Positions 1-64,000 of a DNA stretch of 64,000 bases are shown here, piece after piece. The stretch is taken from the NCBI RefSeq assembly GCF_015752205.1, contig NZ_JADOVG010000008.1, positions 124,001 through 188,000 on the forward strand, read 5' to 3'. The first letter of the stretch is position 1; each line of letters starts with the position of its first letter. The position numbers and the translations under genes were made by a program. Source of the DNA: Polaromonas sp. CG_9.7. GTDB taxonomy: Bacteria; Pseudomonadota; Gammaproteobacteria; Burkholderiales; Burkholderiaceae_C. The notes below the pieces were generated by a model that saw nothing but the letters and a program-made list of their open reading frames with translations, searched no databases and had not been told where the DNA came from.

Positions 1-1
1 T

Positions 2-949
2 TTCACCATTGAAGGCGACGAGGTGGAATTTGGCGGCGATGCGCTGGACGCGCCGGGCTACGACCTGCTGGCCATCGTGATCGGCAGCGAAGGCATGCTG
101 GCCGTGACCACCGAGGTCACCGTCAAGCTGATTCCCAAGCCGCAACTGGCGCGCTGCATCATGGCCAGCTTTGACGACCTGCGCAAGGCCGGCGATGCGG
201 TGGCCGGCGTGATTGCCGCCGGCATCATTCCGGCCGGGCTGGAAATGATGGACAAGCCGATGACGGCAGCAGTCGAGGATTTCGTGCATGCCGGTTACGA
301 CCTGACGGCAGCAGCGATCCTGCTGTGCGAAAGCGACGGCACGCCGGAAGAAGTCGAAGAGGAAATCGGCCGCATGAGCGCGGTGCTGGAACGCTTCGGC
401 GCCACGGCCATCACCGTCAGCCAGAACGAAGCCGAACGGCTGCGCTTCTGGAGCGGACGCAAGAATGCCTTTCCCGCGTCGGGCCGCATCAGCCCCGACT
501 ACATGTGCATGGACTCGACGATTCCGCGCAAGCGCCTGGCCGATATTTTGCTGGCAATTGCCGACATGGAAATCAAGTACGGCCTGCGCTGCGCCAATGT
601 GTTCCACGCGGGCGACGGCAACCTGCACCCGTTGATCATGTTCGACGCCAACGATGCCGACCAGCTGCACCGCTGCGAATTGTTCGGCGCCGACATTCTG
701 GAAACCAGCGTGGCCATGGGCGGCACCGTCACGGGCGAGCATGGCGTGGGCGTGGAAAAGCTCAATTCGATGTGCGTGCAATTCTCAGCCGAGGAGAACG
801 AGCAGATGTTCGGCGTGAAGCGCGCGTTTGACCCGAAAAGCCTGCTCAATCCGGGCAAGGTGATCCCGACGCTGAACCGCTGCGCCGAGTATGGAAAAAT
901 GCTGGTGCGCGGCGGCAAGATTTCACACCCTGACCTGCCGCGTTTTTGA
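2..949 (+). CDS. glcD: FAD-linked oxidase, GlcD / D-lactate dehydrogenase type (5' end outside window)
   Basis: C-terminal part of a flavoprotein that oxidises a 2-hydroxyacid (glycolate or D-lactate). The frame is open from the left edge, so the FAD-binding N-terminus lies outside and the GTG at 23 is not the true start. Visible are the end of the PCMH-type FAD domain (IGSEGMLAV, then VKLIPKP) and the whole FAD-oxidase C-terminal domain with HAGDGNLHP and GEHGVGVEKL, the latter typical of GlcD and D-lactate dehydrogenases. The family is about 470-500 residues, so roughly 180 are missing. No glcE or glcF follows, so glycolate versus D-lactate cannot be decided. A 130-bp gap precedes the next gene. 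Confidence 0.9.
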   Translation, partial: FTIEGDEVEFGGDALDAPGYDLLAIVIGSEGMLAVTTEVTVKLIPKPQLARCIMASFDDLRKAGDAVAGVIAAGIIPAGLEMMDKPMTAAVEDFVHAGYDLTAAAILLCESDGTPEEVEEEIGRMSAVLERFGATAITVSQNEAERLRFWSGRKNAFPASGRISPDYMCMDSTIPRKRLADILLAIADMEIKYGLRCANVFHAGDGNLHPLIMFDANDADQLHRCELFGADILETSVAMGGTVTGEHGVGVEKLNSMCVQFSAEENEQMFGVKRAFDPKSLLNPGKVIPTLNRCAEYGKMLVRGGKISHPDLPRF

Positions 950-1080
950 AACCTGCCGCGCCATTGCGCCCATGATTCCGTTGAAAAATCAGTCAGTCAC
1001 ACACCGTGAAGCCTGAGAACAGGCGGTGGCTTGGCACGGCAGGAAAATGACCTGTCGGATTGATCTGGAAATGGAATGAC

Positions 1081-1467
1081 ATGAATCCCCTGCGCGGAAT
1101 GATGTGGCTGTTGATTTTTCAGTCGGCAGGTGAACTGCTGGGGCGTGGCCTGGCACTGCCGCTGCCCGGTCCGGTGATTGGCATGGTGTTGCTGTTGCTG
1201 GCGCTGCGCTGGCCAGCCATTCAGGAGCCGGTAGGGGCATGCGCGGAATTTTTGCTCTCACACCTTTCACTACTGTTTGTTCCGGTGGGCGTGGGCGTGA
1301 TGACCCATCTTTCACTGGTAAGCCAATACGGAATCCGCATGTTGGCTGTCGTCGTGTTGTCCACCGTGGCCGGACTGGCAGTGACAGTGCTGACACTGCA
1401 CCTGCTCAGGGATCGAGGCCATGGTCCGACAGCAATCACGGCTTCGGCAAAGGATGGCGATGTCTGA
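1081..1467 (+). CDS. lrgA: LrgA/CidA family holin-like membrane protein
   Basis: Small integral membrane protein (128 residues) of the LrgA/CidA family, which works with LrgB/CidB in control of murein hydrolase activity or in small-metabolite export. It has four predicted hydrophobic segments and the typical motif PGPVIGMVLLLL near residue 25, followed by LLSHLSLLFVPVGVG. The ATG at 1081 is preferred: GGAA lies upstream, and the longer TTG start at 1060 adds only a short polar leader. It overlaps the following lrgB by 8 bp, so the two are translationally coupled. Confidence 0.88.
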   Translation: MNPLRGMMWLLIFQSAGELLGRGLALPLPGPVIGMVLLLLALRWPAIQEPVGACAEFLLSHLSLLFVPVGVGVMTHLSLVSQYGIRMLAVVVLSTVAGLAVTVLTLHLLRDRGHGPTAITASAKDGDV

Positions 1468-2185
1468 TTTTGTCCAGCTGTGGGTTTATCTTTCGACCAC
1501 GCCGCTGTTCGGCCTGACCGCGACGCTGATGGTGTATGTGCTGGCACATGCCCTTTACGTTCGTGCCGGTCATGGGCCGTGGGCGAATCCGGTGCTCTGG
1601 TCGGTCGTGATATTGGCCTGCGGACTGCTAGGCACCGGCGTGTCGTATCCGACCTACTTTGCCGGCGCGCAATTCATACACTTTCTGCTGGGCCCTGCGG
1701 TTGTGGCGTTGGCCTGGCCGCTTTGGCTGCGCCGCACCGAATTGCGTCAGCGTTGGGGTCGGCTACTGGTGGCGGCACTCGCCGGGGGAAGCGTAGCGGC
1801 GCTCTCGTCATTGCTGCTCGGATGGATGCTTGACCTGCCAAGGGAACTGATTCTTTCGCTGGTGCCCAAATCGGTTACCGCACCCGTTGCGATGGGCATT
1901 GCCGAGCAGATTGGCGGCATTCCTGCCCTGGCGGCGGTTTTTGCGGTGATCACCGGTCTGGTCGGCGCATTGTGCGGTAAATACTTGTTTGCCGCATTGC
2001 GCATCCCGACGACGACGCAAGGCTGGGCGGCGCGGGGCTTTGCCCTGGGAACGGCATCGCATGGTATCGGGGCAGCGCGTGCGATGCAGGTGGATGCAGA
2101 TGCCGGAGCCTACGCAGGTCTGGCGCTGGGCATGCAGGTTGTGCTGGCATCGCTGCTCATTCCACTGGTTTTCAGGCTCTTTTGA
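1460..2185 (+). CDS. lrgB: LrgB/CidB family membrane protein
   Basis: Partner of the preceding LrgA protein: 241 residues, largely hydrophobic, with the LrgB signature LVPKSVTAPVAMGIAEQIGG in the middle and GTASHGIGAARAMQ near the C-terminus. The ATG at 1460 follows AAGGATGG and overlaps the lrgA stop; a GTG at 1421 would add 13 basic residues and is less likely. By analogy with Bacillus PftAB (a pyruvate transporter) and Staphylococcus Lrg/Cid, the pair may move a small organic acid or modulate autolysis. Neighbouring glcD makes the organic-acid role attractive, but that is inference. Confidence 0.88.
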   Translation: MSDFVQLWVYLSTTPLFGLTATLMVYVLAHALYVRAGHGPWANPVLWSVVILACGLLGTGVSYPTYFAGAQFIHFLLGPAVVALAWPLWLRRTELRQRWGRLLVAALAGGSVAALSSLLLGWMLDLPRELILSLVPKSVTAPVAMGIAEQIGGIPALAAVFAVITGLVGALCGKYLFAALRIPTTTQGWAARGFALGTASHGIGAARAMQVDADAGAYAGLALGMQVVLASLLIPLVFRLF

Positions 2186-2317
2186 TCACGTTGGACTACG
2201 CTTGCCGCCAATGATCGGAAAAGGGACAAATCGAACTTGAACGACCAATGTCCAAAAAAATAGCAGCTCAAGTCCACACGACAAGCGCAAAAGCCACTAT
2301 TCGATAATATTAAACAG

Positions 2318-2887
2318 TCATGCAGCCTGCAAACCGGACTTGGCCACCACGGCGGGCTTGAGGCTGCCGCCCTGGGTGCCAAACACAATTTCGCCCGAAA
2401 GCTGGCCGCCTTCTTCCACCACCAGCTTGCCGTAGCGGATGGTGCCGGTGACCTTGCCGGTGGCGTAGATCACCAGTTTCTGGCGAACAATCAGGTTGCC
2501 ATCGAATTCTCCCCAAACTTCCGCAATCTCGACCTCGGCCGAACCCTTGAATGCGCCCTGCTCGGAAATCTGGATGACACGCGAGTTCATGGTGGCTTCC
2601 ACCGTGCCTTCAACGACCAGCGTGTCACAGTCGGTAATTTCGACGCCCTTGAGCTTGATGTTGGGTCCGACCGTCAGTTTGCTGCCGCTGTCCCGTTCAT
2701 TCACCGCAGGGGCAGCTGGCTCACCCGCCATCGGCCGGGTCATGTTTTGCGTTCCTGTTGCGGGGGAAGCGGAATGCACCGGGCCGGCGGGCGTTGCGCC
2801 AGGACCTGTGTAGTTGCCGCCCACAGCAGGCCGTACACCGGTGGTTGGAATTTCATTGTCGCGCTTGCCAAAAAACGGTGTTGCCAT
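2318..2887 (-). CDS. Bactofilin (polymer-forming cytoskeletal protein)
   Basis: Bactofilin, 189 residues; these proteins self-assemble without nucleotide into filaments that scaffold cell-shape or envelope enzymes. The first 80 residues are polar and Pro/Gly/Ala-rich; residues from about 85 to 180 form the repetitive beta-helix core (LKGVEITDCDTLVVEG, then AEVWGEFDGNL and TGTIRYGKLVVEEGGQLSGE). The ATG at 2887 has AAGGA upstream; a longer frame exists but lacks a binding site. No peptidase M23 gene adjoins it, unlike many bactofilin loci. It converges with lrgB across a 132-bp gap. Confidence 0.9.
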   Translation of the reverse strand: MATPFFGKRDNEIPTTGVRPAVGGNYTGPGATPAGPVHSASPATGTQNMTRPMAGEPAAPAVNERDSGSKLTVGPNIKLKGVEITDCDTLVVEGTVEATMNSRVIQISEQGAFKGSAEVEIAEVWGEFDGNLIVRQKLVIYATGKVTGTIRYGKLVVEEGGQLSGEIVFGTQGGSLKPAVVAKSGLQAA

Positions 2888-2974
2888 GTCATGTCCTTCA
2901 AAACCATTCATCCTACGTTGCGAAATAGGCAAAGACCTTCTGTCCGAATGCAAGATGAGTAACTAATTAATTTT

Positions 2975-3118
2975 TCATGCCCAAAAATCTTTCATACAAA
3001 TCCCGCAGGCCACTCCATCAGAACTGAGTGTCAGTTCATTCATCAGTGCGACCCACACGCGGTGCGGACTATCTAAAAGATAGTCAGTCAAGTCACGACA
3101 GGCATCAAGTTGCACCAT
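2975..3118 (-). CDS. Possible small protein, 47 residues
   Basis: Small open frame upstream of the bactofilin gene on the same strand. Its ATG at 3118 is preceded by GAGGAG at 3-4 nt, a strong though closely spaced ribosome-binding site. The product begins MVQLDACRDLTDYLLDSPH and ends with a Cys-containing tail (VACGICMKDFWA). It contains three cysteines and no predicted membrane segment. I recognise no family. The composition looks protein-like, but the length is too short to be sure; it could be a leader or a spurious frame. Confidence 0.35.
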   Translation of the reverse strand: MVQLDACRDLTDYLLDSPHRVWVALMNELTLSSDGVACGICMKDFWA

Positions 3119-3483
3119 CAACTCCTCGGCCGCGGCAGAGCGAAACCCGCCGCCCACTTTGCAGAACGCAAAGCGTCGGCAAGCGTTTTGCACGCGCCTT
3201 GCCATCGCGTCGTGTCAAGACCCTGCAATGCTGGGGTGCGGCCAAGGTATTGCGGTCATGCATGGGTCGAGCATTGAAAAAATCGACCGGCCAAGTGGGC
3301 GCACGGCTCAAAAAATGTATGCCTGCGAAGCCATGACTTTTGCACATAATCCGCATAGAGATGTTTTTACATGCAAGCGCATTGCCCAAATGCTGCCGCT
3401 CGGCAAAAGCCTGTCTATATTGGTGTCTGAGCGCCAGACAACCCTATTTGACTTCTTCCCGTGTCATTTTCATCAGGAGTTTC

Positions 3484-5961
3484 ATGTCCCTAGCCTCTCA
3501 ACAGGCCACCCACTTACTGGCGATGGCTGAGCGCGTTGCGCAGGCCGGCAGCTGGACGATGGAACTGAAAACCCCTCAATGGGTGTCCTGCTCGACGAAA
3601 TTTTCGGCCATCATCGGTCTGCTGCCAGAGCGCCTGATCACGCGTGATGAACTCACCGCCCGGTTCTCGCCAGAGTGCCGGGACCGCGTCGGATGGCTGC
3701 TTCAGCAGTGCAGCCGGCATGGCACCGGTTTTGACGAAGAAATGCAGATCGACACACCGTCCAGCAGCAAATGGGTGCGCATCGTTTGCGAAGCGGTGCA
3801 TAACAAGCGCGGCCAGGTCAAGAGTCTTCAGGGCATGCTGCAGGATATTTCAGAACGCAAGCAGGCCCAGCAGGAAACGCTTCATCCGGGCATGCGCCTG
3901 ACCACGACGCTGTCCACCATCACCGACGCCTTTGTCATGCTGGACCGGCAATGCTGCTTTACCCACGTGAACCAGGCAAGCGAGCAGTTGCTGCGGCATG
4001 CCAGTACCGAATTGCTGGGCAAGGAAATCTGGGAGGTTCTGGTCAACGACAAGAACCAGCGCCTGCGTCAGGAACTGCAGCGGTCAATCGCCACCGGCCG
4101 GCAGCTTGAGTTCGAAGACTTCTACCCCGGACTGGGCAAGTGGCTGGAAGTGCGCGCCGGCCCCTTTGCCGAAGGGCTGGTGGTTTACTTTCGCGATGTG
4201 AGCAAGCGGCGCAAATCGCAGGAGCAGTTGATGCTGCTGGAAACCTGCGTGTCTCGGCTCAACGACATCGTGTTGATCGCCGAAGCCCAGCCTGCGCGCA
4301 AAAAAGTGCCTTACATCGTGTTCGTCAACCACGCTTTTGAACAGCACACGGGCTACAGCCGCCATGAGGTACTGGGCCAGACGCCGCACAGACTCCTGGG
4401 GTCAGGAGCAGCGCAGGACGAATTTGAACGCATGGCCAGAATGCTGGCGCGCAAGCGGCAGGCCCGCAGCGAACTGCTGATCTACCGCAAGAACGGCAGC
4501 TGCTTCTGGCTGGAACTGGAAATCGTTCAGGTCGCCGACACGGCGGATGACTTGGCGCACTGGGTCGCTGTCGGCCGGGACATCACCCAGCGCAAGGTTG
4601 CGGCCGATGCCATTCACCAGCTGGCCTTCTACGACCCGCTGACCAGCCTGCCAAACCGGCTGATGCTGCTGAACCGCCTGGAGCAGGTGATGTCTCAAAG
4701 CGTTGACCAGCGGCGCAACGGCGCACTGATGTTCATTGACGTGGACAAGCTCAAGGTGCTGAACGACACCCTGGGCCACCACAAGGGAGATATGCTTTTG
4801 CAGCAGGTTGCTGAACGGCTGGCGGGCTGCGTTGATGACACTGACACAGTGGCGCGGCTGGGAGGCGATGAATTCGTCGTGCTGCTCGAAGACCTGGGAA
4901 ACAATGCAATCGAAGCTACCGTCAAGATCCGAAAGCTGGCCGAAACAGTGCTGGAGCATTTGCGTGAGCCTTTTGATCTGTCCGGCCACCAGCACTACAC
5001 CACCTCCAGCATCGGCGTGACCTCTCTCTGTGGCCCGCATGACAGCGTGAGCGAGGTGCTCAAGCAGGCCGACCTGGCGATGTACCAGGCCAAAACCACC
5101 GGCCGCAATTCGGTGTGCTTTTTTGATCCCGAAATGCAGGCGGCGGTCAATGCCAATGCCGCTGTCAGCTCGGAATTGCACGCTGGCCTGCGCAAGAAAG
5201 AGTTTGTGCTGCATTACCAGCCCCAGGTTGACCGTCAGGGCTGCGTGACGGGTGTCGAGGCTTTGCTGCGCTGGCAGCATCCGAGACGCGGGCTGGTCAT
5301 GCCAGCCGACTTTATCCCGATGGCCGAGGACAGCGGCCTGATTCTGCCGCTGGGCCAGTGGGCACTGGCAACCGCCTGCGAACAACTGGCTGCCTGGGCA
5401 CACTGGCCACAGGCTGCCGGCTTGAGCATCGCGGTCAATGTCAGTGTGCGCCAGTTCCGGCATCCTGATTTTGTCGACCAGGTGATGGCCGAGATTCGGC
5501 GCACTGGTGTCAAGCCCGAGCGCCTGAAGCTCGAGCTCACCGAAACCTTGCTGGCTGACGGCATAGACATCACACTGGCGCGCATGGGAACGCTCAAGGC
5601 CTTGGGCGTGACACTGGCGCTTGACGATTTCGGGATGGGCTATTCGTCGCTGTCGGTCCTTAAGCGCCTGCCGCTGGACCAACTCAAGATCGACAAGAGC
5701 TTTGTCGCGGAAGTGCTGACCGACCGGACCGATGCCGCCATTTCCCGCACCATCATTACCCTGGCGCACAGCCTGAACCTGGAAGTGGTCGCCGAAGGCG
5801 TAGAAACCCAAGCCCAGCAAGACTTCCTGGTGGCACAGGGTTGCGACCAGTTTCAGGGTTTTTTGTTTTCGCAACCCCTGCCACTGGTGGAACTCGAAGC
5901 CTACCTCATGGAACCGGGTACGCAGCGAAAGACGTTGGCCGCCCCCTTGCTGTCTGGCTAG
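3484..5961 (+). CDS. PAS-PAS-PAS-GGDEF-EAL cyclic-di-GMP signalling protein
   Basis: Bifunctional-type c-di-GMP enzyme of 825 residues. Three PAS-like sensory regions (about 10-125, 135-245, 250-375) precede a GGDEF domain (YDPLTSLPNR, then intact GGDEF at 460-464) and an EAL domain (EALLRW at 592-597, LDDFGMGYSSL, DKSFV, EGVET). Both catalytic signatures are intact, so cyclase and phosphodiesterase activity are both possible. No RxxD inhibitory site is visible five residues before GGDEF. No transmembrane segment is evident, so it is probably cytosolic. The ATG at 3484 follows CAGGAG; the frame continues upstream to a Cys/aromatic-rich stretch that is unlikely to be translated. Its stop overlaps the stop of the convergent yggS gene. 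Confidence 0.92.
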   Translation: MSLASQQATHLLAMAERVAQAGSWTMELKTPQWVSCSTKFSAIIGLLPERLITRDELTARFSPECRDRVGWLLQQCSRHGTGFDEEMQIDTPSSSKWVRIVCEAVHNKRGQVKSLQGMLQDISERKQAQQETLHPGMRLTTTLSTITDAFVMLDRQCCFTHVNQASEQLLRHASTELLGKEIWEVLVNDKNQRLRQELQRSIATGRQLEFEDFYPGLGKWLEVRAGPFAEGLVVYFRDVSKRRKSQEQLMLLETCVSRLNDIVLIAEAQPARKKVPYIVFVNHAFEQHTGYSRHEVLGQTPHRLLGSGAAQDEFERMARMLARKRQARSELLIYRKNGSCFWLELEIVQVADTADDLAHWVAVGRDITQRKVAADAIHQLAFYDPLTSLPNRLMLLNRLEQVMSQSVDQRRNGALMFIDVDKLKVLNDTLGHHKGDMLLQQVAERLAGCVDDTDTVARLGGDEFVVLLEDLGNNAIEATVKIRKLAETVLEHLREPFDLSGHQHYTTSSIGVTSLCGPHDSVSEVLKQADLAMYQAKTTGRNSVCFFDPEMQAAVNANAAVSSELHAGLRKKEFVLHYQPQVDRQGCVTGVEALLRWQHPRRGLVMPADFIPMAEDSGLILPLGQWALATACEQLAAWAHWPQAAGLSIAVNVSVRQFRHPDFVDQVMAEIRRTGVKPERLKLELTETLLADGIDITLARMGTLKALGVTLALDDFGMGYSSLSVLKRLPLDQLKIDKSFVAEVLTDRTDAAISRTIITLAHSLNLEVVAEGVETQAQQDFLVAQGCDQFQGFLFSQPLPLVELEAYLMEPGTQRKTLAAPLLSG

Positions 5962-6698
5962 ACAGGCCTCGGGCGCCCACCGAAGATCGCCGTTCCCACG
6001 CGCACCATCGTGCTGCCAGCGTGAATCGCGGCCTCCAGGTCCGCCGACATTCCCAGCGACAGCGTGTCCATTGGCAACGCCAGTACGCCAGAGGCATTTA
6101 TTTGATCGAAAAGGTCTTTTGCTCTTGCGTGCAAAGCACAAGCAGCTACGAAATCAGTAGCAGGCTCAGGGATAGCCATCAGGCCGCGCAATACCAGGCG
6201 CGGGAGCAGCGCAACCTCCCGGGCAAGCGCCAGGGCCGCCTCGGGCGCCACGCCTGACTTGTTGGTGCCGCCATCGATGTTGACCTGGAGGCAGACCTGC
6301 AGTGCGGGCAGTTCGGCCGGGCGCTGCTCGCTCAGCCGCTGCGCGATCTTCAGCCGGTCCACCGACTGCACCCAGTCAAAATGCTCGGCCACCAGCCGTG
6401 TCTTATTGCTTTGGACTGGTCCGATGCAGTGCCATTCCAGGGCGTTGGCAGCTGTAAAAAGCTTCTGGTCAGCACCGGCCAGCGCACCGCGCAAAGCCTC
6501 GATTTTGCCCACGCCTTCGGCAATATAGTTCTCGCCAAAAGCTGTTTGGCCTGCCGCCATGGCCTCCATCACTGCATCGGCGCCAAAGGTTTTTGAAACT
6601 GCCAGCAAGCGCACACTGGAAGGATCGCGTCCGCAGGCCAGGCAGGCGGCATGAATTTGGTCATTGACAAGTTGGAGATGGTGGGCAATCGTGGTCAT
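5958..6698 (-). CDS. yggS: YggS/PLPBP family pyridoxal-5'-phosphate homeostasis protein
   Basis: PLP-binding protein (246 residues) that buffers pyridoxal phosphate; it has no known catalysis. PLP lysine is K36 in LLAVSKTF; FGENY and the phosphate-binding C-terminus (LSLGMSADLEAAI, STMVRVGTAIFG) are present. It is divergent from pilT with only 43 bp between starts, a very common pairing in proteobacteria. Its stop (TAG, 5958-5960) overlaps the stop of the opposing GGDEF-EAL gene. A 17-bp palindrome of the dispersed family lies in its coding sequence at 6145-6161. Confidence 0.95.
   Translation of the reverse strand: MTTIAHHLQLVNDQIHAACLACGRDPSSVRLLAVSKTFGADAVMEAMAAGQTAFGENYIAEGVGKIEALRGALAGADQKLFTAANALEWHCIGPVQSNKTRLVAEHFDWVQSVDRLKIAQRLSEQRPAELPALQVCLQVNIDGGTNKSGVAPEAALALAREVALLPRLVLRGLMAIPEPATDFVAACALHARAKDLFDQINASGVLALPMDTLSLGMSADLEAAIHAGSTMVRVGTAIFGGRPRPV
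6145..6161. repeat. 17-bp palindrome, family GCTAY-N7-RTAGC (inside yggS)
   Basis: GCTAC GAAATCA GTAGC, perfect 5-bp arms. It is read in yggS as part of the segment around ATDFVAA. On the gene strand it is followed by TGCTTGTGC, a flank resembling that of other copies. Confidence 0.6.
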
Positions 6699-6741
6699 AA
6701 TCCGACTGTAAGCTCAGATTCAACCTAGAGGATTTGCCGGA

Positions 6742-7785
6742 ATGGATATTACGCAGTTGCTGGCCTTCAGCGTCAAAAACAAGGCATCCGATCTGCACCT
6801 GTCAGCCGGCCTTCCTCCGATGATCCGGGTCCATGGTGATGTTCGCCGCATCAACATTGATCCGCTGGACCACAAGGAAGTCCACGCCATGGTGTACGAC
6901 ATCATGAACGACACCCAGCGCAAACAGTACGAAGAATTCCTGGAAGTTGATTTCTCTTTCGAGATCGACGGCCTTGCGCGATTTCGGGTCAACGCCTTCA
7001 ACCACAACCGCGGCGCCGGGGCGGTGCTGCGAACTATTCCTTCCAAAATCCTGACGCTGGAGCAACTGGGGGCACCAAAGATTTTTGGCGATCTGGCGCT
7101 CAAGCCGCGCGGCATGGTGCTGGTCACCGGTCCAACAGGCTCGGGCAAATCGACCACACTGGCGGCCATGGTCAACTACCTGAACGAAACGGAGTACGGC
7201 CATATCCTGACGGTCGAGGACCCGATCGAGTTTGTCCATGAGTCGAAGAAATGCCTGATTAACCAGCGTGAAGTTGGCCCGCACACGCTAAGCTTTGCTG
7301 CTGCGCTGAAGTCGGCCCTGCGCGAAGACCCGGACGCCATATTGGTGGGTGAAATGCGCGACCTGGAAACCATTCGTCTGGCCATGACGGCGGCGGAAAC
7401 CGGCCACCTGGTGTTTGGCACACTGCACACGTCGAGCGCCGCCAAGACCATCGACCGGATCATCGACGTGTTTCCGGCTGAGGAAAAAGAAATGATCCGC
7501 TCGATGCTGTCCGAATCGTTGCAGGCAGTGATCTCGCAAACCCTGTGCAAGACCAAGGACGGCCAGGGCCGGGTGGCCGCGCATGAAATCATGCTGGGCA
7601 CCAGTGCCATCCGCAATTTGATCCGTGAAGCCAAGGTGGCGCAGATGTATTCGTCGATTCAGACGGGGAACAGCCTGGGCATGCAGACGCTGGACCAGAA
7701 CCTGACTGACCTGGTCAGGCGCAATGTCATTTCTGCTGCAGAAGCTCGCGGCAAGGCCAAGATTCCCGATAACTTTCCAGGCTAG
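6742..7785 (+). CDS. pilT: Type IV pilus retraction ATPase PilT
   Basis: Hexameric ATPase (347 residues) that depolymerises type IV pili for twitching motility, at the inner-membrane base of the pilus. It begins MDITQLLAFSVKNKASDLHLS, a typical PilT N-terminus. Walker A is GPTGSGKST (about residue 130); the Asp box, Walker B (DAILVGEMRD) and His box (TGHLVFGTLHT) are intact; the C-terminal retraction signature AIRNLIREAK is present. It is followed by a cyclic-nucleotide-type gene and pilU, the usual Burkholderiales order. A run of ten C lies just after its stop. Confidence 0.97.
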   Translation: MDITQLLAFSVKNKASDLHLSAGLPPMIRVHGDVRRINIDPLDHKEVHAMVYDIMNDTQRKQYEEFLEVDFSFEIDGLARFRVNAFNHNRGAGAVLRTIPSKILTLEQLGAPKIFGDLALKPRGMVLVTGPTGSGKSTTLAAMVNYLNETEYGHILTVEDPIEFVHESKKCLINQREVGPHTLSFAAALKSALREDPDAILVGEMRDLETIRLAMTAAETGHLVFGTLHTSSAAKTIDRIIDVFPAEEKEMIRSMLSESLQAVISQTLCKTKDGQGRVAAHEIMLGTSAIRNLIREAKVAQMYSSIQTGNSLGMQTLDQNLTDLVRRNVISAAEARGKAKIPDNFPG

Positions 7786-7790
7786 AACCG

Positions 7791-7800
7791 CCCCCCCCCC
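7791..7800. repeat. Homopolymer run of ten C
   Basis: Ten consecutive C between the pilT stop (7785) and the AGGAG of the next gene (about 7810). Such tracts are prone to slipped-strand mutation. It is not in a coding frame. Confidence 0.95.
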
Positions 7801-7823
7801 GTGTTCATCAGGAGAAATGCACC

Positions 7824-8439
7824 ATGAAGGGCTTACCCGGACGGATCAGGCAAGCCACGCCAACCAGTTCCGGCGGCGACAGCCTTGTTGACACGGTTTT
7901 CTTTTCCCCCGCCTTTGCTGACCAGGGAATCGATGCGTCGTCCATGGTGCCTTGGGAAGCCCGGGCCAATGAGGTGGGCGCCAAGCGCTTGGCAGCGGGA
8001 CGCGGCAGCAAATTGCTGGACAAACTGTGGAGCCCGGACAACCTTATGGCACGCTTGGGGCCAGATGCCTTGCAACGCCTGAAGGCATTCCTTGTCTTCG
8101 CTGCGCTTCCGGCCAATCAGGACGTGATTCGTCAGCACGAGTACGGCAACTCCATGCCGGTGTTGCTGAGTGGCAGCATTGCCATGGACCGCGAGCAGCC
8201 TTGGGGCGAGCGTCTGCACCTGACCGAAGCACGGCTGGGCGAAATGTCGCTGCTCGACAGCGGCCCGCGGTTTTCCGTTTGCTCCTCGCTGACTGATTGC
8301 GCTACTAAGCGCACAGAGGCTCGACGAAATGATGGGGACCGACCCTGCGCTGACGGCTTGCCTGATCGCCTTACTGGCCCGCAAGCTTTCGCGCCGCATG
8401 CGGGTCGTGAGCGCCCGGCTCAGCGAGCAGCAGAGCTAA
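7824..8439 (+). pseudogene. Cyclic-nucleotide-binding-type protein of the pilT-pilU locus, frameshifted
   Basis: A gene for a protein with a degenerate cNMP-binding fold is expected here between pilT and pilU. The ATG at 7824 follows AGGAG. The first 160 residues read well (LLDKLWSPDNLMARLG, VLLSGSIAMDREQPWGERLHL, LGEMSLLDSGPRFSVCSSLTDC). After about 8300 the correct sequence continues in the +1 frame, from cta cta agc at 8302, giving LLSAQRLDEMMGTDP and then LIALLARKLSRRMRVVSARL, ending with TAA at 8437-8439. In the original frame the tail is Arg/Pro-rich nonsense to 8462. The lost or gained base lies near 8296-8305. It could be a genuine mutation, programmed frameshifting or a sequencing error. 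Confidence 0.75.
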
Positions 8440-8480
8440 TCGGGTGCTCTCTCATCCGCTGACAACACACAGGAGAACGT

Positions 8481-9617
8481 ATGGAACGAGACCAGGCCAG
8501 TAAATTCATCAACGACCTTCTGCGACTCATGGTCAACCGTGGCGGCAGCGACCTTTTCCTGACAGGAGAATTTCCGCCTGCCATCAAGGTTGATGGCAAA
8601 CTGACCAAAGTGTCCTCCCAGCCGCTCAATGCCAGCCACACGCTGACGCTGGCACGCGCCATCATGAATGACAAGCAGGCGGCCGAGTTTGAGCGCACCA
8701 AGGAATGCAACTTTGCCATCTCGCCGCCCGGTATTGGCCGTTTTCGTATCAATGCCTTCATGCAGCAGGGCAAGGTCGGCATGGTGATACGCGTCATTCC
8801 AGCGATGCTTCCCACACTGGACGGCCTGGGTTTGCCGCCAGTACTGAAGGACGTGGTGATGGCCAAGCGGGGCTTGGTCATTCTGGTTGGCGCCACTGGT
8901 GCCGGAAAGTCAACCACCATGGCGGCCATGCTGGACTGGCGCAACGAGCAGTCCTACGGCCACATCCTGACGATTGAAGATCCGGTGGAGTTTGTCCATC
9001 CGCACAAAAACTGCGTGGTGACCCAGCGCGAGGTCGGACTCGATACAGACAGTTGGGCCTCGGCGCTGAAAAACTCGATGCGCCAGGCGCCTGACGTGAT
9101 CGTGATGGGCGAGATCCGAGACCGTGAAAGCATGGAGCATGCGCTGGCTTTTTCAGAAACCGGCCATTTGTGCCTGGCCACGCTGCATGCCAACAGTGCC
9201 AACCAGGCGATGGACCGCATCATCAACTTTTTCCCGGAAGAGCGCCGCACGCAGTTGCTGATGGACCTGTCGCTCAATCTCAAGGCGGTGGTGTCCCAGC
9301 GCCTGGTCCCCCGGCAGGACAGCAAGGGGCGGTTTGCGGCAGTCGAGGTGATGCTCAATTCCCCGCTGATCTCCGACCTCATCTTCAAGGGTGATGTCAA
9401 CGAGATCAAGGAAATCATGAAGAAAAGCCGCAACATGGGCATGCAGACCTTTGACCAGTCGCTGTTCGATGCTTTTGAAGGCAACCATATCCTGTATGAA
9501 GACGCCCTGCGCAACGCCGATTCGGTTAACGACCTTCGGCTGCAGATCAAGCTTTATTCGCAGCGTGCCAAGTCAACCGACCTGTCGGCTGGAACCGAAC
9601 ATTTTGCGATTGTGTGA
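8481..9617 (+). CDS. pilU: Type IV pilus ATPase PilU
   Basis: PilT paralogue (378 residues) that assists pilus retraction when PilT is present. Walker A GATGAGKST, Walker B VIVMGEIRD and His box ETGHLCLATLHANS are intact, and the C-terminus is longer than in PilT, as usual for PilU. The ATG at 8481 follows CAGGAGAA. It lies 41 bp after the intended stop of the frameshifted cNMP-type gene, probably in one transcript with pilT. Confidence 0.95.
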   Translation: MERDQASKFINDLLRLMVNRGGSDLFLTGEFPPAIKVDGKLTKVSSQPLNASHTLTLARAIMNDKQAAEFERTKECNFAISPPGIGRFRINAFMQQGKVGMVIRVIPAMLPTLDGLGLPPVLKDVVMAKRGLVILVGATGAGKSTTMAAMLDWRNEQSYGHILTIEDPVEFVHPHKNCVVTQREVGLDTDSWASALKNSMRQAPDVIVMGEIRDRESMEHALAFSETGHLCLATLHANSANQAMDRIINFFPEERRTQLLMDLSLNLKAVVSQRLVPRQDSKGRFAAVEVMLNSPLISDLIFKGDVNEIKEIMKKSRNMGMQTFDQSLFDAFEGNHILYEDALRNADSVNDLRLQIKLYSQRAKSTDLSAGTEHFAIV

Positions 9618-9643
9618 ATTTTTTAACCGCTTTATTGAACCCC

Positions 9644-10546
9644 ATGACCATCCTCACGACCAAGCACTACGCGCCCTCCATTTCCTGCAGAGTCGCCTTT
9701 CTCGGGCTGGGCGTCATGGGTTACCCCATGGCCGGACATCTGGCGCTGGCGGGCCACGACGTCACGGTGTACAACCGCAGCGCCCCCAAGGCCCAGGGAT
9801 GGCGCGATGAATTCAAGGGCGCTTCCGCCGCCATACCGCGCGAAGCCGCAGCGGGTGCAGACATGGTGTTTTGCTGCGTTGGCAACGACGACGACCTGCG
9901 CTCCGTCACGCTGGGCGCGGACGGCGCGTTTGCCGGCATGAAGCCGGGCGCCATCTTTGTCGACCACACCACGGCGTCAGCGACCGTTGCCTGCGAGCTT
10001 TACAGCGCGGCGAAAGCCATCGGCCTGCAGTTCATTGACGCACCGGTCTCGGGCGGCCAGGCTGGCGCTGAAAACGGCGCGCTCACGGTCATGTGCGGCG
10101 GCGATGCGGCGGCGTTTGATGCGGCCCGGCCGGTCGGCATGGCCTTTTCAAAAGCCTTCACCCTGATGGGCGAGGCAGGCGCTGGCCAGCTGACCAAAAT
10201 GGTCAACCAGATCTGCATTGCCGGCTTGGTTCAGGGCCTGAGCGAAGCGGTGGCTTTTGGCCAGAAGGCCGGGCTTGACGTGAACCAGGTGTTAGAGGTG
10301 ATTGGCAAGGGTGCTGCGCAAAGCTGGCAGCTCGACAACCGCGGCAAGACCATGGTCGACGACAAGTTTGACTTTGGCTTCGCGGTGGACTGGATGCGCA
10401 AGGACTTGGGTCTGGTGCTTGACGAAGCCAAGCGCAATGGCGCCCGGCTGCCAGTCACGGCGCTGGTGGACCAGTTTTATGCCGATGTGCAGGCAATGGG
10501 CGGCCAGCGCTGGGATACGTCCAGCCTGGTCAAACGACTGAGGTAA
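9644..10546 (+). CDS. Beta-hydroxyacid dehydrogenase (3-hydroxyisobutyrate / tartronate semialdehyde reductase family)
   Basis: NAD(P)-dependent oxidoreductase of the 3-HIBADH family (300 residues). The Rossmann motif GLGVMGYPMAGHL is near residue 20, the substrate-binding DAPVSGG near 120, and the catalytic lysine lies in GAGQLTKMVNQ. Possible activities are tartronate semialdehyde reductase (GlxR), 3-hydroxyisobutyrate dehydrogenase or succinic semialdehyde reductase; context does not decide. The ATG at 9644 is chosen; a GTG at 9614 would overlap the pilU stop and add ten residues. No strong binding site is seen for either. Confidence 0.88.
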   Translation: MTILTTKHYAPSISCRVAFLGLGVMGYPMAGHLALAGHDVTVYNRSAPKAQGWRDEFKGASAAIPREAAAGADMVFCCVGNDDDLRSVTLGADGAFAGMKPGAIFVDHTTASATVACELYSAAKAIGLQFIDAPVSGGQAGAENGALTVMCGGDAAAFDAARPVGMAFSKAFTLMGEAGAGQLTKMVNQICIAGLVQGLSEAVAFGQKAGLDVNQVLEVIGKGAAQSWQLDNRGKTMVDDKFDFGFAVDWMRKDLGLVLDEAKRNGARLPVTALVDQFYADVQAMGGQRWDTSSLVKRLR

Positions 10547-10624
10547 CACTAAGCGGCTTCTTGCAGCGGCCCGGCTTGCCTGCGATGCGAAAAGGCAATG
10601 ATCATTAACCCTTTCGCAAGCGAC

Positions 10625-11287
10625 TCAGAGCTTCACGGAAGCGGCAGGCTGGGCATTTTTGGCTGGTACGGTTCCAATTCTCTGCAGCTCCTGCTCGCTG
10701 ATGATTTCCAGAAGCCTGACGACTTTTTGCACACCCGGCGTACCGCGCACCACTTCCGTGGCACGGTCTGCTTCGCGCTGCGTGACACGGCCCATCAGGT
10801 ACACCGTATTGCGTTCGGTCACGATCTTGAAGGCGTTCGACTGCAGTTCCCGTGCATCCAGCAGCATGGCCTTGATGCGGCCCGTCAGCAGCGTGTCGGC
10901 AGACCGGTCCATCAGCGACGGGCTGTTCAGGACCGCCAGTTCGTTGACCACCGATGCCACGCTTTCCACTGACTTGACCACCTCCTCGACGCGCTGCTTG
11001 TCCTGCAGGTTGGGCACCTCGCCGGTCAGCAGCACCTGGCGGTTGTAACTGGTGACGCTTGCGCGCACCCGGGTTCCGAGGTTGGAACGTATTTGATTGG
11101 CAGCCCGCAGCTCAATGGCTTCGTCGTCCAGCTGGGCACCGGAAGTCCGGCGGTCAACCGCCAGCAGCGTGCCGCCCACCATGGCGCCACCCACCAGCAG
11201 CGGCCCCACGCAAGCCGACAACAGACTGGAGAGCACCACTGCCGTGCAGGCCATGCCGGCCATTCGTTTCATTGCACCATAATTCAT
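10625..11287 (-). CDS. dolP: BON-domain outer-membrane lipoprotein DolP (YraP)
   Basis: Lipoprotein of 220 residues with signal peptide and lipobox LSAC (Cys about residue 26), then two BON domains (about 55-120 and 130-200, including VLLTGEVPNLQDK and VYLMGRVTQRE). DolP supports outer-membrane integrity and BAM function at division sites. The ATG at 11287 overlaps the diaA stop as ATGA and has CAGGAG upstream. The order rsmI / yraN-diaA-dolP matches the E. coli yra region, which supports the assignment. Confidence 0.9.
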   Translation of the reverse strand: MNYGAMKRMAGMACTAVVLSSLLSACVGPLLVGGAMVGGTLLAVDRRTSGAQLDDEAIELRAANQIRSNLGTRVRASVTSYNRQVLLTGEVPNLQDKQRVEEVVKSVESVASVVNELAVLNSPSLMDRSADTLLTGRIKAMLLDARELQSNAFKIVTERNTVYLMGRVTQREADRATEVVRGTPGVQKVVRLLEIISEQELQRIGTVPAKNAQPAASVKL

Positions 11288-11883
11288 ACCGAAGACTCCT
11301 GATCGCCAAGTAACTGGGTGTCCACACCATCGCAAATGCAGTGGATCACCAGGGAATGCACTTCCTGAATGCGGGCTGTGCGCTCATGCGGCACACAGAT
11401 ATGGACATCGGTTTCGCGCAGCGCCTGGTTCATTTTTCCACCGCCCCGTCCGGTCAGCGCCACCACCGTCATTTCGCGCTCGTGCGCCGCTTCGACGGCG
11501 GCCAGCACGTTGGCTGAATTGCCGCTGGTGCTGATGGCCAGCAGCACATCGCCGGCCACGCCAAGGGCGCGCACCTGCTTGGAAAAAATCACGCTGAAAT
11601 CGTAATCATTGGCAATGGCGGTGATGATGGAGCTGTCGGTGGTCAGCGCAATGGCGCCAAGTTCGGGCCGCTCACGCTCGTAGCGACCGACGAATTCAGC
11701 CGCGAAGTGCTGGGCGTCGGCAGCCGAACCGCCGTTGCCACAGGCCAGGACCTTGTTGCCGCTGGTCACACTGGCCAGAATGGCATGCACTGCGGCGGCA
11801 ACGGGTTTGGAGAGAATTTGCGCGGACTGGTATTTAAGGTCGGCACTGTCGATGAAGTGCTGTTCGATTCGTTGTTCAAGCAT
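11284..11883 (-). CDS. diaA: SIS-domain protein DiaA / phosphoheptose isomerase family
   Basis: SIS-domain protein of about 199 residues. CGNGGSAADAQHFAAE (about residue 50) and ISTSGNSANVLAA are the sugar-phosphate binding loops. GmhA makes heptose-7-phosphate, while DiaA binds DnaA and promotes initiation; the gene order with dolP, yraN and rsmI favours DiaA, though both have the same fold. The start at 11883 matches the family N-terminus MLEQRI; an ATG at 11904 with AGGGCGG upstream is an alternative. It ends inside the dolP start codon. Confidence 0.88.
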   Translation of the reverse strand: MLEQRIEQHFIDSADLKYQSAQILSKPVAAAVHAILASVTSGNKVLACGNGGSAADAQHFAAEFVGRYERERPELGAIALTTDSSIITAIANDYDFSVIFSKQVRALGVAGDVLLAISTSGNSANVLAAVEAAHEREMTVVALTGRGGGKMNQALRETDVHICVPHERTARIQEVHSLVIHCICDGVDTQLLGDQESSV

Positions 11884-12006
11884 GAACGGATGATAGCGGG
11901 TCATGGCATGCCGCCCTGTCGATAAAGGCATACGGTTGGCATCGTGAAGGATTGGTTACAAATTACCATTCTCTACAGCGGCCGAATTTTCAGCAGCCGC
12001 CATGGA

Positions 12007-12468
12007 TCAGGAGGCGTCGAATGCAGCGGGCAGCCATTCAATTTCTGGTCCTGGACCTTTTCCCGCGCACAGTGCCCCATGAACCAGCACCACGTCGAAG
12101 CGGCATGGCGGTGCACTGGCAAAACGCATCAAATAATGGCGTGCGGCAAAAATGATGCGGCGCTGCTTGGTGCTGCTGATGCTGGCGCCGGCACCGCCAT
12201 GCGACGCATTTGCGCGTTGGCGGACCTCAACAAACACCAGGGTTCCGTCAGGCGCTCGCATGATCAGGTCAATCTCGCCGCCGCCGCGTCCCGGCGTCCG
12301 ATAATTGGACTCGACCCACCGCAGGCCCGCCTTGGAAAGCCAGGCTTGCGCCGCCGCTTCGGCGGCGTCACCCCGGGACTTGGTGGTAACCTGCTTCGGC
12401 GCCGTCGCAGCACCACCCGCCACGTCCTGGGTGGGCAATTGATCCGCCTGTTTTCTGGAAAACCACAT
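12007..12468 (-). CDS. yraN: UPF0102 family protein YraN
   Basis: Endonuclease-like protein of unknown role (153 residues). The UPF0102 core is present from about residue 35: GDAAEAAAQAWL, then the nuclease-like strand ETDL-type sequence GGGEIDLIMRAPDGTLVFVEVR, here split across the beta core, and later RRIIFAARHYL. The first 30 residues are a variable polar leader. Its ATG (12466-12468) shares a base with the divergent rsmI start, so the two genes have back-to-back starts. Confidence 0.9.
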   Translation of the reverse strand: MWFSRKQADQLPTQDVAGGAATAPKQVTTKSRGDAAEAAAQAWLSKAGLRWVESNYRTPGRGGGEIDLIMRAPDGTLVFVEVRQRANASHGGAGASISSTKQRRIIFAARHYLMRFASAPPCRFDVVLVHGALCAGKGPGPEIEWLPAAFDAS

Positions 12469-13379
12469 TGAACGCTTCTTTCGAACTGGCCCTGGACACG
12501 GCACGCGCCGCAGCAGGCATGCAGCATTATCCCGAGGCTACGCTGTATGTCGTGGCCACGCCCATCGGCAACCTGGCCGACATCACCCTGCGCGCACTGC
12601 ATGTGCTGCAACTGGTGCAGGCCATTGCTTGCGAGGACAAGCGCCACACCCAGCCGCTGCTGCGCCAGTATGGCATTGACAAGCCGCTTCTGGCCGTGCA
12701 CCAGCACAACGAGGCCGAAGCCGCGCAGGGCGTGGTGGAGCGATTGCAGCGCGGCGAACGCGTGGCCTATGTCAGCGACGCCGGAACGCCGGCTGTCAGC
12801 GACCCCGGTGCACGTCTGGTGGCGGCGGTACGGGCCGCCGGGTTCAAGGTGATGCCCTTGCCGGGCGCCAGCAGCGTCACGACTGTTCTCAGCGCGGCTG
12901 GCGTCACCCGCGCCGAAGGCAGCGCTGACAACGGAAGCAGTTTTGTATTTGCCGGTTTCCTGCCGACAAAGGCCGGCGAACGCGAGCAGGCCATCGAGTT
13001 GTTGCGGGCCGATTCGCGGGCCACGGTCATCCTTGAAGCGCCGCACCGCATCGAGGCACTGGCGCGCGCCATGGCGGTGTTGCAAGGCCGACTCGTCACG
13101 GTCGGGCGTGAACTGACCAAGCAGTTCGAGGAAATTGCGACCGTTCCAGCACAGGATTTAGCCGCCTGGCTGGATGCCGGGCCGCAGCGCACCCGGGGCG
13201 AGTTTGCCTTGGTACTGCATGCCTCGGTCCCACATGAAGGGCCGGATGACAGCACGCGGGTGCTCAAACTGCTGCTGGCCGAATTGCCGCTGAAAACCGC
13301 TGTCAAGCTTACCGCCGACATCACTGACGCGCCGCGCAACGAACTCTACGACACTGCCTTGAAGCTTAAAAACGAATGA
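12468..13379 (+). CDS. rsmI: 16S rRNA (cytidine(1402)-2'-O)-methyltransferase RsmI
   Basis: SAM-dependent methyltransferase (303 residues) that modifies C1402 of 16S rRNA in the decoding centre. The tetrapyrrole-methylase fold motifs are present: VVATPIGNLADITLRAL, CEDKRHTQPLL, VSDAGTPAVSDPG and PLPGASSVTT. The TTG at 12468 is chosen because homologues carry about 17 residues before the conserved core, as I remember them; ATG at 12519 is an alternative. It is divergent from yraN and its stop overlaps the next gene as ATGA. Confidence 0.93.
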   Translation: MNASFELALDTARAAAGMQHYPEATLYVVATPIGNLADITLRALHVLQLVQAIACEDKRHTQPLLRQYGIDKPLLAVHQHNEAEAAQGVVERLQRGERVAYVSDAGTPAVSDPGARLVAAVRAAGFKVMPLPGASSVTTVLSAAGVTRAEGSADNGSSFVFAGFLPTKAGEREQAIELLRADSRATVILEAPHRIEALARAMAVLQGRLVTVGRELTKQFEEIATVPAQDLAAWLDAGPQRTRGEFALVLHASVPHEGPDDSTRVLKLLLAELPLKTAVKLTADITDAPRNELYDTALKLKNE

Positions 13380-14602
13380 ATCCGAACGCTGACCAACTCT
13401 GGCGCGGCCCACGCTGGGCGCTGGCGGCCCTGCTGGCCGTGCTCGGCATGCTGGGGCCGTTTTCCATCGACACCTACCTGCCGGCATTTTCCGGCATGGC
13501 AACATCGCTGGGCGCGACCCCGGTGGAAATGCAGCAGACCCTGTCGGCTTACCTGTTTGGCTTTGCCTTCATGAACCTGTTTCATGGCGCGTTTGCCGAC
13601 AGTTTTGGCCGCCGCCCGGTCGTGCTGTGGGGCATTGCCATGTTCACGCTGGCGTCGGCGGGTTGCGCCCTGTCGGAAAGCGTCGGCCAGCTGGTGTTTT
13701 TCCGCGCGATGCAGGGCCTGTCCACCGGCGCCGGCATTGTGGTGTCGCGCGCCGTGATACGCGACATGTTCCCGCCCGCGCAGGCGCAGCAGGTCATGAG
13801 CCAGGTCACGATCTACTTCGGCATTGCACCGGCGCTTGCCCCAATAGTCGGCGGCTGGCTGTTCGTGCACCTGGGCTGGCACAGTGTGTTCTGGTTTCTG
13901 ACCGGGGTGGGCGTGGTGCTCTGGGTGACCAACTACCGCTATTTGCCGGAAACGCTGGAGCCCGAGGAGCGTCAGCCGTTTGAAGTGCGGCACCTGATGC
14001 GCGGCTACTGGCAGCTGGGGTCCAGCCCACGGTTTTTACTGCTGGCGCTGGCCAGCGGCGTGCCTTTCAATGGCATGTTCCTGTACGTGCTGGCAGCGCC
14101 TGCCTTCCTTGGCCAGCATCTGGCCCTGCAACCCACCCAGTTTTTCTGGTTCTTCATGCTGACCATCTCGGGCATCATGTCGGGCGCTTGGCTGAGCGGC
14201 CGCCTGGCCGGAAAAATTGCGCCCAAAAAGCAGATACGCCACGGGTTTGTCATCATGTTCGTGACGGCGGTTGTCAACCTGGTGGCCAATCTGTTTTTTG
14301 ATGCCCATGTGGCATGGGCCATGTTTCCGATTGCCGTTTTCGCCTTTGGCTGGGCGCTGATGGTGCCCGTCGTCACGCTGCTGGTGCTGGACCTGTACCC
14401 GCAGCGGCGCGGCATGGCGTCTTCGCTGCAGGCTTTCATCGGCTCAACGGCCAATGGGCTGGTGGCCGGCATCATTGCACCCTTGGTCATGCATTCGACC
14501 CCAGCGCTGGCTGCCGTGTCGCTGGGCATGCTGTGCATCGGGCTGGTGTCCTGGGTCTACCTGCACCACCACTGGCCCGAAATTGGCCGTGCGGTGCAAT
14601 AA
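13376..14602 (+). CDS. MFS transporter, Bcr/CflA drug-resistance family
   Basis: Twelve-segment inner-membrane proton antiporter (408 residues) of the Bcr/CflA subfamily, which exports antibiotics such as bicyclomycin and chloramphenicol or sulfonamide-type compounds. The first helix carries the family motif LGPFSIDTYLPAFSGMA; the loop 2-3 MFS motif is GAFADSFGRRPVVLWG; VSRAVIRDMF follows in helix 4. The ATG overlaps the rsmI stop, implying translational coupling. The true substrate is unknown. Confidence 0.92.
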   Translation: MNPNADQLWRGPRWALAALLAVLGMLGPFSIDTYLPAFSGMATSLGATPVEMQQTLSAYLFGFAFMNLFHGAFADSFGRRPVVLWGIAMFTLASAGCALSESVGQLVFFRAMQGLSTGAGIVVSRAVIRDMFPPAQAQQVMSQVTIYFGIAPALAPIVGGWLFVHLGWHSVFWFLTGVGVVLWVTNYRYLPETLEPEERQPFEVRHLMRGYWQLGSSPRFLLLALASGVPFNGMFLYVLAAPAFLGQHLALQPTQFFWFFMLTISGIMSGAWLSGRLAGKIAPKKQIRHGFVIMFVTAVVNLVANLFFDAHVAWAMFPIAVFAFGWALMVPVVTLLVLDLYPQRRGMASSLQAFIGSTANGLVAGIIAPLVMHSTPALAAVSLGMLCIGLVSWVYLHHHWPEIGRAVQ

Positions 14603-14612
14603 GCCCGCAGGC

Positions 14613-15092
14613 TCAGTCGTCCTTCGTGACGGGGAATTCGACGCCCTGCCCAGTGCGCTGGACGCGGTTGCCGGCGTCCAGGTACACCCAGTAATACATG
14701 TCTTGCAGATTATCCCGCCAGCGGTAATTCATGATGTCGCCGGACCACGACGCTACCGCGTCAATCCGTGCCGGCGGGCCGAACTCGCGCTCCACATCGT
14801 CGCGTGTCCACTTTCCAGGTTCGATGCGCAAGAATTCATTCAGCTTGAGCGCCTCCCGCACATCCACCACCTTGCCAGCCGCATCCAGGTCAACCATCAC
14901 GGCACTCTGGCCGGCAGGCTGCCTCGAATACTGCAGGCGGGTTCCCGCTGCCAGTGGCACAACCCGGGTCGGCGTGCCGTAACTGGCCAGCACCTGTTCA
15001 CGCGACATGCCCGGCTGCACGGGTGAGAAAGCACAGCCGGCCGCCACGACTGCCACGGCAGCCAGGCCGACAAAGTTCTTGAGAATTTTCAT
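14613..15092 (-). CDS. BamE/OmlA-like lipoprotein
   Basis: Predicted outer-membrane lipoprotein, 159 residues. The start at 15092 has AGGAG upstream; a signal peptide ends at VVAAGC (Cys about residue 20). Two repeats of a BamE/SmpA-type motif follow: GMSREQVLASYGTP (about 29-42) and WTRDDVEREFGPPARID. It may associate with the cell envelope, but a BAM role is not shown. It converges with the MFS gene across 10 bp. Confidence 0.78.
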   Translation of the reverse strand: MKILKNFVGLAAVAVVAAGCAFSPVQPGMSREQVLASYGTPTRVVPLAAGTRLQYSRQPAGQSAVMVDLDAAGKVVDVREALKLNEFLRIEPGKWTRDDVEREFGPPARIDAVASWSGDIMNYRWRDNLQDMYYWVYLDAGNRVQRTGQGVEFPVTKDD

Positions 15093-15390
15093 GATGCACT
15101 CCTGAGGCATAAAGCGCTTGCGGGTCTGACGGTTGAAGCCTGTTGCATTCCCGTTTTAGGAAAATTCAAACAAACCCACCACGGCCTTCAGTCTGTCAGG
15201 AATCCCCAAACGCGGGTTTTCCTTGGGGTTCTTATGGGGTTTTCCCCGTGCCCCAGAGGTGGACATGCCGGGCAATCGAAGTCTCAATACGCAAAGGCAC
15301 GAAGCTCGACAGCAGAGCGTTTGTGCGCCCAGGATTCAGTCCTGTGTCTGGGCTGGCCGCCCTTGACAACAACGACAGGAGAACTTGTTC
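15093..15390. other. Intergenic region before the acyl-CoA ligase remnant
   Basis: About 300 bp without a supported gene. It contains a G/C-rich stretch with short complementary runs (CCCCAAACG / TTGGGG, 15205-15237) but no convincing terminator or promoter. The AGGAG at about 15377 belongs to the pseudogene that follows. Confidence 0.5.
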
Positions 15391-16004
15391 ATGGACATCA
15401 TTTCGCCTGACCTGCTGGTGCTGCGGCGCCTTTACCATTGGGAAAAAACCATCCCACAGAGTATCAGCCTGACACAGCCCATGGAGGACAGAAAAATCCG
15501 GGATCACTCCAGGGACGAGGTGGCCGACCCGGTGCGCCGCATGGCTGCGCACCGGCATGCGGCTTTGGTTTGCAAAGTCGCTCGACACCTTTACCGCGGA
15601 CCTGCAGCACGCCCCGCCTACCATCTTTTTCTCGGTTCCACCGGTTGTGGCTCAAGTTCAAGCAGGGCGTACACCACAAGATGCCGCCGGCCAGGCTCCA
15701 GCTGCTGCTGTCGATTCCGGTGATTGGCGGGCTGGTGCAAAAAAGGTGCTCAATCCCGAAGCCGCTAGGCGCGCACACGGCACTGAAAAGTTCGCTGGCG
15801 GACCACTTGCAGGCCGTCAACGCCACGCTGGACCCGCGCGAGCAGTTGCAATGCATCATCATCGTGACCACCGCCTGGACCGTGGACAATGGCATCATCA
15901 CGCCGACCTTCAGGGTCAAGCGCCACCGCATTGAGGAGATTTATGCGGCCAATTACGAACGCTGGGAAGCCTCGGGCAAAAAGATGATCTGGCAGGCCGA
16001 CTGA
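15391..16004 (+). pseudogene. Remnant of an AMP-dependent (long-chain acyl-CoA) synthetase
   Basis: Three frames together spell pieces of one adenylate-forming enzyme. ATG at 15391, with CAGGAG upstream, begins a recognisable N-terminus (DLLVLRRLYHWEKTIP, then EVADPVRRMAAH). A second frame, about 15570-15640, gives SLDTFTADLQHAPPTIFFSVP. A third, from about 15641, gives RLWLKFKQGV and LLSIPVIGGLVQK, and after a deletion the C-terminal domain (AVNATLDPREQL, TVDNGIITPTFRVKRHRIEEIY) ending at TGA 16004. The region that should carry the AMP-binding P-loop and the core motifs is absent. The family is about 550-600 residues; only about 200 codons survive. Confidence 0.85.
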
Positions 16005-16087
16005 ACGCAGTTTGGAAAGCTTGTGGTGCCAAATCACCGGGCTCGCGCCTCTTGGCGCGCAAGACAATCAAGGCGATGAATACTTTT

Positions 16088-16104
16088 GCTACTTAATTAA
16101 TAGC
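16088..16104. repeat. 17-bp palindrome, family GCTAY-N7-RTAGC (intergenic)
   Basis: GCTAC TTAATTA ATAGC, one arm mismatch. It lies in the 175-bp gap after the acyl-CoA ligase remnant and is followed by TGCCCACGCAAGC, similar to the flank of the yggS copy. Confidence 0.6.
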
Positions 16105-16179
16105 TGCCCACGCAAGCTGTACCTGCACAAGCAGCCTTTTCAACACACCAAATCACTGACTGGCCAAAATCCGTAAGCG

Positions 16180-16557
16180 CTAAACCACCCGTTCCGGTGT
16201 CACTTCACGAACACGGTGGTCAACGTAGTAGCCGCCGTACTCGGTATACCTCAGCAGGGTCCGGCCACACCGGTTACAGGCATAGGAGTCGCAGCGGTTG
16301 CAGGGAAAAAACTTCAGGGCCAGCGGCGCTTCCAGCGAAGCGTAGCGCGTGCCGTCGGGGTGAAGTTCTTCCAGGGTCGGCTCGTCAATCGCCGGGTCGC
16401 GCAAGGTTCCCAAGCGCTGGACCCACTGGCCCGGCCAGCGGTCTTCTGTAAAGCTTTCCCAGCTTGGACAAGCGCCCAGCGCGCAGGTGCAGGACGAAGC
16501 AGCGCGGCCGGTGCAGGCCTGCCGCAGCGTCTCAGCATCAAGCAATTCGGAACTCAT
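16180..16557 (-). CDS. Conserved hypothetical Cys-rich protein
   Basis: 125 residues, unrecognised family. The start at 16557 (MSSELLDAETLRQACTG) is the most protein-like; the frame extends upstream into a basic leader overlapping the end of the Bug gene. Two cysteine groups suggest metal binding: CTCALGAC near residue 23 and CNRCDSYACNRCGR near residue 93. The sequence between is rich in Trp, Pro and Glu. There is no signal peptide, so it is probably cytosolic. It lies 16 bp downstream of the Bug receptor gene on the same strand and may be co-transcribed. Confidence 0.65.
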   Translation of the reverse strand: MSSELLDAETLRQACTGRAASSCTCALGACPSWESFTEDRWPGQWVQRLGTLRDPAIDEPTLEELHPDGTRYASLEAPLALKFFPCNRCDSYACNRCGRTLLRYTEYGGYYVDHRVREVTPERVV

Positions 16558-16573
16558 GGCGCCTGTCTGCCCT

Positions 16574-17545
16574 TCAGTCCACCGTGGCGCCAGAAGCCTT
16601 AACCACGCCGGTCCATTTTTTCGTGTCTGCCGCAATGAAATTCTTGAATGCCAGCGGCGTCATGTCCATCGGTTCTGCGCCCAGGGCAAACAGACGCGCC
16701 TTGGTGTCGGTCGAAGCCAGGATGGTGCGAATTTCCTTGTTCATGCGGTCGACAATCTCAACCGGAATACCGGCCGGGCCCAGAACACCGTACCAGGGCT
16801 GCGCATCGAAGCCCTTGAGTCCCAGTTCGGCAACGGTTGGAATGTCGGGAAATGCCGCCGAGCGCTTGGCGCTGGTCACCGCCAGCACGTTGAGATTTCC
16901 AGCTTTGACCTGCGGCATGATGGGTACAGGATTCTCGAAAGTCATGGGAACCTGGCCACCTACAAGGTCGTTCAACGCCGGACCCGACCCCTTGTAGGGA
17001 ATGTGCTGGATCTTGACGCCGGCTTGCACATTGAACATTTCCCCGATGATGTGCTGTGGCGTGCCAGAGCCAGCCGAGGCATAGGCCAGATTGCCGGCTT
17101 TGGCCTTGGCAATGATGTCCTTGACGCTCGTCAGCCCCGACTTGGCGTTGACCGCAATGACAAACGCGGCGTTGGCAACCGGCGCCACTGCAGTGAAATC
17201 AGTGTTCGGCTGATAAGGCAGTTTCGGATACAACGACGGCGCAATCACCAGCGGGCCACTCGCGGCCAGCAAAAACGTGTAGCCATCAGGTTTGGACTTG
17301 GACACATAGTCGGTGCCGATATTGCCGCCAGCGCCGCCCTTGTTCTCGACGATGACGGTCTGTCCCAGAACACCCTGAAGTTTGGAAGCCAGCATCCGCG
17401 CCAACATGTCAGTGGTGCCGCCCGGTGCATAAGGGGAAACCAGCGTGATGGTCTTGGTGGGCCAGGCAGCCTGTGCGGCCGCGAACATTGGTGACAGGGA
17501 TAAGGCAATCAGTGCGGGAACGGTACGTAGAAAATGTCTCTTCAT
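16574..17545 (-). CDS. Bug/TctC-family tricarboxylate solute-binding receptor
   Basis: Periplasmic solute-binding protein of the tripartite tricarboxylate transporter family, 323 residues. Signal peptide 1-25 (MKRHFLRTVPALIALSLSP, cleaving near AAAQAA); the core opens with WPTKTITLVSPYAPGGTTD and continues IVENKGGAGGNIGTD, the usual Bug signature. No tctA or tctB membrane gene adjoins it, so it is an orphan receptor, as for most of the large Bug sets in Burkholderiales. AAGGG lies upstream of ATG 17545. The ligand is unknown, probably a carboxylate. Confidence 0.93.
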   Translation of the reverse strand: MKRHFLRTVPALIALSLSPMFAAAQAAWPTKTITLVSPYAPGGTTDMLARMLASKLQGVLGQTVIVENKGGAGGNIGTDYVSKSKPDGYTFLLAASGPLVIAPSLYPKLPYQPNTDFTAVAPVANAAFVIAVNAKSGLTSVKDIIAKAKAGNLAYASAGSGTPQHIIGEMFNVQAGVKIQHIPYKGSGPALNDLVGGQVPMTFENPVPIMPQVKAGNLNVLAVTSAKRSAAFPDIPTVAELGLKGFDAQPWYGVLGPAGIPVEIVDRMNKEIRTILASTDTKARLFALGAEPMDMTPLAFKNFIAADTKKWTGVVKASGATVD

Positions 17546-18148
17546 GGCGAAAGCCCTTATTAGTGTGAGGAAATGACCAATTACCCAGTCGTCATGCGAG
17601 AAAGGAATTGTCTCCAGGGTGACATCGCATGTTACCAAGTTGTAGGCTAAGCATAGCCTTACTTCAAAATCAGAATATCGGCATTGTCTTCAACTCTTCA
17701 GAATCAGTTTGTTTCAAACCAGGTTTATGCACCCCCCAGTTTGCGAGAAAAAAGGCTGACACGGTGCCCTCCTGGCGATTCGCAATTCGGGAGAATCATT
17801 TTTTATTCACTTATTCGACATAGATGATTTGCTATCTATTCAGAAGAAGCAGCAAGAAAATTCCTGGCTATCAATTTAAAAAATAGGTCCGGGCCGCAAA
17901 TCTGGCAAAAGTTTGCACAGACCTGTTGCGCTGGATCACAGGAACGCGCTTGTCTGCCAGCAGTTTTCAGGGCGTGGCTGTAAACTTGATTTGCCTATAT
18001 TGGCTGGAGAACCATGACGCGGCGAGGTCTTGTGGTGTTGGTTTCAATTCTTTGGAAACCGGTGCTGCTTGAGCGATGCCTTGCCGATGCGGCAATTCAT
18101 TTTTTACCGTATCGGATCAGGTTCAATTCAATAAAATCGAGAACCCAC
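17546..18148. other. Intergenic region between the Bug receptor and HiPIP genes
   Basis: About 600 bp between divergent genes with no supported gene. It is more AT-rich than its surroundings, especially 17660-17890. It must hold the promoters of both flanking genes, but I cannot place them with confidence. A degenerate relative of the 17-bp palindrome (GGCTATCAATTTAAAAAATAGG) appears around 17865-17887. Confidence 0.5.
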
Positions 18149-18466
18149 ATGAAATCAAATCGTAGAACCTTTGTCATTCATTCCATTGCAGGTGCGGGCT
18201 TGCTGGCTTCGACCCGTCTGGTTCAGGCGCAGGCCGCCGCGCCACTGGTTGTGGAAACCGAACCACAGGCAGTTGCCTTGGGTTACAAAAGCGACACCAC
18301 CAAGGTGGACAAGGCGAAGTACCCAAAACACGCCAACGAGCAGAACTGCGCCAACTGCGCGCTGTACCAAGGCAAGCCAACCGATGCAGCGGGCGGTTGC
18401 CCTTTGTTTGCCGGCAAGCAGGTTTCTGCCAAAGCCTGGTGCAGCGCCTGGGCGAAGAAAGCCTAA
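18149..18466 (+). CDS. hip: High-potential iron-sulfur protein (HiPIP)
   Basis: Periplasmic electron carrier with one 4Fe-4S cluster, 105 residues. A twin-arginine signal (NRRTFVIH, hydrophobic core to about residue 27) indicates folded export by Tat. The four cluster ligands are C67, C70, C84 and C98 (CANC, GGCPLF, AWCSAW). HiPIPs carry electrons to oxidases or reaction centres. No electron-transfer partner gene is adjacent. A short hairpin with a T-run lies just downstream. Confidence 0.92.
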   Translation: MKSNRRTFVIHSIAGAGLLASTRLVQAQAAAPLVVETEPQAVALGYKSDTTKVDKAKYPKHANEQNCANCALYQGKPTDAAGGCPLFAGKQVSAKAWCSAWAKKA

Positions 18467-18480
18467 AGAACCCAAGGTCT

Positions 18481-18499
18481 GGCGTGACGCACGCCTTTT
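18481..18499 (+). terminator. Probable rho-independent terminator of the HiPIP gene
   Basis: Stem GGCGTG (18481-18486) with CACGCC (18490-18495), loop ACG, followed by TTTTC. It lies 15 bp after the stop. It is nested in a larger perfect inverted repeat, GAACCCAAGG (18468-18477) with CCTTGGGTTC (18526-18535). Confidence 0.55.
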
Positions 18500-18764
18500 C
18501 GCAGTCCGGCGCTTTTCGGGCTGCGCCTTGGGTTCAGCAAAACATCAAGGCAATCAGTGCGGCGTCTTCCCCCAGGTTGAGCAACGCATACCCTGCCATC
18601 CGGAAAACCCAGTAAGCGACGGTATCAAGGTAAAAAATCGAATTCATTTGGATTGAAAAGCAGTCAACAGAACAAGGATTCTGGCTGCATTTCCTGACAA
18701 TCGACACAACGGATTCGTTTAGGCATTAAAAAAGGCTTTTGCGCAATCCTGGAAAGCGAATTAT

Positions 18765-18781
18765 GCTATTAATTGAATAGC
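18765..18781. repeat. 17-bp palindrome, family GCTAY-N7-RTAGC (intergenic)
   Basis: GCTATT AATTG AATAGC, flanked by T and A so that the perfect palindrome spans 18764-18782. This is one of the two cleanest copies in the window. Confidence 0.7.
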
Positions 18782-18949
18782 AAAAAGCTATTTTCAGCTT
18801 GCCGCATAACGACAAGGTGCCCTGTTGATTACGCGCTGGCTTGGCCGATTGACAAAGGCGCGCTGTATCCCCTGCATACCGCTGGTCGCCATTTTCGGCC
18901 TTGTGCTGCCCTGAGCGGCAAAGTGCTCGCTGGCCCTGCTGCACGCTAT

Positions 18950-19387
18950 TTAATGCGTGATAACCACAAGCACGCTACAGGGCGACTGTTCAATCAGGGT
19001 CTTGGAAACAGAGCCCCGCCACCAGCGGGCGGCCCATCCCTCCAGATGCTTGTGACCCACCACGATCAGGTCAGCCTTGATTTGGCGCGCACAATGGGTA
19101 ATTTCACCCACGGCATCCCCGGTCACGACATGCCCGCTGGCTTTCAGGCCAGCATCGCCCAGCTTGCGCAGGCCGGTGTCAAGAATGGCCTGATAACGTT
19201 CCTTCTCGCTGTCCTGCAGCGATTCGTCGTAAATGCTGCCTTCAAGCCCGAGGTTGTTCAACGGCAGCGGCATGACGGCAATCAGCGCCAGTTCCGAGCC
19301 GCTCCACTGCGCAATTTCATGGCAATCCAGCAAGGCCTGCTGCCCGGGAGCAGAGCCGTCATAAGCCAGCAGAATTCGTTGGTACAT
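18950..19387 (-). CDS. Universal stress protein (UspA family)
   Basis: ATP-binding-type universal stress protein of 145 residues. It begins MYQRILLAYDGSAPGQQAL; the nucleotide-binding loop GHKHLEGW...GSVSKTLI near the C-terminus fits the G-2X-G-9X-G(S/T) pattern. It probably acts in the cytosol under stress or starvation. It lies 31 bp downstream of the dodecin gene on the same strand, so the pair is likely one transcript. Confidence 0.93.
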   Translation of the reverse strand: MYQRILLAYDGSAPGQQALLDCHEIAQWSGSELALIAVMPLPLNNLGLEGSIYDESLQDSEKERYQAILDTGLRKLGDAGLKASGHVVTGDAVGEITHCARQIKADLIVVGHKHLEGWAARWWRGSVSKTLIEQSPCSVLVVITH

Positions 19388-19418
19388 GGCAGGTTCCAGG
19401 AAAGGGTGGACTGAACGA

Positions 19419-19625
19419 CTAATCGAGCGTGAAACCGATTTTCAGGGAAACCTGCCAGTGCGCGACCTTGCCCTCGACCACATGGCCCCGGGTTTCAGTG
19501 ATGGTGAACCACTGGATATTGCGCACCGTTTCATGCGCCTTGGCAATGGCGGTGCTCACGGCTTCTTCTATGCTGACACTTGACGAGCCGGTCAGTTCCA
19601 GTTGCTTGTAAACATGGTTGTTCAT
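19419..19625 (-). CDS. Dodecin
   Basis: Flavin-binding dodecameric storage protein of 68 residues. It matches the dodecin pattern: VYKQLELTGSSSVSIEEAV, then the flavin-stacking tryptophan in NIQWFTITETRGHV and the closing strand WQVSLKIGF. Dodecins bind riboflavin or FMN, or CoA in some bacteria, and buffer free flavin. GGGAG lies 7-10 nt before ATG 19625. It probably shares a transcript with the stress protein downstream. Confidence 0.93.
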   Translation of the reverse strand: MNNHVYKQLELTGSSSVSIEEAVSTAIAKAHETVRNIQWFTITETRGHVVEGKVAHWQVSLKIGFTLD

Positions 19626-19876
19626 GGTGTGTCTCCCTCAAAAGTTGTTAGGCGATATGACGTTTCATCTTACGCGTTTGCATTGAGACGCCAAACGCAA
19701 CGTCAACAGACACAATGCGGTCATTCTTTGGTGAAGCAGGCCGTTCAACTTCCCCGGGCCGGTGGCATGTGGATTTTTTCCGGCTGAAAGTTGGCCTCAG
19801 TCCAACGTAGCCGACGCGTTTCCAACGACGTGCCAAACTGATGGGCTTAAAAATCATTTTCAGGAGTTTCACGCGC

Positions 19877-20815
19877 ATGTCCGACAAAATTCCCTTGCTG
19901 GTGCTCAACACGCATTCAAGCGAACACCAATCGGTGCTGTCCGAGCTATATGACCTGATTTACGCACCGACCGATGGCGAACGCACCGCAGCGATCGCCA
20001 CGCACGGCGCGAAGTTTCGCGCCGTGCTAACCATTGGCGTTCTGGGTCTGACAGGGCAGGAAATGGCCGCCATGCCGGCGCTCGAACTCATCTGCTGCAT
20101 GGGCGCGGGGTACGAGCTGGTCGATCTGGATGCGGCGCGGGCACGCGGCATTGCCGTGGCCAATGGCCAGGGCACCAACGACAACTGCGTGGCCGACCAT
20201 GCCTTCGGTCTTGTCATCGCCGCGGTGCGCAACTTCCGGCAACTTGACCGCCTTTGCCGCGAAGGCGTGTGGCGTCTGGCCATTCCCCAGCCGCCCAATG
20301 TCTCTGGCAAGCGCATCGGAATCCTCGGCCTGGGCACCATCGGGCAGAAGATAGCCAGGCGCGCGGGCGCTTTCGACATGCCTGTCGGTTACCACAACCG
20401 CAGTCCCAAAGCAGGTGTTGCGCATCGCTACTTCGACAGCCTAGTCGGGCTGGCGCAATGGTGCGATGTGCTGGTGTGCGCCGCCCCGGGCGGCGAAGCC
20501 TCCCGGCATCTCGTCAACGCCCAAGTGCTTGATGCACTGGGCCCCCAAGGCTTTCTGGTGAACATCGGCCGGGGCAGCGTGGTCGATACCGAAGCGCTGG
20601 CTACGGCCCTGCGCGATGGCCGCATCGCCGGTGCCGGCCTGGACGTTTACGAAAGCGAACCGGGACGCCCCGAGGCACTCATCGGCTTGGACAACGTGAT
20701 CCTCACGCCCCACCTGGCCGGCTGGTCCCCCGAAGCGACACAAGCGTCCTTTGACCGTTTTCTTGAAAACGCCAAAGGCCATTTTTCCGGCCACGGGGTG
20801 GTCAGCCCCATCTGA
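19877..20815 (+). CDS. D-2-hydroxyacid dehydrogenase (glyoxylate/hydroxypyruvate reductase type)
   Basis: NAD(P)-dependent D-2-hydroxyacid dehydrogenase, 312 residues. The Rossmann motif GILGLGTIGQKIARR is near residue 150; catalytic Arg lies in the NIGRGSVVDTEAL region, Glu in VYESEP and His in LTPHLAGWSPEA. Probable substrates are glyoxylate or hydroxypyruvate, linking it loosely to the GlcD-type oxidase at the window start, though far apart. The ATG at 19877 follows CAGGAG; a start 36 bp upstream is less likely. Confidence 0.9.
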   Translation: MSDKIPLLVLNTHSSEHQSVLSELYDLIYAPTDGERTAAIATHGAKFRAVLTIGVLGLTGQEMAAMPALELICCMGAGYELVDLDAARARGIAVANGQGTNDNCVADHAFGLVIAAVRNFRQLDRLCREGVWRLAIPQPPNVSGKRIGILGLGTIGQKIARRAGAFDMPVGYHNRSPKAGVAHRYFDSLVGLAQWCDVLVCAAPGGEASRHLVNAQVLDALGPQGFLVNIGRGSVVDTEALATALRDGRIAGAGLDVYESEPGRPEALIGLDNVILTPHLAGWSPEATQASFDRFLENAKGHFSGHGVVSPI

Positions 20816-21151
20816 GCGAAGGCCTCGGTAGCTGGTTGACTTGAACCATCCAGCGTCCATGAAACTCGCGGCGGTTCACAGCGACAACACAAAGCCCTCC
20901 TCTTTTGCCTTGTTCCGGGCACGACCGGATCAAAACAAAAACAGATGCTCGGAACAAAAGGCGGTTGCCATTGGCTGGCTGGGAGACCTCAGGGCCAAAG
21001 TCACCGGCGTCGCCTAATGCTGCCCCTGATACAGAACAAGGCCAGAACAAGCCAGACTCGCCCACCACCAGAAATCGACCAGAAACAAAAACGCCAACCG
21101 GGGTGGTTGGCGTGATGGTAAGGAAACTCAAGGGTTTCCGGGTGTCTGAAA
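20816..21151. other. Intergenic region between hydroxyacid dehydrogenase and tRNA-Arg
   Basis: No gene supported. Contents: an interrupted inverted repeat GTTCCG / CGGAAC within 20910-20965, the tRNA terminator at 21084-21112, and a small hairpin GGAAAC/GTTTCC at 21122-21139. A frame reading through the tRNA (about 21117-21216) is an artefact. No integrase or direct repeat of the tRNA 3' end was seen. Confidence 0.5.
21084..21112 (-). terminator. Rho-independent terminator of the tRNA-Arg gene
   Basis: Read on the minus strand: stem CGCCAACC / GGTTGGCG (21092-21099 and 21105-21112), 5-nt loop, then TTTTTGTT. It lies 40 bp downstream of the tRNA 3' end. Confidence 0.8.
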
Positions 21152-21227
21152 TGGTGCGGCTGGCGGGGATCGAACCCACGACCCTTGGCTTCGGAGGCCA
21201 ATACTCTATCCACTGAGCTACAGCCGC
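21152..21227 (-). tRNA. tRNA-Arg (anticodon CCG)
   Basis: 76-nt cloverleaf on the minus strand with encoded CCA. The 7-bp acceptor stem GCGGCTG/CAGCCGC, the D-arm (TAGCTCAGTGGATAGAG), the anticodon stem TTGGC/GCCAA with loop CTCCGAA (anticodon CCG, reading CGG) and the T-arm with GGTTCGATCC are all intact. The discriminator base is A. Confidence 0.97.
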
Positions 21228-21362
21228 AATGCTGAAAACCGATTTTCGCCAAAATCGAGAGATTAAGGCGGCTGGCCGGTCAGGCTTTGGCAAGCAAAAC
21301 CGGGCACAACCGCTGATTCTATCAGTCGGTCCGAACCACGTCAGGATTTCCATGGCCGCCGC

Positions 21363-21368
21363 TATAAT
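21363..21368 (+). promoter_or_regulatory. Possible -10 element of the cytochrome c gene
   Basis: TATAAT 57 bp upstream of the ATG at 21425. The -35 region about 17 bp upstream (near 21340) matches TTGACA poorly, so this is a partial prediction. Confidence 0.4.
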
Positions 21369-21424
21369 GCAAGCCTACTGAAGCAGCCTGCAACAGCCCC
21401 CGACTTTCTGTTTTTGAGGACGCC

Positions 21425-22312
21425 ATGAGCGCAAACGATCACACCACGGCCCATGAAGAAGCCCACATGGGACCGATCAAAACCCCCCAGCAGCTGCTGG
21501 CCGCGGTTTTTTTCTCTTTTGTTGTTCCGATTTTTGCAATCATTGGCCTGGTTTACTACGTCACCTCGGCCAACAAGCCCATGGCCGGCGCCGATGATGG
21601 TGGCCGCGCCATTGCCGAGCGCATCCAGAAAATCGGCATGGTTGAAATTCGCGATGCAAACCGTCCCCTTCGCGCAGGCGAAGAGGTCTACAAAGCCCAA
21701 TGTGTTGCCTGCCATGCAGCGGGCGTCGCAGGCGCTCCGAAATTCGGCGATGTCTCAGCCTGGGCATCCCGTATTGCCACCGGCTACGACGCACTGCTGA
21801 ATTCAGCACTCAAAGGCAAAGGGGCCATGGCAGCGCAGGGCGGCGGCGACTTTCAGGACGCTGAAATCGGCCGCGCCGTGGTGTACATGACAGCCGCTGC
21901 AGGCGGCAAGTTTGCAGAGCCCGCCGCGCCTGCAGCAGGTGCTGCAGATGCGTCCGCTGCAGCAGCGGCTCCGGCCATGCCAGCGGCGCCTGCCGCAGTG
22001 GTTGCAGCCGCTCCCGCAGCGCCTGCAATGGCCACGGCACCGGCCGCACCCGTCCAAGTGGCAGCCGTCGATTTGGGCGCTGGCGAAACGCTGTACAAGC
22101 AGGCCTGCGTGGCGTGCCATGCGGCTGGCGTGGCTGGCGCGCCAAAGTTCGGCGACAAGGCAGCCTGGGCACCGCGTATCCAGACCGGCATTGAGGCCCT
22201 GACCACCAGCGTCATCAAGGGAAAGGGCGCGATGCCCCCCAAGGGCGGCTCTGCCGGTTCGGACGCAGATATCCATTCTGCGGTGGTCTACATGGTGAAC
22301 GCTGCTAAATAA
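21425..22312 (+). CDS. Membrane-anchored dihaem cytochrome c (c5-like)
   Basis: Electron carrier of 295 residues. An N-terminal membrane anchor (about 27-48) is followed by two class I cytochrome c domains with haem sites CVACH at 93-97 and 228-232, each followed by AAGVAGAPKFGD. The domains are joined by a 50-residue Ala/Pro linker (about 165-215) that acts as a flexible tether in the periplasm. The near-identity of the haem regions points to internal duplication. Likely partners are terminal oxidases. TTGAGGACGCC precedes ATG 21425, and a strong terminator follows. Confidence 0.92.
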   Translation: MSANDHTTAHEEAHMGPIKTPQQLLAAVFFSFVVPIFAIIGLVYYVTSANKPMAGADDGGRAIAERIQKIGMVEIRDANRPLRAGEEVYKAQCVACHAAGVAGAPKFGDVSAWASRIATGYDALLNSALKGKGAMAAQGGGDFQDAEIGRAVVYMTAAAGGKFAEPAAPAAGAADASAAAAAPAMPAAPAAVVAAAPAAPAMATAPAAPVQVAAVDLGAGETLYKQACVACHAAGVAGAPKFGDKAAWAPRIQTGIEALTTSVIKGKGAMPPKGGSAGSDADIHSAVVYMVNAAK

Positions 22313-22330
22313 GCGCAAACTCAGAATTTA

Positions 22331-22359
22331 AAAAAAGCCGGTCATTGACCGGCTTTTTT
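22331..22359 (+). terminator. Rho-independent terminator after the cytochrome c gene
   Basis: Stem GCCGGTC/GACCGGC extended by A6 and T6, tight loop, 19 bp after the stop. The flanking A and T runs make it usable in both directions, which also fits the convergent gene at 22382. Confidence 0.9.
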
Positions 22360-22381
22360 CGTAAAAATTCGATAAAAAAGG

Positions 22382-22972
22382 CTACTTTCGCAGGCCGCAC
22401 AAGTATGTACTGCTATTTTTTTGCATAGCCTGGGGACTGCAGGCGTAGCCAAACCGCGCTGGCAAGGCGCTCGCTTGCAGTTCCTGCGGCACCCACAAGC
22501 CCTGAACCACCGCATCGGCAGCATGCGTCATGTCCTGGGTATGAACCAGGCCGAAGCCGAGATCGGTTTCCAGGTAAAGCCGGCCCTCCTCGTCAAGCAC
22601 GCAACGCTGGACGCGCGCGGCCTGGCCGGTGTGCGCGGTCACGCCAAACTCTGGCGCCGGGTGCACGCGCCAGATGAAGGGCGTGGCTTCAAGCTCCACG
22701 TACACGCGTTGCGGCCCGTTCTGGAAAAACCAGCGACCGGTGGCGTCGCTTTCGTAATTGCGCTGGATGAAGTCAATCAGCTTTTCGTGCTGCAGCAACG
22801 AGCCTTTGCTGTCGGCGTGGCTGTCGCCCTTATTTTCTGGCGCAAACGGCCCGGCAGCCTGCGCTTGGTCGTCGCGCATGTACCAGTTGCCGCGTGCGTC
22901 CAGCCCGAGCCAGCCATAGCAGTCGGGAACGTTGGGCCACTTGGCAATCGCTTGTCGAACAATGTCATCCAT
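22382..22972 (-). CDS. Conserved protein of unknown function (betaproteobacterial DUF)
   Basis: 196 residues. It begins MDDIVRQAIAKWPNVPDCYGW and continues LGLDARGNWYMRDDQAQAAG, with YESDATGRWFFQNGPQRVYVELE in the centre; I recall this layout from conserved betaproteobacterial proteins annotated only as a DUF (perhaps DUF2946, number uncertain). No signal peptide or membrane segment. AAGG precedes ATG 22972. The last 21 residues coincide with a copy of the dispersed palindrome (22412-22429), so the C-terminus appears to be repeat-derived. It converges with the cytochrome c gene. Confidence 0.75.
   Translation of the reverse strand: MDDIVRQAIAKWPNVPDCYGWLGLDARGNWYMRDDQAQAAGPFAPENKGDSHADSKGSLLQHEKLIDFIQRNYESDATGRWFFQNGPQRVYVELEATPFIWRVHPAPEFGVTAHTGQAARVQRCVLDEEGRLYLETDLGFGLVHTQDMTHAADAVVQGLWVPQELQASALPARFGYACSPQAMQKNSSTYLCGLRK
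22412..22429. repeat. Palindrome of the GCTAY-RTAGC family, 18 bp (gene C-terminus)
   Basis: GCTATTTTTTTGCATAGC, one base longer than the usual 17. It encodes the region AMQKNSS near the end of the conserved unknown protein. Confidence 0.5.
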
Positions 22973-23027
22973 GGCCTTATTTTGCGCTGCTTTGCCAACC
23001 CCTGGCATTTCAGGGCGATAGGGAAGC

Positions 23028-24233
23028 CTAAAGCTGCGCGGCCAGAAAATCCACCACGGCCTCGGGCATGGCGCGCACATGCGCTGGAAAACCCGATGAC
23101 GGAAAGCCGACATGTCCGCCCTGCGCTGGCTGCCACAGCGTCACGTCGGGACTGACATCAACCCTCCGGGGCAGGCTGCCGACCGGAATGAACGGGTCGT
23201 TCAAGGCATTCAGCGCCAGCGCGGGAACGGCAATCTGGCGCAAATACGGTTTGGCCGAGGCACGCGCCCAATAGTCGTCCACGCCCTTGAAACCATGCAC
23301 CGGGCCGGTGAAAATGTTGTCGAACGCATACAAATCGCGGGCTGCCAGCAACGCCGTGCGGTCGAACAGGCCGGGGTGCTGGGCCAGCTTTTGCAGGGCT
23401 TTTGGCCGCATGCTCTTGAGGAACATGCGGGTGTAGACCTGCCGATTGAAGCCGCGCCCGATGGCCCGGCCGCTGGCGGTCAGGTCCAGCGGCGCGCTGA
23501 TCGAAGCGATGGCTGCCACCACCTGGCGGGCGTTATGGCCCATCTCGCCGGCCCAGCGCATCAGCGCATTGCCGCCCAGCGACACACCTGCTGCCAGCAC
23601 CGGCCCGTGGTGCCGGTCGGCAAAGCGCCGGAGGATCCAGTCAATCTCGGCATAATCGCCCGAGTGGTAGGCGCGCGGCGCCAAATTCATTTCGCCCGAG
23701 CAGCCACGAAAATGTGGCACGGCAAAGGCCCAGCCCCGGCAGCCAGCCACGTCGGCAAAGGCTTGGGCATAGTGGCTGCCAGAAGAACCCTCCAGCCCGT
23801 GAAACAGCACCAGCAGCGGTTGTTCCGATGCCTTTTCGGGGCGTACCGAAGCACGCGCATCAGGACCGTTCAAGCCAGGGCCGCAGAATCGGCTTTGCGG
23901 AGCTGCAGGCGCAGCGGCCCCAGCCGCTTCACCAGCCAAGTTCCGGCCGCGGGACTGGCTTTGCCAGACCGCAGGCGGGGTGACCCCCTCGGGGGGCAGG
24001 AAGCTACACGAAGTGAGCGACCGTGGGGGCGCAACATTCAGCAGCGAACCACGCGCAGCGGGGAGCGTGGGAGCTTGAACACTCCAGTCCACATCGACAA
24101 AGTCGCCGTCCGGCGTAGCCCAGCGTTCGCGCTGGAACACGGGCGCCAACCCGGCAAAACGCCGGGCGTGCAGGGCCGCCCAGATGGTCTGCATGTTCCC
24201 CTCGGGCAGCCACCAGGGCGCGCCGTAGTTCAT
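23028..24233 (-). CDS. YheT-family alpha/beta hydrolase with a repeat-derived insertion
   Basis: Alpha/beta hydrolase of the YheT/EMB8 family, about 401 residues from ATG 24233 (a GTG at 24245 is possible). Family landmarks: PWWLPEGNMQTIWAAL (6-21), LFHGLEGSSGSHYA (143-156), nucleophile S218 in GVSLGG, and late Asp and His (NDPFIP, GGHVGF). Substrate is unknown, probably an acyl ester. Between DVDWS and the first core strand there are about 80 extra residues (55-137), Pro/Ser/Ala-rich, encoded by a compound copy of the 90-bp GC-rich repeat; the frame stays open. YheT proteins are usually about 320-340 residues, which fits an insertion. Confidence 0.88.
   Translation of the reverse strand: MNYGAPWWLPEGNMQTIWAALHARRFAGLAPVFQRERWATPDGDFVDVDWSVQAPTLPAARGSLLNVAPPRSLTSCSFLPPEGVTPPAVWQSQSRGRNLAGEAAGAAAPAAPQSRFCGPGLNGPDARASVRPEKASEQPLLVLFHGLEGSSGSHYAQAFADVAGCRGWAFAVPHFRGCSGEMNLAPRAYHSGDYAEIDWILRRFADRHHGPVLAAGVSLGGNALMRWAGEMGHNARQVVAAIASISAPLDLTASGRAIGRGFNRQVYTRMFLKSMRPKALQKLAQHPGLFDRTALLAARDLYAFDNIFTGPVHGFKGVDDYWARASAKPYLRQIAVPALALNALNDPFIPVGSLPRRVDVSPDVTLWQPAQGGHVGFPSSGFPAHVRAMPEAVVDFLAAQL
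23872..24030. repeat. GC-rich dispersed repeat, compound copy inside the YheT-type gene
   Basis: The main copy, about 23948-24030, carries the hallmark GACCCCCTCGGGGGGCAGG and ends GAGCGACCGTGGGGGC. A second partial copy (about 23872-23927: GGGCCGCAGAATCGGC through GCAGCGGCCCC) lies beside it. On the plus strand it has the same orientation as the copies at 49019-49193 and the opposite one to those in the helicase gene. Confidence 0.85.
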
Positions 24234-24248
24234 GTCCGCGCCCACCGG

Positions 24249-24695
24249 TCAGTGAAGCAGCACAGGCGATTCGGACACTTCCTGTAAATCGTGCAAACTG
24301 CCCGGACTTGCATGGTGCGCCATCATGCGCCAGCCTTGCGCCGTGAGGAAGTACACGTTGGTGGCCAGGACATAAGCGTGGCGCGGGCCCTCTTCGGTCA
24401 GGACTTCGATGCGTTCGAGCACGCTGTGCACGCTGGAGCCGAGCGCCTGCACCCGGCACACCTTGAGCGGCTGCACGCGCAGGGAGCCATTGGCAAACAT
24501 GGCGTCGAACGCGCTGCGTATGGCGCCGGCGCCGACCAGCCGGGAGCCGCCCGGATGCACGCACACCATTTCGTCCTCATCTCCCCAGCAGGCCATCAGC
24601 TTTTCGATGTCGCCTTGCTGAAGCGCGTCGTAAAACGCTGCTTCGGTTTCGTCAGGGTTGCCGGTGCTGGCAGGGATTGCTTTGGTTTTTTGCAT
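24249..24695 (-). CDS. SnoaL/DUF4440-type NTF2-like protein
   Basis: Cone-shaped NTF2-fold protein of 148 residues. The helix-strand pattern begins EAAFYDALQQGDIEKLMACWGDEDE, followed by VCVHPGGSRLVGAGAIRSAFDAMF and a late strand YFLTAQGWRMMAHH. Proteins of this group may be small-molecule isomerases or binding proteins; no catalytic role can be assigned. It ends 15 bp upstream of the YheT-type gene and is likely co-transcribed with it. Confidence 0.8.
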   Translation of the reverse strand: MQKTKAIPASTGNPDETEAAFYDALQQGDIEKLMACWGDEDEMVCVHPGGSRLVGAGAIRSAFDAMFANGSLRVQPLKVCRVQALGSSVHSVLERIEVLTEEGPRHAYVLATNVYFLTAQGWRMMAHHASPGSLHDLQEVSESPVLLH

Positions 24696-24824
24696 GGTGA
24701 CAATCGAATCAGTCGAAGGAAAGGCGCAGGAGCTTGGTGCGGAATTGTGCGCCTGTCCGGCAAAAACGGGAGAAGCCTCCCGCGGCTATGGTAGTGTTGC
24801 AACTTGAATTTTGGAGGCTTTCCC

Positions 24825-25433
24825 ATGCTATTGCGTTTTCCGCGTTTATTCAGCCTGTCTTTGGCCGCCCTGCTGAGCCTGCTGCTCTCGGGTTGCGGTT
24901 ACAACCAGTTCCAGAGCCTGGACGAACAGACCAAGTCGGCCTGGTCCGAAGTGCTGAACCAGTACCAGCGCCGTGCCGACCTGGTGCCCAACATCGTTGC
25001 CACGGTCAAGGGTGAAGCAGCTTTCGAGCAGGACACACTGACCAAGGTGATCGAGGCGCGCGCCAAGGCCACATCGATCCAGGTCACGCCCGAGACGCTG
25101 AACGACCCGGCCGCCTTCAGCAAATTCCAGGCTGCGCAGGGCGAACTGGGCAGCGCGCTGAGCCGGCTGATGGTCGTCAGCGAACGCTACCCCGACCTGA
25201 AGGCCAATCAGGGTTTTCGCGATCTGCGCGTGCAGCTTGAAGGCACCGAAAACCGCATCACCGTGGCGCGCAACCGTTACATCCAGACGGTGCAGGAATA
25301 CAACGTGCTGACGCGCAGTTTTCCCAATAACCTGACCGCCATGGTCTTCGGCTACAAGGTCAAGCCCAGCTTTGCCGTGGCCAATGAAGCGCAGATATCG
25401 ACACCGCCGGTGGTCGATTTCAACAAAAAGTAA
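24825..25433 (+). CDS. lemA: LemA family lipoprotein
   Basis: LemA protein of 202 residues. The N-terminal signal ends in a lipobox LLLSGC (Cys about residue 25), so it is lipid-anchored here rather than held by a transmembrane helix. The coiled-coil LemA domain follows: SAWSEVLNQYQRRADLVPN, VARNRYIQTVQEYN and FPNNLTAMVFGYK. GGAGG precedes ATG 24825. It heads an operon with two TPM-domain genes, a combination seen very widely in bacteria whose cellular role is unclear. Confidence 0.93.
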   Translation: MLLRFPRLFSLSLAALLSLLLSGCGYNQFQSLDEQTKSAWSEVLNQYQRRADLVPNIVATVKGEAAFEQDTLTKVIEARAKATSIQVTPETLNDPAAFSKFQAAQGELGSALSRLMVVSERYPDLKANQGFRDLRVQLEGTENRITVARNRYIQTVQEYNVLTRSFPNNLTAMVFGYKVKPSFAVANEAQISTPPVVDFNKK

Positions 25434-25448
25434 GCGAAACGACTCTCC

Positions 25449-26375
25449 ATGCGCATTCGTTTCCTTTTGCAGGCACTGTTACTGGCGTTCTGGTTACCCT
25501 TGGCCAGTCTGGCCGCCTGGGCGCAGGGTGGCGTGCAGCCCGTCCCGCCACTGACAGCGCATGTGATGGACAGCACCGGCACGCTGACAGCAGCGCAGAA
25601 GTCTGCGCTTGAAGCCAAGCTGACCGCTTTCGAGCAGTCGCGCGGCGCGCAGGTGGTGATGCTGATGGTGCCCACGACCCAGCCCGAGGACATTGCTGCG
25701 TACGCCCAGCGCATCGGCGACAGCTGGAAGATCGGCCGCAAGAGCATCGGCGACGGCCTGCTGCTGGTGGTCGCCAAAAACGACCGCACGGTGCGCATTG
25801 AAACCACCAAAGCGCTTGAAGGCGCGATTCCCGACCTGGCCGCCAGCCAGATCATCGAATCGGCCGTTACACCGCGCTTCAAGCAAGGCGACTTTGCCGG
25901 CGGCCTGGATGCAGCCGCCGACCAGATCATGGCGCGCATTACCGGCGAAAACCTGCCGGCGCCGCAGCAGGGCAGTCCCGCTCGCCGCAGCAGTGGCGGC
26001 GGATTCGACTGGACAACGCTGGCCGTGTTCCTGTTTTTTGCCGTGCCCATCGGCGGACGCGTGCTGTCAAGCGTTTTGGGGCGCAAGATGGGCTCGGTCG
26101 CTACGGGTGGCGCGGTTGGCGTGCTGGCCTGGTTGTTCACCAGCAGCCTGATCGTTGGCGGCATCGCGGCGCTGGCGGGCATGGTGTTTGCACTCATTTC
26201 AGGACTTGGCGGCGGCATGGGGGGAATGGGCGGCCGGTCTTCAGGCTACGGCGGGGGCTTTGGCGGGGGTGGTTTCGGTGGCGGTGGATTTGGCGGCGGC
26301 GGCCGTGGCGGTGGCGGTTTCAGCAGTGGCGGCGGCGGGAATTTCGGCGGCGGCGGCGCCTCGGGCAGCTGGTGA
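25449..26375 (+). CDS. TPM-domain (YgcG-type) membrane protein
   Basis: 308 residues: signal peptide (1-25), TPM domain (about 38-160; VMDSTGTLTAAQKSALEAKL, VVAKNDRTVRIETTKALEG, IIESAVTPRFKQGDF), two membrane segments (about 190-240), and a Gly-rich tail from about 255 with FGGGGFGGGG repeats. TPM domains relate to thylakoid and membrane phosphatase-like proteins involved in photosystem II repair in plants; bacterial function is uncertain. It starts 15 bp after lemA and runs into the next TPM gene. Confidence 0.9.
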   Translation: MRIRFLLQALLLAFWLPLASLAAWAQGGVQPVPPLTAHVMDSTGTLTAAQKSALEAKLTAFEQSRGAQVVMLMVPTTQPEDIAAYAQRIGDSWKIGRKSIGDGLLLVVAKNDRTVRIETTKALEGAIPDLAASQIIESAVTPRFKQGDFAGGLDAAADQIMARITGENLPAPQQGSPARRSSGGGFDWTTLAVFLFFAVPIGGRVLSSVLGRKMGSVATGGAVGVLAWLFTSSLIVGGIAALAGMVFALISGLGGGMGGMGGRSSGYGGGFGGGGFGGGGFGGGGRGGGGFSSGGGGNFGGGGASGSW

Positions 26376-26389
26376 AGGGCAGACGACTG

Positions 26390-26920
26390 ATGAACAAGCT
26401 CACCTTGCTGCTCAAGCACCTCTGGCTCGATGTTTCCGATACCCAGCGCGCGATTCCGCCCGACATGCTGCATCGCCTGGCTGAGCGTGTGGGTGCCAGC
26501 GAACAGCGCCACAGCGGCCAGATCCGCATCTGCGTTGAATCCTCGCTGCCCATGAGTTACCTCTGGCGACTGAATGCTGACACCCCGATGGCCGAGCTGG
26601 TCCGGCAGCGGGCCGTGACGATGTTCGGCAAGCTGCGGGTCTGGGACACCGAGCACAACAACGGCGTGCTGGTCTATGTGCTGCTGGCCGAGCATGCGAT
26701 TGAAATCGTCGCCGACCGGGGATTGCGGCGCCATGTGGACGACAACCACTGGCAAACTGTGGTGGCGCACATGGCCAGCTCTTTCCGCGAAGCGCGCTAC
26801 GAGGACGGGTTGACGCAAGCGCTGGAGGAAACCTCGGCGGTGCTGGTCGCCCATTTCCCGCGCACCGAAGCGGTTCAGGAACAGCCCAACGAGCTTCCCG
26901 ACACCCCGCTGCTGCAATAA
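26390..26920 (+). CDS. TPM-domain protein, soluble type
   Basis: 176 residues, a TPM domain without signal peptide or Gly tail. Landmarks are IRICVESSLP, RAVTMFGKLRVWDTEHNNGVLVYVLLAEHAIEIVADRG (read in two parts) and MASSFREARYEDGL near the end. It probably works with the preceding LemA and TPM proteins at the membrane. The ATG at 26390 has AAGGG upstream; a GTG at 26372 overlapping the previous stop as GTGA would add six residues. Confidence 0.88.
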   Translation: MNKLTLLLKHLWLDVSDTQRAIPPDMLHRLAERVGASEQRHSGQIRICVESSLPMSYLWRLNADTPMAELVRQRAVTMFGKLRVWDTEHNNGVLVYVLLAEHAIEIVADRGLRRHVDDNHWQTVVAHMASSFREARYEDGLTQALEETSAVLVAHFPRTEAVQEQPNELPDTPLLQ

Positions 26921-26946
26921 GCCACACCACCTAATCTGCCTGAATT

Positions 26947-26963
26947 GCTATTTATTTCATAGC
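26947..26963. repeat. 17-bp palindrome, family GCTAY-N7-RTAGC (intergenic)
   Basis: GCTATTTATTTCATAGC in the 109-bp gap between the TPM and pdeM stops. One arm base mismatches (GCTAT with ATAGC is intact; the inner bases differ). Confidence 0.6.
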
Positions 26964-27029
26964 TAACCATGCTTTCTGGTCGTGCGCAAAACATCTATTT
27001 GATGCATAAAACTTGTTGTTGACGGTTTT

Positions 27030-27719
27030 TTATCGCCTTGGCGGCACGTGCCATACCGCCTGGCCGCCGACGGCATACAGGGAGCGCCCCGGCTGGCGAT
27101 CCACCTGCCAGCCGCCAGTGAATTCGCCAAAGGCCGGCAGCACGGCACAACGCTTGTCAAAACTGAAGCAAGGCAGCCGCAAACGGTCACGGCCCGGCCC
27201 GTGCAGCGTCAGCACGGGGTGCAGATGGCCGGCCAGCACAAAGCGGGCCGCATCGGTTTGCGGATGATGGCAGGCGGCAAACGGGCCCATCGGCCAGGGC
27301 TCGTCGACCACGCGGATATTCAGTGCGGTCGGCGGATCGCCGGCGCGGCTGTCATGGTTGCCACGCACCAGCAGGCATTCCAGCGCGGCATGGCTTCGGC
27401 GCCACAGCGCCAGTTCGGCCAGCAGCGAAGGCGTGCGGGCCTGCGCTGCATGCAAAAAGTCGCCTAAAAACACCAGTTGCGCCGGCTGGTAATGGTCCAG
27501 CAAGACACCCAACCGCGCCAAATTTTCACGCGTCGTACCGGCAGGCACCGGCTGGCCCAGCGCGCGGTAGGTTGCCGCCTTGCCCAAATGCAGGTCCGCC
27601 ACCCACAGCACGCGTTCGGCTGGCCACCACAGCGCATGCTCGGGCAGCAGCCACAGGGTCTCGCCAGCGCATGCAATTGCCAGCGGGCGGCCCAATGCAG
27701 CTTGTTCGGCCAGCATCAC
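27030..27719 (-). CDS. pdeM: Ligase-associated DNA damage response endonuclease PdeM
   Basis: Calcineurin-like metallophosphoesterase, 229 residues. The metal-binding blocks are complete: VADLHLGK (Asp, His), FLGDFLH, RGNHD and AGHLHP. Last gene of the four-gene repair operon with exonuclease, ligase and Lhr-like helicase; it overlaps the helicase stop by 4 bp (ATGA). By family knowledge PdeM is a phosphodiesterase or endonuclease tied to the ligase-associated system. Confidence 0.93.
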
Positions 27720-30658
27720 AAGCCCGGCCTGCGTCCCGTGGCGCGACGCGGTACGCGCTCCTTGCCCGAACCTTTTGCAGCGGAAGGGCGGAACAAGGTG
27801 TCCTGCGAAAACGCCAGCGACCGGCGCACTTTTTCGGCGGCAGCATCGTCGTCGTTGCCCGCATTGCCCGCATCCTGAGTGCCGACCGGATCATCGGCTG
27901 CATGGTCGAGCTGCGCCACCATGCGGGCGATGCGGTCGGCCACGCTTTCGTTCGACAACTGTTCGCGAAAGCGCTCAACCATCAGCGGAAAGGCAAAGGG
28001 CGTGGGCCGGGCCAAGACCTTGAGTTGCAGTTGCTGGCGGTTCATGCGTTCCAGTGCCGCCTGCAGCCGGCCAATCTCCAGTTCCTGTGACAGCAGTTCC
28101 TGTTCGGCCTGCAGCAACAATCGATTGGCTGGATCGTATTTTTTGAACACTTCGTAGAACAACGACGATGAGGCCTGAAGCTGCTTGTTGCTGCGCTTTT
28201 CACCCGGATAACCCTGAAAAACCAGCCCCGCCACACGCGCAATTTCACGAAAGCGGCGCTGCGCCAATTCACTGGCATTCAGGCTGGCCAGCACCTCATG
28301 AAGTAGCTCGCCCCCACGCTCTCCACTGCGTGTGGTTCGCTGCCCTCCAAGGGGGGCGCTGTGCCTGCAGCCCGGCGAAGCCGGTTCCGAGGCCCTGGCT
28401 TGGCTGGAGAAACCGAGTACCTGCGGCAGCAAAGCCGCCCAGTCCACCTCGGTGGCGCTGAGCAACTCGAAACCGTAGTCGTTGACGGCGATGGAAAAGG
28501 TTCGCGGCGCCTGCTGCGCCACGCGCCAGGCCAGCAGGTTGGCCAGGCCCATGTGCACCGGCCGTCCGGCGAATGGATACACAAAAAGATGCCAGCCTTC
28601 GCGGGTGCGCAGCACTTCGGCCAACAGGGTCTGCGGCGTGGGCAAGGCCGACCAGCGCTGCTGGATTTCCAGCAGCGGCCGCATGGCTTTGAGTTCGGGC
28701 GTGTCGTAGTGCCCTTCACTTGCCAGCGCCAGTTGCTGCACCACCGCATTGGCCAGCGTGGTCGACAGCGGCAGACGGCTGCCGCTCCAGCGCGGAATGG
28801 CCGCGCGCTTGCCCGTGGCACGGCGCACCCAGGCGGTCATCTCGTGAATGCGCACCAGCGCCAGCAGCCGGCCGCCGAACAGGAAGCAGTCGCCGGGCTT
28901 CAGGCGCGCGGCAAAGCTTTCCTCCACCGTGCCGACTTTGGCGCCGCCGACATACTGCACCGCCATGCTCGCATCGCTGACGATGGTGCCGATGTTCATG
29001 CGGTGGCGCCGCGCCAGCCGCGCATCGGGGACGCGCCACACGCCCTCCCCGTCGGGCACGGCGCGCCGATAGTCAGGGTACGCGGACAGTGACGCGCCAC
29101 CCTGGGCGACAAAAGACAGGCACCAGTCCCAGTTCTCGCGCGACAGGTCGGCATAGGCGGCCGTGCAGCGCACTTCGGCATACAAGGCCTCTGGCACAAA
29201 GCCGCCGCCCAGCGCCACCGTGACCAGATGTTGCACCAGCACATCCAGCGGCTGGTCGGGCGAAGTGCGCGACTCGATGTGGCCGGCGGCAATCGCCGCC
29301 CGCACCGCCGCGCCTTCGGCCAATTCAATGCCGAGCGTGGGCACCAGCGTGATGCGCGACGGCCGTCCCGGCGCATGGCCCGAGCGGCCAGCGCGCTGGA
29401 GCAGGCGCGCCACACCCTTGGGGGAGCCAATCTGCAGCACGCGCTCGACCGGCAAAAAATCAACGCCCAGGTCCAGGCTGGAAGTGCAGACCACGGCCTT
29501 CAGTTCACCGTTTTTGAGGCCCAGCTCGACCCATTCGCGCACCGCCCGGTCGAGCGAGCCGTGGTGCAGCGCAATCACGCCGGCCCAGTCGGGCCGCGCC
29601 TCCAGCATCGCCTGGTACCAGAGCTCGGCCTGCGAACGGGTGTTGGCAAACACCAGCGTGGTGCTGCTTTTGTCGATTTCCGCGATCACCTGCGGCAGCA
29701 TCGTCAAGCCCAGGTGGCCGGCCCAGGGAAAGCGTTCGGTGCGCTCAGGCAGCAGCGAATCGATCACCAGTTTCTTGGGTACCTGACCCTGGATCAGCAC
29801 GCCGCCGTCATGGCCGAGCAGCGTGTGCATCGCCTCCTGCAAATTGCCCAGCGTCGCCGACATGCCCCAAATTGACAACGCCCCCACGCTTGTCGCTGCG
29901 CGTACTGCGCTGCCCCCCGAGGGGGCCGTTGCGCCTGCGGCCCGGCGAACCCGGTTCCGCGGCCCCGGCTGGGTTAAAGCGCTTGTGGTCTGGTCCATCG
30001 CACTCGCAATGTTCCATGTGTTAAGCCGTGCCAGCGCCAGCTGCACCTGCACGCCCCGCTTGTTGCCGATCAGCTCATGCCATTCATCGACCACGACCAT
30101 CCTGACGCTGCCCAGCACGTCCCGGGCATCGGCGCGCGCCAGCAGCAGCGACAGGCTTTCTGGCGTGGTGACCAGCACTGTCGGCAGCCGCTGGTTCTGG
30201 GCGCTGCGTTCGCCCGCCGGCGTATCGCCGCTGCGCGCGCCGGCGCTCCAGGCGGTGAAGCGTGGCGATCCGTCGTCATTCAAAGCGGCGTTCAAGGCTT
30301 CCAGCGGCGGCAGCAAGGCACGCAGCGTGTCAGCCGCCAAGGCGCGCATCGGCGTGATCCACAGCACGGTCAACGGTGCGGTTGCAGATTTTTTCGGATT
30401 CTTCTGATTTGCTATTTTTTTAATAGCGGCCTGCGCACGGCCCACTTGCGCAAAAGCACTAAAAGCCATCAAGGCACCAAGCCAGACGGCATAGGTCTTG
30501 CCCGCGCCGGTCGTGGCATGCAGCAAGCCGGAGCGGCCTTCGGCGACCGCTTTCCAGGCGTTGCGCTGGAACCTGAAGGGCTTCCAGCCGCGTTCGGCCA
30601 GCCAGGCATCAAGCACTTTTTTTGCCGCTGCGGTCGCCGAAGGTTTGGCCACGGTCAT
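27716..30658 (-). CDS. Ligase-associated DEXH-box helicase (Lhr-like) with three extra segments
   Basis: Superfamily 2 DNA helicase of the Lhr-Core type, 980 residues. Motif I TTGAGKT (49-55), Ia TPMRAL, II DEWH (191-194), III SAT (267-269), then domain 2 ([30 protein letters not shown]) and the C-terminal winged-helix region. Relatives are about 820-880 residues. Three additions fit known repeats: 69-92 (KKIANQ region, 17-bp palindrome), about 220-259 (between motifs II and III) and about 753-785 (near the C-terminal domain), the last two encoded by the 90-bp GC-rich element. All catalytic motifs remain. The protein probably unwinds duplex DNA in alkylation or strand-break repair. ATGA overlaps on both sides. 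Confidence 0.93.
28311..28401. repeat. GC-rich dispersed repeat inside the helicase gene (C-terminal copy)
   Basis: Runs from CCCCCACGCTCTCCACTGCG through CCAAGGGGGGCGCTG to GGTTCCGAGGCCCTGGCTT. In the gene frame it encodes the [10 protein letters not shown] and [13 protein letters not shown] region, residues about 753-782. Confidence 0.9.
29881..29971. repeat. GC-rich dispersed repeat inside the helicase gene (between motifs II and III)
   Basis: Runs from CCCCCACGCTTGTCGCTGCG through CCCCCCGAGGGGGCCG to GGTTCCGCGGCCCCGGCT. In the gene frame it encodes [20 protein letters not shown], residues about 230-259. It is read in a different frame from the copy at 28311. Confidence 0.92.
30411..30427. 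repeat. 17-bp palindrome, family GCTAY-N7-RTAGC (inside helicase gene)
   Basis: GCTATTTTTTTAATAGC. It encodes AIKKIAN, residues about 78-83, inside a 20-25-residue Lys/Ala-rich segment between motifs I and Ia that relatives seem to lack. Confidence 0.75.
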
Positions 30659-32325
30659 CCCGGCAACAGGGCTGACAGCGTTTGCAGCGTGTCGGCGTCA
30701 AGCACCGGCTTGTCTTCGCGCCAGCGCAGCATGCGCGGAAAGCGCACGGCAATGCCGCTCTTGTGGCGCGGGCTGCGGGCAATGCCTTCAAAACCCAGCT
30801 CGAACACCAGCGTCGGCTTGACGCTGCGCACCGGGCCGAAGCTTTCGACCGTGGTCTTGCGAATGATGGCGTCCACCCGCGCCATCTCGGCATCGCTCAA
30901 GCCGGAATAGGCCTTGGCGAAAGGCACCAGCATGCGATCAAGCTGTTCGGGCGGCCCGTCCCACACGGCAAAGGTGTAGTCGCTGTACAGGCTGGCGCGC
31001 CGGCCATGGCCGCGCTGGGCATAAATCAGCACCGCGTCGATGCTCAGCGGATCAATCTTCCACTTCCACCACAGCCCGACGTCCTTGGTACGGCCGACGC
31101 CGTAGGGCGCATCGCGTTGCTTGAGCATCATGCCCTCGACGCCCATGGACCGCGCCGACTCGCGCTGGCGGGCCAGGACCTGCCAGCTCTCGCCCTCAAG
31201 CAGCGGGCTGGGCAACAGTGCGGGGTGGCGCAGGTCGGTCAGCAGGGCGTCCAGCAAGACCCGGCGCTGCGATTGCGGCAGTCCGCGCACATCGCGCTGC
31301 TGCCATTCGAGCAGGTCGTAGGCCAGCAACACCACCGGAATATCGCGCAGCAGCTTGGCGCCCAGCGTCTTGCGTCCGATGCGTTTTTGCAGGTCGGCAA
31401 AGGGCTGCACGCTGCCTTCGCTGCCGGGCTGGTCGGCATTGCCGCGCCAGACCACGATTTCGCCGTCAAGCACCGTGCCGTCGGGCAGCGCAGCGCCCAT
31501 GGCGGCCAGTTCGGGGAAGCGCTCGGTCAACAGCTCCTCACCGCGCGACCACAGCCACACCTGGCCGGCGCGCTTGACCAGCTGGGCGCGTATGCCGTCC
31601 CATTTCCATTCGATGATCCAGTTTTGGGGCGGACCCAGCAGCATGTCGAACTGGTCCAGCGGCTGGTTGAACGGATGGGCCAGAAAAAACGGATACGGCT
31701 GGCTGCTGGTTTGCGGGTTCAGCTCGCCAGGGCTTTCCAGCGCGACCAGCGCGGCATAGTCGGCCGCACTCGGCTGGCCGCTGATGTGCGTGTAACCCAT
31801 CAGCCGCTGGGCCACCCGCTTGGCATCGACACCGGCGACAGCCGCCAGCGCTTGCGTGACCTGCAGCCGCGACACACCGACGCGAAAGCCACCGGTGATG
31901 AGCTTGAAATAAACCAGCCGCTCATCCAGTGCCAGTTGGCTCCATTGCTGACGCAGCAGCTCAGGCAGGTCGTCGGGCGCGGTCTTGCGCAGGGGCAGCA
32001 AGTGCTGCTCGATCCAGGTGGCCAGGCCGATGTCATGGCGGCCCGTGGGTGGAGGCAGCAGCAGCGCCATGGTTTCGGCCAGGTCGCCGACCGAATCGTA
32101 GCTCTCGTCAAACAGCCACTCGGGCAAGCCGGCGGCATCCTGCGCCATTTGGCGCAGCACTTTGCTCGCCACCAGCTGGCGCGGTTTGCCGCCCGCCAGA
32201 AAATACACCGCCCAGGCGGCATCGGCTGGTGCCGCGTCCTGCAGATAACGCCGCAGTGCCGCCTGCTTCGCCAGGCTCGACGTGGTGGCGTCCAGTTCGC
32301 GGTAAAGGGCCGCAAAGGCTTTCAT
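30655..32325 (-). CDS. ATP-dependent DNA ligase (bacterial repair type)
   Basis: Ligase of 556 residues sealing nicks with ATP. An N-terminal DNA-binding domain (1-200) precedes the adenylation domain with K241 in motif I (EWKWDGIR), [29 protein letters not shown], and an OB-fold domain to the end. It is the ligase around which the exonuclease, helicase and PdeM cluster. It overlaps exonuclease and helicase genes by 4 bp on either side. Confidence 0.95.
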
Positions 32326-33407
32326 GAAGCAGCATCGCCCGGGAATGGCGCAGACCTGGATTGCACAATTTCGGGTTCGATACCGCCCGCTTGGGCCACA
32401 GCCAAAGGCGGCGCCTGATCGGCAATGTCTTCATCGCCGCCATATTCGGTCTTGAAGCCTTGCGCGTCCAGCCCCCGTTCACGCAGCCAGCGCACCATCA
32501 CGGCGACACTGCCATGGGTGACAAACACACGCTCGGCCCCTGTGCCGTCGATGGCGCGTTGCAGACCGGGCCAATCGGCATGGTCGGACATCACAAAGCC
32601 ACGGTCCACCCCACGCCGGCGGCGCGCGCCCCTGAGCAGCATCCAGCCGCTGGCAAAGGCATCGGAATAATTCCCAAAGCGGCGTATCCAGGGCGTGCCT
32701 TGGGCCGACGGCGGTGCCAGCACCAGCGACTGGCCGATAGCGCTGACATCCGCTTCGGCAACGGTTTGTGTGGCGGGCAAATCGACGCCGGTGGCCCGGT
32801 AAACCCGGTTTAAAGGTTCGACCGCGCCATGCGTCAGGATCGGGCCGATGCTGGCGTCCACGCCATGAAGGATTCGCTGTGCCTTGCCAAAGGCATAGCA
32901 GAACAGCACCGACGCGCGCCCCGCTGCTGCGTTGCTACGCCACCACTGGTTGATGTCAGCGAACAAATCAGCTTGCGAGGGCCAGCGGTAAATCGGCAGG
33001 CCGAAGGTTGACTCGGTGATGAAGGTATTGCAGGCCACGGGCTCGAACGGCTCGCAGGTGCCGTCGTCTTCAAGCTTGTAATCACCCGACGCCACCCAGA
33101 CTTCCCCGCCGTATTCAACCCGGACCTGGGCGGAACCCAGCACATGGCCGGCCGGATGGAGCGAGATGCGGACGCCGTTGTGCATCACCGACTCGCCATA
33201 AGCCAGGGTTTGCAAGGTGATCTCGCCCAGGCGACTGCGCAGAATGCCTTCGCTCTTGTCGGTCGCCAGGTAACGTGCATGCCCGATGCGCGAGTGGTCT
33301 GAATGCCCGTGGGTAATCACCGCGCTTTCGACCGGTTTCCAGGGGTCGATGTAAAAATCACCTGGGGGGCAATACAGGCCTTCGGGCCGGGCAACAATCA
33401 GATTCAT
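32322..33407 (-). CDS. Ligase-associated DNA exonuclease (metallo-beta-lactamase fold)
   Basis: Nuclease of the metallo-beta-lactamase/beta-CASP type, 361 residues. The metal site HGHSDH is at 33-38; GHVLGSAQVRVEYGGEVWVASGDYK follows, read as two strands; the beta-CASP region and FVTHG close the site. First gene of the four-gene repair operon on this strand. The ATG at 33407 fits the family N-terminus (MNLIVARPEGLYCPPGDFYI); the frame extends 15 codons upstream without a good binding site. It likely trims 3' or 5' ends before ligation. Confidence 0.92.
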   Translation of the reverse strand: MNLIVARPEGLYCPPGDFYIDPWKPVESAVITHGHSDHSRIGHARYLATDKSEGILRSRLGEITLQTLAYGESVMHNGVRISLHPAGHVLGSAQVRVEYGGEVWVASGDYKLEDDGTCEPFEPVACNTFITESTFGLPIYRWPSQADLFADINQWWRSNAAAGRASVLFCYAFGKAQRILHGVDASIGPILTHGAVEPLNRVYRATGVDLPATQTVAEADVSAIGQSLVLAPPSAQGTPWIRRFGNYSDAFASGWMLLRGARRRRGVDRGFVMSDHADWPGLQRAIDGTGAERVFVTHGSVAVMVRWLRERGLDAQGFKTEYGGDEDIADQAPPLAVAQAGGIEPEIVQSRSAPFPGDAAS

Positions 33408-33571
33408 GGTCAATTTCAGGGATGAAAAAGCTTTGCCATTGCGCACAGGCAAAGAAGCAGCTTGTCATCCTAGCGCCAGTGGGGTGAAACTGCTTGCTGC
33501 AGGCCAGCCTGTGGGCAATCTGCAGGGACTTGACGGTTTTCTTTTACGCCGCCACGCAGCTTGTCGGCATG

Positions 33572-33601
33572 AAAAAAGCCCCTTGCTTGCACAAGGGGCT
33601 T
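33572..33601 (-). terminator. Rho-independent terminator of the ATP synthase operon
   Basis: Minus-strand stem AAGCCCCTTG/CAAGGGGCTT with a 6-nt loop, followed by TTTTTTC. It lies 65 bp after the atpC stop. Confidence 0.9.
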
Positions 33602-33665
33602 GAATGGCCATGTTCTGGAAATCAGATCATTGCGATTGCAAGCCAGGGCCTGCACTGACCGGTTT

Positions 33666-34082
33666 TTATTTTTTCTGGCGGTATTTGCGCAGCGCTGCAA
33701 TCTGCGCCGCCATGACGGCCAGTTCAGACTGGGCCATGGCGATATCAATATCGTTCTTGGCATTTTTCAGCGCTTCTTCGGCCAGCGCCTTGGCAGACGT
33801 TGCCTTGGCTTCGTCCAGGTCCTTGCCGCGAATGGCGGTATCACTCAGCACCGTCACGCAGTTAGGCTGCACTTCAAGAATGCCACCGGCCACAAAGACG
33901 AACTCTTCCGTGCCATCGGCTTTTTCAATGCGCACGGTGCCAGGCCGGATGCGGGTGATCAGCGGCGTGTGGCGCGGGTAAATTCCCAGCTCGCCCGCTT
34001 CGCCGGGCAAAGCCACAAACCGGGCTTCACCGGAAAAGATGGACTCTTCTGCGCTGACGACATCGACGTGGATGGTATTCAT
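33666..34082 (-). CDS. atpC: ATP synthase F1 epsilon subunit
   Basis: Rotor-stalk subunit (138 residues) that couples F1 to the c-ring and inhibits ATP hydrolysis. N-terminal beta-sandwich ([41 protein letters not shown]) and C-terminal helical hairpin ([17 protein letters not shown]) are complete. Last gene of the atp operon, 77 bp after atpD, followed by a strong terminator. Confidence 0.97.
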
Positions 34083-34159
34083 ACGTATTCCAGTTTAAAA
34101 GATGAGAAAAAGTGGTATTCAGCAAGCGCCTTGAGATGCTTGACCGAATACCGGCTTGA

Positions 34160-35632
<1,473 letters not shown>

Positions 35633-36499
35633 TTAGACCGCTGCGGCACCGGCAACGATTTCCGAAAGTTCTTTCGTGATCGCCGCTTGACGCGTCTTGT
35701 TGTAAATCAGCTTGAGCTCGCCAATCACGCTGCCGGCGTTGTCGGTGGCCGACTTCATGGCGACCATGCGGGCGGACTGTTCGGACGCCATGTTCTCGGC
35801 GACGGCCTGGAACACCAGTGCCTCGACATAGCGAACCAGCAATTCGTCAATCACGGTTTGGGGGTCAGGCTCATAGAGGTAGTCCCAGCCGTGCTCGGTC
35901 TTGTCAGCCTGCATGCGGTCAGCGGTCAACGGCAGCAACTGCTCAACCACCGACTCCTGCTTCATCGTGTTGATGAAGCGGGTGTAGCAGAGGTAAACCG
36001 CCTTGATCTTGCCTTCGCTGTATGCGTCGAGCAGCACCTTGACCGGGCCGATCAGCTTGTCCAGATGGGGTTTGTCGCCCAGTTGTGTGGCGTGCGCCGC
36101 CACCTTGACGCCGATGCGGTTCAGGAAACCCAGGCCTTTGTTGCCAATGGCTACAGCTTGCGCATCTTCACCGGCCGCCTGCATTTCCTTGAGCTTGGTC
36201 GTCAGGATACGCAACACGTTGGTGTTCAAACCGCCGCACAGTCCCTTGTCGGTGGTTACCACGATAAACCCGGTCGTCTTGGCGTCGTTGGACTCCATGA
36301 ACGGGTGGGTGTATTCGGGGTTTGCCTGACTCAGGTGGGCTGCGATGTTGCGAATCTTGTCGCTATAAGGGCGAGCCGCACGCATCCGTTCCTGCGCTTT
36401 GCGCATTTTGGAGGCGGCCACCATTTCCATGGCCTTGGTGATCTTGCGGGTGTTTTCGACCGACTTGATCTTCCCGCGTATTTCCTTGCCTGCTGCCAT
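35633..36499 (-). CDS. atpG: ATP synthase F1 gamma subunit
   Basis: Central rotor shaft, 288 residues. Coiled-coil termini ([36 protein letters not shown] in two helical turns, and [18 protein letters not shown]) and the Rossmann-like middle ([10 protein letters not shown]) are present. The ribosome-binding region just before the ATG is GTGGGGGTAATCTAG: its G-run is the terminal CCCCCAC of a 90-bp dispersed repeat read on this strand, so the repeat has supplied part of the translation signal. The 153-bp atpA-atpG gap is otherwise filled by that repeat. Confidence 0.96.
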
Positions 36500-36507
36500 C
36501 TAGATTA

Positions 36508-36598
36508 CCCCCACGCTGTTCACTTCGTGTAATGCGCTGCCCCCCGAGGGGGCCGCTGCGCCTGCGGTCCGGCAGAGCCGGTTCCGCGGCCCCTGCTT
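36508..36598. repeat. GC-rich dispersed repeat between atpA and atpG
   Basis: Runs from CCCCCACGCTGTTCACTTCG through CCCCCCGAGGGGGCCGCTG to GAGCCGGTTCCGCGGCCCCTG. Same orientation on the plus strand as the two helicase copies. It lies in the transcribed spacer of the operon and can fold into strong GC hairpins. Confidence 0.92.
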
Positions 36599-36652
36599 GA
36601 TGGGCCTTGTCCTCAGAGTTGTTGCTGCGCTCATCGTTCGATTTCGGTTTGC

Positions 36653-38206
36653 TTACGCAAACGATTTCTTGAATGCAGCCACCGCCGTGGTCAACTCGGC
36701 CTCGGAATCCTTGTCCATGGCCTTGTTGGCTTCAAGCTTGTCCATCAGCGGCGCATTCTTGTCCTTGAGCCAGGCGTGCAGGCCACTTTCGAAAGCCAGC
36801 ACCTTCTTGACATCCACATCGTCCATGAAGCCCTTGTTCACAGCGAACAAGGTGGCACCCATGGCGGAGATGGACAAGGGCGAATACTGCGACTGCTTGA
36901 GCAACTCGGTGACGCGCGCGCCACGGTCGAGCTGCTTGCGGGTGGCTTCGTCCAGATCGGAGGCAAACTGCGCAAACGCAGCCAGCTCGCGGTACTGGGC
37001 CAAGTCGGTACGAATACCGCCGGACAGGTTCTTGATCAGCTTGGTCTGGGCGGCGCCACCGACGCGCGATACCGAGATACCGGCGTTGATCGCAGGACGG
37101 ATACCGGCGTTGAACAGGCTGGTTTCCAGGAAAATCTGGCCATCGGTGATCGAAATCACATTGGTCGGCACGAAAGCGGACACGTCGCCGGCTTGCGTTT
37201 CAATGATCGGCAGCGCGGTGAGTGAACCGGTACGGCCTTTGACGGCACCCTTGGTGAAGTCTTCAACATACTTCTCGTTCACGCGGGCGGCGCGCTCCAG
37301 CAGGCGGCTGTGGAGATAGAACACGTCGCCAGGGTAGGCTTCGCGGCCTGGTGGACGACGCAGCAGCAGCGATACCTGGCGGTAGGCCACGGCCTGCTTG
37401 GACAGGTCGTCATACACGATCAGCGCGTCTTCGCCGCGGTCGCGGAAATATTCGCCCATCGTGCAGCCCGAGTAGGCGCTGACGTATTGCATAGCGGCCG
37501 ATTCGGAAGCCGAAGCCGCCACGACGATGGTGTAGTCCATGGCGCCGGCTTGTTCCAGCGAGCGCACCACGTTCTTGATCGAGGACGCCTTTTGGCCAAT
37601 CGCGACATAGACGCACGAAACGCCCTTGCCCTTCTGGTTGATGATGGCGTCAATCGCGACGGCGGTCTTGCCGGTCTGGCGGTCGCCAATGATCAGTTCG
37701 CGCTGGCCACGGCCGATTGGCACCATGGAGTCAACCGACTTCAGGCCGGTTTGCAAAGGCTGGTCAACCGATTTACGTGCAATCACGCCAGGCGCAACTT
37801 TTTCGATCACGTCGGTCAGCTTGGCGTTGATCGGGCCTTTGCCGTCAATCGGCTGACCCAGTGCATTGACCACACGGCCAAGCAGTTCAGGGCCAATCGG
37901 GACTTCGAGAATGCGGCCCGTGCATTTAACGGTGTCGCCTTCGGCAATGTGTTCGTATTCGCCCAGAATCACCGAGCCGACCGAGTCGCGCTCAAGGTTC
38001 AGTGCCAGGCCATACGTGGGCGTGCCATCTGCCGTGGCGGGAAACTCAAGCATTTCGCCCTGCATCACATCGGACAGGCCGTGGATGCGGACAATACCGT
38101 CGGCCACTGACACCACGGTGCCCTGGTTGCGAATGTCGCTGCTGGCTGCAAGGCCTTCGATACGGCTCTTGATCAGTTCAGAAATTTCTGCGGGATTGAG
38201 TTGCAT
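36653..38206 (-). CDS. atpA: ATP synthase F1 alpha subunit
   Basis: Non-catalytic nucleotide-binding subunit, 517 residues. Begins [18 protein letters not shown]; Walker [49 protein letters not shown] region and [10 protein letters not shown] are all intact. AAGGAAAG precedes ATG 38206. Followed by the repeat-filled spacer and atpG. Confidence 0.98.
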
Positions 38207-38266
38207 GACTCTTTCCTTCTTTCTATGTTGTTGGCTAAAAACCCGGGACTGCGCGCGTGCGTCAGT

Positions 38267-38806
38267 TCAGGCGATCAGCGCCATTTTCATTTGTTCCAAG
38301 CGGGCTTTGACCGAGGTGTCCAGCACCTCGTCACCCACGACCGCACGAATCCCGCCAATCAGCGACGGATCAAGTTCGACCTTGATGCCGAGCTTGCGTC
38401 CGAATCGCTTTTCCAGCACCAATGCAATCTCGTTCAAGGCTGGCTCGTCCAGCGGGAAAGCACTGTAGACGATGGCATCGGTGACCCCGCCTGCAGCGTT
38501 CTTGAGCGAACGAAACTGGACAGCGATCTCGGGCAGCGCGGACAGGCGACCGTTTTCAATCACCAGGCGCAGGAAATTCCTGGCAGCCGGGGGCAGCGGG
38601 TTGGTGTCATTGCCGGCCACACTGGCCATCAGATCGAACACCTGGTCCACGCTTGCCTTCGGGCTGTCAGCAAACTGGAGCAACTGGGCATTTTCCGCCA
38701 CAGCCGCCAGCCTGTCCAGCCAGAGAGCGGCAGCAGTCAGGTCGGAGCCCTGCGCCTTGAACAGCGCATCTGCGTAAGGGCGGGCAATGGTAGCAAGTTC
38801 AGCCAT
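38267..38806 (-). CDS. atpH: ATP synthase F1 delta subunit
   Basis: Peripheral-stalk connector at the top of F1 (OSCP homologue), 179 residues. [19 protein letters not shown] is the family N-terminus; [19 protein letters not shown] and the C-terminal [19 protein letters not shown] are conserved. It lies 60 bp upstream of atpA and 16 bp after atpF. Confidence 0.96.
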
Positions 38807-38822
38807 AGTGCTTCTGTCCTGC

Positions 38823-39293
38823 CTACAGCTCGGTCTTCAAGCGGCTCAGCAACTCGGCATGAACCCCGGCATTGACTTCCTTGCGGAGAATCTGCTCGGC
38901 GCCCTTGACCGCCAGCAAGGCAACCTGCTCGCGCAGCGCCTCGCGAGCCTTGACCGTTTGTTGAGCGGCTTCAGCCTGGGCTGCCGCGATGATCTTGTTG
39001 GCTTCCTCGACCGCACGGGCCTTGGCTTCTTCGACGATGCCTTGACCCCGACGGTCGGCATCGGCCAGACGGGTGGCGGTCTCGGTGCGCGACGTGGCCA
39101 GTTCGGCTTCTACACGCTTGTTGGCAGTGGAGAGTTCGGACTTGGCTTTGTCAGCGGCAGCAAGGCCGTCAGAAATTTTCTGTGCCCGCTCGTCCAGCGC
39201 TTTTGTGATTGGTGGCCACACGAACTTCATCGTGAACCAGACCAGGATCGCAAAAACGACAGCCTGCAGGAACAGGGTGGAGTTAATGTTCAC
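38823..39293 (-). CDS. atpF: ATP synthase F0 subunit b
   Basis: Peripheral stalk subunit, 156 residues: one N-terminal membrane helix ([20 protein letters not shown]) then a long charged amphipathic helix forming the dimeric stalk. The start is GTG at 39293, with AAGGAATAAG upstream; no in-frame ATG would keep the membrane helix. Confidence 0.96.
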
Positions 39294-39333
39294 GGCTTAT
39301 TCCTTATAGAACCTACCAGGGTTTGCCGAAAAA

Positions 39334-39642
<309 letters not shown>

Positions 39643-39656
39643 TCAGGCAGAAAGGC

Positions 39657-40550
39657 CTAGTGTGAATCGTGGGCCTGCCCCACGTAAATCAACGTCAACA
39701 TCATGAAGATGAAGGCTTGCAGCGTGATCACCAGGATGTGGAAAATACTCCACACGGTTCCGGCGACAACATGCCCGAATCCCAGCCAGAACATACCCGT
39801 CAGGGGGTTGAACTGCCAGGCCCACACGCCACCCATCAGGGCGATCAGCATGAAGACGAGTTCGCCGGCAAACATGTTGCCGAACAACCGCATGCCGTGT
39901 GAGACGGTCTTGGCGGTAAATTCAATCATTTGCATCAGAAAGTTGATCGGATACAAAAACCAGTGGTCGCCGAACGGCGCAGCGATGAGTTCGTGCGACC
40001 AGCCGCCGACGCCCTTGATCTTGATGTTGTAGACCAGGCAAACCAGCAGCACACTGACGGACAGGCCCAGGGTGGTGGACAGGTCGGCCGTGGGCACGAC
40101 GCGCATATAGGCATGCTCCGGGTCATGGCCAGCAGCGCCGTACAACATCGTCCAGATTCTGGGCAGCATATCGACCGGCAGCATGTCCATGGCGTTCATC
40201 AGGAAAATCCAGACAAACACGGTGAGCGCCAGCGGCGACACCAGCTTGCGGCTCTTGGCATTGTGAATCACGCCCTTGGCCTGGCTGTCAACCATTTCCG
40301 ACAGGATTTCAACGGCTGCCTGGAAGCGGCCAGGAACGCCTGAGGTCGCCTTGCGGGCTGCGCGCCACAAGAAGAAGCAGCCGATGATGCCCAGCAATAC
40401 CGAATAGATCAGCGAGTCGAGGTTGAACAGGCTGAAATCGACAATACTGCTTTGCTTGACACTTTCGAACGAGAAATTTGTCTGCAGATGCTGCAGGTGG
40501 TGCTGGATGTACTCTCCAGACGTCGGGGCATGTATTTCAGCAGCAGACAT
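39657..40550 (-). CDS. atpB: ATP synthase F0 subunit a
   Basis: Membrane stator subunit with the proton half-channels, 297 residues. The essential Arg lies in MRLFGNMFAGE, about residue 220; the first helix is preceded by a polar N-terminus (MSAAEIHAPTSGEYIQHHL). WP-type surroundings NAMDMLPVDMLP are typical of betaproteobacteria. It lies 14 bp after atpI and 74 bp upstream of atpE. Confidence 0.97.
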   Translation of the reverse strand: MSAAEIHAPTSGEYIQHHLQHLQTNFSFESVKQSSIVDFSLFNLDSLIYSVLLGIIGCFFLWRAARKATSGVPGRFQAAVEILSEMVDSQAKGVIHNAKSRKLVSPLALTVFVWIFLMNAMDMLPVDMLPRIWTMLYGAAGHDPEHAYMRVVPTADLSTTLGLSVSVLLVCLVYNIKIKGVGGWSHELIAAPFGDHWFLYPINFLMQMIEFTAKTVSHGMRLFGNMFAGELVFMLIALMGGVWAWQFNPLTGMFWLGFGHVVAGTVWSIFHILVITLQAFIFMMLTLIYVGQAHDSH

Positions 40551-40564
40551 AGGTCACCAATTTG

Positions 40565-41125
40565 TCAGTTCTTCAAAAAATTTATTGATCGAGTCTTGCG
40601 TGCCGGGCCGAACCACATGGCCACCCAGTACACCTTCATCGTCACCACGAAACCTGCCAGCAAAGCCAGCCAATTCAATCCTTCGACCAGCCTTGGCGCG
40701 GCAAACAGCATCGCCACCGTCAAGGCAATCTTGACCATTTCCCAGACAAAAAATCCGGCCAGCGCCGCATTTCCATGCATTGCCGATTTTTGACGCGACA
40801 GACCCCGCGCAAACAGCGCTGCGGGAATGATCACCGCCAGCGCCCCGTAACCTGCCGACCAGCCCATGCGCGCCTGGCCGGTCAACACCCAGGCCAATGC
40901 CGCCACCACGAGACCAACCACAACCTGACCTGCGCACACAAGCCACAAGGAAAAGGGAGGATTTAATTCCCGAACCTTTTTCGCTTCTTCGTGCGTCAAG
41001 GGCTTGAACCCTTCGCCTTCCGCCTCATCTGTATCGCTTGGCCCGTATGACCAGTCTGCTTCTGCCGCATTTGCCGAGGCAGATCCTTCAGGGCGCTTGG
41101 GGCATTTCGCTGCTGGGTTTGCCAT
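40565..41125 (-). CDS. atpI: ATP synthase protein I
   Basis: Four-helix membrane protein (186 residues) that helps assemble the c-ring or supports magnesium uptake. The first 55 residues are polar and acidic, longer than in many AtpI; helices then follow (LVCAGQVVVGLVVAALAWVL, GYGALAVIIPAALFARG, FFVWEMVKIALTVAMLFAAP). Start ATG 41125 has GAGGATCAC upstream. First gene of the atp operon, preceded by a likely promoter. Confidence 0.88.
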   Translation of the reverse strand: MANPAAKCPKRPEGSASANAAEADWSYGPSDTDEAEGEGFKPLTHEEAKKVRELNPPFSLWLVCAGQVVVGLVVAALAWVLTGQARMGWSAGYGALAVIIPAALFARGLSRQKSAMHGNAALAGFFVWEMVKIALTVAMLFAAPRLVEGLNWLALLAGFVVTMKVYWVAMWFGPARKTRSINFLKN

Positions 41126-41181
41126 TGTGATCCTCACAAATTACACGAAGGTTACGAACGCCAATCTCAGCAAAGCCTCTG

Positions 41182-41187
41182 ATTATA
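41182..41187 (-). promoter_or_regulatory. Probable -10 element of the atp operon promoter
   Basis: Minus-strand TATAAT 57 bp upstream of the atpI ATG. A TTGGTA sequence lies 19 bp further upstream, a longer than ideal spacing for a sigma-70 -35 box. Confidence 0.5.
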
Positions 41188-41314
41188 CGTAGAAACCCCT
41201 GTTGTTTACCAATATCCATGCGCCTGCGCGGGATTGGTGTGGTTTCGTGGCCGCTTTATGATCAGCCCGGGGTCTGGACCACAATGGCGCCTCATTCTAA
41301 TGAAAGACCCGCCA

Positions 41315-41761
41315 ATGCCTGCGTTGATGAAATTCCTCCATGTTCTTTCTGCAATCGCCTGGCTGGGTGGAGTCAGTTTCCTTCTATTTGCGTTGCGCCC
41401 TGCGGCAACTGAACTGCTGGCACCACCGCAACGGTTGCCCCTGATGGCCAAAACGCTGCAACGCTTCTTCAGCCTGGTCTGGGTGACGATTGTGGTGTTG
41501 CTGCTGTCCGGACTGGCGATGCTGATGGGCGTGGGCATGAAGAATGCTCCGGCTGGCTGGCACGCCATGCTGGGAATTGGCCTGGTGATGTTTGCCTTGT
41601 TCGGCCACATTTATTTTGGCCCTTTTCGCCGTCTCAAGCAGGCCGTCGTTGCTGCCGACTGGCGCGAAGGCGCCCGGCGCGCCAAGCAGATTGCCACGCT
41701 TTCCACTGTCAACCTGGTGCTTGGCGTGCTGGCCATTGGCGCCGTGTTCTTCCTCGTTTGA
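41315..41761 (+). CDS. CopD-like integral membrane protein
   Basis: 148-residue membrane protein with four helices, resembling the copper resistance D / YubB type family. It opens MKFLHVLSAIAWLGGVSFLLFALRP, the HxxxAxxWxGG arrangement typical of the family, in which the histidine may bind haem or copper. A second histidine lies in FGHIYFGPFRRLKQAV. The start at 41315 (MPALMKF) is chosen; ATG 41327 is possible. It is divergent from the atp operon across 189 bp. No copper genes adjoin it. Confidence 0.78.
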   Translation: MPALMKFLHVLSAIAWLGGVSFLLFALRPAATELLAPPQRLPLMAKTLQRFFSLVWVTIVVLLLSGLAMLMGVGMKNAPAGWHAMLGIGLVMFALFGHIYFGPFRRLKQAVVAADWREGARRAKQIATLSTVNLVLGVLAIGAVFFLV

Positions 41762-41825
41762 TGCCTGAGCGATCCGGATCTTTGCGCGCGAAAAGGTCAG
41801 CGCGCACTGCCTTGAACACAGCCCC

Positions 41826-42413
41826 ATGAATGCGGACCAGCCCCTGACGAGCGCTCGCAGCAGCAACGGGCGGCTGGCGGGCCTTATCAATCGCCTTCGC
41901 AGCGCACTGCCCTGCCGCGAGTCACTCGCGGCGCACCCTTGGCTCAAGCCTGTGGCGCACCGCCTGCTGGACCGCCAGTTGTGGCGCGCACAACATGAAG
42001 CCGTGGCGCGGGGCGTTGCCATCGGAATTTTCTGGGCTTTTGCCGTGCCGGTGGCGCAGTTTGCGCTGGCCACCCTGAACTGCGTCTGGTGGCGCGCCAA
42101 TATTCCGGTCGCTGCCGGCATGACGCTGGTGACCAATCCGTTCACCATCGGCTTCTGGCTCTGGCTGGCCTACCGCCTGGGCAGCCTGGTGCTGGACGCG
42201 CCAGCGCCGGTTCCATTGGCCGATGGCGCCGGGATGCTGGCCTGGTTGGGCTCGTTTGGGGCGCCGACTATTCTGGGCATGGGTATTTTTGCGTTTGGCG
42301 GTGCATTGACCGGCTACCTGGTCGCCAAGCTCGCCTGGCGAATGCGCGTCGGCTTCAAACGCTGGCGCAGGCAAAACACCCCGCGCACCGCAGCAACACC
42401 GCCCGCTGGCTGA
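41826..42413 (+). CDS. DUF2062 membrane protein
   Basis: 195 residues with a DUF2062 domain: HPWLKPVAHRLLDRQLW, then GVAIGIFWAFAVPVAQF and a membrane pair around TNPFTIGFWLWLAYRLG and GAPTILGMGIFAFGGAL. Proteins of this family are inner-membrane and uncharacterised; some are fused to glycosyltransferases. No partner is apparent here. It precedes the aminotransferase gene by 58 bp on the same strand. Confidence 0.85.
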   Translation: MNADQPLTSARSSNGRLAGLINRLRSALPCRESLAAHPWLKPVAHRLLDRQLWRAQHEAVARGVAIGIFWAFAVPVAQFALATLNCVWWRANIPVAAGMTLVTNPFTIGFWLWLAYRLGSLVLDAPAPVPLADGAGMLAWLGSFGAPTILGMGIFAFGGALTGYLVAKLAWRMRVGFKRWRRQNTPRTAATPPAG

Positions 42414-42471
42414 ACATATCCAGCCTTTCACACTCTTCTTTTCCTCCAACCGCCGCCTGCAGCCACACCCC

Positions 42472-43386
42472 ATGCCAATGCCCATGTCCACCGTTGCCGC
42501 CAACGCCCTGCCCGAGACGCCTTGCTACCTCAACGGCGACTTCAGCACGTTGCGGGACGCCAAGATCAGCGTGCTCGACCGTGGCTTCATCTTTGGCGAT
42601 GGTGTCTATGAAGTCGTGCCTGCCTACGCCGGCAAGCTGTTCCGCTTTGAGCAGCACATGGCGCGGCTCAACCGCAGCCTGGCCGAATTGCGCATCGCCA
42701 ATCCGCTGACGCAGGACGAGTGGCGCGACACAGCTCTCAAATTAATAGCAGACTATGCCCTTTCCACAGGCGCAGACACGCAAAAAAGCAATCAACTGAT
42801 CTACATCCAGGTGACCCGTGGCGTGGCCATGCGCGACCACCCGATGCTGCCCGGCCTGACGCCCACAGTGTTCATCATGGTCAACCCGATGAAACTGCCC
42901 AGCGAAGCCCAGCGTGCGCAAGGCGTGGCCTGCGTCAGCGCCGGTGACTTCCGCTGGGAAAAAGCGCACATCAAGAGCACCAGCCTGCTGGGCGCGGTGT
43001 TTTCGCGCCAGATCAGTTTTGACGCCGGCGCGCTGGAGACCGTGATGTTTCGCGGCGACCACCTGAGCGAAGCCGCCGCCAGCAACGTCTGGGTGGTCAA
43101 GAACGGCACCGTGATGGGGCCGCCCAGGGACCATCTGGTGTTAGAGGGCATTCGCTACGGCCTGATTGAAGAAATCTGTCGCGCCGCCGGTATTGCGTTC
43201 GAGTTGCGCACCATCAGCCGCGCCGAAGTGCTGGCCGCCGACGAGCTGCTGCTGTCGTCGGCCACCAAGGAAATTTTGCCCATCACCTTGCTGGACGACC
43301 AGCCGGTCGGCCACGGCACGCCCGGCCCGGTGTATGCAAAACTGTACGCCGCCTACCAGCAAGCCAAACAGGAACTATCGACATGA
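42472..43386 (+). CDS. dat: D-amino acid aminotransferase (class IV, PLP-dependent)
   Basis: Fold-type IV aminotransferase, 304 residues, most like D-alanine transaminase. It begins with the family pattern YLNGDFSTLRDAKISVLDRGFIFGDGVYE; the PLP lysine lies in WEKAHIKSTSLLGAVFSRQ (K in HIKST); LVLEGIRYGLIEEIC and SATKEILPITLLDD close the site. The product would be a D-amino acid for peptidoglycan or a branched amino acid. A 17-bp palindrome lies in its coding sequence (42733-42749). The stop overlaps the next gene as ATGA. Confidence 0.9.
   Translation: MPMPMSTVAANALPETPCYLNGDFSTLRDAKISVLDRGFIFGDGVYEVVPAYAGKLFRFEQHMARLNRSLAELRIANPLTQDEWRDTALKLIADYALSTGADTQKSNQLIYIQVTRGVAMRDHPMLPGLTPTVFIMVNPMKLPSEAQRAQGVACVSAGDFRWEKAHIKSTSLLGAVFSRQISFDAGALETVMFRGDHLSEAAASNVWVVKNGTVMGPPRDHLVLEGIRYGLIEEICRAAGIAFELRTISRAEVLAADELLLSSATKEILPITLLDDQPVGHGTPGPVYAKLYAAYQQAKQELST
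42733..42749. repeat. 17-bp palindrome, family GCTAY-N7-RTAGC (inside aminotransferase gene)
   Basis: GCTCTCAAATTAATAGC, imperfect in one arm. It encodes ALKLIA in the aminotransferase; the flank AGACTATGCCCTTTCCAC resembles the flank of the copy at 61728 read on the other strand. Confidence 0.45.
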
Positions 43387-43712
43387 GCGCGGAAAACGAC
43401 AACGGAATCACGCCTGAAAACACGCCGGCAACGCCGCCCGACGCCGAAGCCCGCAAGGATTCGCTGATCGAATACCCGTCGCTGTTTCCGATCAAGGTCA
43501 TGGGCATCAAGGCCGAGGGCTATGTCCACGCGGTGACGCATATCGCCCACCAGTTCGACCCGACGTTTGACGCCTCGACCATCGAACTGCGCGAAAGCAA
43601 GGGCGGCAAGTACCTGGGCGTGACCATCACCGTGACGGCCACCAGCCGCGAGCAGCTTGACGAGCTGTACCGCACGCTGAGCACGCACCCGATGGTCAAG
43701 GTCGTGCTGTAA
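43383..43712 (+). CDS. ybeD: YbeD/DUF493 family protein
   Basis: 109 residues, with a C-terminal ferredoxin-like ACT-type domain (SLIEYPSLFPIKVMG, SKGGKYLGVTITVTATSREQLDELYRTLSTHPMVKVVL, read in several strands). YbeD is often found beside lipB, as here, and may regulate lipoate metabolism, but this is not established. It overlaps the aminotransferase stop by 4 bp. Confidence 0.9.
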   Translation: MSAENDNGITPENTPATPPDAEARKDSLIEYPSLFPIKVMGIKAEGYVHAVTHIAHQFDPTFDASTIELRESKGGKYLGVTITVTATSREQLDELYRTLSTHPMVKVVL

Positions 43713-44086
43713 AGCGTTCTGCGCGTCACTTGACAGGGCCGGGTGCGCGTTACGCTATCGGGTTGCGTCCTGACGTCACCTTTTTTCGCTCTGCTTGAAC
43801 GACTCTTTCGACTCTCGCTGGTGTTATACGCCGCTGCAACCACAAACGCAGGCTTTCTTTGGGCGGGTCCAAACCTCCAAAATTGCCACAGCGCCTGACC
43901 TATGCCCACCCTTGACTGGTTGAACCGCGTCGAGGCTTTCACCACGGCCGCCCGCGTGCCCTACCGGCTGCTGGAAGAAGTGTCTGTTCGCAGCGCCGCC
44001 GCATCTGACGAAGGATATGCTGCATCTGCCTTGCCTGGGCATGGCCGGGCAACTCGATGCGCTGCTGAACTGAAAGCTTGAGAAAC
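43713..44086. other. Intergenic region between ybeD and lipB
   Basis: About 370 bp. It contains the methyltransferase stub at 43902-44081. The rest (43713-43900) shows no supported gene or clear promoter. Confidence 0.5.
43902..44081 (+). pseudogene. N-terminal stub of a type III restriction-modification methyltransferase (Mod)
   Basis: An ATG at 43902 opens a 59-codon frame whose first 30 residues (MPTLDWLNRVEAFTTAARVP, then YRLLEEVSV) match my memory of the start of Mod subunits. After that the sequence is unrelated and ends at a stop near 44081. No catalytic motif (DPPY or FxGxG) remains. A partner res gene is absent. It looks like a leftover of a deleted system. Confidence 0.55.
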
Positions 44087-44755
44087 ATGGAAACACGACA
44101 ACTCGGCCGGGTCGATTACCTGCCCACCTACCAGGCGATGCAGGATTTCACTGCCGCACGCATTGAGACCACGCCGGATGCACTATGGATATGCGAGCAT
44201 CCTGCGGTTTATACGCAAGGGCTGGCAGGCAAAAGCGATCACATTCTGAACCCCGGCGGGATTCCGGTGGTGCAAACCAACCGGGGCGGCCAGGTGACGT
44301 TTCACGGCCCCGGCCAGGTGGTGGTGTACCCGCTGATTGACCTGAAGCGGGCGGGCTACTTCGTCAAGGAATATGTCTACCGGATCGAGGAATCGGTGAT
44401 TCGCACGCTGGCGCATTTCAGCGTGACCGGCCACCGGGTGGGCGGCTCGCCCGGCATCTACGTGCGCATGGACGACCCGTTCTCGCACGCCGCATTGAGC
44501 GGCCCGGTGAATTCGGCCGATCCGTTTCGCGGGCTGGGCAAAATCGCCGCGCTGGGCATCAAGGTCAGCCGGCATTGCACTTACCACGGGGTGGCGCTGA
44601 ACGTGGCGATGGACCTGGAACCCTTCTCTCGCATCAACCCTTGCGGCTACGCAAACCTGAAAACCACAGACCTTTCTACAATCGGCGTGTCGGCCAGCTG
44701 GCAGGAGGCCGCCGACGTGCTGGGCCAAAAGCTCGCCACCTACCTCGCGCCCTGA
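44087..44755 (+). CDS. lipB: Octanoyl-[acyl-carrier-protein]:protein N-octanoyltransferase
   Basis: LipB, 222 residues, transfers octanoyl from ACP to lipoyl domains. The catalytic [14 protein letters not shown] and the Cys/Lys site ([23 protein letters not shown] and C) are present. The ATG at 44087 has TTGAGAAAC upstream. It is followed by lipA after 28 bp, as in many proteobacteria. Confidence 0.96.
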
Positions 44756-44783
44756 CCTGACCCCAACCCATTACAAGCACACC

Positions 44784-45782
44784 ATGAGCACACCCGAAGT
44801 CGTCCGCGAAGTCCAGAGCCTGGAAAACTACAACCCGCTGGCCAAGCAGAAGGCGGCGGCCAAGCTGTCGCGCATTCCGGTCAAGGTGGTGCAAGGCGAA
44901 ATCCTGAAAAAACCCGACTGGATTCGCGTCAAGGCTGGCAGCCCGACCACGCGCTTTTACGAGATCAAGCAGATCCTGCGTGAGAACAAGCTGAACACGG
45001 TGTGCGAGGAAGCCAGTTGCCCGAACATTGGCGAATGCTTCGGCAAGGGCACGGCGACCTTCATGATCATGGGCGACAAGTGCACCCGGCGCTGCCCGTT
45101 TTGCGATGTCGGCCACGGCCGGCCCGACCCGCTGGACAAGGACGAGCCACTGAACCTGGCACGCACGGTGGCCGCGCTGAAACTGAAATACGTCGTCATC
45201 ACCAGCGTGGACCGCGACGATTTGCGCGACGGCGGCAGCGGCCATTTTGTCGAATGCATACAGCGCATCCGCGAGTTGTCACCCATGACGCAAATCGAAG
45301 TACTGGTGCCCGACTTCCGGGGACGCGACGACCGGGCGCTGGAAATTTTGAAGGCTTCGCCGCCCGACGTGATGAACCACAACCTGGAAACCGCGCCGCG
45401 CCTTTACAAGGAAGCGCGCCCTGGCTCCGACTACCAGTTTTCACTGAACCTGCTGAAAAAGTTCAAGGCCCTGCACCCGGACGTGCCGACAAAGAGCGGC
45501 ATCATGGTCGGCCTGGGCGAAACCGACGAGGAAATTTTGCAGGTCATGCAGGACATGCGCGACCATGGCATCAACATGCTGACCATCGGCCAGTACCTGG
45601 CGCCTTCGATGTCGCATTTGCCGGTGCGCCGCTATGTGCACCCGGACACCTTCAAGATGTTCGAGAAAAAGGCCTACGAGATGGGTTTCAGCCACGCCGC
45701 CGTCGGCGCGATGGTGCGCAGCAGTTACCACGCCGACGAACAGGCGCATGCGGCTGGCGTGGTGGACAAGCCGGCGCAGTAA
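44784..45782 (+). CDS. lipA: Lipoyl synthase
   Basis: Radical SAM enzyme (332 residues) inserting two sulfurs into octanoyl chains. The auxiliary cluster cysteines [12 protein letters not shown] and the radical [14 protein letters not shown] motif are complete; the C-terminal RSSYHAD motif gives the serine ligand of the auxiliary cluster. Works after LipB in the lipoate pathway. Confidence 0.98.
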
Positions 45783-45797
45783 CCGGCCTGCGGCTTT

Positions 45798-45986
45798 TTA
45801 ATACCGGTTGGGGTTGTTGGGACGCCGGTCGTCCCGGTTTCGCACGCCGTCGCCGTCACGGTCACCCTGGCCACGATGCTGCCCACGGTAGTCACCCCGG
45901 GACGGACCATTGTCATAAGGGACCGGATAGGCAATACAACCGGTGAGGCTGGTCAGGACCAGCACTATTGCGGCAAGCAATTTCAT
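45798..45986 (-). CDS. Small predicted lipoprotein, 62 residues
   Basis: Unrecognised. A signal peptide with lipobox LTSLTGC (Cys about residue 17) is followed by an Asp/Arg/Gly-rich low-complexity tail (RGQHRGQGDRDGDGVRNRDD) ending PNNPNRY. The Asp-rich stretch resembles a calcium-binding loop (DRDGDGVRNRDD). GGAGAA precedes ATG 45986. It converges with lipA across 15 bp. Confidence 0.7.
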   Translation of the reverse strand: MKLLAAIVLVLTSLTGCIAYPVPYDNGPSRGDYRGQHRGQGDRDGDGVRNRDDRRPNNPNRY

Positions 45987-46467
45987 GATTTTCTCCGGGT
46001 AGTTCATTGGGCTTGTTTGGGCCACCACGCTGTGGCGGTCAACTTCACAAACTTGTTTGCTGATTCATTTCAGCACAATCCCCTAGCTGTCGCAGTGTCT
46101 GCCAAATGCCCGCCGTGTGAAGCTGGCGACAACATGTAATCGCGTCTTCAACTTAAAAACAAGACTGACGCACAGCCGGAGAACCGGCTGCAGCAAAGTA
46201 CGGCAACGACATAGCGGATTCATTTCGAACTGGAATAACGTTTTGCGCTTGCGATCCGGGCTGCGCTGGCGGGCATGTCAGTCAGGCCATTCCGAATGTT
46301 GACTCGGCTTGAGAATGAAAAGACGCGTGGGGCAGGCGCCGGCCTTCCGTAAAGTAGCTTGTGCCTGTAGGCATGCAGCGCATTCAGTCAAAACAGGCCG
46401 GGCATAAAACTATAGTGAACAGCAGAGTTAAAGCCCAGCTCATAACCCGCCATTGAGAGACCCATTT
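45987..46467. other. Intergenic region between the small lipoprotein and dps
   Basis: About 480 bp between divergent genes. It should hold the dps promoter; a TATAGT at 46411-46416 is a weak -10 candidate. No gene or regulator site can be placed with confidence. Confidence 0.4.
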
Positions 46468-47016
46468 ATGAAATCAACTGACAACAAATCCGCTGGAAAC
46501 CTTGACATGCCACAGGACAAAGCCTTGATGACCCCCACCGATCTGAAATCAGGGGAAACAAAGGACATCGCTGTAGCCATGAACGGCATTTTGGCCGACG
46601 TGTTCGCGCTTTATCTGAAGACCAAGAACTTCCATTGGCACATGAGCGGCCCGCATTTTCGCGACTACCATGTCATGCTGGACGAGCAGTCCGATCAGCT
46701 TTTCGAGATGACCGATCCGATTGCCGAGCGCATCCGCAAAGTGGGCGGCACGACGCTGCGCTCCATCAGCCATATTTCCAGCCTGCAAACCATCAAGGAC
46801 AACAACGAAGCCTACGTCACCCCGGCTGCCATGCTGGCAGAGCTGCGCGATGACAACAAGGCATTGGGTGTTCACCTGCGCGATGTGCATGAGGTCTGCG
46901 ATGCGCAACGCGACATCGCCAGCGCCAGCCTGATCGAAAACTGGATTGACGAAACCGAACGCCGCACTTGGTTCCTGTTTGAAGCCAGTCGTCCGTCGGA
47001 TGACAGCGGACATTGA
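46468..47016 (+). CDS. dps: Dps-family DNA-binding ferritin
   Basis: Miniferritin of 182 residues that oxidises iron with hydrogen peroxide and compacts DNA in stationary phase. The ferroxidase residues lie in KNFHWHMSGPHFRDYHVMLDEQSDQ (His, Asp, Glu). The N-terminus is a 30-residue Lys-containing tail (MKSTDNKSAGNLDMPQDKAL), the kind that binds DNA in E. coli Dps. GAGAGACC precedes ATG 46468. Confidence 0.94.
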   Translation: MKSTDNKSAGNLDMPQDKALMTPTDLKSGETKDIAVAMNGILADVFALYLKTKNFHWHMSGPHFRDYHVMLDEQSDQLFEMTDPIAERIRKVGGTTLRSISHISSLQTIKDNNEAYVTPAAMLAELRDDNKALGVHLRDVHEVCDAQRDIASASLIENWIDETERRTWFLFEASRPSDDSGH

Positions 47017-47086
47017 ACTGAAAATCATTCGGTTGTCGTAAGCAGCGGGCGGACCAGTTGCTTGCCTTGCTGAAAGAAACCAGCAG

Positions 47087-47121
47087 CCTGAAACGAGGCG
47101 TTTTTTACGCCTGCGTTCAGG
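47087..47121 (-). terminator. Long hairpin at the ptsI 3' end (possible terminator)
   Basis: Stem arms CCTGAA/TTCAGG and AGGCGT/ACGCCT separated by a 3x3 internal loop, with a T5 loop on the plus strand. It overlaps the ptsI stop (47117-47119). The U-run is weak on either strand, so termination is not assured. Confidence 0.5.
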
Positions 47122-48901
47122 ATGCCTGAAGCATCAGCGAAGGGTCTTCACTGTTCAGCACTTCTTGCGCCCACGGCTTGAGTTTTGAGGCATCTGCCCG
47201 CAGGATTTGCTGCTTCACGGCCAGAATCTGCGAGGGATGCATTGAAAAGCTCCGCAGCCCCAAACCCAGCAGCAGCTTGGTCATGTGCACGTCCCCAGCC
47301 ATTTCGCCGCACACGCTGACGCCTTTCCCCCGCGCAGTGCATTCGGCAATCGTGTCGGCCACCAGCCGCAGCACTGCCGGATGGCAAGGGTTGTACAGGT
47401 GCGCCACAGATTCATCGGAGCGGTCAATGGCCAGCGTGTACTGCGTCAGGTCGTTGGTGCCGATCGACAGGAAGTCAAAATACTTGAGAAACATCGGTAC
47501 CGTCAGCGCTGCTGCCGGAATCTCGATCATTGCGCCCAGCCGCACCGGCCCGTAGACGAAGCCCCGGACGTCGAGCTGCGCGCGCGCCTGGTTGATCAGG
47601 TCGATCGTCTGGCGGATTTCGCTGGCATGGGCCAGCATGGGCACCAGCAGGTTGACCTGTCCGTGCGCGGCAGCGCGCAGAATGGCGCGCAGCTGCGTCA
47701 GGAACATCGGCGGGTCGGCCAGGCTCCAGCGGATGGCGCGCAGCCCGAGCGCCGGGTTCAGGTGGTCCTCTTGCGCCTTGGTGGTGGGCCGGTCCAGCGG
47801 CTTGTCAGAGCCGATGTCGACGGTGCGGATGGTCACCGGCATGCCCTGCATGCCTTCGATGGCCCTGCGGTACGCAAAATACTGCTCGTTCTCGTCGGGC
47901 AGCTTGCCATTGCGGCCCATGAACAAAAATTCGCTGCGAAACAGCCCCACGCCCACCGCGCCGGCCTCGACCGCACCCAGCGTGTCGTCTGGCATTTCAA
48001 TGTTGGCCAGCAGCTCGATGCGCTGGCCGTCCATCGTGAGCGCCGGGGTGTGGCGCAGGCGGTTCAGCCGCTGGCGCTCGAGTTCGCCCTGGCGCTGCCT
48101 GAAGCCGTATTCAGCCAGGATGATGGGCGAAGGATCAACGATCAGCACGCCGGCATCGCCGTCGATGATCACCCAGTCGTCCTGCTTGATCAGCTGGCTG
48201 GCGCTGCGTGCGCCGACCACCGCCGGAATGTCCATGCTGCGCGCGACGATGGCGGTGTGCGAGGTGCGCCCGCCCACGTCGGTGGCAAAGCCGGCGAACA
48301 GGCTCTGCTTGAACTGCAGCATGTCGGCCGGCGAAATGTCATGCGCCACCAGCACCAGCGGCACGTCCAGCGTGTCGTCGAGCAGCAGGTCCTGCTGCGC
48401 GTCCCGGCGACGGCTGCCGGCCCGCGCGGCACATTGCCGGGCGGCCTGCAGCGGTGAGGCCGAGCCTTTCATGTGGCACAGGATGCGCTCGACAACCTGC
48501 TCCAGGTCGGCCTTGCGCTCGCGCAGGTAGGCGTCTTCCATCTCGTCGAACTGGCGTGCAATGATTTCGTACTGCGTCGTCAGCGCCCATTCGGCGTTGT
48601 AATGGCGATCGGTGATCCAGTGCTTCACACCGCTGATCAGCAATTCGTCCTGCAGCAGCATCAGGTGCACATCGAGCAGCGCGGCGATTTCATGCGGCGC
48701 GTCCTTGGGCAGGTCATGCTGCAAACGCATGATTTCTTCCATCACCGCATTGCGCGACAGTTTGGCCCGCGCAATTTCGTCATCGGTGGTGGCCGGGTCG
48801 ATGAAGTAATGGCTGACATCGGCCCGGCTCGACGCCACCAGCACTGCACGGCCAATCGCCACACCGCGCGACACCGCCAGACCGTGGACGGAAAAAGTCA
48901 T
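47117..48901 (-). CDS. ptsI: PTS enzyme I (phosphoenolpyruvate-protein phosphotransferase)
   Basis: 594-residue EI, the first step of phosphotransfer. The active histidine lies in GGRTSHTAIVARS; the PEP-binding ERILFMGRN-like region reads LFRSEFLFMGR, and GEMAGDV and LSIGTNDLTQY complete the site. A 20-residue Arg/Ala-rich segment (CAARAGSRRRDAQ) precedes the conserved LLLDDTLD. It follows HPr after a repeat-filled 293-bp spacer. No sugar permease (EIIBC) is nearby, so the set is likely regulatory. Confidence 0.96.
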   Translation of the reverse strand: MTFSVHGLAVSRGVAIGRAVLVASSRADVSHYFIDPATTDDEIARAKLSRNAVMEEIMRLQHDLPKDAPHEIAALLDVHLMLLQDELLISGVKHWITDRHYNAEWALTTQYEIIARQFDEMEDAYLRERKADLEQVVERILCHMKGSASPLQAARQCAARAGSRRRDAQQDLLLDDTLDVPLVLVAHDISPADMLQFKQSLFAGFATDVGGRTSHTAIVARSMDIPAVVGARSASQLIKQDDWVIIDGDAGVLIVDPSPIILAEYGFRQRQGELERQRLNRLRHTPALTMDGQRIELLANIEMPDDTLGAVEAGAVGVGLFRSEFLFMGRNGKLPDENEQYFAYRRAIEGMQGMPVTIRTVDIGSDKPLDRPTTKAQEDHLNPALGLRAIRWSLADPPMFLTQLRAILRAAAHGQVNLLVPMLAHASEIRQTIDLINQARAQLDVRGFVYGPVRLGAMIEIPAAALTVPMFLKYFDFLSIGTNDLTQYTLAIDRSDESVAHLYNPCHPAVLRLVADTIAECTARGKGVSVCGEMAGDVHMTKLLLGLGLRSFSMHPSQILAVKQQILRADASKLKPWAQEVLNSEDPSLMLQAS

Positions 48902-49018
48902 GTGCGGCTCCTGATGAAGTGGCTAAAACTGCAAAAGCGCCAGTTGCAAACCAGCCCCCTTCCCAACCTTCCCCAAGCCGAGCAAGAAACAATACCGGAC
49001 GGATTGCGCCTTATGCAA

Positions 49019-49193
49019 GCAGGGGCCGCGGAACCGGCTCCGCCGGGCCGCAGGGGCAGCGACCCCCTCGGGGGGCAGGGAGCTACACGCAGTGAGCGAC
49101 CGTGGGGGCAACGCTCACGGCTTTGCCGGGCCGCAGGCGCAGCGGCCCCCTCGGGGGGCAGGGAGCTACACGCAGTGAGCGACCGTGGGGGCA
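49019..49193. repeat. GC-rich dispersed repeat, tandem pair between ptsH and ptsI
   Basis: Two copies in the same orientation: about 49019-49110 (GGGGCCGCGGAACCGGC through CCGTGGGGGC) and 49119-49193 (shorter at its left end, GCTTTGCCGGGCCGC through CCGTGGGGGC). They are nearly identical over GGGGGGCAGGGAGCTACACG and the following CAGTGAGCGACC. Orientation is the same as the YheT-type copy. They fill most of the ptsH-ptsI spacer, which would otherwise be about 110 bp. Confidence 0.95.
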
Positions 49194-49194
49194 T

Positions 49195-49464
49195 TTACTC
49201 GCCTTCGCCGAACTTGTCCGCCACCAGCGCCAGCAAGGCCTCCATGGCGGCCTGCTCGTCCGCGCCATCGGTTTCAATATCGACACTGCTGCCAATGCCG
49301 GCGGCCAGCATCATCACGCCCATGATGCTCTTGGCATTGACGCGGCGCTCGCCCTTGCTCATCCAGACCTCGCTGCGAAAACTGCCGGCAAGCTTGGTGA
49401 ATTTGGCGGACGCTCTGGCATGCAGGCCCAGCTTATTGCTGATGGTCGTGCGGGTCTTGATCAT
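49195..49464 (-). CDS. ptsH: Phosphocarrier protein HPr
   Basis: 89 residues. H15 in GLHARA accepts phosphate from EI; S46 in NAKSIMGV is the HPr kinase site of Gram-positives and many betaproteobacteria, and the surrounding AKSIMGVMML suggests S46 regulation is possible. Transfers phosphate to EIIA and, in this set, probably to regulatory targets. It overlaps the EIIA gene by 32 bp. Confidence 0.97.
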   Translation of the reverse strand: MIKTRTTISNKLGLHARASAKFTKLAGSFRSEVWMSKGERRVNAKSIMGVMMLAAGIGSSVDIETDGADEQAAMEALLALVADKFGEGE

Positions 49465-49876
49465 GGTTTCGTAGTGTTTGGTTTTGAGGCGCGGTCACGG
49501 CCACCTGCATCACGCCCTGGCTGGCGCCGGCCAGCGCGCGCGCCACCAGCATGTCAAGCCCTTCGTCGCGATAGCACATGGCGCGCAGCAGCATGGGCAG
49601 GTTCATGCCGGTCACCAGCTTGGTGTTGACGCCATCGACCAGCTTTTGGGCGACATTGCAGGGTGTTGCACCAAAAACATCGGTCAGCACCAGCGCCTGC
49701 GGCTGGCCGAGCTGTTTGAGCGCGAGTTTTGCCTGCGCCAGCGTAGCTTCGGGCGTTGTCTCGGGCTGCACGTCGAAAGCTGCCACGCCGGCGTCATGGT
49801 CTGGAAAAACATGGCGTACGCATTCGAGGAAGGCAGAGGCCAGCGGTGCATGGGCGATGATGAAAATGCCGTTCAT
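49433..49876 (-). CDS. PTS EIIA, mannose/fructose type
   Basis: EIIA-Man-type domain (147 residues) without EIIB or EIIC. H9 in IIAHAPLASA is the phosphorylation site; the GTPCNVAQKLVDG and TGMNLPMLLRAM motifs are conserved. It phosphorylates no obvious permease here and probably has a regulatory role, as in related betaproteobacteria. The start at 49876 is chosen; overlap with ptsH implies coupling. It is preceded by an MFS gene on the same strand. Confidence 0.9.
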   Translation of the reverse strand: MNGIFIIAHAPLASAFLECVRHVFPDHDAGVAAFDVQPETTPEATLAQAKLALKQLGQPQALVLTDVFGATPCNVAQKLVDGVNTKLVTGMNLPMLLRAMCYRDEGLDMLVARALAGASQGVMQVAVTAPQNQTLRNHDQDPHDHQQ

Positions 49877-49881
49877 TGCGC

Positions 49882-51144
49882 TCAATTATCAGCGTTCACA
49901 CTGACAAAGTAGGCATACGCCGCAATGCAGCAACACAAATAGACCAGCATGGCCACCTGAAAACTGGCGACCTGACCCAGCCCCAGGGTCGCAAAACCGT
50001 CAATCAGCAGCCCCAGCCCCCATTGGACGACAAACACGCCGGCAAAAATGACCAGATTGAAAGCTGACAGCGCGCGTCCGGCCAGACTGGCCCGAAACGA
50101 CATGCCGACAGCCGGCTGGGCCAGGCCCAGGACACTGGAAGTCATGCAAAACAGTGCCCAGCCCAGCCAGCCGGTGGCCGTGCCGGCGAAAATATTGAAC
50201 GCCAGCACCGCCAAACTGAGTGGAACCCCCCAGGCGATCAGGCGCGTGGCCGACCAGCCACGGCGGGCCAGGTGGGGGTTGACCATGCCCCAGCTCCAGA
50301 AGGTCACCAGCATGCTGGCATTGATGCAGAAAAGGCCGGTGGCCGATTGCAGCGGAGTGTTGCCGGCCACCCGCACCATCCACGGCCCGGCCCACAGCGT
50401 CTGGATGGCGACCATGCCGCCATAGTTGAAGAAAGCCAGCGGCGCCATCTTGTGAAAATAGCGGCTGCGCCAGATGGACGCATAACCGGCTTCGTCATGA
50501 ATGGCGCTTTCTGCATTCAACCCGGCAGGCGTCGGCAGCGCAGTCGCCCGCCAGCCCGGCACGACCCAGGCAATCGCCGCCATCGACAGCAAAATCAGCA
50601 CGGCCAGCAACCAGAACAGGGGGCGCCAGCCGGTCAATGGCATCAGCCACTGCACTGGCAGCGTCGAGGCCAGCATGCCAAGCGAGCCAGTCATGAGCAT
50701 CCATGAATTGGTGCGCAGCAGCGTGGCCGCGTCAAACCACCGACGGTAGCCGGTCAGCGCGGTCATGAGGCAGGCTCCCACACCCATGCCAACCAGCACG
50801 CGCGCGGTCAGCAGCCCGGCAAAACTGGTGGCCACTGAAAACGCCAGGCAGCCGACCACCGCCAGGCTCAAAAATCCCAGGATGACGTGCTTGGGCCCGT
50901 GCCGGTCCAGCCAGGTGCCCAGCGGCAGCTGGACAGCAGCAAAGCCCAGAAAAAACCCGCCCGCCAACAGCCCCAGGTCGCGCGCCTGCAGCGCGAACTC
51001 CTGCGTCAGCACCGGCGCCAGTGTGGCGATGATGGCGCGCAGCACCGCCGCGAAAAAGTAAGCCGCCGCAAACGCCAGAAAAACCACGGTGGCTGCCCGG
51101 GCGCCCAGCCGGTCTGGCGAGATGGCGATGTCTTTGGGCGTCAT
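49882..51144 (-). CDS. MFS transporter
   Basis: Twelve-helix transporter, 420 residues from ATG 51144. Helix 1 begins AATVVFLAFAAAYFFAAVLRA; the loop 2-3 MFS signature is GTWLDRHGPKHVILGF. Substrate family is unclear; it resembles uncharacterised MFS proteins with a 'GGYRRWFD' helix 5. It ends 5 bp before the EIIA start, so the MFS, EIIA, HPr and EI genes form one operon-like run. Confidence 0.88.
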   Translation of the reverse strand: MTPKDIAISPDRLGARAATVVFLAFAAAYFFAAVLRAIIATLAPVLTQEFALQARDLGLLAGGFFLGFAAVQLPLGTWLDRHGPKHVILGFLSLAVVGCLAFSVATSFAGLLTARVLVGMGVGACLMTALTGYRRWFDAATLLRTNSWMLMTGSLGMLASTLPVQWLMPLTGWRPLFWLLAVLILLSMAAIAWVVPGWRATALPTPAGLNAESAIHDEAGYASIWRSRYFHKMAPLAFFNYGGMVAIQTLWAGPWMVRVAGNTPLQSATGLFCINASMLVTFWSWGMVNPHLARRGWSATRLIAWGVPLSLAVLAFNIFAGTATGWLGWALFCMTSSVLGLAQPAVGMSFRASLAGRALSAFNLVIFAGVFVVQWGLGLLIDGFATLGLGQVASFQVAMLVYLCCCIAAYAYFVSVNADN

Positions 51145-51148
51145 GGCG

Positions 51149-51709
51149 TCATTCAAACTTCAGGCTGGAAAAAAATGTTTCGGCCACCTCGGGTGCAATG
51201 CGCGGCGCATATATCACCACCTGGAACAACTGCGAGCCCTGCGCAAAATACGCAGCCTGTCCGCTGACGGCGGTGCCATCGGCGCGCTGCCCCTGCGCCT
51301 GCAGGCGGGTAACGGGCGTGCCGGGCGATGCACCGGGAATTTTCAGGGGCAGCGGCTGGCGGCTGGCGGGTGCGGCCTTCATGTTGGCCAGCGTCAGGTC
51401 TTGCCACAGCGCCAGCACCGGCGCCGCCTGCAAGGGGTCGCCCACATCCGCGATAGCGACGGCAAAGGTGGCACCGTCCGCATCGCAGCCCAGCATCGAC
51501 AGTTGCGTCGGCCGCCCGCCCAGGGGAACAACCTTTTGCGCCTTGTCGGGTTTGCACGGCAGCAGCAGGCTCAGCCGCGTCCCTTCGGGCCGCACGTCGC
51601 GCCAGTTGAGTGCCGGGCTGCAGGCGGCAACCAGCGATAGCACCGATACCAACGCCAGCACGACGCCTGGAAAACGCGAAAAATGTGGAAAAGTCAGGAA
51701 TCTGGACAT
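51149..51709 (-). CDS. Predicted lipoprotein of unknown function
   Basis: 186 residues from ATG 51709. A signal peptide ends at a lipobox near LSLVAAC. The mature part has LNWRDVRPEGTRLSLLLPCKPDKAQK and two cysteines that could pair (LPCKP, LGCDAD), and a late strand AAYFAQGSQLFQVVIYAP. It lies upstream of the MFS gene and ends 5 bp after its start, so coupling is likely. I do not recognise a family. Confidence 0.75.
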   Translation of the reverse strand: MSRFLTFPHFSRFPGVVLALVSVLSLVAACSPALNWRDVRPEGTRLSLLLPCKPDKAQKVVPLGGRPTQLSMLGCDADGATFAVAIADVGDPLQAAPVLALWQDLTLANMKAAPASRQPLPLKIPGASPGTPVTRLQAQGQRADGTAVSGQAAYFAQGSQLFQVVIYAPRIAPEVAETFFSSLKFE

Positions 51710-51887
51710 GGAGGCGGTCAAAACGTGTGGAAGCTGGCCGAAAAAAGGGGCCAGTTCCACACTTTACCTTCAGCAGCGCCTTGCCACAGGCCAGCAGCAT
51801 TTGGGTAACACCGCAGGCACCGCAATGGTGCTGCGCCTGGCGCCCCGGCGCACCCCATCGGGCATGATGCTTGCATGATTTTTCGGC

Positions 51888-53099
51888 ATGTGCAAACAAG
51901 ACCCCAGACCGGACAAGCCCCTGGCGACCGGGCAGCCCGGCCTCGGGCAGGCGGCCCTGCGGGACATGCTGGCGCAATTGCTGGAATCCACCGGCGAAGG
52001 CATCTACGGCATTGATCTGGACGGGCGCTGCACCTTCATCAACCGCGCCGGCGCCGAGCTGCTGGGATATGCGCCGGCCGAACTGCTGGGCCGGAACATG
52101 CATGCAGTGGCGCACCACTCGCATGCGGACGGGGCGCATTATCCCGAGCAACAATGTCCAATCTTCAAGGCGTTTAGGGAAGGCCTGCCCTGCCGCATCG
52201 ACAGCGAGCTGTTCTGGCGCAAGAACGGCAGTGGACTTGCGGTCGAATACTCGTCTTATCCCGTGATTGAAAATGGTGCGGTTCAGGGTGCGGTGATCAC
52301 CTTTACCGATGTTTCGGCCCGCCGCCAGACCGAGGACGCCCTGCGCCAAGCGCATGCGGTGCTGGAACAGCGGGTGAGCGAGCGCACCCAGGCGCTGTCC
52401 GGGGCACTGCAGCAGCTGCGCGAACTCTCGGCCTATGCGCACGGCGTGCGCGAGCAGGAGCGCACCCGCATCGCGCGTGAAGTGCATGACGAACTCGGCA
52501 GCCTGCTGGTGGCGCTGAAGATGGATGTCGGCTGGCTGGACAAGCGCCTGGGCGAGCAGCCCGGGCGCAGCGCGGGCGAGGCGCAATCGATGCGTGAGCG
52601 CATGCGCGGCAAATGCCAGAACATGAGCCGCCTGATCGAATCGGCGGTGGACAACGTCGGCCGCATCATCACCGACCTGCGCCCCAGCATCCTGGACCAC
52701 CAGGGCCTGTGGGCGGCGCTGGACTGGCAGGCGCACGAATTCGTGCAGTCGGCCGAACTGGCCCTGGACTGGGAAATGGACGTGGCCGGTGCCGTGCCGC
52801 TGCCCGAACCGTCGGCCATTGCCATCTTTCGCATCTTTCAGGAAATGCTCAGCAACGTGGGCCGCCATGCACAGGCCAGCCGGGTGGCGATTGCCATCCG
52901 TGCCCGTGCGCAAGACATCAGCATCACGGTGCAGGACAACGGCCAGGGCGCCCACGCCGACGCCTTCGAGGCGGCCAATGCTTACGGCGTGATGGGCATG
53001 CGCGAGCGGGCGCGCCACCTGGGAGGCAGCCTTCAAATTTCAAGCCAGATCGGGCTTGGCAGCACGTTCCATCTTCGTATCCAGCTACTGAATAAATAG
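51888..53099 (+). CDS. NarX-type sensor histidine kinase with PAS domain
   Basis: 403 residues: a PAS domain (about 25-145; STGEGIYGIDLDGRCTFINRAG), a coiled linker, an HisKA_3 dimerisation domain with H200 in AREVHDELGSLL, and an HATPase domain (N-box FQEMLSNVGRHAQ, VQDNGQGAHADAF, GSTFHLRIQL). No membrane segment is evident, so the PAS probably senses an intracellular signal. The stop codon (TAG 53097-53099) lies inside a 17-bp palindrome, so the C-terminus QLLNK is repeat-derived. It pairs with the response regulator 15 bp downstream and likely controls the cyanate genes that follow. Confidence 0.93.
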   Translation: MCKQDPRPDKPLATGQPGLGQAALRDMLAQLLESTGEGIYGIDLDGRCTFINRAGAELLGYAPAELLGRNMHAVAHHSHADGAHYPEQQCPIFKAFREGLPCRIDSELFWRKNGSGLAVEYSSYPVIENGAVQGAVITFTDVSARRQTEDALRQAHAVLEQRVSERTQALSGALQQLRELSAYAHGVREQERTRIAREVHDELGSLLVALKMDVGWLDKRLGEQPGRSAGEAQSMRERMRGKCQNMSRLIESAVDNVGRIITDLRPSILDHQGLWAALDWQAHEFVQSAELALDWEMDVAGAVPLPEPSAIAIFRIFQEMLSNVGRHAQASRVAIAIRARAQDISITVQDNGQGAHADAFEAANAYGVMGMRERARHLGGSLQISSQIGLGSTFHLRIQLLNK

Positions 53100-53100
53100 C
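53084..53100. repeat. 17-bp palindrome, family GCTAY-N7-RTAGC (kinase C-terminus)
   Basis: GCTACTGAATAAATAGC. It encodes LLNK and the TAG stop of the sensor kinase gene. Arm mismatch at one base. Confidence 0.6.
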
Positions 53101-53114
53101 AGAAATTACCATCT

Positions 53115-53786
53115 ATGACGCCTATCCGCATCCTGATCGGCGACGACCATCGCATCGTGCGCGAAGGCCTCAAGCAGGTGCTGGCCGATGCGCCTGAAAT
53201 CGATGTCGTGGCCGAAGCTGACACCGGCCCCGACGTCCTGCAGCGCGCCCTGGCGCTGGGCGGCGACAAGGGACTTAGCGCCGTACTGCTCGACATCGCC
53301 CTTCCCGGCCGCGACGGGCTGGACGTGCTGCAGGCGCTGAAAAAAAACTGGCCCCGGCTGCCGGTGCTGATGCTCAGCACCTACCCGGAAAAGCAGTACG
53401 CAGTGCGCTGCATCAAGCTGGGCGCGGCCGGCTACCTGAACAAAAGCGCCCATTCCGACGACATGATCGCCGCCGTGCGCAAGGTGGCGGCCGGCGGCCT
53501 GTATGTGTCGGCCGTGGCCGCCGAAGCACTGGCCGGTGCCATGGGCAGCGGCACGAACAGGCCCGGCGGCGCCAGCGGCACCGAGTCGCTGTCGCACCGC
53601 GAGCATCAGGTGTTCCGGTTGCTGAGCACCGGCAGGTCCGTGGGCGAAATTGGTGCGCAACTGGGGCTGGCGTCCAACACCGTCAGCACCTACCGCCTGC
53701 GCATCCTTGAAAAGACCGGCACCAGGAACGATGTGGAACTGGCCCTGTACGCCGAGCGACATCGCCAGGCACCTTCGGGCGGCTGA
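53115..53786 (+). CDS. NarL/FixJ-type response regulator
   Basis: 223 residues: receiver domain with acidic pair D10 D11, phosphoacceptor D60 (LLDIALPG) and K110, then a LuxR-type HTH (LSHREHQVFRLLSTGRSVGEIGAQLGLASNTVSTYRLRI). It partners with the preceding kinase. No target site was found, but the adjacent transporter-cyanase run is the obvious regulon. Confidence 0.93.
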   Translation: MTPIRILIGDDHRIVREGLKQVLADAPEIDVVAEADTGPDVLQRALALGGDKGLSAVLLDIALPGRDGLDVLQALKKNWPRLPVLMLSTYPEKQYAVRCIKLGAAGYLNKSAHSDDMIAAVRKVAAGGLYVSAVAAEALAGAMGSGTNRPGGASGTESLSHREHQVFRLLSTGRSVGEIGAQLGLASNTVSTYRLRILEKTGTRNDVELALYAERHRQAPSGG

Positions 53787-53934
53787 CGGCTTCGTTCCCG
53801 AGGGCAGGGGTGTAGTGACTGCCCTACAAGACGTCGTGCAAGCCACCGCCAAATCAGGGCTCGGCCGCCCGAGGGCCTGCGGGTGGCCCGCACCTTGCAA
53901 GGCCAAGTGCATCTTCTTTTGAAAGGTGCGCGCC

Positions 53935-55350
53935 ATGTCTGACTACTTTTCCCCCTACGACGCCGACCAGCCGCTGATGCTCAAGTGCAGCTGCGGCAAG
54001 GACCACACCGTGGCCGATCACCATCAGGAGGTCAGTGCAGACGGCGCAGTGGCGGAGTTGCGCCGGCGCAGCCTGAGCAGCGAGTTCGAGGCGTATTCCA
54101 ACGCCTTCATCGAAGCCACGCTGGTCAAGGCGATTTTCCCGCAAGATGCAGTTCGCCGGCGCTTTTTGCGCGCCGTCGGCAAGGGCACGGCGATGGCCGC
54201 GATTTCCAGCCTGCTGCCGGTCGCCAGCATGCAGGCGATGGCGCAGGAGGCCGGCAAGAAACCCGGCTCGCTGGAAAAGACCAACCTGAAGATCGGCTTC
54301 ATTCCCATCACCTGCGCCACGCCGCTGATCATGGCGCACCCGCTGGGCTTTTACAAACAGCAGGGCCTGAATGTCGAGGTGACCAAGACGGCCGGCTGGG
54401 CATTGATCCGCGACAAGATGATCAACAAGGAATACGACGCCACGCATTTCCTCAGCCCGATGCCGCTGGCCATCTCGATGGGCCTGGGTTCAAACGCCAC
54501 ACCAATGAACGTTGCCACCATCCAGAACGTCAACGGCCAGGCCATCACGCTGGCCATGAAGCACAAGGACAACCGCGATCCGAAGAACTGGAAGGGCTTC
54601 AAGTTCGCCATTCCCTTCGAGTTCAGCATGCACAACTTTCTGCTGCGCTACTACCTGGCCGAAGCCGGGCTGAACCCCGACACCGATGTGCAGCTGCGTG
54701 TCGTGCCCCCCGCCGAAATGGTCGCCAACCTGCGCGCTGGCAACATCGACGGATTCCTCGGCCCGGATCCGTTCAACCAGCGGGCGGTGTACGAGGAAGC
54801 CGGTTTCATCCATCTGCTGACCAAAGACCTCTGGAACGGCCACCCCTGCTGCGCCTTTGGCACCAGCGCCGAGTTCATCCAGCAAAATCCCAACACCTTT
54901 GCTGCGCTCTACCGCTCGGTGCTGACGGCCGCCGCCATGGCCCGAGACCCGAAGAACCGCGAAATGATCGCCAAGGTGATTGCGCCCGCGCAGTACCTGA
55001 ACCAGCCCGAGGCGGTGATCAACCAGGTGCTGACCGGCAAGTTCGCCGACGGTCTGGGCAACATCAAGAATGTGCCGGACCGGGCCGACTTCGACCCGAT
55101 GCCGTGGCAGTCGATGGCGGTGTGGATGCTGACCCAGATGAAGCGCTGGGGCTACGTCAAGGGCGACATCAACTACAAGCAGATTGCCGAAAAAGTCTTT
55201 TTGCTCACCGATGCCAAGAAGTACATGAAGGAACTCGGCCAGAAGACGCCCGACGGCGCCTACCCCAAGTTCACCATCATGGGCAAGGAATTCGACGCGG
55301 CCAAGGCGGACCAGTACGTCAAGAGCTTTGCCATCAGCAAATCCGCCTGA
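53935..55350 (+). CDS. ABC transporter substrate-binding protein, cyanate/nitrate (NrtA/CmpA) type, with N-terminal extension
   Basis: 471 residues. Unlike most, it has about 70 residues before the export signal, with LKCSCGKDHT (C18, C20) and an acidic helix. A Tat-type signal then follows (RRRFLRA at 74-80, hydrophobic to about 100). The mature part (from about 105) is a NrtA/CmpA receptor: LKIGFIPITCATPLIMAHPLGFYK, FLGPDPFNQRAV and YLAEAGLNPDTDV. Cyanate is the likely ligand from the context of cyanase. GAAAGGTG precedes ATG 53935. It starts the transporter operon. Confidence 0.9.
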   Translation: MSDYFSPYDADQPLMLKCSCGKDHTVADHHQEVSADGAVAELRRRSLSSEFEAYSNAFIEATLVKAIFPQDAVRRRFLRAVGKGTAMAAISSLLPVASMQAMAQEAGKKPGSLEKTNLKIGFIPITCATPLIMAHPLGFYKQQGLNVEVTKTAGWALIRDKMINKEYDATHFLSPMPLAISMGLGSNATPMNVATIQNVNGQAITLAMKHKDNRDPKNWKGFKFAIPFEFSMHNFLLRYYLAEAGLNPDTDVQLRVVPPAEMVANLRAGNIDGFLGPDPFNQRAVYEEAGFIHLLTKDLWNGHPCCAFGTSAEFIQQNPNTFAALYRSVLTAAAMARDPKNREMIAKVIAPAQYLNQPEAVINQVLTGKFADGLGNIKNVPDRADFDPMPWQSMAVWMLTQMKRWGYVKGDINYKQIAEKVFLLTDAKKYMKELGQKTPDGAYPKFTIMGKEFDAAKADQYVKSFAISKSA

Positions 55351-55358
55351 GCACGGTC

Positions 55359-56231
55359 ATGAAAATGTTCAAAACCATGGGCTTCCGGGCGGGCCTGGTG
55401 TCGGCGCTGCTGCTGCTGGTGTTTTTGGTCGGCTGGCAAGCGGCCACCCGTACCTCAACCGTCACAGGCCCGGCCGGTGCACCTGCCTTGAGCGCCGAAC
55501 AGATCGAATACCAGAAAATGATGGGCAAGGACGCCGGCAGCGGCAAGGGCTCGGGCTTTCCCACGCCCTTGCAAATGGGCCAGACATTTGTCGCCCAGCT
55601 GAGCGACCCCTTCTATGACCGCGGCCCGAACGAAAAGGGCATCGCCATCCAGCTCGGGCATTCGCTGGGGCGCGTCGCGCTCGGCTTTTTGCTGGCTTGC
55701 ATCGTAGCGATTCCGCTGGGCTTCGTGATCGGCATGTCGCCCCTGCTGCGGCGGGCACTGGACCCGTTCATCCAGGTGCTCAAGCCGATCTCGCCGCTGG
55801 CCTGGATGCCGCTGGCGCTCTACACCATCAAGGACTCGTCGGCCTCGGGCATTTTCGTGATCTTCATCTGCTCGATCTGGCCGATGCTGATCAACACCGC
55901 CTTTGGCGTGTCGGCCGTCAAGCGCGAATGGCTCAACGTGGCCGCCACGCTGGAAGTGAGCCCGCTGCGCAAGGCCTTTCTGGTGATCTTGCCGGCCGCA
56001 GCGCCGACCATCTTGACGGGCATGCGCATTTCCATGGGCATTGCCTGGCTGGTGATCGTGGCGGCCGAAATGCTGGTGGGCGGCACCGGCATTGGCTACT
56101 TTGTCTGGAACGAATGGAACAACCTGTCGCTGACCAACGTGATCTTTGCCATCGTGGTGATTGGCGTGATGGGCATGCTGCTGGACCTGATGTTCGCGCA
56201 ACTGCAAAAGTGGGTGACCTATGCCGAATAA
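55359..56231 (+). CDS. ABC transporter permease, cyanate/nitrate type
   Basis: Inner-membrane permease, 290 residues, NrtB/CynB-like. An N-terminal helix, a periplasmic loop containing PTPLQMGQTFVAQL, then the BPD_transp fold with QLGHSLGRVALGFLLACIVAIPLG and the EAA-type region EVSPLRKAFLVILPAAAP. The ATG at 55359 lies 9 bp after the substrate-binding protein stop; a much longer open frame upstream belongs to the opposite reading of the receptor gene. It overlaps the ATPase by 11 bp. Confidence 0.92.
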   Translation: MKMFKTMGFRAGLVSALLLLVFLVGWQAATRTSTVTGPAGAPALSAEQIEYQKMMGKDAGSGKGSGFPTPLQMGQTFVAQLSDPFYDRGPNEKGIAIQLGHSLGRVALGFLLACIVAIPLGFVIGMSPLLRRALDPFIQVLKPISPLAWMPLALYTIKDSSASGIFVIFICSIWPMLINTAFGVSAVKREWLNVAATLEVSPLRKAFLVILPAAAPTILTGMRISMGIAWLVIVAAEMLVGGTGIGYFVWNEWNNLSLTNVIFAIVVIGVMGMLLDLMFAQLQKWVTYAE

Positions 56232-57102
56232 ACCTTCCGCCGTATCCAGCCCGGTGGGGCCCAGGCCTTTCGTGCAGATCGAGGCGCTGGCCAAGTCCTA
56301 TCCGGGCAATGCCGAGCCGGTGTTCGACGAGGTCAATGTCCAGATCGAGCGCGGCGAATTTGTCTGCATCATCGGCCATTCAGGCTGCGGCAAGACCACC
56401 ATTTTGAATGTGCTGGCCGGGCTGGAAACCGCCAGCGCCGGCCATGTGTTCATGGACGGACGTGAAGTGTCCGGCCCCAGCCTGGAGCGCGGCGTGGTGT
56501 TCCAGGGCCATGCCTTGATGCCGTGGCTCACAGTGCGCAAGAACATCGCCTTTGCGGTGCGCTCCAAATGGCCGGACTGGCGCGCCGCACAGGTCGATGC
56601 GCAGGTCGAGAAATACGTCGCGCTGGTGGGCCTGACGGCAGCGCTCGACAAAAAACCGTCGGCGCTGTCGGGCGGCATGAAGCAGCGCGTCGGCATTGCC
56701 CGGGCCTTTGCGATCGAGCCCAAGATGCTGCTGCTTGACGAGCCCTTCGGCGCGCTTGACGCGCTGATGAGCATCGTGCGTGAAACCCGGCAGTCGGTGT
56801 TCATGATCACCCACGACGTGGACGAGGCGGTGCTTCTGGCCGACCGCATCATGCTGATGAGCAACGGCCCGCAGGCCCGCGTGGCCGAGATCGTGCGCAA
56901 TACCATGCCGCGCAACCGCCAGCGCGCCACGCTGCACCACGACCCGGCCTACTACCCGATACGCAACCACCTGGTGGATTTTCTGGTGACGCGCTCCAAG
57001 GACCTGTCGCATGGCAGGGCACCCGCGCACCCGCCCACGGTCGAGCCGGGCCGCGCGGCTGTCCCTGCAGTGGTTCCTCCCGTGCTGAAAGCCGTCGCAT
57101 GA
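56221..57102 (+). CDS. ABC transporter ATP-binding protein, cyanate/nitrate type, with a 9-residue gap
   Basis: 293 residues. Walker [10 protein letters not shown], signature [14 protein letters not shown], Walker [13 protein letters not shown] and H-loop MITHDVDEA. Between the D-loop and H-loop only 26 residues separate the Walker B Asp from the His, where NrtD/MalK have about 35: the helix following ALDAL is missing, near 56761-56772. The frame is intact. ATPase function may be impaired; alternatives are a real adaptation or a sequence error. A Pro-rich tail ends the protein. It overlaps the next gene as ATGA. Confidence 0.88.
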
Positions 57103-57545
57103 ATACCACTGACATGCCCCGTCCGCCGCTGCCGCCCTTCACGCTGGAAACCGCGCGCGAGAAAGTGCAAAAGGCCGAGGACGCCTGGAACAGCTGCGAC
57201 CCCGACCGGGTGGCGCTGGCCTACACCCAGGATTCGGTCTGGCGCAACCGGGCCGATTTTTTCTCGGGTCGGCCGATGATCCGCGAGTTCCTGAAGCGCA
57301 AATGGGCGCGGGAACTGGACTACCGGCTCAAGAAGGAACTTTGGGCCTTCACCGATAACCGCATTTCAGTACGCTTTGAATACGAATGGCACGACGACGC
57401 AGGTTTCTGGTTTCGCTCCCACGGCAACGAGCAATGGGAGTTCGATGCACTGGGCCTGATGTGCCGGCGCGAGGCCAGCATCAACGACGTGCCGATCAAG
57501 GCAGCCGAGCGCCAATTCCACTGGCCCCGTCCCGTGGCCGCCTGA
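57099..57545 (+). CDS. DUF1348 NTF2-like protein
   Basis: 148 residues. DUF1348 core: [34 protein letters not shown] (read here as two helices), [21 protein letters not shown] and [24 protein letters not shown]. Small cone-fold proteins of this family accompany various catabolic genes. Here it sits between the transporter ATPase and cyanase, so a cyanate-linked role is likely, though unknown. Confidence 0.85.
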
Positions 57546-57585
57546 TCCTTCTCTTTTTTACTCTCGCCACAACCCAAGGAAGCAC

Positions 57586-58029
57586 ATGAACCGCAACGAC
57601 ATCACCGAAAAAATCATCACCGCCAAGGTCAGCCAGGGCATCACCTGGGACTCCGTGGCCAAGGCCGTCGGCCTGAGCAAGGAATGGGTGACCGCCGGCT
57701 GCCTGGGCCAGATGACCTTTGACACGGCGCAGGCGGCCACCATTGGAGACATCTTCGGATTGACCGAGGAAGAGCGCAAATGGCTTCAGATCGTGCCCTA
57801 CAAAGGCTCACTGCCGACCGCCGTGCCGACCGACCCGCTGATCTACCGCTGGTACGAGATCGTCAGCGTCTACGGCACCACCATCAAGGAGCTGATCCAC
57901 GAAGAATTCGGCGACGGCATCATGAGCGCCATCGACTTCAGCATGGACATCGTGCGCCAGCCCGACCCCAAGGGTGATCGCGTCAATGTGGTGCTGTCGG
58001 GCAAGTTCCTGCCGTACAAGCAGTACTGA
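57586..58029 (+). CDS. cynS: Cyanate hydratase (cyanase)
   Basis: 147-residue cyanase, which converts cyanate and bicarbonate to ammonia and carbon dioxide. Catalytic residues by family alignment are R88, E91 (YRWYEIVSVYG) and S114 (GIMSAIDF). The N-terminal helix-turn-helix fold (WDSVAKAVGLSKEWVTAGCLG) is present. AAGGAAGC precedes ATG 57586. No carbonic anhydrase gene (cynT) adjoins it, unlike the E. coli operon. Confidence 0.97.
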   Translation: MNRNDITEKIITAKVSQGITWDSVAKAVGLSKEWVTAGCLGQMTFDTAQAATIGDIFGLTEEERKWLQIVPYKGSLPTAVPTDPLIYRWYEIVSVYGTTIKELIHEEFGDGIMSAIDFSMDIVRQPDPKGDRVNVVLSGKFLPYKQY

Positions 58030-58174
58030 AGCGGCCGGCCGTGCTTGGCTGGCAGTGCGAGGTGCTCAGCCCGAAACACTGCGCTACGCAGGTGGTTTCA
58101 AGCTAAACAGAGCGCAGATGCCCTGACGGGCAAGTTCCGAACATTGGCAAGCGCTGGAATTAACCGACCCATTT

Positions 58175-58191
58175 GCTACAAAATTAATAGC
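58175..58191. repeat. 17-bp palindrome, family GCTAY-N7-RTAGC (intergenic)
   Basis: GCTACAAAATTAATAGC, one mismatch between arms. It is followed by TATTAGCTC. Confidence 0.6.
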
Positions 58192-59401
58192 TATTAGCTC
58201 AATATCTGCCTTCGCCGTCATTGGTTTTTCTCCTTCCCCCGCTGAGGTAAGGCCGGGAGGGGGCCTCCCCGAACAGGTCTGCATGCCAGAACGACTTTTG
58301 CCAGTAATGTAAAGACGCTCTGGCAACGCTGCGGATTCGATCTCTGCGTTTTAGATTTATTTCTTTGGCTTTGGTTGGTTTTTCTGTGGTTTTAGGGTTG
58401 AGCGCCTGCCCGGCGGGAGGAAACTTTTTTATGGCAGAAAAGAAAGTCACTAAAGAAAGTTGCCTGGAGGCGGAACAGGGTCAGAGCTGGACGCTCCGAC
58501 GGGCCTTCGCTTTACTGGGCCCTTGGTTCCCTGATCGTTGGCCCGGAGCCAATGCCGTCACTGGCTGTTTCTAGCGCTCACTCGTCCACAGCTTCACGCT
58601 CTTTCGGTTTTTACCGGCTTTTGCAAATTGAAAGGTTGACCAAGAGCAACATCCTGGAAATTTGCATGCATTTTTTTACGCTCAAGTTTCAAAATCTGGG
58701 GATGGGCATTCGCGGATGAAATGGCGCTAATAACCTCAACGGCAATGTGATCTGCCTTGTAGGAATGTCCCATGCAACGTCGAATACACATATCACGCAA
58801 TTTTCGGCCGCTTGGGTTTTGCAGCAATTTTTTGCTGACTCAACGACATCTGACTCAGACTGAAAACGCCACGTCGGGGTCGCCGGATTGAGAACTGGCG
58901 GGGCCATCGGGCACCCAGGTGGTTAAAGGTCATGCTACTTGCACCAGCGGAAACCAGGGGGAAACCATCCGGTTTTTCGTCTACACCCGCGCGCCAGTGT
59001 GCAAGCGCTAGGGCCCAGGGGATGCGTTTTGCGACATTGCCGAAAAAAAGCCCACCTGACAGTGCTGTCCAGCCCCGTCACAGGCCTTGTCGAATGCGAC
59101 TGAACTGGCGGGCCTCCAGATGGCAACACAGGGATGTGTGTCCGAAAACAGACAAACCGCATAGAACAGCTCAAAAGTTTTACCGCAGCCCTTCCAACAT
59201 GACCTTGAGAAGTTCGAATGGAAAGTCCACCGTAAGGACCGAAAAATAGCAAACTGACAATCGCCCAACCTGGATCTCTTCAGATTTTTTACATATTAAA
59301 ACAATTAATTTGTGTATAACCAATCAAAATGCGTGGTCAAGCATTTTTATCAAAATTTATTGCGTATCAAGAATATCTATTTTTTTAAATATGTAATGAA
59401 A

Positions 59402-59436
59402 ATTCATTCATTCATTCATTCATTCATTCATTCATT
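59402..59436. repeat. ATTC tetranucleotide tract, about 8.75 units
   Basis: Uninterrupted ATTC repeats, 35 bp, in an AT-rich context 216 bp upstream of the esterase ATG. Such tracts are usual slippage sites. No open frame runs through it. Confidence 0.95.
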
Positions 59437-59651
59437 AATTAAGCCAGTGCGCGTTCTGAGCTGATTGGCATAAAAACCAAGGCAATGCATCGGCTTGATC
59501 AGGCAATGACTCTTGTCCTTTAATTAATGCTCATTGCATCGCGTGCCAACAGTTCTCTCAAACAGATTGCCCAATCCCGACAATGCCATCTAACACTGTT
59601 TTATTTATGTTGTTTGTAGCTGCATTTGTAAAATAACAATAAACCTTCAAA

Positions 59652-61463
59652 ATGACCACGTCAGATAAACTTGCAAAGTTTTTAAAAACCAGATGGACAA
59701 GCAAGTTTGCTGCTTTACTGCTGCTTATGGGAATCAGCCATTCAGCCATGGCGCAGACCTGTGCAGTCAGTCCAAATTGGGCGCAGGCTAGCTCTTACGC
59801 AGTCGGAAGTATTGTCAAATATACAGATGAAAATCTATATATTGCCAAAGTACTCACACAACCCGGTATTCGACCCACCATTAGCACTTATTACTGGGCG
59901 TTGAAATCAACGTGTACGGCGCCAACGCCAACGCCAACGCCAACGCCAACGCCTACACCAGTACCGGCACCTGCCGTTGTCTGTGGAAGCACTGTATGGG
60001 TGACGGGACGGCAATATGTCGCCGGAAACGTTGTCTCCTACACGGATGGCAACCTGTATGTCGCCAAGTTCAGCAACCCCGGTTACAACCCGACCGTCAG
60101 CACCTACTTCTGGTCGCGTTACTCGTGCGCGCCTACGCCTACGCCTACGCCTACGCCTACGCCTACGCCTACGCCTACGCCTACGCCTACGCCTACGCCT
60201 ACGCCTACGCCTACGCCTGCGCCTACGCCTGCGCCTACTGGTGTTTGCACAAGCACTGTGTGGGTCGCCGGACGGCAATATGTCGCCGGGAATGTTGTCT
60301 CCTATACGGATGGCAACCTGTATATTGCCAAATTCAACAACCCAGGCTACAACCCGACCATCAGCACTTACTTCTGGTCGCGTTATCTATGCAGCCCTGC
60401 GCCAACACCAACACCAACACCAACACCAACACCAACACCAACACCAACACCAACACCAGCACCCACGCCTGTACCCACACCAGCGGTTAAATTTCATGGT
60501 CGATTTGACTTCACCAATCCAGCAGCGCCCCGTTACTCCTGGTCCGGATCTTCCATGTCGGCGCAGTTCACGGGCACTTCAATCTCGGTCACATTGAATG
60601 AATCGGACGCCCGGGTTTACTATGCCTATGTGATCGATGATCAGCCGGTCAAGAGGTTTTCAGTTTCTGCCGGCACCAATGTGTACACCTTGGCCACCGG
60701 TTTGAGCAATGGCACGCACAAGGTGCTGCTGATGCGAGAGTCTGAAGGCCATCAGGCAGGCCCTTCGCAGTTCGTGGGTTTTTCGTTGGATGGAACAGGC
60801 CAGCTTATGCAGCCCCCTGAATACCCCAACAAATACCGTCTGGAGTTTGTCGGAGACTCGTTCACTGCGGGGTTCGGCAATATCGGCGTGCAGCCTTGCG
60901 GATTTTCTACTGAAACCGAAAGTGCCTTTTGGTCGTACGCCCAGCAAACAGCACTGCAGCTGGGTGAAGCGCCTGCGACAAATATCAGTATTTCAGGCAT
61001 CGGGATCTATCGCAACAACGGCGATGCGGGTCCGACAGCCAGCAATCCGTCAATGCCTTTTTACTATCCTCGAAACCTGACTGGCGAAGCAAACAGCCCG
61101 GGCGCGCCTTCCATCGTTCCGGCAATGCAGCCAACGGTCGTGGTCGTGTATCTAGGAACCAATGATTTTTGGAACGGACCGCCAAATCAGACAGATTTCG
61201 TTACTGCCTATGTCGAACTTTTCAAAACCATTCGCGCACGTTATCCATCGGCGATGCTCATTGCAGCGACTCATACGGGAAGCGAGCAGCAAGGCTATGT
61301 ACAAGCGGCTTATAACCAGATGCTCAACAGTGGCGAAACAAAAATTCGCTATGCTGACTTCTTGATCAGGGACTGGAACGGCTGCAGCGGCCATCCCACC
61401 AAGGCCGCTGACCTGGAGATCGCGAACTATCTTGCGCAGTTCATTCGAAACCTGGGGCTTTGA
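59652..61463 (+). CDS. Secreted modular SGNH esterase with three carbohydrate-binding-like modules
   Basis: 603 residues: signal peptide (cleaves after A34), three about 50-residue modules (36-87, 110-160, 200-250) with the chitin/cellulose-binding pattern W...YxxGxxVxYxxxxYxAK...PGxxPxxSTYxW, joined by Pro-Thr linkers (89-108, 160-198, 250-279). Then a beta-sandwich (281-390) and an SGNH hydrolase with nucleophile S405 (GDSFTAGFG), GTND (504-507) and H583 (GHPT). The two-domain layout recalls carbohydrate esterase family 2 (acetyl-xylan esterases). It probably deacetylates polysaccharide outside the cell. Linker DNA consists of hexanucleotide repeats. Confidence 0.88.
   Translation: MTTSDKLAKFLKTRWTSKFAALLLLMGISHSAMAQTCAVSPNWAQASSYAVGSIVKYTDENLYIAKVLTQPGIRPTISTYYWALKSTCTAPTPTPTPTPTPTPVPAPAVVCGSTVWVTGRQYVAGNVVSYTDGNLYVAKFSNPGYNPTVSTYFWSRYSCAPTPTPTPTPTPTPTPTPTPTPTPTPTPTPAPTPAPTGVCTSTVWVAGRQYVAGNVVSYTDGNLYIAKFNNPGYNPTISTYFWSRYLCSPAPTPTPTPTPTPTPTPTPTPAPTPVPTPAVKFHGRFDFTNPAAPRYSWSGSSMSAQFTGTSISVTLNESDARVYYAYVIDDQPVKRFSVSAGTNVYTLATGLSNGTHKVLLMRESEGHQAGPSQFVGFSLDGTGQLMQPPEYPNKYRLEFVGDSFTAGFGNIGVQPCGFSTETESAFWSYAQQTALQLGEAPATNISISGIGIYRNNGDAGPTASNPSMPFYYPRNLTGEANSPGAPSIVPAMQPTVVVVYLGTNDFWNGPPNQTDFVTAYVELFKTIRARYPSAMLIAATHTGSEQQGYVQAAYNQMLNSGETKIRYADFLIRDWNGCSGHPTKAADLEIANYLAQFIRNLGL
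59916..59975. repeat. CCAACG hexanucleotide repeat, Pro-Thr linker 1
   Basis: Five CCA ACG units followed by CCT ACA, encoding the first Pro-Thr linker of the secreted esterase. Confidence 0.9.
60129..60245. repeat. CCTACG hexanucleotide repeat, Pro-Thr linker 2
   Basis: About fifteen CCT ACG units, then CCT GCG variants, encoding the long second Pro-Thr linker. Confidence 0.9.
60399..60488. repeat. CCAACA hexanucleotide repeat, Pro-Thr linker 3
   Basis: About nine CCA ACA units encoding the third Pro-Thr linker. Its unit differs at one position from linker 1 and at two from linker 2. Confidence 0.9.
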
Positions 61464-61727
61464 CAAAGCAGTGCGGAGGTCTTGGAGAGTCATGTGGCGA
61501 TCTCTTCAAGACTGGCTTGCAGAACAAATCGAGCACCAGCCTGTTCCTGGGGCGAACCTGTTAACAGGGCGCGGTCGGGCAGGTTCCTGCGGTGCAAGCC
61601 GTGTCGCGCAGCCAGCCCGAGCGTTGAACCAAGGCATGCAGCATCAGCCGGCCGGGCAAGACCTCAGTGCGCCCGGCTGAATTCACATATAAAAATGCCT
61701 TTTCCACCCGACTGGCGTGCACTTATT

Positions 61728-61744
61728 GCTATTTATTAAATAGC
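61728..61744. repeat. 17-bp palindrome, family GCTAY-N7-RTAGC (intergenic)
   Basis: GCTATTTATTAAATAGC; with flanks TT and AA the perfect palindrome spans 61726-61746. Cleanest copy together with 18765. It lies in the 390-bp gap between the esterase and dikinase-like genes, which has no other feature. Confidence 0.7.
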
Positions 61745-61850
61745 AAATACTACATCGCTTGCAATCAGTCGCATGGCAAGGCCAGTTGAAAGCCGGGGGC
61801 GTTGGTCCTAAACTGCGCTTTTGCCTTGCATTCCCAATGCCCGCCAAGCC

Positions 61851-63800
61851 ATGACCTTCAACGCCCCGCTTTTCCTGCTGCTCGCGGGGCTTTGCATGCT
61901 GCCGGGCCTGCAGGCCCAGCCGGCGCCGCTTGCCAGCCAGGCGGGGGTGCGTACCCCAGACGCCCTGCCCACCCTGCGCAGCCAGGCCGAATTCGACGCG
62001 CTGGCGCGTGTCCACAACCCCGGAACGGCGCTGGCGCTGCCGCATGTGATGTTTGCCATCGACCGGCTGCCCGTGCCGGCGCGCATGCATTACCTCAACA
62101 CACCGCGCTTTGGCCTGCACGAGCATTTTGTCCGCCGGACCGGCCTGATGCCGCGCGCCGACGCGCAGGCCATTAAAAGCAACTACCTGCGCCCGGACCG
62201 CCGCTTTCTGTTCGGCACGGTCAGCTGGCAGCCTGATATGGCGTCCTTCACCTATGAATTCTGGGAAGGCGACCAGCTGACCGAGCCGCTGCTGCGCCAG
62301 GCCGACCAGCTGCTCAAGGCCAGCTTTTTCGCGCCGCTGCAGCTCAAGACCAGCTCGACGCTGCACGAGCGCCTGGCCCAGAAGACGGGCCTGGCTTTCG
62401 TCACACAGGAAGCGCTGATTCGCCAGCAGCCTTTCATGGCGCTGAACCCGGGCGTGGCCATTGGCCGGCTGCGCATCGTGGAGAAGGCTGACGATGCCGA
62501 CACGCTGCGGCCGGACGACATTGCCGTGCTTCGGCAGGTTCCGCTCAGCCTGGCGCCGGTTTCCGGCGTGGTGACTGAACGGGCCTCGACCGTGTTGTCG
62601 CATGTCAATCTTCTGGCCAAGGGCTGGGGCATTCCGAATGCCTATCTGCGCGATGCGGCCGGCCTGCTGCGAGCGCAGGCGGGGCAATGGGTCGAACTGA
62701 AGGTGGCGGCATCCGGCTACCAGCTGCGCCGCTTGACAGCGTCTGAAATTGCTGCATGGCAGCTTCGCCAAAAACAAGCTAGCCCTCAAAAAGTCGTGTC
62801 CGTCGCCAAGCCGGACCTGGGCGAAACCCGGCTGTGGCCGCTGGTGGCGCTGCGGCCCCGGCACAGCGCGCAATGCGGCGCCAAGGCTGCCAACCTGGGC
62901 GTATTGCAGCTTGCGGGCATTGCCGGCACGTTTGTGCCCGACGGCTTTTGCATTCCGTTTTCGCAGTACGACCGCTTCATGCGCGCCCACCGCCTGGCCG
63001 ACCGGCTGGCGCAGATGCAGCAAATGCCCGGCTTCAAGACCGACCCGAAAATCCGCAAGGAGGCGCTGGCCCGGCTGCGCGGCGAGATCGTGCAGTGGCC
63101 GCTGGACCGCCCGACAGCGGCCGACTGGCAGGCGCGCTGGCAAGCCCAGCTGGGTGGCGGGGGCGTGTTCGTGCGCAGCTCGTCCAATTCGGAGGACCTG
63201 CCCGGTTTCAGCGGCGCCGGGCTCTACACCACCGTACCGAATGTGCTGACCGGCGAGGCGCTGGAGCGCGCGGTGAAGACGGTCTGGGCCTCCGTGTTCA
63301 ACTTCGAAGCCTGGGAAGCGCGCAGCGCGGCGCGCTTTGCGGCCGACGCGGTGATGATGGGCGTGTTTGTGCAGTCGGCCATCGACGCGGCCAACGCCGG
63401 CGTGATGATCACGCGCGACCCGTTCAGCCCCGCCGGCTGGCATGTCACCTACATTTCGGCCAAGCGCGGCATCGGCATCCGGGTGGTCGAAGGCCAGCGC
63501 GTGGCCGAGCAGGTCATGTATTCAAGCTGGTCCAAAGCCATCCAGGTGCTCAGCCGGTCGGCCGACGACACCGCGCTGCAGCTCGACCCGGCCGGCGGCG
63601 TCCGGCAGGTGCCGGTCGCAGTGGGCCGCGTCGTGCTGAACGACGCGCTGGTGCTGCGCCTGGCCGATGTCGGCGCGGGCGTCAAGCAGGTGTTTGGCGG
63701 CGTGGACCAGGACATCGAATGGGCCACGGTAGGCGAGCACATCGCGCTGCTGCAGGCGCGGCCTTATGTGGACCGGAGCACGGCGCCGCCCAGACCATGA
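61851..63800 (+). CDS. Exported PEP-synthase/dikinase-like protein with permuted order
   Basis: 649 residues from ATG 61851. A Sec signal (MTFNAPLFLLLAGLCMLPGLQA) predicts export. The swivelling phosphohistidine-type domain comes first (TERASTVLSHVNLLAKGWGIPNAYL, His in LSHVN), and the ATP-grasp PPDK_N-type domain second (ARPRHSAQCGAKAANLG, FVRSSSNSEDLPGFSGAGLY, VMITRDPFSPAG, LLQARPY). PEP synthase has the reverse order and is cytosolic. ATP is not expected in the periplasm, so the real activity is puzzling. No lipobox. Confidence 0.82.
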   Translation: MTFNAPLFLLLAGLCMLPGLQAQPAPLASQAGVRTPDALPTLRSQAEFDALARVHNPGTALALPHVMFAIDRLPVPARMHYLNTPRFGLHEHFVRRTGLMPRADAQAIKSNYLRPDRRFLFGTVSWQPDMASFTYEFWEGDQLTEPLLRQADQLLKASFFAPLQLKTSSTLHERLAQKTGLAFVTQEALIRQQPFMALNPGVAIGRLRIVEKADDADTLRPDDIAVLRQVPLSLAPVSGVVTERASTVLSHVNLLAKGWGIPNAYLRDAAGLLRAQAGQWVELKVAASGYQLRRLTASEIAAWQLRQKQASPQKVVSVAKPDLGETRLWPLVALRPRHSAQCGAKAANLGVLQLAGIAGTFVPDGFCIPFSQYDRFMRAHRLADRLAQMQQMPGFKTDPKIRKEALARLRGEIVQWPLDRPTAADWQARWQAQLGGGGVFVRSSSNSEDLPGFSGAGLYTTVPNVLTGEALERAVKTVWASVFNFEAWEARSAARFAADAVMMGVFVQSAIDAANAGVMITRDPFSPAGWHVTYISAKRGIGIRVVEGQRVAEQVMYSSWSKAIQVLSRSADDTALQLDPAGGVRQVPVAVGRVVLNDALVLRLADVGAGVKQVFGGVDQDIEWATVGEHIALLQARPYVDRSTAPPRP

Positions 63801-63847
63801 ATTTATAGTAAAAAATGCTGTTTCCGCTTGATGAAAAAGGGGTTATC

Positions 63848-63864
63848 GCTATCAAAAAAATAGC
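63848..63864. repeat. 17-bp palindrome, family GCTAY-N7-RTAGC (intergenic)
   Basis: GCTATCAAAAAAATAGC, arms GCTAT/ATAGC. It lies 37 bp upstream of the CoA-transferase start, in the likely promoter region. The upstream ATGCTGTTTCCGC resembles the flank of the copy at 61728. Confidence 0.65.
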
Positions 63865-63901
63865 TTGCTAATTTGCACTGATACGCAGGCAAAATAAGGC
63901 C

Positions 63902-64000
63902 ATGAACTCTCTTCAAGGCATCCGCATTCTCGATTTGTCCCGCGTCCTCGCGGGCCCGTGGTGTACCCAGACGCTGGCCGACCTGGGGGCCGATGTCATC
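63902..64000 (+). CDS. CaiB/BaiF family CoA-transferase (3' end outside window)
   Basis: Only the first 33 residues are in the window. They begin [20 protein letters not shown] and continue [13 protein letters not shown], the standard N-terminus of class III CoA-transferases (formyl-CoA, carnitine or succinyl-CoA types). Substrate cannot be told from this part. Confidence 0.9.

What the first reader, a model, noticed from the sequence alone, without database searches (positions are those of the whole stretch)
29881..29971. A 90-bp GC-rich repeat inserted in frame between helicase motifs II and III
The Lhr-like helicase carries about 40 extra residues between DEWH (191-194) and SAT (267-269), encoded by a copy of a repeat that also occurs outside genes (36508, 49019). 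Seen directly: repeat similarity and an open frame through it. Known: relatives have a short loop here and this distance is normally tight. Inferred: the element inserted into a conserved gene and was tolerated as a surface loop, as in Rickettsia palindromic elements. Insertion between two catalytic motifs makes retained activity surprising.
Basis: partly seen in the sequence, partly recalled or inferred. Interest (0 to 1): 0.85.

Follow-up and report, generated by a model that had tools for sequence, protein, structure and literature searches.

The report
Mobile DNA repeats inside essential proteins
In this bacterium (Polaromonas-like) a short hairpin-forming DNA repeat found at about a hundred places in the genome also sits, in frame, inside loops of conserved enzymes such as this DNA-repair helicase, and related species carry different copies in the same loops, sometimes turned the other way round.

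Summary
The ligase-associated Lhr-type helicase (TIGR04121) has 72 residues between DEWH and SAT; 100 of 115 distinct sequences compared have exactly 30. The 42 extra residues are a leader plus one copy of a 93-99 nt three-hairpin repeat with 113 model matches in the genome. A second copy lies in the same helicase at 28310-28408, and an unrelated repeat in a third loop. The repeat also lies in frame in FdhD, PurL, PriA, CydA and other conserved proteins. In relatives the same loops are empty, filled in either orientation, or filled by another repeat. The helicase is under purifying selection (omega 0.11-0.13), but the insert is conserved more as DNA than as protein. The element is very probably the published Beta-proteobacterial repeat element BRE (Hot et al. 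2011), whose authors noted copies inside coding sequences; the behaviour resembles Rickettsia palindromic elements. New are the housekeeping targets, repeated use of the same loops, both orientations, and DNA-level homogeneity. Translation and activity were not tested.

The parts
27716..30658 (-). Ligase-associated DNA damage response DEXH-box (Lhr-type) helicase, 980 aa, host gene of the insertions
   Evidence: TIGR04121, 1048 bits against cut-off 850; Pfam WH_Lhr, DEAD_assoc, DEAD, Helicase_C
29879..29978 (+). Copy of the ~93-99 nt GC-rich three-hairpin repeat (probable BRE) at helicase site B, between motifs II and III; read on the minus strand as [31 protein letters not shown]
   Evidence: (C8:153880-153978)
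29972..30013 (-). 14-codon leader [14 protein letters not shown] (residues 216-229), part of the extra segment but not repeat; diverges quickly among relatives
28310..28408 (+). Second copy of the same repeat in the same helicase (site C, residues 751-783), read in another frame as [26 protein letters not shown]
   Evidence: (C8:152310-152408)
30408..30460 (.). Core of a copy of a second, unrelated dispersed AT-hairpin repeat at site A, in the loop between motifs I and Ia
   Evidence: 14 further partial matches in own genome; loop-length variation in homologues
36507..36605 (+). Intergenic copy of the repeat
   Evidence: C8:160507-160605
49010..49109 (-). Intergenic copy of the repeat (first of two in tandem)
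   Evidence: C8:173010-173109
49110..49192 (-). Intergenic copy of the repeat (second of two in tandem)
   Evidence: C8:173110-173192
23931..24030 (-). Copy of the repeat, probably upstream of an alpha/beta hydrolase gene
   Evidence: C8:147931-148030; one search places the hydrolase domain at residues 143-381 of ORF 23028-24245
30655..32325 (-). ATP-dependent DNA ligase of the same operon
   Evidence: TIGR04120
32322..33452 (-). Ligase-associated exonuclease of the same operon
   Evidence: TIGR04122
27030..27719 (-). Ligase-associated endonuclease PdeM of the same operon
   Evidence: TIGR04123

Best explanation
The segment is one of about a hundred copies of a dispersed, hairpin-forming, GC-rich repeat (very probably BRE) that has come to lie in frame in a permissive surface loop of a working helicase. 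Because the repeat is about 74% GC and poor in stop codons, most full-length copies can be read through in any given frame, giving a short Ala/Pro/Gly/Ser/Arg-rich stretch predicted to be disordered. It is tolerated where it falls in a turn between secondary-structure elements. The same few loops have been used repeatedly within the genus, in both orientations, in more than one frame and by more than one repeat family. The in-gene copy stays close to the family consensus as DNA, most likely because copies are replaced by fresh insertion or by gene conversion from other copies. Shown: presence, openness, absence in homologues, the other genes, the orientation mixture, DNA-level rather than protein-level conservation. 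Inferred: translation of the loop, retained enzyme activity, the mobility mechanism, and replacement as the cause of homogeneity.
For: 113 model matches. Spacing 30 in 100 of 115 rows against 72 here. In-frame copies in FdhD (four in tandem), PurL, PriA, CydA, an alpha/beta hydrolase, a GT9 glycosyltransferase, an HlyD-type protein, a two-domain FAD/FMN protein, a sulfate transporter (five partial copies in tandem) and, less surely placed, the GlnE N-terminus. With the own genome included in each count, the repeat is found in 4 of 20 cydA, 4 of 22 purL, 15 of 22 priA and 15 of 22 fdhD rows. Orientation is mixed at helicase site B (6 state changes) and at the second PriA loop. Purifying selection on the helicase outside the inserts: omega 0.108-0.129 in the six insert-bearing pairs. 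Insert third positions 84-94% identical while flanking third positions are 47-88% and the leader 40-88%. Element identity exceeds flanking third-position identity in 121 of 125 same-site pairs. Same-site copies of different genomes are hardly more alike (median 0.856) than copies at different sites (0.837). Low predicted confidence at both inserts. Covarying hairpins.
Against: No expression, proteomic or biochemical evidence. No mobility gene was linked: the one Y1_Tnp gene found in the genome has no copy of the repeat in the 3.7 kb fetched around it. Presence alone needs only 2 changes on the tree, and all five same-orientation 72-residue alleles have a leader of the same length, partly recognisable, so for these an old insertion with losses, or transfer between lineages, is as good as repeated insertion. 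Copies at site B are somewhat closer within an orientation (0.864) than between orientations (0.813), so some site history remains. The element is less conserved than first and second codon positions of the flanks (medians 0.88-0.97). Four of 125 pairs do not show higher element than flanking third-position identity. Selection on nucleic-acid structure could also explain the DNA-level conservation. Low pLDDT may partly reflect few aligned sequences over the inserts, and six other segments also fall below 50. The proteins compared were picked as open frames, so their openness is not an unbiased result.
Confidence: 0.82

Rival explanations
1. The repeat is kept inside genes because its hairpins do something as RNA or DNA in place (mRNA processing or stability, pausing, a small RNA), so selection acts on the nucleic acid and the peptide is a by-product.
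For: 13 of 25 pairs show changes on both sides, 153 such cells against a shuffled mean of 50.4, none of 500 shuffles as high, and slid controls far lower. Third positions of the insert are conserved. A BRE-containing region gives an 80-nt RNA on Northern blots in Bordetella (PMC3110155, section 14 and passages read).
Against: The alignment was fitted to the model's structure, and the copies are related. A single copy folds no better than dinucleotide shuffles (z -0.39). Several relatives have the same genes without the element. Either strand of the repeat can be the coding one at the same site.
Confidence: 0.25
2. The inserts descend vertically from one ancient insertion per site; orientation differences come from inversion or from an original array with different copies lost.
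For: Presence needs only 2 changes. Leader of equal length in QUERY, L120, L009, L011 and L013. L121 and L058 hold more than one partial copy. Same-orientation copies at site B are somewhat closer to each other (0.864) than opposite ones (0.813).
Against: Orientation alternates within a nine-row clade (6 changes in three states; starred branches force at least 4 for one state and 3 for the other). Same-site copies are hardly closer to each other than to other sites. The window copy is nearer to its best dispersed copies in its own genome (92.6-94.3%) than to the same site in L009 (91.4%) or L120 (87.5%) (the dispersed set is larger, which favours it).
Confidence: 0.3
3. The insert is a selected protein module that changes helicase behaviour.
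For: It is kept over synonymous divergences of about 0.4-0.9 in the flanks.
Against: First and second codon positions are less conserved than third positions in 8 of 10 pairs and equal in 2; insert omega is at or above 1 in the ten pairs (28 codons, few sites). At the same site relatives encode unrelated peptides from the opposite strand. The helicase reads the repeat in different frames at its two sites.
Confidence: 0.05
4. The insert is not in the mature protein: it is bypassed by the ribosome or removed, or the gene is decaying.
For: Palindromes skipped by ribosomes are known in a yeast mitochondrion (mentioned in PMC6649704, passage read).
Against: Open alleles of length divisible by three were found in many genomes, whereas dispersed copies are not held to this (46 of 91 full-length model hits divisible by three); but open frames were what I selected, and one locus (L130) without a usable frame was dropped. 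Omega 0.11-0.13 argues against decay. The operon partners match their family models nearly end to end.
Confidence: 0.06

Closest known systems
Beta-proteobacterial repeat element, BRE (Hot et al. 2011, PMC3110155; section 14 read in full, other passages read)
   Same: About 90 bp, GC-rich, dispersed in Betaproteobacteria, 29 copies reported in Polaromonas sp. JS666, tandem groups, some copies entirely within coding sequences
   Different: In the parts read, no conserved enzymes, frames or loops are named and tolerance, orientation within genes or codon-position patterns are not analysed. Its sequence figure and supplement were not readable here, so identity is inferred from description.
Rickettsia palindromic elements, RPE (passages of review PMC10969869 read; original papers not read, known from recall)
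   Same: Short palindromic repeats inserted in frame into unrelated conserved genes
   Different: According to the review passage RPEs encode a conserved peptide; here both strands and several frames are used, the same loops are reused across species, and the genus is not Rickettsia
Enterobacterial RU-1/RU-2/RU-3 intragenic elements (PMC2759123, abstract and outline read)
   Same: Small mobile repeats with open frames found within annotated genes
   Different: Different repeat family and host group; as far as the abstract and outline show, no repeated use of one loop in core enzymes
M. smegmatis Lhr, PDB 5v9x
   Same: Closest solved structure of the host protein (E 8.9e-42, TM 0.78 by target length)
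   Different: Its first local sequence alignment ends at residue 246, inside the extra segment

Membership tests
BRE | Repeat of about 90 bp, GC-rich | tested here: met
   93-99 nt; 82 strong matches 66-80% GC
BRE | Many copies in Betaproteobacteria including Polaromonas | tested here: met
   113 matches in own genome; 102 of 120 genomes of the family match at E<=0.001, outside the genus mostly with much lower scores in the (capped) list; strict filters, 34 candidates scored per genome
BRE | Tandem groups with few or no bases between copies | tested here: met
   33 neighbouring pairs of model hits with starts under 130 nt apart, 3 of them in opposite orientation and some overlapping or short
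BRE | Sequence identity with the published BRE alignment | not testable with these tools
   Figure 6 and supplements could not be read; no Bordetella sequence was fetched by name
Rickettsia palindromic element | Palindromic repeat inserted in frame in conserved genes | tested here: met
Rickettsia palindromic element | One conserved encoded peptide | tested here: not met
   Both orientations and several frames
Rickettsia palindromic element | Sequence homology to RPE families | not tested
   No RPE sequences were fetched
REP/RAYT system | Copies flanking a Y1 (RAYT) transposase gene | tested here: not met
   One Y1_Tnp gene found in the genome; no copy in 3701 bp around it, nor in 3501 bp around that of G244
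MITE | Terminal inverted repeats and target-site duplication | tested here: inconclusive
   No obvious terminal inverted repeat in the consensus (by eye); filled and empty sites too diverged to see a duplication (by eye)
TIGR04121 ligase-associated DEXH helicase | Score above the equivalog cut-off and operon partners | tested here: met
   1048 against 850 bits; ligase, exonuclease and PdeM adjacent

The most novel reading that the evidence does not exclude
In this genus certain loops of core enzymes (Lhr-type helicase, PriA, FdhD, PurL, CydA) act as docking sites for mobile palindromic repeats. The inserted copies are continually replaced or overwritten from the genome-wide pool, so that a stretch of an essential protein evolves in concert with non-coding repeats instead of with its own gene.
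Probability: 0.35. Interest if true: 0.82.

Novelty: new variant of a known kind. Interest (0 to 1): 0.64.

Why it matters
It extends repeat insertion into proteins, best known from Rickettsia, to conserved enzymes of Polaromonas. It gives natural, replicated experiments on which protein loops tolerate roughly 30 to 110 foreign residues, including the turn just before motif III of two SF2 helicases. It also provides cases where codon positions and DNA-level constraint can be separated within one open frame, so the question whether such inserts are tolerated parasites, converted copies or functional RNA structures can be tested.

Tried and rejected
A known RNA family: at Rfam's gathering thresholds the window has only one tRNA. 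A RAYT/REP link: no copy of the repeat beside the Y1 transposase gene of this genome or of G244. Unusual folding stability of a single copy: not better than dinucleotide shuffles. Special openness of the repeat: each of the six frames is open in 64-84 of 91 full-length copies, against 67% for random sequence of that composition, so openness is mostly a matter of GC content. Frame preference: 10 of the 11 sites in domain-supported genes scanned use three of six orientation/phase classes, GlnE being the exception, but the classes were chosen after the fact and some copies shift frame inside, so this is only suggestive. L013 as a clean independent insertion: rejected as unproven. Literature on in-frame palindromic insertion in Polaromonas, Comamonadaceae or proteobacteria: one search listed 2 papers (one is the BRE paper), none, two, and one search found 100 papers of which I saw 10 in the listing; none of those seen describes this pattern. 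Most subscription papers are not in the library.

Full report
Check of the observation. The window is positions 124001-188000 of contig C8 of a 4.15 Mb genome whose nearest named relatives are Polaromonas. ORF 27716-30658 on the minus strand encodes 980 residues without a stop. It is the ligase-associated DEXH helicase TIGR04121 (1048 bits, cut-off 850), next to the ligase, the exonuclease and PdeM of the same system. Between DEWH (191-194) and SAT (267-269) lie 72 residues. Of 115 distinct rows (126 loci examined, one without a usable frame and 11 duplicates dropped, plus the window), 100 have exactly 30 and 15, the window among them, differ. The extra 42 residues are made of a 14-residue leader (216-229) and about 31 residues encoded by the repeat, replacing a short turn.

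The repeat. Fourteen copies align in 111 columns, 39 of them invariant, and share three hairpins. A covariance model of 99 positions finds 113 matches in the genome (150 of 3794 candidates scored; some matches are partial or weak). On 82 strong matches (80 distinct) from 61 fetched stretches, 13 of 25 pairs change on both sides somewhere, with 153 such cells against 50.4 in shuffles (none of 500 as high); slid versions fall to 35-54% paired against 96.4%. Two cautions apply: that alignment was fitted to the model, and the copies are related. A single copy is no more stable than its shuffles (z -0.39). At gathering thresholds Rfam has no match for it.

More than one insertion in the helicase. 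The same protein carries a second copy at 28310-28408 (residues 751-783), read on the same strand in another frame. A third loop, between motifs I and Ia, holds a copy of an unrelated AT-hairpin repeat with 14 further partial matches in the genome (40 of 93 candidates scored).

Other genes of the same genome. Of 112 copies with surroundings fetched at the time (the last of the 113 came), 72 lie in some frame with at least 30 codons on both sides, which is an upper bound because such frames are common at this GC. I scanned 30 of the spanning frames, mostly the longest, with Pfam and 12 gave a family. In eight the copy lies inside a domain, between domains, or just behind a partly matched domain with over 100 residues still to come: FdhD (four copies in tandem), PurL, PriA, CydA, an alpha/beta hydrolase, a GT9 glycosyltransferase, an HlyD-type protein and an FAD/FMN two-domain protein. 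A ninth, a sulfate transporter, has five partial copies in tandem between its transporter and STAS domains, all in frame. In GlnE two copies lie near the N-terminus. In the last two, a histidine kinase and a second hydrolase, the copy lies before the first domain and may be outside the gene. The other 18 frames have no Pfam support at E<=0.0001 and may not be genes.

Relatives, gene by gene. Four of these proteins were searched in 22 genomes, own included. The profile finds the repeat in 4 of 20 cydA rows (21 genomes matched, 20 frames extracted), 4 of 22 purL rows, 15 of 22 priA rows, 15 of 22 fdhD rows and 10 of 115 helicase rows. The alignments show that the inserts fall in the same loops. 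PriA has two loops. The first, just before its GSAT motif III, is filled in 8 rows, always from one orientation. The second, after RYQRL-M-ER-IG, is filled from both orientations. At the purL loop four further genomes carry a different segment (TPALSPEGRG...PLPLGEGRGEG and similar). BLAST among the 302 loci held finds its relatives at many unrelated places and on both strands, so it is another palindromic repeat (not searched genome-wide). The alleles L010, L012 and L058 of helicase site B have a related PPLGEGRDGG segment beside the main repeat.

History at helicase site B. On a tree of 63 of the 115 rows (52 left out: many Variovorax, the more distant groups, and a few incomplete or oddly aligned rows), insert presence needs 2 changes. 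Presence with orientation needs 6, and the two orientations alternate inside a nine-row clade (quick search, LG+G4, SH-aLRT only). L013 sits apart with L054 and L090, which are empty, yet has a leader of the same length, partly like that of the main clade, so transfer between lineages or old presence with losses is possible. I therefore claim repeated change of content at the site, not a count of insertions.

Selection. Outside the inserts the helicase has omega 0.108-0.129 in six pairs of insert-bearing sequences; four pairs without the repeat at site B give 0.035-0.128. The gene is maintained. Inside the insert (28 codons) synonymous differences are 0.04-0.14 per site, against 0.29-0.53 in the core of the insert-bearing pairs. 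Across ten pairs, third positions of the element are 84-94% identical, those of the 300-nt flanks 47-88%, and the leader 40-88% overall; in the element, first and second positions are less conserved than third positions in 8 pairs and equal in 2. In 121 of 125 same-site pairs from five genes, element identity exceeds third-position identity of the flanks, while it stays below first-and-second-position identity there at the median (the pairs are not independent). Same-site copies from different genomes have median identity 0.856 (143 pairs), different-site copies 0.837 (677 pairs), and dispersed copies of this genome 0.806 (4045 pairs). At helicase site B, same-orientation copies (0.864) are closer than opposite ones (0.813). 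The in-gene copies therefore keep only a little memory of their site. Replacement (new insertion or gene conversion) or selection on nucleic-acid structure could each do this; I favour replacement because orientation and repeat subtype also switch.

Structure. AlphaFold with 42 sequences gives mean pLDDT 75.9 and pTM 0.76. Residues 232-258 and 758-778 fall below 50, between helix 200-229 and strand 262-267, and between helices 740-748/752-756 and 778-792; six other segments, chiefly the C-terminus 926-980, are also below 50. The best solved match is mycobacterial Lhr 5v9x. Both inserts are thus predicted as loops without fixed structure. Low confidence is also expected where few sequences align.

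What is known. Hot et al. 2011 (PMC3110155; section 14 read in full) named a repeat of about 90 bp BRE, counted 29 copies in Polaromonas sp. JS666, saw tandem groups, and remarked that some copies lie entirely within coding sequences. I take the present repeat to be BRE from size, composition, host and arrangement; the printed sequences could not be read. In-frame palindromic inserts are established for Rickettsia (review passages), and intragenic small repeats for enterobacteria (abstract and outline). In the listings (10 of 100 papers seen) and 91 I did not find the pattern described here: core enzymes, shared loops, both orientations, several repeat families, and DNA-level homogeneity.

Verdict. 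It is a new variant of a known kind, with real interest as a replicated natural experiment, but translation and activity are still inferred.

Noticed in passing
window 30388-30482: Loop between helicase motifs I and Ia holds a copy of a second dispersed repeat (AT hairpin TGCTATTTTTTTAATAGC) with 14 further partial matches in the genome; several Polaromonas relatives and a Giesbergeria have AIKK/AIKN-type segments here.
   Followed up: partly
L233, L234, L235, L237 (PurL) and L010, L012, L058 (helicase site B): A third, palindromic repeat family, encoding TPALSPEGRG / PLPLGEGRGEG or PPLGEGRDGG, lies at or beside the same loops; relatives of it occur many times around the helicase in Variovorax loci.
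   Followed up: partly
L148:2501-2895: FdhD of the own genome carries four copies in tandem with 99-108 nt spacing, making a 33-residue protein repeat inside the domain.
   Followed up: partly
L167:2501-2891: Sulfate transporter of the own genome has five half-length copies in tandem every 84 nt, encoding a 28-residue protein repeat between the transporter and STAS domains.
   Followed up: partly
G237:C60:28596-31376 (L130): Helicase homologue whose middle part lies in a different frame from its two ends; possible frameshift or assembly error; left out of all counts.
   Followed up: no
window 59920-60447: A 264-nt unit duplicated in tandem (78% identity) in ORF 59652-61463, beside the lowest-GC stretch of the window (48% at 58-60 kb).
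   Followed up: no
window 21701-22201: Two related 96-nt stretches (73%) 405 nt apart whose translation resembles repeated cytochrome c domains (reading by eye).
   Followed up: no
L113 (G009): Helicase homologue with an unrelated 20-residue insert at the same motif II-III loop, in which the repeat profile finds nothing.
   Followed up: no
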